36,222 nucleotides of DNA. Source: Chromatiaceae bacterium (GTDB lineage: Bacteria; Pseudomonadota; Gammaproteobacteria; Chromatiales; Chromatiaceae). The position numbers were made by a program, and so were the translations under genes. The DNA is taken from contig JANQGF010000270.1 in the NCBI GenBank assembly GCA_028277465.1, positions 1 through 36,222 of the forward strand. Direction: 5' to 3'. Positions within the stretch are counted from its first letter, which is position 1. Each line of letters opens with the position of its first letter. Below are positions 1 through 36,222 of this stretch, piece by piece. The notes under the pieces are model-generated. The model had not been told where the DNA came from. It did not search any database and saw only the letters and a list, made by a program, of their open reading frames with translations.

Positions 1-114
1 TCTGGCACCCCGGAGCATGAAACAAGAGCCGCAGCAGTTTGCAGGCTCGTCGCGGCGAGGCGCCGCTCCCACCAAATCGAGCGGCTGGGGTGCTGTTCCG
101 TTCCACGGTTCGGC

Positions 115-597
115 TCAGTGACCAGCCCCTGGAATGCCCCAGGGACCCCACTCGGACCCCGGGCCCCTCATACCACCCATTCCGATGGGGGGCTTCTGGC
201 TCGGGTAGAAGTAGGTGTCGCCGGTCGGGGTAACGCGGAAGGAACCGGCCACATCTCCCATCGAGCTCATGCTGAGATCAGGGGCAGCCATGCCAACCGG
301 ATAGAGCGTGATGCCGGTCGGCGCGACCCGGTAGGCACCGAACATGCCGTGAAAGTCCCGAACCAGTTTCATGTTGGGATAGAGATAGGTGTCTCCGCTC
401 GGGGCGACCCGGTAGTATCCCCCCATACCGGCCATCGCCTTCAGCGCGGTGTCGACGGAGATCTGCGCCGCCTCGGACGAGCCCCCGTTCCCGCTCACTG
501 CTTCCTCTGTATCGGCTTGGGCCGTCGCGACGGCCAGGCCCAGAGCCAGGACCGCTGCAACCTTGGGCGCTTGGGCGATCGAACTCATCTCGAACAT
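115..597 (-). CDS. small exported protein with three YP-motif repeats
   Basis: The product has 160 residues. The ATG at 597 is chosen because a GGAGGAGGAG ribosome binding site lies just before it; longer starts add a low-quality extension. The N-terminus (about residues 1-28) looks like a Sec signal peptide ending ATAQA. The mature part carries three copies of a short motif: YYRVAPSGDTYLYP, AYRVAPTGITLYP and SFRVTPTGDTYFYP. Between and after them it is rich in Met and Gly (GMGGMRG near the end). One copy of the same motif (YFKITPEGAIFFYP) lies inside the Met/Gly repeat protein at 5261-6115, so I infer that the two belong to one system. The gene follows the sigma-54 regulator gene on the same strand with a 140-bp gap containing a weak sigma-54-type promoter. 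I do not recognise a family; the function is unknown. An export or surface/structural role is inference. Confidence 0.72.
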   Translation of the reverse strand: MFEMSSIAQAPKVAAVLALGLAVATAQADTEEAVSGNGGSSEAAQISVDTALKAMAGMGGYYRVAPSGDTYLYPNMKLVRDFHGMFGAYRVAPTGITLYPVGMAAPDLSMSSMGDVAGSFRVTPTGDTYFYPSQKPPIGMGGMRGPGSEWGPWGIPGAGH

Positions 598-654
598 CTC
601 TCCTCCTCCTACACTCTCTATTGTGAAGACTGATCTCGCCTCGGTTGCAGACCG

Positions 655-671
655 GTGCGACTCACGCGCCG
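655..671 (-). promoter_or_regulatory. possible sigma-54 promoter before the YP-motif protein
   Basis: On the minus strand the sequence reads CGGCGCG-TGAG-TCGCA, which has the obligatory GG-N10-GC spacing (GG at 670-669, GC at 658-657) and resembles TGGCACG-N4-TTGCA. A start near 645 would give a leader of about 48 nt. GG-N10-GC is common by chance in GC-rich DNA and no matching palindrome was found upstream, so this is weaker than the two plus-strand promoters. Confidence 0.3.
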
Positions 672-737
672 GGCGCCCCCTGCCCCAGGACCAAGAGCCG
701 AGACCGACCCCTGACTCGCTCAACCCGACAGCTGCAG

Positions 738-2120
738 CTATCCTGGGGCGGAACGGCTTCCCGAACCACACGCATCCACGAGTCCATAGCGGCGAATCAT
801 CCGGTAGATGTTCCGCTCGCTCACATCGAGCACCTCGGCCACCTTGGCGCGACGGCCGGATTGTTTATGGAGTTGCAGTCGCAGATACTCGGCCTGGAGC
901 TCATCGAGGGTGGGATCGTGGTCGAAGCTTACAGTCACCTTCACACCGCTCTTCCCCCCGCTGCTGCCGAAGGCCAAGTGCTCCGGCCGAATGCTGCTGC
1001 TGTCTTGCGACAGGATGATCGCCCGCTCGATCACGTTTCTCAGCTCTCGAACATTGCCTGGCCAGTCGTAGGCGGTCAGACGGCGCAGTGCCTCGCCCGA
1101 GAGACGCTTGTTGATGCGACGCGAAAAGTTGTGGTGCTGAATGAAGTGCGCGGCCAGATAGGGAATGTCGTCGCGACGGGCGCGCAAGGGAGGCACCTCG
1201 ATGACGAAGGTGCTCAGACGGTAGAAGAGGTCCGAGCGGAACCGACCATCCAGGCTCATGGCCTCCAGGTCGCGATTCGTCGCCGCCACGATGCGCGCGT
1301 TGGCCTCCAGATTCTTGGTCCCACCGACGCGCCGGAAGACGCCCGTCTCCAGCACCCGCAGTAGCTTGGCCTGGATGGAGGCCTCGATCTCGCCGATCTC
1401 GTCGAGGAAGAGGGTTCCGTCTTCCGCGCCCTCGATCAGACCCCGCTTGAGCCGATCGGCGCCGGTGAAGGCCCCTCTCTCGTGCCCGAAGAGCTCGGAC
1501 TCGAAGAGCTTCTCCTGCAAGGAGCAGCAGTCCACCGGAACGAAGTTCCGACGCGCCCGACCGCTGCATTCGTGGACTGCGCGGGCCACCAGCTCCTTGC
1601 CGGATCCGCTCTCGCCCTGGATCAGGACATTGACGTCGGTCGGACCGACGGCCGCGATCGTCTCCTTGGTCTTCAACAGGAGGGCACTGACACCTACCAT
1701 GAAGTTGGCCATCGAGTCCCTGGCCTTCAGACGCTGCTGGCAGAAGCGATGATCGTTACGCAGCGCCGCGTCGTCGAGCGCCCGCTTCACCACCAGGCTC
1801 AGCGCATCCGGGCTGGTCGGCTTGACCAGATACTCGTAGGCCCCGGCCTTGATTGCCCCAACGGCGTCGCGCACCGACCCGTAGGCGGTCAACACCACGA
1901 CCGGCTGACTCCTGGCCAAGTCCGGCAGCCGCTCGAGTATGTCGCCGTCGGCAAGCCTCACATCGGCGATGATGAGATGCGGCTCATGGGCGGATAGATG
2001 GGCCTCCGCCCCCGCCCAGCTCCCGGTCCCGGTGGTCTCGTATCCCAGCCGATTGAGCTGACCCACGATCAGCCGATTCAGGGTCAGATCGTCTTCGATC
2101 ACCAGAATCTTCTGGGACAT
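738..2120 (-). CDS. sigma-54-dependent response regulator, NtrC family
   Basis: A 460-residue activator with the full three-domain layout. An N-terminal receiver (about 1-120) has the acidic pair E9-D10/D11 and a phospho-acceptor Asp53 in IIADVRL. A central AAA+ domain (about 140-375) has the Walker A motif GESGSGKE, the sigma-54 contact loop GAFTGA, the Walker B region GTLFLDEIGE and the R-finger region of the family. A C-terminal Fis-type helix-turn-helix reads GRRAKVAEVLDVSERNIYRM. Proteins of this type bind upstream palindromes, form rings and hydrolyse ATP to open sigma-54 promoters. The start lies 3 bp beyond the kinase stop, so the two are co-transcribed. Two palindromes with properly placed sigma-54 promoters near 4.1-4.8 kb are the likely targets (inference). 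No close named homologue is recognised. Confidence 0.95.
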   Translation of the reverse strand: MSQKILVIEDDLTLNRLIVGQLNRLGYETTGTGSWAGAEAHLSAHEPHLIIADVRLADGDILERLPDLARSQPVVVLTAYGSVRDAVGAIKAGAYEYLVKPTSPDALSLVVKRALDDAALRNDHRFCQQRLKARDSMANFMVGVSALLLKTKETIAAVGPTDVNVLIQGESGSGKELVARAVHECSGRARRNFVPVDCCSLQEKLFESELFGHERGAFTGADRLKRGLIEGAEDGTLFLDEIGEIEASIQAKLLRVLETGVFRRVGGTKNLEANARIVAATNRDLEAMSLDGRFRSDLFYRLSTFVIEVPPLRARRDDIPYLAAHFIQHHNFSRRINKRLSGEALRRLTAYDWPGNVRELRNVIERAIILSQDSSSIRPEHLAFGSSGGKSGVKVTVSFDHDPTLDELQAEYLRLQLHKQSGRRAKVAEVLDVSERNIYRMIRRYGLVDACGSGSRSAPG

Positions 2121-2123
2121 GGC

Positions 2124-3980
2124 TCAATGCTCCATCGCCGCGGCGTCCGCATCCGGGAAGAGCACGGTGAACCGACTGCCCTGCCCGAGAACGCTGTCCA
2201 CCTGAATCGCCCCACCATGGCTCTCCACGATGGCCTTGGTGATCGAAAGGCCGAGCCCCGTCCCACGGACACCATCCGCCCGGCGGCTGAAGAAGGGCTC
2301 GAAGATACGGAATCGGTCGCCAGGGCCGATACCGACACCCGTGTCCTCGAACGCGACGGCGATCTGTTCCTCCGAGCGGAAACAGCGCACCGACAGACGG
2401 CCGCCACCCGGCATGGCGTGACAGGCATTCTGAGCCAGGTTCAGGGTCATCATGCGAAGGTCGCTGTCGGCGGCCAACACCCGCAATGGACGGCCCTCGA
2501 CCTCGCAACCGAGATCGATTCCTTGCTCCTTCGCCTCCCAGCCAAGGAGCTTCACGGTCTCCTCGACGATCTGCTCCAAGACGACCAGCTCAGGCTGGGA
2601 CGGGGGGGGCATGCTCAGCTTGAGGAGACGCCCGGTCACTCGCTCGCATGTCGTCACTTCATGGTCGACCAGCTCGAGATATTCGGCGAGCTTGCCGGAA
2701 TCGGGGCGGGGGTCACGACTGATCTGCTCGACCTCGTGCAGGGCCAGACGCAGAGCCGTCAGCGGATTATGGATCTCATGGGCCACCCCGGCGGCAAGGC
2801 GCCCGAGCTCGGAGAGGCGCTGTTCATGGGAGAAACGGACCTGTTGCTCGAGATCGCGGATCGACTCCACGACCATCGGGGTCGGCCTGCCGTCTCGCAC
2901 GGCCTGCATCGGAGCGGCGTAGACCTCCACGTCCAGGCTCCCGCCATCGACCTTGGCATGCCGGTGCACGACTCGCAGCGGCTCTCCAGTCGAGAGCACC
3001 TGCTGAAGGGTACAGAGGGTCAGGGTGTCCGGACAGGGGGTATCGCGCGCGTGGGCGGCCGCGTAGCAGAACTGGGGTGGGCGATCCGTCTCCCGAAAAC
3101 CGAGCTGCTGCCGATAGGTTACGTTGGAGAGCACGACCCGATAGTCACGGTCAATCACGCGGATGCCATCCGGCACAGCATCCACCAGGCCTTGCAGAAA
3201 GACCTCCTTCTCGCGGAGCTCACGAAGCCTCGACTGCAGGCTGTCGGCCATGCGATTGAAGTGATCCCCAAGCAAGGAGAACTCGTCTCGTCCCGGCAGA
3301 TGGATGCGGGCGTCCAGGTCTCCCCGCATCAGACGCTGGCTCACCTCGGAGAGGCGCTCCACGGGCCGCATGACGTAGCGGCGGATGAACCACCAACCAC
3401 CAGTGATATTGATCAGAACGATGAGCGCCCCCGAGCCCATCAGAAGCAGGGTCGTGGTCCACGCCTTGTCGCGGATCGGGGCCGCATCGAAGTCCACGTA
3501 GAGTATCCCACCGAGCGACCTATCCGGGCGCGGCCGATCGCACCCTGGACACGCCCGATCCGTCGCGATCGGATTGACGCTGCGCAGGATCGCCCGCCCG
3601 TCCTGGTCCTCGAGCAGCCGCATCGCAGGCCAATCCTCATCCATCGCGTCCGACCGGTCGAAGGCGGCAAAGCGGCTGGCGCCGCTAGCGAAACGAAGCC
3701 CGCCCGCTGGATCGGTGAGGCTGACCCCCAGGATCCCAGGCTCGCTGGCGAGCCGGTTCACCATCTCTCGCACCCCATCGTCGTCGCCTTTGCGTATCAA
3801 GCCCTCGAGCGATGTCTGGACGAGTCGGCTGACTTGTTCAGCGGTCCTGGCGCGCTCGTCCTCGAGCTGTCCGCGATAGAGGCTCATGAAAAGGATCAAG
3901 AAGAACAGCGAGCTGACGAGGAGCCCGGCGGCCGTGCCAGCAGCGAACTTGCGGTTGAGATTGTCGTTGAGCCAGTGCAT
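2124..3980 (-). CDS. membrane sensor histidine kinase with periplasmic CPGC and a Cys-rich PAS
   Basis: A 618-residue kinase. A first membrane helix spans about residues 12-34, a periplasmic sensor about 35-172, and a second helix about 173-198. A HAMP domain (about 199-255) and a PAS domain (about 258-380) follow. Then come the H-box GVAHEIHNPL with phospho-acceptor His401 and a HATPase domain with the N-box NLAQNACHA and G-boxes DTGVGIG and GTGLGLS. The sensor contains a vicinal pair C144-P-G-C147. The PAS has the pattern CYxxxHxxxxPCxxxxxxC (C305, H310, C316, C323), which suggests metal or redox sensing; this is inference. The architecture resembles NtrY/ZraS-type kinases that pair with NtrC-family regulators, and the partner gene follows directly. 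It is divergent from the small-protein genes to the right. Confidence 0.93.
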   Translation of the reverse strand: MHWLNDNLNRKFAAGTAAGLLVSSLFFLILFMSLYRGQLEDERARTAEQVSRLVQTSLEGLIRKGDDDGVREMVNRLASEPGILGVSLTDPAGGLRFASGASRFAAFDRSDAMDEDWPAMRLLEDQDGRAILRSVNPIATDRACPGCDRPRPDRSLGGILYVDFDAAPIRDKAWTTTLLLMGSGALIVLINITGGWWFIRRYVMRPVERLSEVSQRLMRGDLDARIHLPGRDEFSLLGDHFNRMADSLQSRLRELREKEVFLQGLVDAVPDGIRVIDRDYRVVLSNVTYRQQLGFRETDRPPQFCYAAAHARDTPCPDTLTLCTLQQVLSTGEPLRVVHRHAKVDGGSLDVEVYAAPMQAVRDGRPTPMVVESIRDLEQQVRFSHEQRLSELGRLAAGVAHEIHNPLTALRLALHEVEQISRDPRPDSGKLAEYLELVDHEVTTCERVTGRLLKLSMPPPSQPELVVLEQIVEETVKLLGWEAKEQGIDLGCEVEGRPLRVLAADSDLRMMTLNLAQNACHAMPGGGRLSVRCFRSEEQIAVAFEDTGVGIGPGDRFRIFEPFFSRRADGVRGTGLGLSITKAIVESHGGAIQVDSVLGQGSRFTVLFPDADAAAMEH

Positions 3981-4093
3981 GCCTTGCGCCTGTCGCGCCC
4001 AAGATCGAGTCGCAGATGACGTGGCGACCCTCCTGACCTGGTCGCCTCCTCGCCCAATTCCGTTCTAAGCGTAGCCGTCTCCTTGCGGATGAC

Positions 4094-4110
4094 ACTGACA
4101 ATTTGTCAGT
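4094..4110. promoter_or_regulatory. perfect 17-bp palindrome, probable activator site (UAS 1)
   Basis: ACTGACAATTTGTCAGT is a perfect inverted repeat with 8-bp arms around one central T. It lies in the divergent region between the kinase gene and the next rightward gene. Its centre is 108 bp upstream of the GG of a rightward sigma-54 promoter at 4209-4224, a normal distance for an NtrC-type enhancer. A near copy (11 of 13 core bases) lies at 4711-4723 in the same relation to a second promoter. It is also about 115 bp from the kinase start, so autoregulation is possible. Confidence 0.7.
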
Positions 4111-4208
4111 TCTTGGGTCTTTCAGTTCTTCCAGCTGCCGATGCCTCTGCCCATCGACCAGTCTCGCGCCGACGCGGTCGGTCCGCTCAACCGGCTAGGG
4201 ACCCTGCA

Positions 4209-4224
4209 GGGCATGGGGCTTGCA
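4209..4224 (+). promoter_or_regulatory. sigma-54 (-24/-12) promoter 1
   Basis: The sequence GGGCATG-GGGC-TTGCA matches the consensus TGGCACG-N4-TTGCA well and has an exact TTGCA -12 element. GG is at 4210-4211 and GC at 4222-4223, with ten bases between. The expected transcript start is near 4235, about 43 nt before the ATG at 4278. The palindrome at 4094-4110 sits at an enhancer distance upstream and an NtrC-family regulator is encoded next door. Confidence 0.62.
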
Positions 4225-4277
4225 GATCAGCGATCGGGTCGACGAGATAGATCCTGACAACAAACGGGCGGGTAATC

Positions 4278-4673
4278 ATGAATAGACAGGCTAGGGCCAT
4301 CGGGGCGGGACTCTTGTGGATGGGGACCCTGGTGATGGAATCGGCATTGGCCACCGTGCCCCTGGATGAACAGCCGGACGTCATCGCCTTCGCGCGGATC
4401 GCCGGCTGGCAGATGGCGGCACTTGCCAGGAGAGTGATGGCTCGCTGCTGCTGTTCCCAGTCCATCGAGCCCGAGCCGCACCGACGGCGATGGGATCTCG
4501 CGATCGATCTCACCCCCCAACAAGGGCCCTGCCAGATTGGCAGGTGCACCGAGCCGGAGGTCGCTGCCCGCCGCCCGAGGCCCCGAGATCCCTTGAGAAA
4601 TGCTTTAAGCAACTGTTTTATTAGAGAAAGAACACATTTGCGCAGATCCGTCGTCCCCTCTTGTGCGGGATGA
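4278..4673 (+). CDS. hypothetical small exported protein, C-terminus doubtful
   Basis: The reading frame has 131 codons. The start is supported by GGGCGGG five bases before the ATG and by the sigma-54 promoter at 4209-4224. The first 25 residues (ending in ESALA) look like a signal peptide, and the next 25 or so have good codon usage. After about residue 50 the product becomes Arg/Cys/Pro-rich, and beyond about 4600 the DNA becomes AT-rich with unusual codons, so the true product may be shorter or the gene may be frame-shifted. Another frame from about 4440 to 4595 stays open and is Ser/Pro-rich. No family is recognised. A regulatory RNA or leader from the promoter is an alternative. If the gene is not real, 3981-4901 is a regulatory gap holding the two palindromes and two promoters. 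Confidence 0.38.
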   Translation: MNRQARAIGAGLLWMGTLVMESALATVPLDEQPDVIAFARIAGWQMAALARRVMARCCCSQSIEPEPHRRRWDLAIDLTPQQGPCQIGRCTEPEVAARRPRPRDPLRNALSNCFIRERTHLRRSVVPSCAG

Positions 4674-4710
4674 GAGACGACCGCGCGAGGGGTCCATAAG
4701 CAACGGCTTG

Positions 4711-4723
4711 TGACAAATGGTCA
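4711..4723. promoter_or_regulatory. imperfect palindrome, probable activator site (UAS 2)
   Basis: TGACAAATGGTCA matches the core of the perfect palindrome at 4094-4110 in 11 of 13 positions and keeps the TGAC...GTCA half-sites. Its centre is 97 bp upstream of the GG of the sigma-54 promoter at 4813-4828. The stretch between (about 4765-4800) is AT-rich, with a sequence near 4785-4797 that matches the IHF consensus only with two mismatches, so DNA bending there is possible but unproven. Confidence 0.62.
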
Positions 4724-4812
4724 GGGTCGCGAGTCGAGTTCACGCCCGCAATCCTCAGGTGACCCAGAAAAAAGACAACATAAACAATGGTTAATCTCAT
4801 GACCGACGAGGT

Positions 4813-4828
4813 TGGCGCGGATGCTGCT
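4813..4828 (+). promoter_or_regulatory. sigma-54 (-24/-12) promoter 2
   Basis: TGGCGCG-GATG-CTGCT fits TGGCACG-N4-TTGCA, with GG at 4814-4815, ten bases, then GC at 4826-4827. Transcription should start near 4839, about 63 nt before the ATG at 4902. It probably drives the small exported gene at 4902, the Met/Gly protein at 5261 and perhaps the downstream cytochrome and molybdoenzyme genes, since no better promoter was seen before 6330. Confidence 0.62.
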
Positions 4829-4901
4829 CACCGGCGGTCGGCGGTTCGTTCGGTAGCGAACCATTGGAACGATCGTAAGGTGCGACTGGGGTGCTCATCG
4901 C

Positions 4902-5201
4902 ATGAAACAGAAAGGCAAGGCTGCGGCCCTGATCAGTGCCCTCTTGGGCCAAAGCGCGCTCAGTGCATCCCTCGGCGGTTACCCCATCGCCGGGACACGA
5001 CCATCCGAACGACCCGCCGGGGCACCGGTGATCCGCGAGGTCCAGAGATCTGCCGACTGGTACAGAGGCGCGCTGACGGGAATCTCACGGCCCTATCCAG
5101 CCAGTCTCGGGTTCCTCGAGGACCAAGGGAACTGGTACACGCCCTTCAATCGACCGGGAATGCTCGGACGCTACGACCTGCGGGGTTGGCACGGCCAGTA
5201 A
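4902..5201 (+). CDS. small exported protein, unknown function
   Basis: A 99-residue product. GGGGTG lies about nine bases before the ATG, and the gene is the first after the sigma-54 promoter at 4813-4828. Residues 1-22 form a probable signal peptide (basic MKQKGK start, then an Ala/Leu core ending SALSA). The mature part is rich in Gly, Tyr, Arg and Pro (for example GGYPIAG, NWYTPFNRPG, GRYDLRGWHG) and has no Cys. I recognise no domain. The next gene, the Met/Gly protein, starts 59 bp downstream on the same strand, so they are probably co-transcribed. The Gly/Tyr bias is loosely reminiscent of sulfur-globule envelope proteins of purple sulfur bacteria, but I cannot claim homology. Confidence 0.65.
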   Translation: MKQKGKAAALISALLGQSALSASLGGYPIAGTRPSERPAGAPVIREVQRSADWYRGALTGISRPYPASLGFLEDQGNWYTPFNRPGMLGRYDLRGWHGQ

Positions 5202-5260
5202 CCCCGCCTTCCCGGAACCGCTAACTGCGCTAACTGTGAATGAACGATGGAGGATCTGGA

Positions 5261-6115
5261 ATGAAGTTGTCATTGAAGAGGTTCAAGAATGCCGCTGTTT
5301 CCGCCATTTTCGGCCTGGCCTTGGCCGGCAGCGGAACGGCGGCTTACAGCATGGGCGGCTGGGTCTGGGTGCCCTCCGGCATGGGCGGCATGTCCGGGAT
5401 GGGCATGGGCGGCATGGGCATGGGCGGCATGTCCGGCATGGGTATGTCAGGCATGCGCGGGATGTACGGTATGGGTGGTATGGGGGGCATGTCCGGCATG
5501 GGCGGCTATTGGGTGCCCGCCGGGATGTACGGTATGTCTGGGATGGGCGGCATGTCGGGAATGGGTGGCATGTCCGGCATGGGTGGCTACTGGGTGCCCG
5601 CCGGGATGTACGGTATGGGTGGCATGGGTGGCATGTCGGGAATGGGCGGCATGGGCGGCTACTGGGTGCCCGCCGGGATGTATGGCATGAGCGGCATGGG
5701 CGGCATGTCGGGAATGTATGGCATGGGCGGCATGAGCGGCATGGGCGGCATGAGCGGCATGGGCGGCATGGGCGGCATGTCGGGAATGTACGGCATGGGT
5801 GGCATGTCCGGCATGTCCGGCTACTTCAAGATCACGCCTGAGGGAGCGATCTTCTTCTATCCCTTCACCGGCATGAGCGGCATGTCCGGGATGGGTGGCA
5901 TGGGCGGCATGTCGGGAATGTACGGCATGGGCGGTATGGGCGGCATGTCGGGAATGTACGGCATGGGTGGCATGTCCGGGATGGGCATGGGCGGTATGGG
6001 TGGCATGTCCGGCATGGGCGGCTGGGTCTGGGTACCCGCCGGGATGCACGGAATGTCTGGCATGGGCATGTCGGGGATGGGTGGCATGTCCAGCTGGAAC
6101 CCACCGTCACAATGA
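5261..6115 (+). CDS. exported Met/Gly-repeat protein (24% Met)
   Basis: A 284-residue product. The ATG at 5261 is chosen over 5240 because GGAGG precedes it by eight bases and a proper signal peptide follows (MKLSLKRFKNAAV..., cleavage near GTAAYS). The mature protein is almost entirely MGG, MSG and MYG triplets: I count 69 Met in 284 residues and no Cys. The repeats are interrupted by five aromatic/Pro modules (GGWVWVPSG, three of GGYWVPAG, GGWVWVPAG) and by one YFKITPEGAIFFYP motif near residue 195. That last motif is shared with the exported protein at 115-597. No known family is recognised. Possible roles, all inference: a Met-based metal (Cu(I)/Ag) or oxidant sink, a scaffold for sulfur or another element, or a surface/structural polymer. 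The context suggests it works with the Mo-enzyme system downstream. Confidence 0.85.
   Translation: MKLSLKRFKNAAVSAIFGLALAGSGTAAYSMGGWVWVPSGMGGMSGMGMGGMGMGGMSGMGMSGMRGMYGMGGMGGMSGMGGYWVPAGMYGMSGMGGMSGMGGMSGMGGYWVPAGMYGMGGMGGMSGMGGMGGYWVPAGMYGMSGMGGMSGMYGMGGMSGMGGMSGMGGMGGMSGMYGMGGMSGMSGYFKITPEGAIFFYPFTGMSGMSGMGGMGGMSGMYGMGGMGGMSGMYGMGGMSGMGMGGMGGMSGMGGWVWVPAGMHGMSGMGMSGMGGMSSWNPPSQ
5341..6096 (+). repeat. coding minisatellite of ATGGGCGGC/ATGTCCGGC-type units
   Basis: Nine-base units coding for Met-Gly-Gly or Met-Ser-Gly are repeated with small variants through most of the gene. The longest exact copy I found is 44 bp, at 5768-5811 and 5936-5979, offset by 168 bp. All units keep the frame, so gain or loss of units would change length without breaking the protein. 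The opposite strand is also open (His/Ala repeats), which is a by-product of the repeat and not a gene. Confidence 0.85.
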
Positions 6116-6244
6116 GGACTGGCGACTGAGCCTCGATGTTGTTCCAGCACAGGGAGGTGCTGATTGGGCGCCCACCTCGGCCAGCCGGAGATGGACGCCG
6201 CGCGGTCACGGCGGGCTTCAACCAGGGCGCAAGGTGCAATGCCT

Positions 6245-6264
6245 GCCCGGGGTCTCCGCCGGGC
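6245..6264 (+). other. GC-rich hairpin between the Met/Gly gene and the cytochrome gene
   Basis: GCCCGG, eight bases, CCGGGC forms a perfect 6-bp stem. No T-run follows, so it is not a classical terminator. It lies in the 214-bp gap 6116-6329, in which I see no other gene or strong promoter. It could tune mRNA stability or read-through from the abundant-protein gene into the enzyme genes (inference). Confidence 0.35.
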
Positions 6265-6329
6265 TGCAGACGTCCTGCCGCCGACGGGAAGGAGCCGACG
6301 GACGAGCGAAACCTTCCGGAGGGTTGAAG

Positions 6330-7163
6330 ATGTCGAAGGCGGGTCGCTGGGCGATGCTCATTGCCCCTCTCTTGTGGGTGTCGGCCCAGGGGAACACCCA
6401 AATCCCCGACGGTCTCACTTATGACCAGGCCCGCTGGCATCCATTGCATTTCAAACCGGCGAGCGAGACCGCCGCAGACTATCAATGTCTCGCTTGCCAC
6501 GCGGACATCCTGGAAAGGCGTGTTCGATCCGAGTCGCCCGCGGGCGTCAAGGCAAGCGAGGCGCTGGCCTGGTACGAGACGCTCGACACCTACGAGGGCG
6601 AGGAGGAGACCTTCCATCGCCGCCATCTGGTGACCAACTTTGCAATCCAGGTCATGGACCTCAAGTGCCGCACTTGTCACCTCGGCAACGATCCGCGAGA
6701 GGAGGCCGGGATGTCCCATGCCGGCGGGGACCCGACCCTGATCCAGCGCAAGCAGGTGGATCCCGAGATCTGTCACCTCTGCCACGGCCAGTTTCCTTAC
6801 GAACACATGGGTATCCCAGGTTCCTGGCTGGAGTACGGGCCGGCGTTCCAGAACAACTGCCTGCTCTGTCACATGATGTTCCGAACCAACCGGCACCAGG
6901 TCAACTATCTGAAGCCCCAGGCGATCGAGGCCCTGGCCAAAGAGAAGGAGGACGTCTGCTTCGGCTGTCATGGCGGCCGGCCCTGGTATCGCACCAGCTA
7001 TCCCTATCCACGTCACCCCTGGCCCGGCATGCCCGAGGCCGTGCCCGATTGGGCAAAGGATCGCCCAACCGTCTCGGAGCGCCGCTTCCTGATCGGCATC
7101 GTCCCGCCAGAGGAGCTACCCGCCGCGCCACCGAAGCAAGGCGCGGCCCTCCGCACAAGATGA
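6330..7163 (+). CDS. periplasmic pentaheme cytochrome c
   Basis: A 277-residue product. The ATG at 6330 has GGAGGG seven bases upstream. Residues 1-22 look like a signal peptide. Five CxxCH heme-attachment sites are present: CLACH (53-57), CRTCH (113-117), CHLCH (148-152), CLLCH (177-181) and CFGCH (210-214). Apart from the signal there is no membrane helix, so it should be soluble or only loosely attached in the periplasm. It is not an obvious NapC/NirT type, which keeps its N-terminal anchor. The gene ends 21 bp before the DmsA-like gene and no DmsC-type anchor subunit is encoded nearby. It is therefore the best candidate to exchange electrons with the molybdoenzyme and its ferredoxin subunit (inference). 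The direction of electron flow cannot be told from sequence. Confidence 0.9.
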   Translation: MSKAGRWAMLIAPLLWVSAQGNTQIPDGLTYDQARWHPLHFKPASETAADYQCLACHADILERRVRSESPAGVKASEALAWYETLDTYEGEEETFHRRHLVTNFAIQVMDLKCRTCHLGNDPREEAGMSHAGGDPTLIQRKQVDPEICHLCHGQFPYEHMGIPGSWLEYGPAFQNNCLLCHMMFRTNRHQVNYLKPQAIEALAKEKEDVCFGCHGGRPWYRTSYPYPRHPWPGMPEAVPDWAKDRPTVSERRFLIGIVPPEELPAAPPKQGAALRTR

Positions 7164-7184
7164 CCCACAGTAGGGTGAAGAGCC

Positions 7185-9767
7185 ATGAATCGCCGCGACG
7201 ACCTCTCCTTCCTGGACGCGCGCCTCAATCTCACACGCCGCAGCCTCCTGAAATCTGCCGCCGCCAGCGCCGCGGCGTTCGGCGCCGGCGGTCTGCTCAA
7301 GCTCGAGCCGGCGCGGGCCTTCTCCTACGAGCCCTACCCGCGAGACGACGCGCTCGAGACCGTCGTGACCAGTTGCGCACACAATTGCGGCTCGCGCCAT
7401 ATGCTGGTCGCGCACAAGCAGGGTGATGTCATCGTCCGCATCTCCACCGACGACGGGCGCTATCAGCGCGATGGATTCTTCGGCAAGGACACCGAGGAAG
7501 AGCCCCAGGTACGCGGCTGTCTGCGCGGACGCGCCTACCGCCAGCGGCTCTACTCGCCGGAGCGTCTACTCTATCCGATGGCGCGCGTCGGCAAGCGAGG
7601 CGAGGGCAAGTTCAAGCGCATCAGCTGGGACGAGGCACTCGAGCAGATCGCGAACAAGATGATCGAGATCAAGCAGAAGTATGGCTCCACCGCCCTGCTC
7701 GACCAGAGCTACGCGGGTGCCTCTTACGGCGTGCTGCACAAGTCCGATCAGATCGAGGGGCTGCTCGGCCGCCTTCTCGGCATGTTCAGCTGCCGCACCA
7801 CCTCCTGGTCGGTGCCCTCGTACCAGGGCACGACCGCCAGCTCACGCTGGACCTTCGGGACCATCGAGGACGGCAACGAGGACGATACCTTCGCCCACTC
7901 CAAACTGGTCATCATGTGGGGCTGGAACCCGGCTTACACCTTCCATGGCGGCAACACCTTCTATTATCTGCGCCTGGCCAAACAGAGGGGCTGCAAGTTC
8001 GTGCTCGTCGATCCCCAGTACACGGACTCGGCCGCTTGTTACGATGCCTGGTGGATCCCGATCAAGCCCAATACGGATGGCGCCATGTTGGCGGCGATGG
8101 CCCACTACATCTTCGTCAACGAGCTCCAGGATCAGGGCTTCATCGACCGCTTCTGTCAAGGCATGGATGCCGGGACCATGCCGGTTTGGGCCTCCGGGAG
8201 CTCGAATGGCCAGGAAAACTTCAAGGACTACATCCTGGGCGCCTATGACGGTCAGCCCAAGACGCCCGAGTGGGCTGCACCCATCTGCGGCGTCTCCCCG
8301 GAGGACATCCGCAAGCTCGCCCACCTCTATGCCACGACCAAGCCGGCGGCGCTCAAGGCCTCCTGGGCGCCCGGTCGCAATGCCTACGGCGAGCAGTACA
8401 ATCGGCTGGCGGCGGCCCTGCAGGCCATGACCGCCAATATCGGCAACCTGGGGGGATGCGCCGAGGGCGTCGGCAAGGCCTGGCACGCGGAGGCCGTCGC
8501 CTATCCCTACGATCAGTATGCCAACGTCTGGTTTGCCTCGATCAAGTCGGATCGATGGGCACATTGCGTGCTGAACTATCCCAATGTCGGCCGCGAAGAG
8601 GTCGGACTCTGGCCGCGCGAGGATCAGCTCGATGGCGTGATTCCAAACATCAAGGGGATCTTCTGGCAGGGCTCGGACTGGTTCAACCAGCTCACCAACA
8701 TCAACAAAGAGATCAAGGCCATCGACAAGCTCGAGCTGGTGGTCTGCATGGATTCCACCATCACCCCCTCCGGGCTCTATGCCGACATACTGCTCCCGGT
8801 GGCCACCCACTTCGAGCGTCACGACGTCGCACTGCCCTGGTACAAGGGGCATTATTACATCCATCGGCCCAAGGTCATCGAGCCCATGGGCGAGTCCAAG
8901 ACGGATTTCCAGATCTTCACCGAGCTGGCTTACCGAATCGGCTGGAAGACGGGCCTGGGCGACCGCTTCGGCAAGACCTACAACCCGAAGGCCGACCGCA
9001 GCTACTTCCTCGAACCCGACCCGGTCGACGAGGCCTATCTGCGGCAATGGTGGGAGGGCCGCGTCATGCGCCACCAGAAGGTGGACATGCCGTGGGAGGA
9101 GTTCAAGCAGCGGGGCATCTACAAGTTCAAGCTGGATCGGCCGCACGTCGCCTTTCAGGATCAGATCGAGAAGGGCAAGCCTTTCGCGACGCCATCGGGA
9201 AAGATCGAGATCCTCTCCTCGCAGCTGGCCCAGGTCACTGACTGGACTCGGACCATGTACGGCTATCACATCCCTTCCATTCCGAAATGGATCGAGCCCT
9301 GGGAGTCACTGAACAGCCCCCAGACCGCCAAGTATCCCTTCCATTTGATCTCACCGCACCCGCGCTGGCGGACGCACTCCATCTTCAACAACTGCAGCTG
9401 GCTGCGGGAGACCTACGAGCAGGAGGTCACCATCAATGCAGCGGATGCCGCCCGGCTGCGTATCCGCACCGGCGATACGGTCGAGCTGTGGAACGAGCGC
9501 GGGCGGGTCGTGGCTCCAGCCTATGTGACCGAGCGCTGCATGCCCGGGGTGCTGGTGCTGCATGAAGGGGCCTGGCTCGACCTCGACGACAACGGCGTGG
9601 ATCGCTCCGGCAACCCGGACATGCTGACACTGGACGAGCCCAGCCCGGCCGGGGCCTTCGCCTACAACACGGTTCTCTGCAACCTCCGCAAGACCGAACT
9701 GGAGCACAGACCCGGTTGGGACAGACTCGCGACCTCACGCTCGCACGTCTTCCGGCGTGAGCTCTGA
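7185..9767 (+). CDS. Tat-exported DmsA-like molybdopterin oxidoreductase
   Basis: An 860-residue catalytic subunit of the DMSO-reductase family. A twin-arginine signal (LTRRSLLKSAAA, Arg18-Arg19) ends near PARA45, so the enzyme is exported folded to the periplasm. The N-terminal cluster-binding region reads C64-x3-C68-x3-H72...C112 (then LRGR), so the third Cys of the DmsA motif is replaced by His. By recalled alignment with E. coli DmsA, Ser212 in VPSYQ matches the Mo-ligating Ser, placing it with DmsA-type enzymes. Other DmsA-like stretches include VDPQYTDSAA, ADILLPVATHFE, TPSGKIEI and the C-terminal MPGVLVLHEGAW. It is followed by DmsB-like and TorD-like genes. Likely substrates of the family are S- or N-oxides, or chalcogen or halogen oxyanions. 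The actual substrate and the direction of the reaction are unknown. Confidence 0.93.
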   Translation: MNRRDDLSFLDARLNLTRRSLLKSAAASAAAFGAGGLLKLEPARAFSYEPYPRDDALETVVTSCAHNCGSRHMLVAHKQGDVIVRISTDDGRYQRDGFFGKDTEEEPQVRGCLRGRAYRQRLYSPERLLYPMARVGKRGEGKFKRISWDEALEQIANKMIEIKQKYGSTALLDQSYAGASYGVLHKSDQIEGLLGRLLGMFSCRTTSWSVPSYQGTTASSRWTFGTIEDGNEDDTFAHSKLVIMWGWNPAYTFHGGNTFYYLRLAKQRGCKFVLVDPQYTDSAACYDAWWIPIKPNTDGAMLAAMAHYIFVNELQDQGFIDRFCQGMDAGTMPVWASGSSNGQENFKDYILGAYDGQPKTPEWAAPICGVSPEDIRKLAHLYATTKPAALKASWAPGRNAYGEQYNRLAAALQAMTANIGNLGGCAEGVGKAWHAEAVAYPYDQYANVWFASIKSDRWAHCVLNYPNVGREEVGLWPREDQLDGVIPNIKGIFWQGSDWFNQLTNINKEIKAIDKLELVVCMDSTITPSGLYADILLPVATHFERHDVALPWYKGHYYIHRPKVIEPMGESKTDFQIFTELAYRIGWKTGLGDRFGKTYNPKADRSYFLEPDPVDEAYLRQWWEGRVMRHQKVDMPWEEFKQRGIYKFKLDRPHVAFQDQIEKGKPFATPSGKIEILSSQLAQVTDWTRTMYGYHIPSIPKWIEPWESLNSPQTAKYPFHLISPHPRWRTHSIFNNCSWLRETYEQEVTINAADAARLRIRTGDTVELWNERGRVVAPAYVTERCMPGVLVLHEGAWLDLDDNGVDRSGNPDMLTLDEPSPAGAFAYNTVLCNLRKTELEHRPGWDRLATSRSHVFRREL

Positions 9768-9855
9768 ACCGCGTCCAGCGCACGGTTCAGCGCGACGCGA
9801 ATGACCGACGACACCAGCCAAGGTCGGCGGGCGATTCCAAGCGGAGACCGAATCC

Positions 9856-10524
9856 ATGGCTGAACAGAAAGACCAGGCGAAGATCAAGGAGGCGATCAAG
9901 CGCCGCAAGCGAGAGACCTATACCCCGGTGGTCCCGGACATGCAGCTCGGGTTCGTCCACCACAATGTCGATTGCATCGGCTGTCGCGCCTGTGAGATCG
10001 CCTGCAAGGACAAGAACGGCCTGCCACCTGGACCGCGGTTCCGGCGTGTCCTCTATATCGAGGGGGGGACCTATCCCGAGGTCTATGCCTACAAGGTCAA
10101 CCTCTCCTGCAACCACTGCGCGGAGCCCGCCTGTCTGCCGGCCTGCCCGACCGGGGCCATCTGGAAGCGCAAGGACAACGGGATCGTGGATATCGACTCG
10201 ACGCTCTGCATCGGCTGTCGACGCTGCGAAGCGACCTGCCCCTATGGTGCGCCCCAGTTCATCCCTGAGGAGAAGATCGTCTCCAAATGCAATCTATGCG
10301 TGGACGAGATCGAGGCGGGCCGCAAGCCCTACTGTGTGATGGCCTGCATGATGCGGGTGCTGGACATCGGCCCCATCGATCTGCTGGCCGAGAATCGCGT
10401 CCCCACGCCTGCCATCGGACCCAACGAGGAGCCGGTGCGCCTGGTCAAGGGTTTCGCGGATCCGGAGCTCACCAATCCCTCCATCCTCTTCGTGGCCCAC
10501 AGCAAGGGGAAGGTCGAAAGATGA
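9856..10524 (+). CDS. DmsB-like ferredoxin subunit with four [4Fe-4S] clusters
   Basis: A 222-residue protein preceded by GGAGA. It has sixteen cluster Cys in the usual four-group pattern: CIGCRACEIAC, CNHCAEPACLPAC, CIGCRRCEATC and CNLC...C...C. It begins without a signal peptide, as expected for a subunit that is carried through the Tat pore with the signal-bearing catalytic subunit. It would pass electrons between the molybdoenzyme and an outside partner, here probably the pentaheme cytochrome. It is separated from the catalytic gene by 88 bp and overlaps the next gene by ATGA. The C-terminal 35 or so residues after the last cluster group match no motif I know. Confidence 0.93.
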   Translation: MAEQKDQAKIKEAIKRRKRETYTPVVPDMQLGFVHHNVDCIGCRACEIACKDKNGLPPGPRFRRVLYIEGGTYPEVYAYKVNLSCNHCAEPACLPACPTGAIWKRKDNGIVDIDSTLCIGCRRCEATCPYGAPQFIPEEKIVSKCNLCVDEIEAGRKPYCVMACMMRVLDIGPIDLLAENRVPTPAIGPNEEPVRLVKGFADPELTNPSILFVAHSKGKVER

Positions 10525-11312
10525 CTGCCATCGCTCGCCAGATCCCGATCGCCGCCCCGACCATCGCGTCCTTCCGCAGGGCGGCCGCCGAGGACCTGCT
10601 CACCCTCGCGCTGCTACACGACCGGGAGTTGGACCGCGGGCTGGTCCTATCACTCTGGGAGCACTGCTACGAGGACTTCCTGGGGCTGCGTCTGCAAGGA
10701 AGGCGCGGCTCGGAGGCACTGGCACTGCTGCGCGAGGGCCTGACGGACCTGCCGACCGATTTGGGATCCGAGACCCTCGACCGGCTCGCCGCCGACTATG
10801 CAGACATCTACCTGACCTATGGGCTGCGGGCCTCGCCCTGCGAGTCGGTCTGGCTCGATCAGGACAACCTCAGGTTGCAGGCGCCCATGTTCCGGGTCCG
10901 CGACTGGTATCGGCGTCATGGCGTCACAGTCGAGGATTGGCGTAAGCGCAGCGACGACCACCTGGTCCATCAATTGCGTTTCCTATCCCATCTGATCGGC
11001 ACCGAGGGGGGACGAGTGGATCTCACCGAGGCGGCAGGCTTCATGGACGAGCATCTCCTGCAGTGGATCGACCGCTTCGCCGAGCGCGTGGTGTCCCGGT
11101 GCGCGACCCGCGTCTACGCGGGCCTGGCCCTCCTGACCGCAGCCTATCTCGATGAGCTTCGCGATCTCATCGCCGATCTACTCGGGACTCCCCGCCCACT
11201 CCCGGAAGCGCTCGCAACGCCGATCGCGCAGGAGACGTCGCCGGGACCTGCCCCCGGCCGGCACCGCGAGCTGGGCGCCTCCCACTTTCCGCAGGCGGTA
11301 CCCGGCTGGTAG
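10521..11312 (+). CDS. TorD/DmsD-family chaperone for the molybdoenzyme
   Basis: A 263-residue product starting at the ATG inside the ATGA overlap with the ferredoxin-subunit gene, so it is translationally coupled. TorD-family features are visible in the middle: YADIYLTYGLRASPCESVW, then PMFRVRDWYRRHGV, then the DDHLVHQLRFLSHLIG helix region. Such proteins bind the Tat signal of a partner molybdoenzyme in the cytoplasm, hold it until the cofactor is inserted and prevent early export. The partner should be the product of 7185-9767. The protein is longer than usual because of a Pro/Arg-rich C-terminal tail of about 40 residues with no clear fold. Confidence 0.88.
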   Translation: MTAIARQIPIAAPTIASFRRAAAEDLLTLALLHDRELDRGLVLSLWEHCYEDFLGLRLQGRRGSEALALLREGLTDLPTDLGSETLDRLAADYADIYLTYGLRASPCESVWLDQDNLRLQAPMFRVRDWYRRHGVTVEDWRKRSDDHLVHQLRFLSHLIGTEGGRVDLTEAAGFMDEHLLQWIDRFAERVVSRCATRVYAGLALLTAAYLDELRDLIADLLGTPRPLPEALATPIAQETSPGPAPGRHRELGASHFPQAVPGW

Positions 11313-11325
11313 CCCCGCGACCCCA

Positions 11326-12399
11326 ATGGCACTCCATCCCGGGAGGACCAAACCGCCAGATCTGCCGCTCCCGGAACTGGATGCGGCCCGGTGCGTCCAC
11401 TCGCACCTGGAGCAAGCGAGCTGCCATGCCTGCGTGGATCGATGCCCCAACGGCGCTTGGTTGTTGGACGATGAGCGGTTGGGTCTCGATTCGACCCGCT
11501 GCGACGGCTGTGGTCTCTGCGCGCCCGCCTGCCCCGAAGAGGCCATCGCGGAGACCTTTGTGCCGGTCCATTACGAGCTCGAGGGTCGCGGCAACGCCTT
11601 CGCTGCCTGTGTCCTCGCCGGCGTCCGGACGGATCGCGGGACGGCCCCGGAGGGGCTCCTGCCTTGTCTGCACGTTCTGGGGGTGCGCATACTCCTGAGG
11701 TTGCACCAAGCGGGCGTGCGGCGTCTCATGCTCTGCAGTGGCGACTGCGATTGCTGTCCGCGCGGAAGAGTCACCCGCATCGAGTCCTCGCTCGCGCAGG
11801 TCGAGGCATTACTTCGGGATCGGGGTCTCGATCCCTTGGAGGTCATCGCGCTCGAGCCGAAGGCGTGGGTGGTTCGCTTGGAGGCTGCCCGTGAACGACA
11901 CCAGCCGTCGGCACTCGGCCGGCGCAGCTTTCTGCGCGGCGTCCTCTCGGCCGCCACCGAGACGGCGAGCGAGCTCGCAGAGGGGATCGGTCGCCGTCGG
12001 CCGGCCAGCACCCCGCCGGGCCGATTGGTCCCGCGCCCGGCCGGCAGCGGACTGCGGCTTCACGCCCCGCGGATCCAAGCCGAGCGCTGCACCGGCTGCG
12101 ACGCCTGTGTCCGTCTCTGCCCCCACGAGGTCATTCGGGTCGAGGCGCAGGCCTATCGCTTCGCCCCGGACGACTGCACTGGGTGCGGCATCTGCACCGA
12201 TGTCTGCGCCTCAAGCGCGATCTCGATCCGCCGGCTGGACCCCTCCCCTCCAAACCGGGTCCAGCTCTACCCCGGCCGGTGCGCGGCCTGTGGGATCGCC
12301 TTCCACCTGCCGCGGCCGAGAAGCGGCTCGGCAAGGGACCTCTGCCCCATCTGTGCACGAACGAACCACCATCAGCGGCTCTTTCAGCGGTTCTCTTAA
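11326..12399 (+). CDS. multi-cluster iron-sulfur protein with internal RRSFLRG motif
   Basis: A 357-residue product if translation starts at the ATG at 11326; no clear ribosome binding site is seen and the frame is open further upstream, so the start is tentative. The N-terminal third has two ferredoxin groups (C33-x2-C-x3-CP and CDGCGLCAPACP at 59-70). A middle stretch contains a CSGDCDCCPRG motif (137-147). Residues 198-210 read LGRRSFLRGVLSA, which resembles a Tat motif but is far inside the protein. Two more [4Fe-4S] groups follow (CTGCDACVRLC, CTGCGICTDVC), then CAAC...CPIC, a zinc-ribbon-like pair. It looks like an N-terminal ferredoxin module joined to a NapF/NapG-like module. It follows the TorD gene by 13 bp, so a role in assembly or electron supply for the molybdoenzyme is inferred. 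Confidence 0.8.
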   Translation: MALHPGRTKPPDLPLPELDAARCVHSHLEQASCHACVDRCPNGAWLLDDERLGLDSTRCDGCGLCAPACPEEAIAETFVPVHYELEGRGNAFAACVLAGVRTDRGTAPEGLLPCLHVLGVRILLRLHQAGVRRLMLCSGDCDCCPRGRVTRIESSLAQVEALLRDRGLDPLEVIALEPKAWVVRLEAARERHQPSALGRRSFLRGVLSAATETASELAEGIGRRRPASTPPGRLVPRPAGSGLRLHAPRIQAERCTGCDACVRLCPHEVIRVEAQAYRFAPDDCTGCGICTDVCASSAISIRRLDPSPPNRVQLYPGRCAACGIAFHLPRPRSGSARDLCPICARTNHHQRLFQRFS

Positions 12400-13100
12400 T
12401 GCCGGAGCTCCGCCAGACGGTCGAGAATGCCGAACAAGGCCCCGTGGATCCGCGCATAATCGTGCGCATCGGCCGCCAGCATGCGCTCGGCACTCTGGAC
12501 AGAGGTCGATCGAGGCTCGATCTCCTCGGCACAGTGGGCAAGGAGGTCGGCGACACCCTCGGGCGTGGATTCCAGGTGGCACTGCAACCCGAGCACCCGC
12601 CCATCGTAGAGGAAGACCTGTTGACTGCAGGCCGCGCTACGGGCCAGATGGATGGCGCCCGGGGGGAGTTCGAAGGTATCGCCGTGCCAGTGGAAGACCT
12701 GGATCCGGTCGGGCAGGAAGCCCAGCACGGACGAGGATCGCCCCGCCTCGGTCAGTTCGATCGGGAACCAGCCGATCTCTCGTTCCGGATTGGGATGGAC
12801 CGCCGCACCCAGTGCATGGGCGATCAACTGGGCGCCGAGACAGATGCCGACGACCGTCTTGCCGGCAGCGATCGCCTCGCCGAGGAAACGCTTCTCGGCG
12901 GCGAGCCAAGGGTGCTCGGCCTCGTCGTGGACACCCATGGGGCCACCCATGACGATCAGCCAGTCGAAGTCGGTCGGGCGGGGTAACCCCTGCCCTTCGA
13001 AGACCGGGGTCAGGCTCAGCGTATCGCCACGCCGCCGCGCCCAGTCGGCGATCACGGCGGACCCTTCGAACGGGACATGGGTAAGACAGTGAATCCGCAT
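12396..13100 (-). CDS. class-I glutamine amidotransferase (GMP-synthase-like)
   Basis: A 234-residue stand-alone amidotransferase domain. The nucleophile Cys87 sits in GICLGAQ, and the His-Glu pair is in QCHLES near residue 182. The oxyanion-loop region reads VMGGPMGVHDE. Proteins like this are often annotated as type-1 glutamine amidotransferases or as gamma-glutamyl peptidase relatives; the substrate cannot be told. The ATG at 13100 (MRIHCLTH) starts the conserved domain; a longer upstream start adds 12 residues. It lies 22 bp downstream of the Nudix gene, so the two may share a transcript. It converges on and overlaps the iron-sulfur gene by four bases at the stop codons. Confidence 0.86.
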   Translation of the reverse strand: MRIHCLTHVPFEGSAVIADWARRRGDTLSLTPVFEGQGLPRPTDFDWLIVMGGPMGVHDEAEHPWLAAEKRFLGEAIAAGKTVVGICLGAQLIAHALGAAVHPNPEREIGWFPIELTEAGRSSSVLGFLPDRIQVFHWHGDTFELPPGAIHLARSAACSQQVFLYDGRVLGLQCHLESTPEGVADLLAHCAEEIEPRSTSVQSAERMLAADAHDYARIHGALFGILDRLAELRH

Positions 13101-13122
13101 TAGGCGATTGACAGAAATCGCC

Positions 13123-13689
13123 TTAGCAGCCCGCATCCTCCGACATGAATTCGACCGCGCTCCTGATCAAGGCACCGGCGCGATAGAGGCCCACCAGGGT
13201 CTTGGCATCCGTGATGGTCCCGTCGTTGCACCAGTCCAATGCCTGTCCGAGCGGAAGCCAATGGATCTCGATCACCTCGCCATCCTCGTGCTCGTGCGGC
13301 TGACGACTCAGGCCGCGCGCGAGCCACAGATGAATCACCTCGGTGAAGATACCGGGCGAGCTGTGCATGGATCCCAGGTCGGCCCAATCGGAGGCCTGCA
13401 AACCGGCCTCCTCGGAGAGCTCGCGGCTGGCGGTGTCGAACGGCGATTCACCCGGGTCGATCCGACCAGCCGGCAGCTCCCACAGCCAACCACTGCCGGC
13501 ATGACGGTACTGGCGCAGCAGACAGACTCGGTCTTGGTCGTCCAAGGCCACCGTCGCGGCCCCACCAGGATGGTGTACGATCTCGAGCTCCACTTGGCCG
13601 CCGTTGGGAAGCTCCACCGTCTCCAGTGCCACCTCAATCACCCGCCCCGGGTAGATCGGCTCGCGTTTCACAATTTGGCCTTCACTCAT
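13123..13689 (-). CDS. Nudix hydrolase, ADP-ribose pyrophosphatase type
   Basis: A 188-residue product. The ATG at 13689 has GAGGAGATAGC just upstream, better than longer starts. The Nudix box fits GX5EX7REUXEEXGU exactly, from GRIDPGE through REL to EEAGL. The LRQYRHAGSGWLWELPAGR run before the box is typical of the ADP-ribose pyrophosphatase (NudF-like) branch, which cleaves ADP-ribose to AMP and ribose-5-phosphate in the cytoplasm. The N-terminal strands (IVKREPIYPGRVIEVALETVELPNG) also fit that branch. The exact substrate is an inference from the branch. Confidence 0.88.
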   Translation of the reverse strand: MSEGQIVKREPIYPGRVIEVALETVELPNGGQVELEIVHHPGGAATVALDDQDRVCLLRQYRHAGSGWLWELPAGRIDPGESPFDTASRELSEEAGLQASDWADLGSMHSSPGIFTEVIHLWLARGLSRQPHEHEDGEVIEIHWLPLGQALDWCNDGTITDAKTLVGLYRAGALIRSAVEFMSEDAGC

Positions 13690-13815
13690 CGCTATCTCCT
13701 CATGACAGTTCGGCCCAGCATTGGGTACCCGTCCGATCCGCGAACAGCCTAGGAGCCTGAACCCAGCGGATCGAGACGCGGCCCCAGGCGACGCCGGCGG
13801 CCCAGGCGGCCCGGC

Positions 13816-13845
13816 TTGGAAGCCGCATTCGAGTGGCTCTAAACT
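13816..13845 (+). promoter_or_regulatory. candidate sigma-70 promoter for putP
   Basis: TTGGAA and TAAACT are separated by 18 bp, about 55 bp before the proposed TTG start of the symporter gene. Both hexamers match consensus in four of six positions. The 210-bp divergent gap 13690-13899 must also hold the leftward promoter of the Nudix gene, which I could not place. Confidence 0.35.
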
Positions 13846-13899
13846 AGCGACCCGGGCCGGATTCGACAAGCAGGATTGGTCTCAACGCCAGGAGCAGGT

Positions 13900-15417
13900 T
13901 TGACTCAGCATCCAGTCGTCATCGCACTGACCTTCGCCCTTTATCTCGCCGCCATCCTCATGATCGGCTGGTATGCCTATCGTCGCACCCGGGACCTCGC
14001 CGACTTCATCCTGGGCGGACGCCGACTCGGCAGTGGGGTCGCGGCATTCAGTGCCAGCGCCTCCGACATGAGCGGTTGGCTGCTGCTCGGTCTGCCTGGA
14101 TTCGCCTATGCGGCCGGATTGGAATCACTCTGGCTCGCCGGCGGACTCCTGCTCGGGACCTGGCTCAATTGGCGCCTGGTGGCGGCAAGGCTGCGCGTCT
14201 TCAGTGTCGCCTACGGAAACGCCCTCACACTGCCCGAATACTTCGCCAATCGCTTCGAGGAACGGACCGGGATCCTGCGCGGGCTGGCCGCCTTCTTCAC
14301 CCTGCTGTTCTTCCTCATCTACACGGCCTCCGGTCTGGTCGCGGGCGGAAAGCTCTTCGAGTCCGTGTTCGGCCTCCCTTATGTCTGGTCGGTCGCCCTC
14401 GCGGTTCTCTCGATCATTCTCTACACCGCGATCGGCGGCTTCCTCGCCGTCTCCTGGTCGGATGTCCTCCAGGGGCTGCTCATGGTCCTCGCCCTGGTCG
14501 TGCTGCCCTGGATCGCGCTCACACAGATCGGTGGCCTTGAGCCGGCACTGGATCGCATCGGCAGCCTGAACCCCGATCTGCTCGATCCCCTGACCAGCAC
14601 GGACGGTGCCGCACTCGGGCTGATCGCGATCTTGTCGCTCGCGGCTTGGGGGCTGGGCTATTTCGGCCAACCCCATATCCTTGCGCGCTTCCAGGCGATC
14701 GAGTCACCGGACAAGGTCGGCCTCGCGCGACGCATCGCCGTGTCCTGGGTGGCCATCAGCCTCGCCGGCGCGACCCTCACGGGCCTCGCCGGTATCCTCA
14801 TGATCGAGCCAGCACTGGCGGGCGGTGAGCGCGAGACCGTCTTCATCCAGCTGGTCAACCTCCTGTTCCATCCGATCGTGGCTGGCGTCCTGCTTGCGGC
14901 CATCCTGTCGGCCATCATGAGCACCGCGGATTCGCAGTTGCTGGTCTGCTCCTCGGCCTTTACCGAAGACGTCTATCGTAATGTCTTCCGACGAACCGCC
15001 AGTCAAGCGGAGCTGGTGAGGGTCGGTCGCCTTGCCGTGGTCCTGGTGTCGCTCGCCGCCTTCTTGCTGGCGCTCGACCCCGAGGCCATGGTCTTGGACC
15101 TGGTCGCCTACGCCTGGGCCGGCTTCGGCGCCGCCTTCGGCCCGGCGCTCCTCCTATCGCTCTATTGGCCCCGCATGAGCGGCTCGGGTGCGCTGGCGGG
15201 CATTCTGGTCGGCGGGATCACGGTGGTCGTGTGGAAGCAACTGGGAGGTGGCCTGTTCGACCTCTACGAGCTGGTCCCGGGGTTGGTGATGTCGGGACTC
15301 GCCATCCTGCTCGTCAGCCTCACGGCCCCGCGCCGCCATGTCGACGGCCTGGCCGCACGTTACTTCCAGGTGCGCCAGGGCGTGAATGCGGTCGGGCCCG
15401 GATCCGATCCAGTCTGA
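13900..15417 (+). CDS. putP: sodium/proline symporter (SSS family)
   Basis: A 505-residue protein if translation starts at the TTG at 13900, which has GGAG five bases upstream; E. coli PutP has 502. The product has about 13 hydrophobic helices. Family signatures are clear: SASASDMSGWLLLGLPG in helix 2 (the Na+/substrate site region) and LSAIMSTADSQLL, with the Ser-Thr pair that binds Na+ in PutP. It takes up proline with Na+ across the inner membrane; as a compatible-solute route it would fit the sucrose operon found later in the window (inference). Other SSS substrates cannot be excluded. A TTG start is unusual; another TTG lies 24 bp upstream. Confidence 0.9.
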   Translation: MTQHPVVIALTFALYLAAILMIGWYAYRRTRDLADFILGGRRLGSGVAAFSASASDMSGWLLLGLPGFAYAAGLESLWLAGGLLLGTWLNWRLVAARLRVFSVAYGNALTLPEYFANRFEERTGILRGLAAFFTLLFFLIYTASGLVAGGKLFESVFGLPYVWSVALAVLSIILYTAIGGFLAVSWSDVLQGLLMVLALVVLPWIALTQIGGLEPALDRIGSLNPDLLDPLTSTDGAALGLIAILSLAAWGLGYFGQPHILARFQAIESPDKVGLARRIAVSWVAISLAGATLTGLAGILMIEPALAGGERETVFIQLVNLLFHPIVAGVLLAAILSAIMSTADSQLLVCSSAFTEDVYRNVFRRTASQAELVRVGRLAVVLVSLAAFLLALDPEAMVLDLVAYAWAGFGAAFGPALLLSLYWPRMSGSGALAGILVGGITVVVWKQLGGGLFDLYELVPGLVMSGLAILLVSLTAPRRHVDGLAARYFQVRQGVNAVGPGSDPV

Positions 15418-15541
15418 GGGCATGGAGCCTCCCGGCGAACCGCATTCATCTGGCCGTAACCAGTCGTCAATAAAATCTGTCCGCAGACGTTGGCCTGCGA
15501 CTCGATTCGAGAAACTGCGGCTTACGGCGCTCCTTCGGTAC

Positions 15542-15559
15542 ACGCCAACACCTTGGCGT
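15542..15559 (+). other. perfect hairpin in the phoB leader
   Basis: ACGCCAA, loop CACC, TTGGCGT gives a perfect 7-bp stem that ends 18 bp before the phoB ATG. No T-run follows, so it is not a normal terminator. It may be an operator or a translation-control hairpin (inference). Confidence 0.4.
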
Positions 15560-15577
15560 CAAACTCCTTCAGGACTC

Positions 15578-16270
15578 ATGGCTATGGCAACCATCCTTGT
15601 CGTCGACGATGAACCGGACATCCGTGAGGTGATGCGTTTTGCGCTGGAGAATGCGGAATTCAGTGTCATCGAGGCAGGCCATGCGGACGACGCCCGCAAA
15701 CTGCTGACCGACGAATGTCCCGATCTGATCCTGCTCGATTGGATGCTTCCGGGGCGCTCCGGACTGGAGCTCGCCCAGCAACTCAAGCAGAATCCCAAGA
15801 CCCGGGGCGTGCCCATTATCATGATCAGTGCCCGCGGCGAGGAGGAGGATCGCGTCAAGGGACTGGATACGGGCGCCGACGACTATATTGCCAAGCCCTT
15901 CTCGCCGCGCGAGATGGTCGCGCGTGTCAGGGCCGTGCTGCGTCGGACCAAGCCGAGCGAGCCGGCCGACGAGATCGAAATCGGGGGATTGAGGATGGAT
16001 AACATCAGCCATCGGGTGAGCGCCGACGGGCGCGCAATCGATGTGGCACCGACCGAGTACCGCCTGCTGCACTTCTTCATGACCCATGCGGATCGCGCCT
16101 TCAGCCGCTCGCAATTGCTCGACCAGGTCTGGGGCGATCAGGTCTATGTCGAAGAGCGTACGGTGGATGTCCATGTCCGCCGACTGCGCAAGGCGCTGGA
16201 GAAGACCGGCCATGATCGGCTGCTCCAGACCGTCAGGGGAGTGGGTTACCGCTTCTCGGACAAGACCTGA
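15578..16270 (+). CDS. phoB: phosphate-regulon response regulator PhoB
   Basis: A 230-residue OmpR-family regulator, close to the 229 of E. coli PhoB. The receiver domain begins ATILVVDDEPDI, with phospho-acceptor Asp54 in LILLDWMLPG and the conserved Lys in ADDYIAKPFSPRE. The C-terminal winged-helix DNA-binding domain (about 130-228) includes LTPTEYRLL-like APTEYRLLHFF and the RTVDVHVRRLRKAL recognition helix. It binds Pho boxes and activates phosphate-starvation genes after phosphorylation by PhoR, which is encoded five bases downstream. An alternative ATG two codons later is equally possible. Confidence 0.93.
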   Translation: MAMATILVVDDEPDIREVMRFALENAEFSVIEAGHADDARKLLTDECPDLILLDWMLPGRSGLELAQQLKQNPKTRGVPIIMISARGEEEDRVKGLDTGADDYIAKPFSPREMVARVRAVLRRTKPSEPADEIEIGGLRMDNISHRVSADGRAIDVAPTEYRLLHFFMTHADRAFSRSQLLDQVWGDQVYVEERTVDVHVRRLRKALEKTGHDRLLQTVRGVGYRFSDKT

Positions 16271-16275
16271 ATCAG

Positions 16276-17631
16276 GTGACCAGCAAACGACCGGCTCAGG
16301 AAACGCCCGTGGGCCATCCCCTGCTCTTCGAGCTCGCACTCCTGCTGCTGCCACTCGGCCTGGGTCTCGGGCTGTGGCTGGCCGGCGCCAGTCTCGCCTG
16401 GGTCTGGCCGCTGGCGCTCCTTCCCTATCTGTTGCGCAATCTCTATCTGCTGGTCCGGCTCGGCTTCCTGATCCAACGCCACCATCGGCTCGCGCCCCCC
16501 TTTCCGCAGGGTCTCTGGGGCGAGATCCACCGCAGTATCGCTCGCTATCAGCAGCGCGGACGCAAGAGCCGCAAGCGTCAGATCCGCTTCACGCGACGCT
16601 TCCGCGAGGCCGCCAACGCCGTACCGGACGCCTTGGTCATCCTCGACAAGCAGCACCGTATCGACTGGGCGAATCCCGCGGCGGCCAAGCTCATTGATAT
16701 CCATTGGCCGGCCGACGATGGACGCCGCTTCGCCGACATCCTGACGAGCCCTGATCTGGATGGCTTCATCGAGGCCGGCGAGTACATGCGCCCCCTGGAG
16801 ATCGCACCCCCGCACAACCGCACCATCATGCTCTCCTTGCGGATCACCCCCTTCGGCGAGCGCAAGAAACAACGCCTGGTGGTCGGGCGCGACATCACCA
16901 AGGTCTATCATCTGAACATGATCCGCCGCGACTTCGTGGCCAATGCCTCCCACGAGCTGCGCACACCCTTGACGGTCATCGCGGGCTTCGTCGAATCACT
17001 GATCGAATCGCCGACCACGCCACTCAACCACCGCCGACCGCTCGTGCTCATGCACAATCAGACCGAGCGGATGTGCTCCATCGTCGATGATCTCATGACC
17101 CTGTCGCGGCTGGAGATGAACGACTGTCTCGATGAGCAGCAATCCGTCGATGTGCCGGACGAGCTGCACCTGATCCTGCAGGAGGCACAGGCACTGAGCG
17201 ACGGGCAACACAGTTTCGAGACCGACGTCGACGATGATCTGCTGCTGCTCGGCAACCAACCGGAGTTGCGTAGCGCCCTCTCCAACCTGGTCTTCAACGC
17301 GGTCAAGCATACGCCGGCGGGAACCAAGATCCGGGTCGGCTGGCGCCAGGACGAGGACGGACCCTGTTTCTCGGTGGAGGACGATGGACCCGGCATCGCG
17401 CAGGAGCACCTGCCGCGGCTCACCGAGCGCTTCTATCGCGTCGACCGGGCGCGATCACGCGAATCCGGCGGGACCGGACTGGGTCTCGCCATCGTCAAAC
17501 ACGTCTTGAATCGGCATGACGCGCGTCTGGCGATCTCGAGTGAGCTCGGGCAGGGATCGCTCTTCTCGTGCCGCTTCTCACCCGACCGCGGCCTCGAACG
17601 CGAAGGTGCGGACCGCTCGGCAGCGGGCTAG
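16276..17631 (+). CDS. phoR: phosphate-regulon sensor kinase PhoR
   Basis: A 451-residue kinase starting with GTG five bases after the phoB stop. Two adjacent hydrophobic helices (about 15-58) form a hairpin with almost no periplasmic loop, as in PhoR. A basic linker and a PAS domain (about 105-210) follow. Then come the H-box FVANASHELRTPL with the phospho-acceptor His, the N-box LVFNAVKHT and the G-boxes DDGPGIA and GTGLGLA. In PhoR the Pst transporter and PhoU feed the phosphate signal in; no pst or phoU gene lies in this window. Confidence 0.92.
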   Translation: MTSKRPAQETPVGHPLLFELALLLLPLGLGLGLWLAGASLAWVWPLALLPYLLRNLYLLVRLGFLIQRHHRLAPPFPQGLWGEIHRSIARYQQRGRKSRKRQIRFTRRFREAANAVPDALVILDKQHRIDWANPAAAKLIDIHWPADDGRRFADILTSPDLDGFIEAGEYMRPLEIAPPHNRTIMLSLRITPFGERKKQRLVVGRDITKVYHLNMIRRDFVANASHELRTPLTVIAGFVESLIESPTTPLNHRRPLVLMHNQTERMCSIVDDLMTLSRLEMNDCLDEQQSVDVPDELHLILQEAQALSDGQHSFETDVDDDLLLLGNQPELRSALSNLVFNAVKHTPAGTKIRVGWRQDEDGPCFSVEDDGPGIAQEHLPRLTERFYRVDRARSRESGGTGLGLAIVKHVLNRHDARLAISSELGQGSLFSCRFSPDRGLEREGADRSAAG

Positions 17632-17658
17632 TACCCCGTTTCACCTTATTTTGCGTTC

Positions 17659-18018
17659 TCAGCGCGCGGCGGCGACCGGGGTGCGCTCTTCCGCTCCCTC
17701 GGTATCCTGCGACCCCTCGGCCTCGAGAGACGCTTGATAGGCCTGATTGACGCGGTCCCTGAGCTCCTTACCCGGCTTGAAATGCGGGACATGCTTGCCG
17801 GCTAAGGCCACCGAATCGCCCGTCTTGGGGTTACGCCCGATGCGGGGTGGGCGATAGTGCAAGGAAAAGCTGCCGAATCCGCGAATCTCGATTCGCTCAC
17901 CGGATGCGAGCGAACCACTCATGCGCTCGAGGATCTTTCGAACCGCCTCTTCGACATCTTTGTAAGGCAGATGATCCTGCTCCGCAGCCAAAATGTCGAT
18001 CAGCTCCGATTTCGTCAT
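17659..18018 (-). CDS. ihfB: integration host factor subunit beta
   Basis: A 119-residue HU/IHF-family protein starting MTKSELID, with AAGGA before the ATG at 18018. The core (1-94) has the diagnostic [23 protein letters not shown] arm with the intercalating Pro, and [17 protein letters not shown] at its end. It pairs with IhfA to bend DNA sharply, which helps sigma-54 activators contact promoters. An acidic/Ala-rich tail of about 20 residues makes it longer than E. coli IhfB (94). It follows rpsA by 164 bp, the order found in many gammaproteobacteria. Confidence 0.95.
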
Positions 18019-18182
18019 GGTATCGACTATTCCTTCAAACAGTTGGGCCCGCTGGCCCGTTCGGTGACTCGATCCCCCGGTGGCGGCACCGTGGCAGTGA
18101 CCTTCGAGCGAGAGGCGTCCTGTTACGATTCGCGGTGCAGCGCGAGCCGCACCATTGGATCCCGTCGCTCCCGCCAACCGGC

Positions 18183-19865
18183 TCAGCTCCCTCGTTGTGC
18201 CTCTTCCATCTGCTCCTTGAGGATGTCGCCAAGCGTCGCGGTGCCAGTTGCGGCGTCGCGCGAATAGCCCTTGATCGCCGTCTGCTCCTCTTCCATGTCC
18301 TTGGCCTTCATCGAGAGGGACAGGGTACGGTTCTTGCGGTCGACACCCAGGAACTTGGCCTCGATCTCCTCACCCACCTTGAGCACGGAACGAGCGTCCT
18401 CGATCCGATCGCGGGAGATCTCGGACGCCCGCAGATAACCCTCGACGCCCTCGGCCAGGGCGATGGTGGCCCCTTTGGGATCGACCTCGCTGACGGTACC
18501 GGTCACGATGCTGCCCTTCTCGTGCATGGCCACGAAGCTCGAGAAGGGATCCTTGTCGAGTTGCTTCACGCCGAGCGAGATGCGCTCGCGTTCGGGATCG
18601 ACCGACAGGACGACGGTCTCGAGCTCGTCGCCCTTCTTGTAGCGACGTAGCGCCTGCTCGCCGGCCTCGTCCCAGGAGATATCGGAGAGATGGACCAAAC
18701 CATCGATGCCGCCCTCCAGACCGATGAAGATCCCGAAATCCGTGATGGACTTGATCTTGCCGGAGACATGATCGCCCTTCTTGTGGCTGGCGGCGAACTC
18801 CTCCCAGGGGTTCATGGCGCACTGCTTGATACCCAGCGAGATACGCCGCCGCTCTTCATCGATGTCGAGCACCATGACCTCGACCTCGTCACCAAGGGCC
18901 ACGACCTTGCTCGGGTGGATATTCTTGTTGGTCCAATCCATCTCGGAGACATGGACGAGACCCTCGACGCCCTCCTCGATCTCGACGAAGCAGCCATAGT
19001 CGGCGATATTGGTCACCTTGCCGAAGACCCGGGTGCCTTCCGGATAGCGGCGCGAGATATTGACCCAGGGATCCTCGCCCATCTGCTTGAGTCCGAGTGA
19101 GACGCGCTGGCGCTCACGGTCGAACTTGAGGACCTTGACCCGAATCTCGTCGCCGATCTCCACCACCTCGGAGGGGTGCTTGACGCGACGCCAGGCCATG
19201 TCGGTGATATGCAGCAGGCCATCGATGCCGCCAAGATCCAGAAAGGCGCCGTAATCGGTCAGATTCTTGACGACCCCCGTGACCTCCATGCCCTCTTCCA
19301 GGTTCTTGAGCAATGATTCACGCTCGGCGCTGTATTCCTCTTCCACCACGGCGCGGCGCGAGACGACCACGTTGTTGCGCTTGCGGTCGAGCTTGATGAC
19401 CTTGAATTCCTGCTCCTTGCCCTCGAGATAGGTCGTGTCGCGCACTGGACGCACGTCCACCAGCGAGCCCGGCAAGAAGGCGCGCACCGTACCCAGATCG
19501 ACGGTGAAGCCGCCCTTGACCTTGCCATTGATCATGCCCTTGACCGTCTCGGCATTCTCGAAGGCCTTCTCCAAGAAATCCCAGGCAGCGAAGCGCTTCG
19601 CCTTCTCACGCGACAGGCGGGTGACACCAAAGCCGTCCTCGACGGCATCCAAGGCCACCTCGACGTCGTCGCCGACGGCGACTTCCAGCTCCCCCTCGTG
19701 GCTGAGGAACTGACTGCGCGGGATGATACCCTCGGATTTGAGACCGGCATTGATCACGACATTCTCCGGGGTAATGTCGATCACCTTCCCGACCACGATG
19801 GTGCCCGGCTGAAGCTGGGTATTGTTCAGACTCTGTTCAAAAAGTTCGGCGAAGCTTTCGGTCAT
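18183..19865 (-). CDS. rpsA: 30S ribosomal protein S1
   Basis: A 560-residue protein, close to the 557 of E. coli S1. It begins [13 protein letters not shown] and contains six S1 (OB-fold) repeats. Repeats 3-6 show the hallmark [16 protein letters not shown]-type segments (for example [10 protein letters not shown] and [10 protein letters not shown]) and [16 protein letters not shown] ends. It binds mRNA leaders on the 30S subunit. The ATG at 19865 is preferred over a TTG three codons earlier. The 167-bp gap up to cmk (19866-20032) should contain its leader, where S1 autoregulation occurs in E. coli; I see no decisive structure. Confidence 0.96.
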
Positions 19866-20032
19866 AAGATCCAATTATCCTGAAGAACGGCGCGCAAACC
19901 CGTCCCATCCGGAACGAGGGGTATGAATCAACGACAAGGCCGGCGCATTCGGCACCGACCGCCCATGGGGGAGCTGTCGATCAGCGATCGCAACAGACTC
20001 GCTCGCCCAGCAAATCCCCGTCGAATTCGACA

Positions 20033-20701
20033 TCAGGAGACCAGCCCCGGGAAGACGCGCCTCACCTCTTCCAGGACCCGGTCGGTCACCTCGGCAATGG
20101 ACATCGCGGTCGAGTCCACCAGCACCGCATCGCGAGCAGCGCGCAATGGCGCGACGGGGCGCGTGCGATCACGCCTGTCCCGTTCACGAATGTCCACCAC
20201 AAGTTCCGGGAGGTTAGCATCCAAACCCTTTTCTTTCAACTGTTTATACCGACGCTCCGCACGTACCTCGGGCGTGGCGTCGAGGAAGATCTTCAAGGGT
20301 GCATCCGGGAACACCACCGTGCCCATATCTCGCCCGTCCGCGACCAGTCCCGGCGGTCGATGCATCCGCCGCTGCCAATCCAAGAGTGCAGCCCGCACGG
20401 ACGGATGAGCCGCCACCCGAGATGCCGCCATCCCCACATCCTCGGTCCGGATCGAGGCGGTGACATCCTCGCCGTCCAGAAAGACCCGCCCGCGCCCGAA
20501 GCTGACCGCCAGGGTCTCGGCCAGTGGCGTGACCGCCTCCGGGTCGTCGAGCGCAAGACCATGCCGTGTCGCCGCCAGCCCGAGCACCCGATAGAGTGCG
20601 CCACTGTCGAGGACATGCCAACCCAGACGCTCGGCGAGCAGGTCAGCGATCGTCCCCTTGCCGGTGCCGGACGGGCCATCGATGGTCACGAGCGGGATCA
20701 C
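20033..20701 (-). CDS. cmk: cytidylate kinase
   Basis: A 222-residue kinase starting at a GTG (20701) that overlaps the aroA stop as GTGA, with AGGAG about ten bases upstream. The P-loop GPSGTGKGT is at residues 8-16. Other family features are the CMP-binding [31 protein letters not shown] and the LID region [16 protein letters not shown]. It phosphorylates CMP and dCMP with ATP in the cytoplasm. It is translationally coupled to aroA and sits upstream of rpsA, the common gammaproteobacterial order. Confidence 0.95.
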
Positions 20702-22020
20702 GCCTGGCACTCCTGGATCGCCAGCCCGACCTCCGCGGCCGAACCCGCGAACCCTGGAAACGAGGTCTCGACGTTGGCGCAGTCGCGGATCTCCACCGGG
20801 CCGCTCGCGCGCAATCCAGCGATCGCGAAGGCCATCGCCACTCGATGATCGCCGTGGGCGTCGATCTCGCGGCCACCCCGGGTGGAGCCGAGCCGCCCGC
20901 CGAGGATCCGGATCCCATCCGTTTGCGGCTCGGCCTGGATACCGAGCCGCGTCAATCCCTCGGCCATGGCCTGGATCCGATCGCTCTCCTTGACCCGCAG
21001 CTCCGCGGCCCCCGTCAGCCGGGTCTCGCCCTCGGCACAGGCAGCGGCGATGAAGATGGCGGGAAACTCGTCGATGGCAAGGGGGACTTGGTCCTCCGGG
21101 ATGCGGATCCCCTTCAGCTGAGCGGAACGGACGCGGATGTCGGCGACCGGCTCGCCACCGGCGAGACGCCGGTCGATCAGTTCGATATCGGCGCCCATCG
21201 CGCGCAGGATGTTGATCGCCCCCGCGCGGGTCGGATTGATTCCGACACCCTCCAGCAGCAGGTCGGAGCCAGGTGCGATACTGGCCCCGACCAGGAAGAA
21301 GGCCGCCGAGGAGATGTCCGCCGGGATCTCCAACCGACAACCGCTCAGCCGACCACCACCGGTCAGACAGACGCGAGCACCCTGACGCCGCACCGAGTAA
21401 CCGAACGCGGTCAACATGCGCTCCGTATGGTCTCGTGTACGAACCGGCTCGCTGATGCAAGTCTCGCCCTCGGCGTAGAGACCGGCCAGCAGGAGACTCG
21501 ACTTGACCTGGGCGCTGGGTACGGGGAGCTGGTAATGGATCCCTCTCAAGCCAGCCACCGGCCTGAGGATCAGGGGTGCGGTCCCCACCGGGCTGGTGTC
21601 GACCTGCGCACCCATCATCCCCAGGGGCTCGGTCACACGACGCATGGGCCGGCGCGACAGCGATGGATCGCCGACCAGGGTGAGCGGAAAAGGCTGGGCC
21701 GCCAACAGACCGGCCAGCAAACGCATGGAGGTCCCAGAGTTGCCCATGTCGAGTGGACCCTCCGGCGCTCGTAGACCCTGCAGCCCGACCCCGCGCACCC
21801 TGAGCCGGCCCGCCGTCGGACCCTCGATCTCGACTCCCATGCGGCGAAAGGCCGCCAAGGTCGCCAGTGCGTCCGCGCCCTCGAGGAACCCACTGATGCG
21901 GCTCTCGCCCTCGGCGATCGCGGACAACATGACAGAGCGGTGGGAGATCGACTTGTCGCCGGGTACCCGCAGGCGCCCTCGAAGGCAGCCGCCCGGCGCG
22001 ACCTGGAAGCGGAGGTCCAT
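20698..22020 (-). CDS. aroA: 3-phosphoshikimate 1-carboxyvinyltransferase (EPSP synthase)
   Basis: A 440-residue enzyme of the shikimate pathway that joins PEP and shikimate-3-phosphate. The ATG at 22020 ([11 protein letters not shown]) starts the conserved region; its ribosome binding site is poor, with GGAG about 17 bases away. Signatures seen are [15 protein letters not shown] near the N-terminus, [11 protein letters not shown], the central [17 protein letters not shown], and [15 protein letters not shown] late in the protein. It overlaps cmk by four bases. The gene diverges from the dihydrolipoamide-dehydrogenase-like gene across about 205 bp. Confidence 0.95.
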
Positions 22021-22225
22021 AACGGAGGACAAAGGAGCTCCCGCACGAAGGCGGTCAGTTGGAAAAAGCGGGCATTCTAGTCCCGCGCGTCCGGGGGGTA
22101 AACCACTGATCCACCGGTTCGCGCATGAAGGCCTCAGGGATGGGTTCGACAGCGCCATGGATGCCGGGTATAGAATGGCGCACTCTTGACCCGAACGGGT
22201 GACACCATGCACCGAGGAGGTCCCT

Positions 22226-23662
22226 GTGGCTGAGCCTACCGTCGACGTCGCCATCATCGGCTCCGGCACCGCCGGACTCAATGCCCTCGCGCAAACACGC
22301 CGCGCTGGCAAGTCCTTCGTGCTCATCAATGGGGGCGAACCCGGTACGACCTGCGCCCGGGTCGGCTGTATGCCCTCGAAGGCCCTGATCCAGGTCGCCG
22401 AGGACTACCATCGCCGGACCCACCTGGGGAAATACGGGATCGACGGCCATGAGGGGATGACCCTGGACGTCCCGGAGGCGCTGGAGCATGTCCAGGATCT
22501 ACGCGACACCTTCGTCGATCGGGTCCTGGGAAACAGCACCGACGACCTGCCCGAGGACTGCTTCATCCAAGACGATGCGCGTCTGCTCGAGCCCACCCTG
22601 ATCGAGACCGCCGGCCAGCGGATCCGTGCCCGCGCCGTGGTGATCGCGACTGGCTCGCGCCCCTTGGTCCCCGAGAGCTGGTCCGGCCTGGGTGATCGGC
22701 TCATCACCACCGACGACCTCTTCGAGCTGGAGGATCTACCGGCCAGCATGGCCGTGATCGGACTGGGCACCATCGGCCTGGAACTGGGTCAGAGCCTGTC
22801 GCGGTTGGGTATCCAGGTCACCGGATTCGACCAGCTCGAGCGTATCGCCGGCGCCCAGGATCCCGAGGTCAACCAGGCCGCGATCGACCTCCTGGGCAGG
22901 GAGTTTCCGCTCCATCTGGGAACGGCGGCCGAGATCGAGGAGCAGGGCGATCGGCTGAGGGTCACGGCGGGCGATCAGAGCGTCCTCGTCGACAAGGTGC
23001 TTTGCAGCATCGGGCGGGTGCCCAACGTGCAGGGCCTGGGACTGGAGAACCTGGGCGTACCACTGGATGTTCGGGGCGTCCCGGCCTTCGACCCCAACAG
23101 CATGCAGGTCGGCGACCTGCCGGTGTTCATCGCCGGGGACGTGACAGGCGACCGACCCATCCTTCACGAGGCCGGCGACGAGGGCAAGATCGCTGGTTAC
23201 AATGCCGCCCGTGGCGAAGCCATCAGGTTCCGCCGCAAGACCCCCCTCTTCATCAACTTCTGCGACCCGAACATCTGCGCGGTCGGCCTGCGCTGGAATC
23301 AGCTGGACAGGGCGACCACCGCCGTGGGCCAGGTGAAGTTCGCGCCCGTCGGCCGCGCACTCATCATGGGCCGGAACCGAGGCGTGCTGCGTCTCTATGC
23401 GGACAAGGCGAGCGGACGTCTGCTCGGCAGCGAGATGATCGGTCCCAAGGGCGAGCATCTGGCACACCTGCTTTGCTGGTGCATCGAGCAGGGTCTCACG
23501 GTCGGCGAGCTGCTGCGTATGCCCTTCTACCACCCGGTCATCGAAGAGGCGCTCCAGGCCGCGCTCTATGACCTCTACGCCAAGGTCGATGCCAGACACA
23601 AGGACGGGCTGACCGAACTGGCGAGGCTAACGGACGAACCGACGCGGGGTCCCTTCGAGTGA
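22226..23662 (+). CDS. dihydrolipoamide dehydrogenase-like flavoprotein
   Basis: A 478-residue FAD disulfide oxidoreductase. The GTG at 22226 is chosen because GAGGAGG lies five bases before it. The N-terminus has the FAD-binding GSGTAGLNAL, and the redox disulfide is in TTCARVGCMPSKAL (C43-x4-C48). The NAD-binding fold begins VIGLGTIGLELGQ. FIAGDVTGDRPILHEAGDEG is the second FAD motif, and the C-terminal His-Glu pair is in FYHPVIEEALQ. It would oxidise dihydrolipoyl groups or a related dithiol with NAD+. No E1/E2 or lipoate gene is adjacent, so it may be a second, non-canonical copy rather than the main Lpd. It overlaps yhbY by GTGA. Confidence 0.88.
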   Translation: MAEPTVDVAIIGSGTAGLNALAQTRRAGKSFVLINGGEPGTTCARVGCMPSKALIQVAEDYHRRTHLGKYGIDGHEGMTLDVPEALEHVQDLRDTFVDRVLGNSTDDLPEDCFIQDDARLLEPTLIETAGQRIRARAVVIATGSRPLVPESWSGLGDRLITTDDLFELEDLPASMAVIGLGTIGLELGQSLSRLGIQVTGFDQLERIAGAQDPEVNQAAIDLLGREFPLHLGTAAEIEEQGDRLRVTAGDQSVLVDKVLCSIGRVPNVQGLGLENLGVPLDVRGVPAFDPNSMQVGDLPVFIAGDVTGDRPILHEAGDEGKIAGYNAARGEAIRFRRKTPLFINFCDPNICAVGLRWNQLDRATTAVGQVKFAPVGRALIMGRNRGVLRLYADKASGRLLGSEMIGPKGEHLAHLLCWCIEQGLTVGELLRMPFYHPVIEEALQAALYDLYAKVDARHKDGLTELARLTDEPTRGPFE

Positions 23663-23961
23663 CCATCAGCGACAAGCAGCGGCGCTGGCTCAAGAAGCGT
23701 GTCCATCATCTCAAGCCAGTCGTGACCCTCGGTCAACGCGGCATCACGGACGCCTTCCTGGCCGAGATGGACCTCGCGCTCGAGCGTCACGAATTGATCA
23801 AGATTCGGGTCAATGCCGGCGACCGTGACGAGCGAGACGTCTTGATCGGCCTGATCCGGGAGCGGTCGCACGCCGACTTCATCCATCGCATCGGCAACCT
23901 GGCCGCCTTCTACCGCGCGAATCCGCGCAAGCCGGACCCCATCCCGCTTCCCGATCTCTGA
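23659..23961 (+). CDS. yhbY: YhbY-family CRM-domain RNA-binding protein
   Basis: A 100-residue single CRM domain starting at a GTG that overlaps the stop of the flavoprotein gene. It has the family pattern of a basic N-terminus (KQRRWLKKRVHHLKPVV), the GxxG loop GQRG, then ERHELIKIRVN and a C-terminal IGNLAAFYRANP. E. coli YhbY binds pre-50S particles and is linked to ribosome assembly. It converges on the next gene with only 10 bp between the stops and no visible terminator. Confidence 0.92.
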   Translation: MTISDKQRRWLKKRVHHLKPVVTLGQRGITDAFLAEMDLALERHELIKIRVNAGDRDERDVLIGLIRERSHADFIHRIGNLAAFYRANPRKPDPIPLPDL

Positions 23962-23971
23962 CCCTGCCGCC

Positions 23972-24808
23972 CTATCGGCCCTGTCTCAGCTGCTCGCACA
24001 GGGCCAGGCCGATTTCCTTGTCGTGGCAGCGCAGGATCGCCGCCCGGTCGACCGTGTAGAGGTCCGGCTGAGACTCCACCCCGGCAGCGGCGATCAGGTC
24101 GCGCTGGCGCGAACTGAGGTCCTCGGCACCGAAGACCGAGATGATCAATCCACCCGGGATTGGCGGAGGCGGCTCGAAGGGCTCGCCATCGACCAGTGCG
24201 ACCCAGGCGGGCAGGAACGCCGTACCGTAGAAATCGAAGAAACCGTTGGAGCCCCGCAGGTGCGCCTCGATCGGTCGCCCCCCGATCATCTCCAGGTTAC
24301 AGAGCCCCGTGTAGCCAGCCAGATGTTCGGCCACCCAGGCGGCGAGCATGGGCTCCAGCCCTGGCAGCTCGACGCCCACCTCCCAGTAGAGCGGGCGCTC
24401 CCGGTCCTTCTCGAGCGATCCACGGGTATGGGCGAACCAGAGCACCCGGCCGTCGCGTACCAGACAATCGCTGCTGGTATGGGTGCCCTCCAGGCGTTCG
24501 CACCAGAAGCTGCCTGCCTCGGGCGGGACGGCGTCGGCGGCCAGGGCACGGGCGCGGACCGCCATGCCTGCCAGGTTGATGATGGGCTTGACGAAGACTT
24601 GGGCATTCGGCGCGATACCCCAGTCCCTGGGATCGACCCCGCAGGGCGCTGCCCGCAGCCCGGCCGCCAGCGCCAGCGCCAACTTGTCATAGACACCCCG
24701 ATGCCGCGGATTCAATCGCCAGGCCGCGGCGTCACTGACCGCGACCTCCCGCTTGGGTTGCGGTCGGAACAGCTGCTCGCGCTCGGGAAGGACACCGACA
24801 AAGGGCAT
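23972..24808 (-). CDS. conserved hypothetical protein, ATP-grasp-like features
   Basis: A 278-residue product from the ATG at 24808; a TTG at 24868 would add 20 residues. The order of short motifs recalls an ATP-grasp fold: a Lys in VFVKPIINLAGMAVRA (phosphate-binding strand and Gly loop), WCERLEGTHTSSD, then VEL and CNLEMIGGRPIEAHLRGSN, where the Glu and the Asn of an ATP-grasp Mg site would be expected. This is pattern reading without a search, so the assignment is weak. It lies 64 bp downstream of the cytosolic molybdopterin oxidoreductase on the same strand. A role in ligating something for that pathway is possible but unproven. Confidence 0.55.
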   Translation of the reverse strand: MPFVGVLPEREQLFRPQPKREVAVSDAAAWRLNPRHRGVYDKLALALAAGLRAAPCGVDPRDWGIAPNAQVFVKPIINLAGMAVRARALAADAVPPEAGSFWCERLEGTHTSSDCLVRDGRVLWFAHTRGSLEKDRERPLYWEVGVELPGLEPMLAAWVAEHLAGYTGLCNLEMIGGRPIEAHLRGSNGFFDFYGTAFLPAWVALVDGEPFEPPPPIPGGLIISVFGAEDLSSRQRDLIAAAGVESQPDLYTVDRAAILRCHDKEIGLALCEQLRQGR

Positions 24809-24872
24809 GACTACCACTCGACGCGGCTGAGGCGCACGCGACCCTCGGCCGTCCCAGCCAAACCGCAACCCC

Positions 24873-26957
24873 TCATGACCCGGGATCCGGCACCCGCACC
24901 ACCTCGCACAGGCTGGACTTGAAGGGCGGGAAACCGCTGATGGGATCCAGATGACGATCGTCGGTCAGCTCGTTCACATTGGCACTGTTCCAGCCATGGA
25001 CACAATGCACCACGCCCGGCTTGATGCGGTCGGTGACCCGGGCAACGAAAGGCACCGACCCACGGGGTGAACGGACCTCGACCGGGTCCCCGTCGCCGAT
25101 CCCGCGCGCCCGCGCATCCTCCGGGTGGATCTCGACCAAGGGATCCGGCACCGCTCGTCGCATCCGCTCGAGATATTGATGCTGGGAGTGGGTATCGAAC
25201 TTGGTCCGCGCCCCACTGGTGAGTACCAGCGGAAAGTCGCGCGCCACCTCAGGGGTCGAGATGGGGCTCTCGGCCGGCTCTCGGTAGACCGGCAGGCCCT
25301 CGTGACCGGCCTCCTTCAGCTCGCCCGAATCGAGCTCCACCTTGCCGCTGGCGGTGGGGAAACCATGCAGTCGATAGAGGCGGTCGGCGTCCAGAAAGCC
25401 ATGCTCGACCATCTCCTCGATGGCCTCGGAGTACACGGTCACGCCAGCCGGATTGCGATAGACCTCCTCGCGAATGCCTTGCGGAAGACCCTCGGCCGCC
25501 TCCGCCCAGCATGCCTCGAGGTCACCCTGCCAGAAGTCATCGCCCATACCGAGACGCACCCCGAGCTCGAGAAAGATGGCACCGTCGGGCCGCGCCTCGC
25601 CTTTGGGCGCCACGACCGAACGCCGATATCTCAACTGGCCTTGATAGGCGCAGCCGGGATAGGCGATCAGGGCCGGCCGCTCGAGATTGGTGGCCGCAGG
25701 AAGCACGATATCCGCCTGAAGCGTTGCCGGATTATGGAAGAAGTCGGACACGGCGAAGAAATCCAGGCTGGCCAGGGCTCGCTCCATCCGCTTCGAATTG
25801 GGCCACATGGCCGTATTGATCCCCATGGCGAGCAGGGCGCGGACCCGTTGCGGGCGTCCTTCCAAGATGGCGTCCGGCAACAGCATGCTCTGGGCGGCAG
25901 GCCAATAGCGGGTCCAAATCGGATAGACCTCGTCGCCGATCCTGGGTGGAAGGCGGTCGCGGCAGTGATCGAAGCGCTCGATCGGCTTGGGCAAGACCTT
26001 GTCGGTGAAAAAGCGGTTTCCCCCCTCGCGGTCCAGATTCCCGGTCACGGCCGACAGAAGAATCACCGCCCGGTGGTTCTGGAAGCCGTTGCTGTGTTGC
26101 ACGGTTGCGGTCGGCGAGAGGGTGATCTGGGCAGGCGACGTCGTGGCGAAGATCTCGCCTGCAGCACGCAGGTCGTCCGCGTCGATGCCGCAGATCGCCG
26201 CCACTCGCTCCGGGACGAATTCACGGACATAGTCCCGAAAGGCCTCGACACCCTTGCACCACTGATCGAGAAAGGCCTGATCCTGCCAACCGTTGGCGAA
26301 GATGAGATGATGCAGGCCCAGGGCCAACGCACCGTCCGTCCCGGGCCGGATTTGTAGATGGATGTCGGCCTGATCCGCCAAGGGGGTGCGGCGCGGATCC
26401 ACCACGATGATCCGCCGCCCCGCCTGCGGGGCCGCCAGCGGGTGGTGGTCGAAGGGCGGTATCGAGCCCCGCGGATTGGTCGACCAGATGAGATGGCAGC
26501 GCGTCTTGGGGGAGACGACGGTCGAGGTGGTCTTGATCTTATAGCCAAAGGTGACCTTCTCGGCCACCATGGTGGCCGAGAAGCAGCAGCCACTCTCGGT
26601 CAGATAGTTGGGTGACCCAAAGGAGTGAGCCAGGCGTTGGAGCTGAGGCCTCGCCTCCTTGGTGTAGCCGGCGAAGAAGGCGACCGCCGGCGCACCCTGC
26701 ACGGCTCGAACCGCCGCCAGGTGCTCGGCGACGGTGTCGAGCGCCTCGTCCCAGGAGATCGGCTCGAACTCACCACTCCCGCGGTGCCCGACCCGCTTGA
26801 GCGGCCTCAGGAGTCGCTCCGGATGGTTCCGCCGATCGAGCTGTACATAGCAGCGTGGACAATCCGGGCCCTTGACCCTGATCGGTTCTCCGCTCCCATC
26901 GAGCTCGACCTCGATGGGACAATTGGCATCGCATTCGTAACAGGTACTCGACAACAT
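24873..26957 (-). CDS. cytosolic molybdopterin oxidoreductase, Cys-ligand type
   Basis: A 694-residue protein from the ATG at 26957, which has AGGA upstream; a TTG at 27020, right after the ams stop, would add 21 residues. There is no Tat or Sec signal, so it should stay in the cytoplasm. The N-terminus carries a [4Fe-4S] motif (C6-x2-C9-x3-C13, then C33 or C36 in DCPRC). The segment ESGCCFSATMVA offers a Cys (124 or 125) at the Mo/W-ligand position, as in the PhsA/PsrA/FdhF/NapA side of the family. DPRRTPLADQADIHLQIRPGTDGALALG and the C-terminal HGWNSANVNELT region fit the family. No ferredoxin or membrane subunit is next to it, so it uses a free redox partner or, like acetylene hydratase, catalyses a non-redox reaction. 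The substrate is unknown. Confidence 0.88.
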   Translation of the reverse strand: MLSSTCYECDANCPIEVELDGSGEPIRVKGPDCPRCYVQLDRRNHPERLLRPLKRVGHRGSGEFEPISWDEALDTVAEHLAAVRAVQGAPAVAFFAGYTKEARPQLQRLAHSFGSPNYLTESGCCFSATMVAEKVTFGYKIKTTSTVVSPKTRCHLIWSTNPRGSIPPFDHHPLAAPQAGRRIIVVDPRRTPLADQADIHLQIRPGTDGALALGLHHLIFANGWQDQAFLDQWCKGVEAFRDYVREFVPERVAAICGIDADDLRAAGEIFATTSPAQITLSPTATVQHSNGFQNHRAVILLSAVTGNLDREGGNRFFTDKVLPKPIERFDHCRDRLPPRIGDEVYPIWTRYWPAAQSMLLPDAILEGRPQRVRALLAMGINTAMWPNSKRMERALASLDFFAVSDFFHNPATLQADIVLPAATNLERPALIAYPGCAYQGQLRYRRSVVAPKGEARPDGAIFLELGVRLGMGDDFWQGDLEACWAEAAEGLPQGIREEVYRNPAGVTVYSEAIEEMVEHGFLDADRLYRLHGFPTASGKVELDSGELKEAGHEGLPVYREPAESPISTPEVARDFPLVLTSGARTKFDTHSQHQYLERMRRAVPDPLVEIHPEDARARGIGDGDPVEVRSPRGSVPFVARVTDRIKPGVVHCVHGWNSANVNELTDDRHLDPISGFPPFKSSLCEVVRVPDPGS

Positions 26958-27021
26958 CTCGGCAGGGTCCTGACTCGTGGTTCGCAGCGAGTCAGTGCGA
27001 GCCCCGAGCAGAGATTTCAAC

Positions 27022-28995
27022 CTAGAAGAGCGTTCTCGTCTGCTGGCTGGTGAGCCAGTAGAAGCGAAAGGGTGGAATCACCACACGATTGTTGAAGAGA
27101 GCCGGCGCCTCGCCTGTCACCAGATCCTCGAGCTGACCATAACGCAAGAACCCCCGCCTCCCGAGCTCCTCCAGATCCAGGTACTGAGGTGCCGCGTCGA
27201 AATTGGCCGCGACCAAGACCGAACTCGCCTCCATCGTCGGATGATTGCGCAGGAACACGAAGAGATGCGGATTGCTGACGTCGACCAGCTCGCGGTTATT
27301 GAAGTCCGCAAAGGCCAAGGTGGTCTTGCGCACCGCGATCATGTGCTTGAGCCCATTGAAGATGTGCTGCTCGTGCGTCCCATGCAGGTGGCGCCGATCG
27401 GCGCGCTCCCAGTTGATCCGGGGGCGGTGAATCCAGCGCGTGTCGCCCGCCTTGTTCACGTCCTGAAGGAAGGAGCTGTCATTCAGCGTGCCAAGCTCAT
27501 CCCCATACCAGACCAGCGGGATACCGCCGAACGACAAGACCATTCCGTGCAGGGTCAGGATCAGATCCAAGGCATGCCGAATGGCCGCCTGGTCGTCGGC
27601 CTCCAGAGCGGTCTCCAGCCCTGCGAGTGAGGCCAGGGCGCCGGAGATGCGGGCATCCCCGGTCTTGGGGTTGACGCCGAACGGACGCCCGCGGCTCGGC
27701 GAGCCCTCGAAGGCGCCCGTGAACCAGTCGACCAGAAAATGACGGTGGGCGAAAGGTTCATAGTCGCAGGCGCGAATGTCCGTATCCTCGAACCCGAGAC
27801 CGATATCGTCGTGACAACGGGCATAGTTGAGCCAAGTCGCCCGGTCCAGTTTGTCGGGCAGGTTCCTGATGCCCTGATTGAGTAGCTTGGCGTTCTTGGT
27901 GGCGACCGCGTCCCAGAGCAAGGCCATGAAGGTCGCGTTATAGGCGATCTCGCACTCCTTGGCGATCACGGCGTCTTCGCCGAAGTACTTGATGATCTCC
28001 GAGGGGGCCACGATCGCCTCGGCGATGAAGAGGACACCGGGCGCGACGACTTGGCAACAGTCCTTCATGAGCTGCAGGATCAGATGGGCCTCGCGCTCGT
28101 TCTGGCAGCTGGTCCCGATCTTCTTCCACAAGAAGGCGACCGCATCCAGCCGCACGATGTCCGCACCCTGATTGGCCCAGAAGAGGATGATGTCCACCAT
28201 CTCGATGAAGACGGCCGGGTTGGAGTAATTCAGGTCCCACTGATAGTCGTTGAAGACCGTCATCACCCACTTGTCCATGGTCTCGTCCCAGGTGAAATTG
28301 CCCGGGGCGGTCTCGGGGAAGATCTCCGGCATGGTCTCCTCGAACATGTCGGGCACGTCGCGCTTGTCGAAGACGTAATAGAAGCCCTGAAAGGCCGGGT
28401 CACCGGTACGCGCCTGCTGGGCCCATTCGTGCTCGTTGGAGGTGTGGTTGACCACGACATCGAGGGTAAGCAACATGCCGCGCTGGCGCATGGTCTCGGA
28501 CAGGGTCCGGACGTCTTCGACCGTTCCGGCGCGCGGGTCGATATCGCGGAAGTCGCTCACCGCGTAGCCCCCGTCGCTAGCACCCTGTGGACAGCGCAGG
28601 ATCGGCATCACATGGACCATGTTGATACCGAGCTCCTGCAGATAGGGCAGACGCTGGACGAGCCCCGGGAGATCCCCGGCGAAACCGTCCAGATAGAGCG
28701 CCATACCGACCCATTCCTGGCTGAGGAACCAGTTGTGATCGCCCTCGCGCGCCATGTCGATCTCCTCGAGGGCCCGCGGTCGATCGATATAGGCCCGGGC
28801 GAGTCGCTCGGTGAGTGCGATGATCTGTCGCTTGAAGTCCTGGCGATGGCCGTAGAGATGACTGAAGAGCGAGTGGATCACATAGAAGTTCGCGCCCAGA
28901 CGAGTATAGAAATGGCGCAAGTCCTCGCGTCTGACCGTGAGACTGAGCTCGTCGAGAATCTCGTTGAGCAATGCGTGTGAGACTTGCTCGTACAT
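27022..28995 (-). CDS. ams: amylosucrase
   Basis: A 657-residue GH13 enzyme that moves glucose from sucrose to alpha-1,4-glucan, freeing fructose. The length and an all-helical N-terminus (about 1-90) fit amylosucrases. The four conserved regions are present: DVVVNHTSNEHEW, IVRLDAVAFLWKK with the nucleophile Asp, FIAEAIVAPSE with the acid Glu, and CHDDIGLGF with the stabilising Asp. The segments AFLWKK and HDDIG favour amylosucrase over sucrose phosphorylase or plain alpha-amylase. It starts 12 bp after fructokinase. In the same operon it allows breakdown of the sucrose made by the sps/spp genes, the arrangement described in halotolerant methanotrophs. Confidence 0.93.
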   Translation of the reverse strand: MYEQVSHALLNEILDELSLTVRREDLRHFYTRLGANFYVIHSLFSHLYGHRQDFKRQIIALTERLARAYIDRPRALEEIDMAREGDHNWFLSQEWVGMALYLDGFAGDLPGLVQRLPYLQELGINMVHVMPILRCPQGASDGGYAVSDFRDIDPRAGTVEDVRTLSETMRQRGMLLTLDVVVNHTSNEHEWAQQARTGDPAFQGFYYVFDKRDVPDMFEETMPEIFPETAPGNFTWDETMDKWVMTVFNDYQWDLNYSNPAVFIEMVDIILFWANQGADIVRLDAVAFLWKKIGTSCQNEREAHLILQLMKDCCQVVAPGVLFIAEAIVAPSEIIKYFGEDAVIAKECEIAYNATFMALLWDAVATKNAKLLNQGIRNLPDKLDRATWLNYARCHDDIGLGFEDTDIRACDYEPFAHRHFLVDWFTGAFEGSPSRGRPFGVNPKTGDARISGALASLAGLETALEADDQAAIRHALDLILTLHGMVLSFGGIPLVWYGDELGTLNDSSFLQDVNKAGDTRWIHRPRINWERADRRHLHGTHEQHIFNGLKHMIAVRKTTLAFADFNNRELVDVSNPHLFVFLRNHPTMEASSVLVAANFDAAPQYLDLEELGRRGFLRYGQLEDLVTGEAPALFNNRVVIPPFRFYWLTSQQTRTLF

Positions 28996-29007
28996 CGCGA
29001 ACCCGGG

Positions 29008-29907
29008 TCAGGCGTCAAGACCCCAGTGCTCGATGAAGGTCTGATAAAGCGAGGGGTCGGCAGCCGTGGCCCCACGCTGACCGACGATCCGCGCGGCGAA
29101 GGACTGAGCTCGCTCCATGGTGGTGGCGAGTGGCCAGCCCTTGACCAGACCCAGGATGATCACGGCGGCAAAGGCATCGCCCGCCCCGACCGTGTCCACG
29201 ACCTCCAGGGCCGGCTGGGGCGCCACCTCGACCGGCGCGCGATCCCTCACGAGGCCGAGCGCACCCTCGCCGCCGAGGGTGACGATGAGACCGGTCAGCT
29301 GATGGCGATCGAGAAAGTGCTGCGCCCGGTCGGGCAGGGGTCCGGATGCCGGGTCCTCGTCATCGAGCAGACGCGTGAGCTCGTCGCGGTTCAGTTTCAC
29401 CCAGTCGGCGTCCGTGACCAGTGCCAGCGTCTCCTCGCGGGACCACCATGGCGGCCGCAGATTGACATCGAGGAAGACCAGGTCTGGACCCCATGCCTTG
29501 AGCCCACGCAAGGTTGCGGCAGAGACCGGCTGTCGCAGCGCCAGAGTTCCATGGTAGAGCAGCCCACAGCCGTCCAGCTCGTCCGTCAGCCGGACATAGT
29601 CGTAGGCACAGTCGGCGACGATCTCGAAGCTGGGCTCGCCCTCGGTCAGGCTGACCTGCACCCGGCCGGTCGGGTGTGCGGGATCGCTCTGCAGCCCGGT
29701 GGTGTCCATGCCCCAGCCGGCCATGCCGTCACGAATCCTCGCGCCCTCCTCGTCTGCGCCGACAGCGCTGATGAAATGCGGGCCAGCGCCGAAACCCTGG
29801 AGATGCCAGGCCACGTTGAAGGGGGCACCGCCAAGAACCTGCCTGCCGTCTGGGAAATGGTCGAAGAGGACTTCGCCGAAGAGACAAAGAAGGGGCTTCT
29901 GCGCCAT
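29008..29907 (-). CDS. fruK: fructokinase (PfkB family)
   Basis: A 299-residue sugar kinase. The N-terminus LFGEVLFDHFPDG and GGAPFNVAWHLQGFG form the sugar-binding part. The catalytic Asp lies in the VGAGDAFAAVI motif near the C-terminus, preceded by VTLGGEGAL. PfkB-type fructokinases phosphorylate fructose to fructose-6-phosphate with ATP. In this operon it would recapture fructose released by amylosucrase and feed it back to sucrose-phosphate synthase (inference from context). It follows spp by 72 bp and precedes ams by 12 bp. The symbol follows usage in sucrose operons, not enteric 1-phosphofructokinase. Confidence 0.92.
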   Translation of the reverse strand: MAQKPLLCLFGEVLFDHFPDGRQVLGGAPFNVAWHLQGFGAGPHFISAVGADEEGARIRDGMAGWGMDTTGLQSDPAHPTGRVQVSLTEGEPSFEIVADCAYDYVRLTDELDGCGLLYHGTLALRQPVSAATLRGLKAWGPDLVFLDVNLRPPWWSREETLALVTDADWVKLNRDELTRLLDDEDPASGPLPDRAQHFLDRHQLTGLIVTLGGEGALGLVRDRAPVEVAPQPALEVVDTVGAGDAFAAVIILGLVKGWPLATTMERAQSFAARIVGQRGATAADPSLYQTFIEHWGLDA

Positions 29908-29979
29908 GCGGTATCCTCGCTGGGTTGAATCTCTCGTGGAGACGCCCGACGGCCAGGCAGACCCGGATCGATCAGACTC

Positions 29980-30825
29980 TCACGAAGGATGCAGTCGCGC
30001 CGCCAGATCCGGTCGGAAGTGAGCCACGCCCTCCAAGATCCCCGCGCTATAGTTGCCGTTCATCCCGGACCAATCGCCGCGGGCACAATAGAGACGATCA
30101 CCGAGACCACGCTCGGCTGACAGCCGCTGCGCCGTCTCACGGACATCCGGGTGACCGTTGGCCACCAACACGGACGGAATGTGGCTCGTGAGCACCTCGA
30201 GGTCATTGCCACTATCGCCGGCGAAGAGGGTTGTGGCTTCGTCCCTCCCCAGCAATCCCATCAGAAAGTCGACGGCATGATATTTGGAGGCGTTCTCGGG
30301 CAGCAGATCGAGCAGGCCCTTGCCAGCGGCCTCATCCACGCTCCAGATGAGGCTGGCGCGGATGCCGCGCGCCGCCAGACGGTCGTGCAGGCTGGCCCGG
30401 AGGGCCTCCGAATCGATCTCCGGCGGGGTGTAATAGCTGAGCTTGAAGGGACCCTGCTTCTCCGGCTCCTGCAGCGACAGCCCCTCGATGCCATCGACCA
30501 GGGCCTGCAGCCCCGCGTGGCCGACACCCGCCCAGGCGCCTCCAATCTCCTCTTGCCAGGCAGTCAACTGACGCCATTCAACGCTTTCCAGGGCATAGAT
30601 ACTGGTCCCCACGTCCCCCACCAGATAGTCGGGACGCGGCAGATCGTAGTCGGCGATCGCCTCCTCGACCAGTGCACGATGGCGCCCGGTGACATAGGCC
30701 AGGGTCACGGACTCGTCGGCGACGAACGCTCGGAAGCGCGGGCGCGCCTCGGGCGACTCGGGCTCCCGGCCGTTGGGAATCAGGGTGCGATCGAGATCGG
30801 TACAAAGCAGCAGCGGATTTGTCAT
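29980..30825 (-). CDS. spp: sucrose-6-phosphate phosphatase
   Basis: A 281-residue HAD-family (Cof/SPP type) phosphatase. The nucleophile motif is LCTDLDRTLI (Asp10, Asp12), motif II is VTGRH, and the Mg site is in LFAGDSGNDLEVL. FKLSYYTPPEI and the GDWSGMNGNYSAGILEG tail are typical of the SPP subgroup. It removes phosphate from sucrose-6-phosphate, making sucrose formation irreversible. The ATG overlaps the sps stop as ATGA, so the two are translationally coupled. Confidence 0.92.
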   Translation of the reverse strand: MTNPLLLCTDLDRTLIPNGREPESPEARPRFRAFVADESVTLAYVTGRHRALVEEAIADYDLPRPDYLVGDVGTSIYALESVEWRQLTAWQEEIGGAWAGVGHAGLQALVDGIEGLSLQEPEKQGPFKLSYYTPPEIDSEALRASLHDRLAARGIRASLIWSVDEAAGKGLLDLLPENASKYHAVDFLMGLLGRDEATTLFAGDSGNDLEVLTSHIPSVLVANGHPDVRETAQRLSAERGLGDRLYCARGDWSGMNGNYSAGILEGVAHFRPDLAARLHPS

Positions 30826-32954
30826 GACGTTGGGGGTACCCGACAGGAGCGGAAGAAGTCGTAACGCTCGACGGCCTCTAGGATACCAAGCGCATGGGCC
30901 TGCCGGGCGAAATAGATGTTATCCAAATCGGCGAGCTGGGAGAGCTCCTCGTGATGGCGGTTGGCCACGACGACCGCGAGCGTGTTGCCACGCATCATGT
31001 CCTCGTCGGCACCGGATCCGCCCACGACCAAGACGTGCTCCAAGGGGATGCCGAAACGGTGTGCCACATAGCGCACGGCCAAGCCCTTGCTGGCACGGAT
31101 CGGGACGATATCGAGGAATTGACCGAAGGCATGGATCACATTGACGGTCAACTCTCGGGTGCGCAGCAGCGTGGCGATCTCCTCGACCGAGGGGGCGATG
31201 GAGGGGTCGTAATGGTAGGAGATCTTGAAACGGCTCTGTTCGATCTTGGTCTGCGGCACGAGTCCCGGCACATCGGCCAGGGCCCGGCGCACCCCCCTTG
31301 GCTTCCAGAGGTGATCGACGTGATCGTTCCAGTAGTCATCCGGGACTAGACGAGCCGTGTAATGGATCTCGGTCCCCAGGCTGGTGATCAGGACATCCGG
31401 CACCGGAATGCCGTGTCGCTTGAGCTCCGCCAGCAAAGAGTCGAGACGCCGGCCGGTCGCGATCCCGAAATTGGAGCAACGCCTGTTCCTGCGCATCATG
31501 GCGACGAAGCGTTTGACGCCCTCGGGATCACCGAGCAGACTCTGATCCAGGTCGGTGAAGAGTGCGCGATCTCGATAGACCATGCTGCGACGCATGGGCG
31601 GCGTGTCCGGGATGGGCTCGCGGTGCTCGACGAGCGGCGCGATACGGCTTCGGTAGGTCGCTGCGTGGGCCTGCCAGGAGTAGTGCTCTCGCACCCCCGC
31701 GAGCCCTTGACGGGAAAAGGTCTGCCAGGTGTCGCGGTCGTTCAGGATGCGCAGCAGCGACTCGGCGATCGCCTTGCGGTCGAGCGGATTGACCAAGAGC
31801 CCGTTGTCGCAGTTGCCGATGATATCGACCGGCCCCCCGTTCTCGGTCGCCACCAAGGGGAGTCCGGTCGCCGCGGCCTCCAGCAAGGTGAGCCCAAAGG
31901 GCTCGGTCAGGGCCGGGTTGATGAAGACACCGCCGGAGCGGGCAGCGAGACGGTAGATCTGAGGCACCTCGTCGGCGCCATGGTGCTTGGGCATGGCGAC
32001 CTTGCCGTAGAGGTCATAGGCGTCGATGGTGATCAGGATGTCGGTCAGGACCGCCTTGGCGCCCTCGTCCAGCTCACGGATGTCCTCGCGGTTGCCCGCG
32101 ATGATCAGTAGATTGGCCCGTTCCTGCAGCTCGTCGGACTCGCCATAGGCCTCCACCAGGGCCACGATGTTCTTGCGGTGATCGGCCCGTGACAGGGCGA
32201 GGATCAGCGGCTTGTCGGGATGATCGAGGAAGCGCTCGACCTCCTCCGCGAAAGGGGTCAGGGGATTATCTGGCCTCGGCGGATAGAACTGCCGCAAGTC
32301 CGTCCCCGGCGGGATGACCACCATACGGTCGGGCCGATAGTAATCGTAGAGCACGTACTGTTCCTCGATCTCGTTGTGGGTGCTGGTGATCACCAGGTCC
32401 GCGCTCGCGAGCACTGATTCCTCGGCGTCGATACGCCGGAGCATGTTGTAGCGGGCATCGATCTGGTCGCTGTCCAGGCCCGCCGCAAGGAGACGCTGGC
32501 GCTTGTCACGCCCCAGCGAATGCCCGGTATGCACCAGTGGCACCCCGAGCAAATGGGCCAATCGCACCCCGACGTAGCCCGCATCGGCATAATGACTGTG
32601 CACGATATCTGGCCATTGGCCCTGCTCCTGCAGATAAGCGGCCAGATTGTCCATGAAGCTGTCCAGGTGATCCCAGAGCTGCTCCTTGAGGATGTATTCG
32701 CCAGGGCCCGCGTCGACGCGGAGGATCTGGGCCTTGTCGCCCAGCGGTTCGATCCGCTCCGCATAATCGGAGCTGACCGCCGGATCCGTGATACGTCGCG
32801 TGACCAGATCCACCCGATCCACATCCTCGCGCTCACCGAGCGCACGGGCGAGGTCGACGACATACTTGGTCTGCCCACCCGTGTCGGCGTCGCGTCCGAG
32901 CTCCAGGTCGTGGCCGCGAATCAGGCCATGGATACTGAGCAGCAGAATATACAT
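30822..32954 (-). CDS. sps: sucrose-phosphate synthase with degenerate C-terminal HAD domain
   Basis: A 710-residue protein. The ATG at 32954 begins the conserved MYILLLSIHGLIRGHDLELGRD start with AAGGGA upstream. Residues 1-435 form a GT4 glycosyltransferase with GRDADTGGQTKYV, SHYADAGY, HTGHSLGRDK, and the E-x7-E motif in NPALTEPFGLTLLEA (Glu351, Glu359). It joins a nucleotide-activated glucose to fructose-6-phosphate. Residues from about 460 form a HAD/SPP-like domain: FTDLDQSL keeps Asp468 and Asp470, but the Mg motif reads VVGGSGADEDM, where working phosphatases have GDSGND, so one Asp is replaced by Gly. A separate spp gene follows. The domain may be regulatory or structural, as suggested for plant SPS. 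Confidence 0.93.
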   Translation of the reverse strand: MYILLLSIHGLIRGHDLELGRDADTGGQTKYVVDLARALGEREDVDRVDLVTRRITDPAVSSDYAERIEPLGDKAQILRVDAGPGEYILKEQLWDHLDSFMDNLAAYLQEQGQWPDIVHSHYADAGYVGVRLAHLLGVPLVHTGHSLGRDKRQRLLAAGLDSDQIDARYNMLRRIDAEESVLASADLVITSTHNEIEEQYVLYDYYRPDRMVVIPPGTDLRQFYPPRPDNPLTPFAEEVERFLDHPDKPLILALSRADHRKNIVALVEAYGESDELQERANLLIIAGNREDIRELDEGAKAVLTDILITIDAYDLYGKVAMPKHHGADEVPQIYRLAARSGGVFINPALTEPFGLTLLEAAATGLPLVATENGGPVDIIGNCDNGLLVNPLDRKAIAESLLRILNDRDTWQTFSRQGLAGVREHYSWQAHAATYRSRIAPLVEHREPIPDTPPMRRSMVYRDRALFTDLDQSLLGDPEGVKRFVAMMRRNRRCSNFGIATGRRLDSLLAELKRHGIPVPDVLITSLGTEIHYTARLVPDDYWNDHVDHLWKPRGVRRALADVPGLVPQTKIEQSRFKISYHYDPSIAPSVEEIATLLRTRELTVNVIHAFGQFLDIVPIRASKGLAVRYVAHRFGIPLEHVLVVGGSGADEDMMRGNTLAVVVANRHHEELSQLADLDNIYFARQAHALGILEAVERYDFFRSCRVPPTS

Positions 32955-33269
32955 CGTCTCGGTCCCTTCGTTACTGAACGACCGCGGTCCGCGGCAGGAT
33001 CTAACGAGCGCTTGTATCAGCATCTCCCGTATAGAGTAAGTGACACGAGACACGATGCCAAATCCTTAACCTGGACGGCACCTTCCGTCCGAAACCTCGG
33101 CGCACTCCCACCTCGAGCCAATGTCTCGCCCGGCGGCAGCTCCAGCCGCGGCGCGGGATCACGACCCTGAAGCGCGACCAACTGCCGTTTCCAGGATCAT
33201 TGCCGGGCAGCGAGCGAGGCGCCGATAATTGGCCCGACGAACCCAGTCACCGCGAGGCCTCCAGCACCC
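32955..33269. promoter_or_regulatory. divergent upstream region of the sucrose operon, with palindrome
   Basis: This 315-bp gap has no convincing gene. It must hold the promoter of the sps-spp-fruK-ams operon (leftward) and possibly one for the Uma2 gene (rightward). CCGCGGTCCGCGG at 32982-32994 is a perfect palindrome 28 bp before the sps ATG and could be an operator. A TTGGCA hexamer (minus strand, near 33058) stands 17 bp from TACTCT, a weak sigma-70-like match. Osmotic control is expected from the pathway but no motif proves it. Confidence 0.35.
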
Positions 33270-33827
33270 ATGATCGAGATCCTCGAATCACCGGCGATCC
33301 GGCGCCAAGTCGCACTGCTCTCGGTCGAGAGCTATCACAGGCTGCGCGACCTGGGTCTGGTGTCAGTGAAGACGGAGCTTCTGCAGGGAGTAATGGTTGA
33401 AAAGATGACGAAGTCACCGCTTCATACGCTCATCGTCCACCGGCTCCACGACCGTCTTGCCATGGGGCTGCCTTCGGGTTACCAATTGCGCAAGGAAGAC
33501 CCGCTCACCCTCGCCCATTCCGAGCCCGAGCCCGACCTCGCTATCGTCCGCGGCGACATCGAGCGTTTCCGCACCCACCACCCGACGACCGCCGAGCTGG
33601 TCGCCGAGGTCGCCGTCAGCAGCCTGCAGGTCGATCGAGCCAAGGCCAGCCTTTACGCCGAGGCAGCCGTCCCCCTCTATTGGCTGGTGCTCGCCGAGCA
33701 GCACGCCATCGAGGTCTACTCCGAGCCCACTCCGAGCCGCTATCGGTGCCAGCGACTCTATGCTCAGGGGGACGTTCTGGAGACCTGGTACGGGGCCCGA
33801 GTCCAGCTCGAAGAGCTGTTTCGCTAG
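33270..33827 (+). CDS. Uma2-family (DUF820) protein
   Basis: A 185-residue single-domain protein. It shows the family pattern of a PD-(D/E)xK-like nuclease fold: LQGVMVEKMTKSPLH near the N-terminus, then EPEPDLAIVRG, then ELVAEVAVSSLQVDRAKASLYAEA and VPLYWLVL. These domains are very common in cyanobacteria and some purple bacteria, often in many copies, and most have no known role; a nuclease activity is inferred from the fold. Its stop overlaps the stop of the converging symporter gene by four bases. Confidence 0.88.
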   Translation: MIEILESPAIRRQVALLSVESYHRLRDLGLVSVKTELLQGVMVEKMTKSPLHTLIVHRLHDRLAMGLPSGYQLRKEDPLTLAHSEPEPDLAIVRGDIERFRTHHPTTAELVAEVAVSSLQVDRAKASLYAEAAVPLYWLVLAEQHAIEVYSEPTPSRYRCQRLYAQGDVLETWYGARVQLEELFR

Positions 33828-34726
33828 GCACGACGCGACCACCAAGCCGCGAGCGCGGCACCCGAGAGATTGTGCCAGATCGAGAAGAGTGCGCCGGGTA
33901 AAGCCGCCGCTGCAGAGAAATACTTGACCGCCAGCGCCACAGCCAGCCCAGAGTTCTGCATGCCGACCTCGATGGCCAGGGTGCGCGCCCTGCCCTCCTC
34001 CTGGCGCAGGAGACGTGCGCCCCAATAGCCGGCGAGCAGACCGATGCCGTTATGCAGCACCACCGCGAAGGCGAGCATGGCGCCGATATCCGCCAGGTTG
34101 TCGCGGTTGAGCGCCACGATGATCGCGATGATCAGGACGATCGTTGCGACCGAGATCAGAGGGAAGACATGCCTGACAGGATCGAGCCGGCGTCCGAGGA
34201 ACTGATTGACCAGGACCCCCAGCATCACCGGGGCCAATATGATCTTGACGATCGAAACCAGCATGTCCAATGCTGGTACCGGAACTCGCTCGCCGACATA
34301 GAGCCAGGTCAGGGCCGGCGTCAAGACCACGGCGAGCAGCGTCGAGGCGGTCGTGAGTGTGATGGACAAGGCGACATCGCCACGCGCCAGATAACAGACA
34401 ACATTGGACGCCGTACCGCCAGGGCAGGCGCCCAGCAAGACGAAGCCCACCAAGAGCGCCGGCGGCAACCCGAAGGCGATCCCGATCAACCAGCCGACGA
34501 GCGGCATCAGGCCGTACTGAAACGCGACCCCCAAGCCGACGATGCCGGGTCGTCGCAGGACCTCAGCGAAGTTCCCGAGGGTCAGAGTGACACCCATGCC
34601 GAACATCACCAGCCCCAACAAGGGCACGATGACCGGTTTCAGGCCGACGAACCACTCCGGCATCCCGTAGGCGATGGCGGCCCCCAGTAATGCCCAGAGT
34701 GGAAAGAGCCTGGTGACGCCCTTCAT
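33824..34726 (-). CDS. bile acid:sodium symporter (BASS) family transporter
   Basis: A 300-residue membrane protein from the ATG at 34726 (MKGVTRLFPLW). It has nine or ten hydrophobic helices. The family features seen are GMGVTLTLGNFAEVLRRP, the LLGACPGGTASNVVCYLARGDVALS region that holds Na+ site residues, and the EVGMQNSGLAVALA crossover helix. BASS members take up organic acids such as bile acids, pyruvate or pantoate with Na+. The substrate here is unknown. It starts 22 bp after metY on the same strand, so the two are probably one operon and the substrate may belong to sulfur amino-acid metabolism (inference). Confidence 0.9.
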   Translation of the reverse strand: MKGVTRLFPLWALLGAAIAYGMPEWFVGLKPVIVPLLGLVMFGMGVTLTLGNFAEVLRRPGIVGLGVAFQYGLMPLVGWLIGIAFGLPPALLVGFVLLGACPGGTASNVVCYLARGDVALSITLTTASTLLAVVLTPALTWLYVGERVPVPALDMLVSIVKIILAPVMLGVLVNQFLGRRLDPVRHVFPLISVATIVLIIAIIVALNRDNLADIGAMLAFAVVLHNGIGLLAGYWGARLLRQEEGRARTLAIEVGMQNSGLAVALAVKYFSAAAALPGALFSIWHNLSGAALAAWWSRRA

Positions 34727-34748
34727 CGAGCGGCGAGACCTTTCGCAC

Positions 34749-36023
34749 TCACCCCGCCGCCAGCGCCTGGTCCAGATCGGCCAGGATGTCGTCCCGATGC
34801 TCGATGCCGACCGATAGACGAACCAGGTCCTCCGAGACGCCCGCGCGGGCGAGCTCATCCGGCGAGAGCTGGCGGTGGGTCGTGGTCGCCGGGTGGCAAG
34901 CGAGGGTCTTGGCATCGCCGATATTGACCAACCGGACTGCCAGCTTCAACGCGTCGATGAAGCGAGCCCCTGCCTCGCGACCACCCTTGATGCCGAACGA
35001 AAGGATGGAGCTCGCCTTGGCGTCGTCCATGTACTTCTGGACCAAGGGATGATCCGGGCTGTCGGGGAGCCCGGCGTAGCGCACCCACTCCACCTTGGGG
35101 TGCGATGTCAGGAAATCGGCCACGGCCAAGGCATTCTCGCAATGGCGGTCCATGCGCACGGGAAGGGTCTCGATCCCCTGCAGGATGAGGAAGCTGTTAA
35201 AGGGCGAGATGGCGGCACCCATGTTGCGCAGCGGCACGACCCGGGCGCGTCCGATGTAGGCCGCCGGACCGAGGGCCTCGGTATAGACGACCCCGTGATA
35301 GGAGACGTCCGGTTCGTTGAGCATGGGAAAGCGGTCCACATGCTCGGCCCAAGGGAACTTGCCCGAATCGACCAGGAGGCCGCCGATGCTGGTGCCGTGT
35401 CCACCCATGTACTTGGTGAGTGCATGCAAGACGATGTCGCACCCATGCTCGAAGGGGCGGCAAAGATAGGGCGTCGGAACCGTGTTGTCGACGATGACCG
35501 GCACCCCATGGGCATGGGCCATGTCTGCGATGGCCTCGAGATCGGCGACATTGCCGGCCGGATTACCGATGGATTCGCAGAAGACCGCCTTGGTCTTGTC
35601 GTCGATCTGGGATGCCATGCCCGCGATGTCGTTGGGCGTCGCGAAGCGCACCTGGATCCCGAGTCGCGGCAGGGTGTGGGCGAATAGATTGTAGGTACCA
35701 CCGTAGAGCGTCGCGGCCGTGACGATATTGTCCCCCGCCTGAGCGATAGTGAAGATGGAGTCGGTGACGGCCGCCATGCCCGAGGCCAGCGCCAACCCCC
35801 CGACTCCTCCCTCCATGGCAGCCACCCGCTGCTCCAGCACATCACTGGTCGGGTTCATGATGCGGGTGTAGATATTGCCGGTGACCTTGAGGTCGAAGAG
35901 ATCCGCGCCGTGCTGGGTGTCGTCGAAGGCGTAACTGGTCGTCTGGTAGATGGGGGTCGCGACAGCCTTGGTCGTGGGATCCGGCGCAAAACCGGCATGG
36001 ATAGCGAGTGTTTCGATCTTCAT
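34749..36023 (-). CDS. metY: O-acetylhomoserine sulfhydrylase
   Basis: A 424-residue PLP enzyme of the Cys/Met metabolism family. The ATG at 36023 has AGGAG seven bases upstream. The PLP-binding Lys204 lies in ALTKYMGGHGTSIGG. Other signatures are YTRIMNPTSDVLEQRVAAMEGG, ALASGMAA, and PVIVDNTVPTPYLCRP. The length (about 425) and the inserted EHVDRFPMLNEPDVSYHG segment favour the O-acetylhomoserine sulfhydrylase branch over MetB/MetC. It makes homocysteine directly from sulfide and O-acetylhomoserine, which suits an organism that lives with sulfide. The upstream 199 bp (36024-36222) reaches the window edge; I found no gene or recognisable SAM riboswitch there. Confidence 0.93.
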   Translation of the reverse strand: MKIETLAIHAGFAPDPTTKAVATPIYQTTSYAFDDTQHGADLFDLKVTGNIYTRIMNPTSDVLEQRVAAMEGGVGGLALASGMAAVTDSIFTIAQAGDNIVTAATLYGGTYNLFAHTLPRLGIQVRFATPNDIAGMASQIDDKTKAVFCESIGNPAGNVADLEAIADMAHAHGVPVIVDNTVPTPYLCRPFEHGCDIVLHALTKYMGGHGTSIGGLLVDSGKFPWAEHVDRFPMLNEPDVSYHGVVYTEALGPAAYIGRARVVPLRNMGAAISPFNSFLILQGIETLPVRMDRHCENALAVADFLTSHPKVEWVRYAGLPDSPDHPLVQKYMDDAKASSILSFGIKGGREAGARFIDALKLAVRLVNIGDAKTLACHPATTTHRQLSPDELARAGVSEDLVRLSVGIEHRDDILADLDQALAAG

Positions 36024-36222
36024 GGCGACTCCTCTTGGTGGTCTTGTCGTTATCCCCGATCGGCGGGCTGAGTCGGCGAGCTGGAGCGCCTGCGGCGCAC
36101 GTTGCGGTCACCCGCCGGATCTTAGGCGATTGCCGGAAATGTTCATACCAAATGGCGCCGGATTGAGGCTCGCCTTCAAGGAGCGCCACCAGGAGCATCG
36201 CCGGGCGATGTGACTGGTGGTG

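Follow-up and report, generated by a model that had tools for sequence, protein, structure and literature searches.

Conserved palindromes and sigma-54-type promoter elements point to an NtrC-type regulon of exported and redox proteins in Chromatiaceae and their relatives

Two-component enhancer-binding proteins of the NtrC family (AtoC, ZraR and NtrC types) share a receiver, an AAA+ domain with GAFTGA and a Fis-type helix-turn-helix (HTH). They have an adjacent membrane kinase, and their palindromic upstream activating sequences (UAS) precede -24/-12 promoters by about 100 bp, the typical distance for such activators. With regard to the genes described below, the closest known systems are MrpX/YedYZ (MsrPQ) of Azospira, a methionine-cycling hypochlorite defence (PMC4623255), and the DorA-type periplasmic DMSO reductases, which reduce protein methionine sulfoxide and carry the motif SYGW (PMC7402097). 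Sensors of the sCache_heme type (DUF3365/Tll0287) contain a CXXCH in their Cache domain (PMC12889525).

We analyzed a 36,222-nucleotide stretch of Chromatiaceae DNA, here called the window, which is contig 202 of a genome of 4.31 Mb in 418 contigs. A preliminary description of this sequence had proposed that two palindromes, each about 100 bp upstream of a good GG-N10-GC promoter, define a local regulon of an NtrC-family activator encoded next door together with its kinase. Both genes were found as described, and the regulator has the layout of the known types, including an AAA+ sigma-54 interaction domain with GAFTGA; its HTH_8 match (20.2 bits) lay under the cut-off of 22 bits, the HTH sequence being nevertheless conserved in orthologues. 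The genome encodes rpoN on contig 139, and UAS with -24/-12 elements precede the candidate target genes, consistent with membership in this family. For each named NCBIfam equivalog shown, the regulator's score fell far short of the cut-off (AtoC, 365 vs 714 bits), and we know of no system whose targets and UAS sequence match those found here.

Features of the locus, with positions counted from the first letter of the window (UAS and promoter elements are predictions from sequence)
Feature	Position	Strand	Remarks
NtrC-family response regulator	738..2120	-	receiver, GAFTGA AAA+, Fis-type HTH; proposed UAS-binding activator
Membrane sensor histidine kinase	2124..3980	-	Cache-like periplasmic domain, HAMP, PAS, HisKA, HATPase_c
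UAS1	4094..4110		ACTGACAATTTGTCAGT; upstream of P1
P1, sigma-54 -24/-12 element	4209..4224	+	GGGCATGGGGCTTGCA; 113 bp from UAS1 core
exp1	4278..4673	+	probably what remains of an exported DGS-repeat protein after truncation/frameshift
Distal UAS	4530..4542		TGCCAGATTGGCA; 283 bp upstream of P2
UAS2	4711..4723		TGACAAATGGTCA; 102 bp upstream of P2
P2, sigma-54 -24/-12 element	4813..4828	+	TGGCGCGGATGCTGCT; kept at exp2 in relatives
exp2	4902..5201	+	exported, 99 aa; first gene of the likely P2 operon; YPIAG..RPxGAP..WYTPFxxPGM..YDIRGW
Met/Gly-repeat exported protein	5240..6115	+	YFKITPEGAIFFYP insert
Pentaheme c-type cytochrome	6330..7163	+
DMSO-reductase-family molybdoenzyme, large subunit	7185..9767	+	Tat-type; predicted Ser Mo ligand
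DmsB-like 4Fe-4S subunit	9856..10524	+
NarJ/TorD-type chaperone	10521..11312	+
Polyferredoxin-like protein	11326..12399	+	conserved with the cluster

Direct reading of the sequence confirmed both palindromes. UAS1 consists of ACTGACAA-T-TTGTCAGT, a perfect palindrome (8+1+8), and UAS2 matches the 13-bp core of UAS1 at 11 of 13 positions, with an imperfect right half-site. The promoters are likewise good ones: with our approximate, self-made sigma-54 matrix, P1 scored 13.9 bits and P2 14.1 bits, and both fit TGGCACG-N4-TTGCW. The two spacings in the table, measured from the start of the core to the T of the -24 element, differ by about one helical turn. Helical phasing of the UAS distances is suggestive only. 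A distal UAS, at 164–285 bp, is common among relatives.

Within the window alone, TGACAANTKGTCA with up to two mismatches occurred seven times against 2.2 expected, a modest excess, and the -24/-12 consensus was not more frequent than chance. The significance of the sites therefore comes from the combination of motifs and from conservation, not from window-only counts. The window's own genome contains only three matches to TGACAANTTGTCA when one mismatch is allowed, two of them being UAS1 and UAS2; the third, C283:6328, is without any -24/-12 element and was dropped as a regulon member. A regulon extending across the window's own genome was also rejected, as among nine TGMCANNNTGKCA sites a well-placed strong sigma-54 element was present only at those in the window. 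Terminator and sigma-70 promoter scans of positions 3900–13200 gave no excess over shuffles.

To characterize the conservation of the sites, we compared the neighborhoods of regulator orthologues, found in 13 of 54 other sampled genomes, all of one family, together with two loci from named genomes (Thiohalocapsa halophila and a Chromatiales MAG). The recurring gene order is regulator–kinase followed by exp2, Met/Gly repeat, cytochrome and Mo enzyme. With fixed thresholds (sigma-54 score of at least 12 bits, UAS of at least 9/10, spacing of 60–160 bp), 24 pairs of UAS and sigma-54 element were detected in 16 related loci (234 kb), against a mean of 0.25 in 20 dinucleotide shuffles. All 24 are coding-oriented and lie in the kinase–exp2 interval or, in one relative (L027), upstream of the cytochrome and Mo-enzyme genes.

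An exp2 profile search was positive in 14 of 369 sampled gammaproteobacterial genomes, and newly gathered exp2 loci had the pair in 10 of 12 cases. Six exp2 loci held out until late gave the pair in four (90, 91, 102 and 104 bp), a weak site in one (92 bp) and none in one. Among the 33 exp2 loci found independently of the DNA pattern, from about ten gammaproteobacterial families, the UAS lies at 98–105 bp in 24 and at 90–112 bp in 28, many of these sites coming from related genomes and not being fully independent. When the two loci found via the pattern itself are included (n = 35), the UAS is at 98–105 bp in 26, at 112 bp in two and at 90–91 bp in two, and no clear pair was seen at the expected place in five (L028, L072, L074, L112 and L115). 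Spacings of the P1 type are looser in other clusters, ranging between 69 and 147 bp. One genome (G016) holds two kinase/regulator/exp2 clusters (C38, L029; C172, L038), each with UAS and promoter.

The preliminary description had considered the matching geometry of the two pairs hard to explain by chance. The modest excess in the window would by itself leave room for palindromes and promoter-like sequences to co-occur accidentally in GC-rich DNA; conservation across families, the near-empty shuffles and the specificity of the blind scan described below speak so strongly against this that we regard a chance origin as already refuted by the cross-species footprint.

Over 42 promoters, the core of the palindrome is TG[AC]CA-AWT-TG[TG]CA. 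The columns flanking the searched core are C in 33 and G in 37 of the 42; as these lay outside the selection, they extend the palindrome independently of it. The strict pattern TGACAAnTkGTCA of the preliminary description is too narrow, relatives having TG[AC]CA-N3-TG[TG]CA with the C and G flanks. At least one of the 42 promoters (L073 2228) is probably a chance match.

We scanned 57 Chromatiaceae genomes blindly with two gapped patterns and obtained 32 matches, among which 15 have a sigma-54 score of at least 14 bits and all others less than 12 bits. The strong matches comprise 13 exp2 promoters of the cluster and two promoters in a single relative (G024), where they precede an exported c-type cytochrome (L105, C213) and a Tat/4Fe-4S redox complex (L106, C230); the same UAS and sigma-54 pair at both therefore indicates a larger regulon in that genome. 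Clusters in two genomes (G411 and G404) were discovered by the DNA pattern alone, and both contain exp2 as well as the repeat protein. Of the 57 genomes, 23 encode the regulator, 21 exp2 and 20 both, a near-perfect co-occurrence (hypergeometric p = 2.8e-11, a statistic that ignores kinship). Fixed spacing across species, a blind scan that lands on the cluster and this co-occurrence all support a local regulon.

These results also bear on the question of which protein binds the palindromes. A different regulator, e.g., a global redox regulator, could occupy them while the neighboring one uses other sites; the genome does contain other TGMCANNNTGKCA copies without sigma-54 promoters. We consider this very unlikely, given that strong pairs are nearly confined to genomes that encode this regulator and to the neighborhood of its gene, that the spacing of about 100 bp to the -24 element fits enhancer-binding proteins, and that we saw no second regulator accompanying the cluster across all loci.

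Built on the observed sites, spacing, conservation, linkage, co-occurrence and protein domains, our best explanation, in which we have high confidence as a whole, is that the adjacent NtrC-type regulator would recognize C-TG[AC]CA-N3-TG[TG]CA-G and activate sigma-54 RNA polymerase at P1 and P2, with P1 driving only the probable exp1 remnant in this genome. The kinase would phosphorylate the regulator, which would then bind UAS1, UAS2 and the distal UAS; DNA looping would bring it to the promoters, where its GAFTGA AAA+ domain would open the RNA polymerase waiting at the -24/-12 elements. As sequence and spacing are kept in dozens of related bacteria, these switches almost certainly turn on exported proteins that have received little study, one of them packed with Met, and the molybdenum enzyme behind the exported genes is probably also under their control.

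The two small exported genes originally assigned to the regulon fared differently: exp2 carries the conserved footprint, whereas exp1 is probably decayed. In relatives, P1 faces an exported protein of 250–450 aa that contains GW...DGSLLLYP repeats and whose C-terminal domain (LPVDxW...VGKIRKI...VYLVSIV) is conserved; Pfam offered no convincing family for this protein. In the window, the frame breaks between ...IAGWQMAALA, read in frame 1, and ESDGSLLLFPV, read from 4430 in another frame, and the C-terminal domain is missing. Judged by its sequence, exp1 is thus probably a frameshifted and C-terminally truncated remnant of a protein intact in most relatives; a sequencing error could also have broken the frame, but decay is favored because the C-terminal domain is absent.

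The broken rightward gene, together with the position of UAS1 between the kinase start and P1, might suggest that this region mainly autoregulates the divergent kinase–regulator operon, the rightward promoter being a relic in this genome. We hold this to be unlikely: the minus strand offers just a weak sigma-54-like match at 3991 (10.2 bits), which was rejected as a kinase promoter because it overlaps the kinase start codon, and P1 faces an intact gene in many relatives.

P2 likely heads an operon running from exp2 through the Met/Gly-repeat protein and the pentaheme cytochrome to the molybdoenzyme, with intergenic gaps of 38, 214 and 21 bp and no convincing terminator between P2 and the Mo-enzyme genes in the scanned region. 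We found no UAS immediately before the window's own Mo-enzyme genes, so we infer their regulation here, most likely by read-through from P2. Their inclusion, which the preliminary description had called probable, gains support from L027, where the genes for the cytochrome and the Mo enzyme are preceded by a UAS and sigma-54 promoter of their own. In another relative (L031, 18540–20000), these genes are present twice, the second copy adjoining the first cluster. Exp2 belongs to an uncharacterized family, with no Pfam family above cut-off and an uninformative AlphaFold model (pLDDT 60). The Met/Gly-repeat protein contains 27% Met, 40% Gly and no Cys past the signal region. A further exported protein encoded at 115–597 (minus strand) has three YRVAPTGDTYLYP-type repeats resembling the insert of the Met/Gly protein; neither UAS nor strong sigma-54 promoter was seen upstream of its gene.

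The kinases of most relatives contain a periplasmic CxxCH in the Cache-like domain, a possible site for heme c, which has degenerated to CPGCD in the window kinase and is also gone from its two nearest relatives (L025 and L004). In the cytoplasmic PAS region, three Cys (C304, C315 and C322, L031 numbering) are invariant in 16 of 16 kinases. Comparison of the sensor domain with PDB sequences gave no significant match.

For this widespread and apparently unnamed cluster, a candidate regulator is now defined, along with its proposed binding motif and the two promoters. A P2 reporter would offer a simple route to the inducing signal, and the motif can be used for finding further regulon members, as it already has been in one relative. 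Literature searches, whose coverage was incomplete with subscription literature mostly outside it, returned no published description of the module.

The locus resembles MrpX/YedYZ in that an exported Met-rich protein and a periplasmic molybdoenzyme are encoded side by side and have a regulator of their own. The enzyme, however, is of the DMSO-reductase type instead of a YedY-type (sulfite-oxidase family) MetO reductase, it is accompanied by the pentaheme cytochrome and exp2, and regulation would run through a sigma-54 two-component system rather than through SigF/NrsF. Ser as predicted Mo ligand (TSWS aligning with GDYS of DMSOR), Tat export (start RRSLLKS) and fold homology place it in the DMSO reductase family of S/N-oxide reductases. 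By alignment it shares the fold family and the Ser at the Mo-ligand position with DorA; in contrast to DorA, it has SYAG in place of SYGW, as well as a DmsB-like subunit and the cytochrome, and no DmsC/NrfD-type anchor was found among the genes examined. The relatives' kinases resemble sCache_heme sensors in having a periplasmic Cache-like domain with CxxCH between late strands, but Pfam Tll0287 scores are below cut-off and the window kinase has lost the motif.

A Met/Gly protein beside a Ser-ligated DMSO-reductase-type enzyme recalls the methionine-cycling defences (PMC4623255, PMC7402097), by analogy with which a periplasmic methionine-redox system is a plausible function. We propose only tentatively the full scheme of an undescribed gammaproteobacterial system, in which a Cache kinase, often with heme c, would sense an oxidant or redox signal, and sigma-54 would induce a Met-rich sacrificial protein and a cytochrome-coupled DMSO-reductase-type enzyme that regenerates its oxidized methionines. 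The absence of SYGW, the presence of the DmsB-like subunit and cytochrome, and the employment of this switch for a different redox complex in G024 count against it, and a role connected with respiration or sulfur is just as plausible. The module itself appears to be undescribed, whereas its regulatory logic appears to be that of an ordinary NtrC-type regulon, most likely working in the conventional manner through kinase, regulator, UAS, looping and sigma-54.

Follow-up and report, generated by a model that had tools for sequence, protein, structure and literature searches.

The closest described counterparts of the locus reported here are MrpX and BcrX, methionine-rich peptides that are encoded beside MsrPQ and that counter HOCl (PMC4623255; PMC8315932). 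Methionine sulfoxide (MetO) bound in proteins is also reduced by DorA and BisA, including that of the disordered beta-casein (PMC7402097; PMC10653797), and DorA prefers a QWGAGM(O) peptide to a GYM(O)EE peptide. Repair of beta-casein MetO by these two enzymes is only partial, which has been ascribed to epimer specificity, and calmodulin-bound MetO is not repaired by MtsZ (PMC10653797). In lucinid symbionts, dmsAB genes adjoin soxY-S1c, and DMSO has been proposed as an alternative electron acceptor (PMC11237559). In situ, during the upwelling season, the top 100 transcripts of lucinid symbionts include those of dmsB and dmsD, and in Thiodiazotropha these two increase together with sulfur-oxidation genes, including aprAB (PMC12172469).

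Here, we describe an exported methionine-rich protein whose gene serves as the signature of a conserved operon that had gone unrecognised and that occurs chiefly in sulfur oxidisers and in symbionts of animals. The window, by which we mean the whole stretch of 36,222 nucleotides analysed (contig JANQGF010000270.1 of the Chromatiaceae bacterium assembly GCA_028277465.1), contains the operon with its regulators (Table 1). This defines a protein family that lacks annotation and an operon conserved among proteobacterial lineages.

Results

The Met-rich protein has 69 Met, 106 Gly, 31 Ser, 9 Pro, 4 Lys and 1 His among its 284 residues, with no Cys and no Asp. Its repeat is M-[SGYN]-G, none of the nine Pro lies within the M-x-G repeats, and a further Met stands at exactly +3 from 56 of the 69 Met, compared with a mean of 16.5 and a maximum of 28 in 10,000 shuffles of the same composition. 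Five WVP sites are present, in modules starting at residues 34, 84, 111, 135 and 255. The translation and the shuffle test agree with a preliminary description of this DNA, which had pointed out the Met content, the absence of Cys, the five WVP modules and the Met periodicity. Export, also proposed there, is indicated by a Sec-type N-terminus; an alternative start in the same frame, the ATG at 5240, might lengthen the protein by 7 residues. The mature protein holds only one Arg and one Lys, which suggests that proteomics would overlook it because trypsin barely cuts it.

Table 1 Features of the window around the Met-rich gene
Feature	Coordinates	Strand	Evidence and details
Exported protein, three YRV.P.G.TYLYP-type beta-hairpin modules	115..588	-	Pfam: 0 matches
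NtrC-type sigma-54-dependent response regulator	738..2120	-	PF00158, PF00072; 56-79% identical homologues beside operon in relatives
Membrane histidine kinase	2124..3980	-	HAMP, PAS, HisKA, HATPase
Sigma-54 promoter, TGGCGCGGATGCTGCT	4813..4828	+	Score 12.2
Small exported protein, first operon gene	4902..5201	+	Upstream of Met-rich gene in relatives
Met/Gly-repeat exported protein (Met-rich protein)	5261..6115	+	284 aa
Sec signal peptide, aa 1-28, MKLSLKRFKNAAVSAIFGLALAGSGTAA	5261..5344	+	Read by eye; AF2 helix 6-22
Beta-hairpin module, GYFKITPEGAIFFYP, aa 187-201 region	5819..5863	+	AF2 pLDDT about 94
Exported pentaheme c-type cytochrome	6330..7163	+	PF14522, PF09699; 5 CXXCH in 49/49 homologues
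Tat-exported DmsA-like bis-MGD molybdoenzyme	7185..9767	+	TIGR02166 603 bits (below cut-off)
DmsB-like iron-sulfur subunit	9856..10524	+	TIGR02951 193 bits
TorD/DmsD-type maturation chaperone	10521..11312	+	Synteny; homologue L035 12977-13756 matches PF02613
Polyferredoxin-like protein	11326..12399 (start approximate)	+	Several Fer4 domains; kept in relatives

A Pfam search with the protein gave no match, and an NCBIfam search returned just collagen-like adhesins far under the cut-off, in line with the earlier statement that no described family of this composition is known. Collagen matches in the PDB and NCBIfam were dismissed as matches of composition. No published description was found in the literature searched (subscription journals lay outside its reach, and an earlier description is possible). 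In the AF2 model the beta-hairpin alone is confident, with most of the remainder below pLDDT 50, and the protein is predicted to be largely disordered. The hairpin sequence, GYFKITPEGAIFFYP, is a sixth aromatic element that the preliminary description did not contain, and the module is conserved in relatives. An exported protein with GW.V....DGS[IL][IL]FYPP repeats, which resembles the hairpin module, is conserved between kinase and operon in relatives (L033 8101-8856, L035 6176-6943, L038 11366-12373, L042 7656-8540, L043 7518-8453 and L047 8000-8941); the window has no clearly recognisable counterpart, the nearest ORF being 4278-4673.

Matches to the Met-rich protein occur in 39 of 142 related genomes. 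Most of the matched ORFs share its M-x-G repeats, begin with a Sec-like sequence and as a rule contain one or two hairpin modules. When 84,980 species genomes were scanned with a degenerate DNA pattern of this module, 68 loci emerged, almost all gammaproteobacterial, in Ca. Thiodiazotropha and other lucinid symbionts, endosymbionts of Lamellibrachia and Escarpia, Sedimenticola, Thiolapillus, Thiohalocapsa halophila and Thiorhodococcus. Homologues with conserved periodicity, on whose existence the preliminary description had made its reading depend, thus number in the dozens. E-values are inflated for low-complexity repeats; our conclusions rest on synteny and enzyme searches. Many of the relatives are drafts, whose contigs are broken by the repeats. 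Four weak matches in the phylum (G098, G150, G199 and G236) have surroundings without such an operon, and that of G199 is collagen-like.

The entire gene set, regulators included, is also found on the conjugative plasmid pEJ01 of Rhodobacter xanthinilyticus LPB0142, which makes spread of the operon by plasmids plausible; the Met-rich protein there (WP_198037905.1) is annotated as 'hypothetical protein'. Querying viral contigs and plasmids with the Met-rich protein gave no match, a result probably affected by low-complexity filtering, since the pEJ01 copy came up via DmsA. The hairpin module is lost from the plasmid form and from the Met-rich protein of genome G118 (repeat MYGMRGMGGM), and Met is kept in both; the G118 gene lies directly before cytochrome-DmsA-DmsB. 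The same genome encodes an exported Met/Cys repeat protein (SMDGKGMEGKCGEGKCGGDKAQAG; L159 4475-5050), unlike the other Met-rich proteins. Further Met/Gly-repeat proteins (L048 9648-10433, L050 9695-10405, L025 and L026) have Cys-containing WVCT modules or WWKIWK-type C-termini. Those of genomes G020 (L050) and G035 (L048) differ in their modules and lie distant from the reductase operon; their neighbours are not clearly informative, and L048 is close to hydrogenase-like genes.

Across 81 Met-rich ORFs, Met occupies 3,850 of the 3,860 central positions of M-x-G-X-x-G-M units, Val one, and Leu and Ile none, a count that may be inflated by repeat homogenisation and by the M-flanked search pattern. 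Gly codons in the repeats are mixed (GGC 56%, GGT 29%, GGA 12%, GGG 3%), and this synonymous diversity implies that the repeats have been reached by mutation. A chance DNA repeat is ruled out, given that Met is fixed while synonymous codons differ. By the same comparison of relatives, which hold M-x-G in frame while their Gly codons differ, the reading frame and the repeat are genuine features of the protein. There is selection for Met, and what it keeps is the thioether, because hydrophobicity alone would allow Leu, Ile or Val.

Thioethers could also serve a soft metal, and the Met-rich protein might bind Cu(I) or Ag(I), either to shield periplasmic metalloenzymes or to supply them. Met-x-x-Met spacing is frequent in copper proteins, and Met would be accessible in a chain predicted to be disordered. 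However, copper proteins combine Met with His and Asp, which the M-x-G repeats lack (the whole protein has a single His), and the partner that recurs is a molybdoenzyme rather than any copper gene; we regard metal binding as highly improbable. For contrast, genome G076 (L042 1793-3769) encodes, just past the regulator, a multicopper-oxidase-like protein with a GMDHSKMAMGG repeat of Met, His and Asp. The metal- or oxidant-binding polymer of the preliminary description stands in its oxidant-interacting part, given the near-invariant Met and a partner of the S/N-oxide-reductase type, whereas metal binding has no positive support.

A survey of the neighbourhood in relatives, which the preliminary description had suggested, places the Met-rich gene in a conserved DmsA-type operon. 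The recurring order is small exported protein, Met-rich protein, pentaheme cytochrome c, DmsA-like molybdoenzyme, DmsB, TorD and ferredoxin, in Chromatiales, lucinid and tubeworm symbionts, other proteobacterial lineages and the Rhodobacter plasmid, with the NtrC-type regulator and membrane kinase usually divergent beside it. The small exported protein has 23 invariant alignment columns and belongs to no family; AF2 gave no confident fold for it (pLDDT 49). The protein at 115..588 is probably an accessory part of the system, judging from its relatives, which lie within the operon in genome G591 (L186 13449-13925) and directly after the ferredoxin gene in Thiorhodococcus (L034 2089-2655). Elsewhere in the window, a second molybdopterin oxidoreductase of 714 aa (24873-27020, minus strand; PF00384, PF01568) adjoins an alpha-amylase family glycosidase (27022-28995, minus strand; PF00128).

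The partnership of Met-rich protein and reductase is near-obligatory. Among 210 genomes of the order, the enzyme is present in 63 and the Met-rich protein in 72; 59 contain both and 134 neither (Fisher p 3e-34, a guide only, as the species are non-independent). In an even sample of the phylum (398 genomes), the enzyme clade occurs in four other genomes, each of which also encodes the Met-rich protein; the gene order is complete in three and interrupted by a contig end in the fourth. Several of the exceptions within the order likewise reflect broken contigs: edges cut the locus in G053 and G054 (Met-rich gene beside kinase and regulator) and in G064 (contig beginning just before the cytochrome), and in G066 cytochrome and enzyme are broken. 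G020 is a real exception, having the operon without a local Met-rich copy and Met-rich genes elsewhere in the genome. MsrP was dismissed as the partner: PF00174 is found in only about half of the carriers, and in the window genome its sole match is partial and on another contig, with no msrP or msrQ adjoining the Met-rich gene. Several genomes contain a second cytochrome-DmsA copy, 70-75% identical (L149 4499-8662, L147 5225-8627, L186 16046-19998, L187). A Met-rich gene was not seen directly before it in G019 and G083; in G591 (by coordinates also in G593, G600 and G612) an extra Met-rich gene lies a few kb upstream. These copies are possibly paralogous systems.

DmsA-like enzymes in the relatives' loci are about 70-89% identical to that of the window. 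By sequence, the enzyme is a distinct clade of the DmsA branch, a reading based on several features combined. Its TIGR02166 (DMSO/selenate reductase A) score is 603 bits against a cut-off of 777.7, and its nearest solved structures are DorA and MtsZ. S209 and S212 are both invariant at the Mo-ligand region (n = 41; two alignments disagree on which is the equivalent of the ligand), as is Tyr176 (n = 41), which phmmer aligns to the active-site Tyr of DorA. In the FS0 motif (CxxxCxxxH...C) the third Cys is His in all 41 sequences, and a DmsC-type gene between DmsB and the operon end is absent in the window, the relatives and the annotated plasmid. The pentaheme cytochrome c is the likely electron donor to the enzyme.

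The lack of a DmsC-type membrane subunit leaves room for another anchor, and the Met-rich protein could be a scaffold that joins enzyme and cytochrome, or an outer-membrane holder, while the DmsAB-type enzyme respires DMSO, another small S- or N-oxide or an oxyanion. The annotation of the lucinid enzyme as dmsAB, with DMSO as suggested acceptor (PMC11237559), is in keeping with such a role, and the predicted hairpin modules could serve as docking sites for partners. Invariant Met is not something that a scaffold requires, yet a single Val and no Leu or Ile replace it in 3,860 positions, and it is the hairpin module, not Met, that the G118 and plasmid forms drop. We therefore consider this reading unlikely.

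Sigma-54 control, apparent already in the preliminary description, is supported by the promoter TGGCGCGGATGCTGCT in the window and by stronger equivalent sites in relatives. The window site scores right at the shuffled 95th percentile (12.2) of a hand-weighted scheme; about 50 loci have TGGCAC-N5-TTGC-like sites ahead of the first gene, with scores mostly of 12.6-14.8 and exceeding that percentile in most, and the pEJ01 copy has no clear sigma-54 site. The periplasmic sensor domain of the kinase has a c-type heme motif in relatives, with the CxxCH His kept in 23 of 25 homologues; in the window the motif is degenerate (CPGCD).

ORFs that read as soxYZ, yeeE and dsrAB come after the operon in Ca. 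Thiodiazotropha endoloripes, and for this reason the dmsAB genes beside soxY-S1c of lucinid symbionts are very probably the present operon. The dmsB and dmsD transcripts of the upwelling season would likewise belong to it, because, within the T. endolucinida genome, the operon's dmsB matches far better than any other gene. These links, together with the rise of dmsB and dmsD alongside aprAB (PMC12172469) and carriers that, where named, are mostly sulfur oxidisers and their symbiotic relatives, would fit a structural protein of the sulfur-globule type, or a carrier of sulfur or polysulfide for the enzyme to reduce or oxidise. Against this, both genes are missing from 134 of the 210 genomes of the order, dsr genes were not seen adjoining the operon in Sedimenticola sp. 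BM503 (G010) or G076, sulfur genes do not adjoin the copy on the Rhodobacter plasmid, and sulfur chemistry with unoxidised thioethers is not obvious. A role as globule protein or sulfur carrier is thus decidedly improbable. The scaffold for an elemental product that the preliminary description had also envisaged fares no better, as the same genome count and the absence of any tie to sulfur or selenium particles do not bear it out.

Discussion

We think it somewhat more probable than not, and likelier than any other reading considered here, that the Met-rich protein is a periplasmic Met/MetO sink recharged by the DmsAB-type reductase. What the genomes show is the coupling of polymer and reductase; the proposed reaction between them is modelled on MrpX-MsrPQ and on the action of DorA and BisA on protein-bound MetO. 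The polymer would be secreted and largely disordered, sacrificial yet rechargeable, with its Met side chains oxidised to MetO by reactive oxygen species, by hypohalous acids or by reactive compounds that arise as sulfur is oxidised. The Tat-exported molybdoenzyme would return MetO to Met with electrons from the pentaheme cytochrome c, the aromatic hairpin modules may link or anchor polymer chains, and the heme-type-sensor kinase and NtrC-type regulator would activate the operon from the sigma-54 promoter. If the enzyme shares the epimer specificity to which the partial repair of beta-casein by DorA and BisA is ascribed, one MetO epimer might accumulate.

Several points weigh against a rechargeable sink. 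The enzyme might instead act on a small sulfoxide or on an inorganic oxyanion, an MsrP-type protein is also present in about half of the Met-rich carriers, and the upwelling rise of Thiodiazotropha dmsB and dmsD accompanies sulfur oxidation, with no known setting of oxidative stress. It is also conceivable, although improbable, that the polymer is a reversible electron sink, whose stored MetO would be respired by DmsAB and the cytochrome when oxygen is short; if so, what the annotated DMSO reductase of chemosynthetic symbionts respires is a protein. The rechargeable sink, for its part, offers a candidate physiological substrate for the 'DMSO reductase' of lucinid clam symbionts, of which dmsB and dmsD are such prominent transcripts.

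Among known systems, collagen-like proteins share with the window protein a Gly at nearly every third repeat residue, but its repeats lack Pro, have Met at nearly every X position and are predicted to be disordered. The sulfur globule proteins SgpA-D of purple sulfur bacteria are exported and repetitive and come from the same bacterial group. The window protein differs in being dominated by Met, in belonging to a molybdoenzyme operon and in occurring on an alphaproteobacterial plasmid, and no link to globules was seen. The DMSO-selenate reductases DmsABC and YnfEFGH have in common with the operon the set of DmsA, DmsB and TorD/DmsD, the Tat signal and a Ser in the Mo-ligand region, at about 35% identity. 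The window operon differs by the missing DmsC, the Cys-to-His change in FS0 and the TIGR02166 score below the cut-off, and adds a multiheme cytochrome and the Met-rich protein. DorA and MtsZ are the best PDB matches of the enzyme, and DorA and BisA act on protein-bound MetO. All three are single catalytic subunits with no DmsB partner, and we know of none that is encoded beside a Met polymer.

MrpX and BcrX, with MsrPQ (YedYZ) in Azospira suillum and Brucella melitensis, likewise combine an exported Met-rich protein with an adjacent molybdenum enzyme. They are proposed to be sacrificial Met sinks recharged from the respiratory chain via a MetO reductase, an activity that the present enzyme would share. 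The components differ throughout: MXKDX repeats there and M-x-G here (4 Lys, no Asp), MsrP there and a DmsA-like bis-MGD enzyme here, MsrQ there and probably the pentaheme cytochrome c here, and an ECF sigma/anti-sigma pair there and two-component sigma-54 control here, with aromatic hairpins here only. If the sink reading is true, the pairing of a Met sink with a molybdenum sulfoxide reductase has at least two separate origins, each with its own repeat and its own enzyme.
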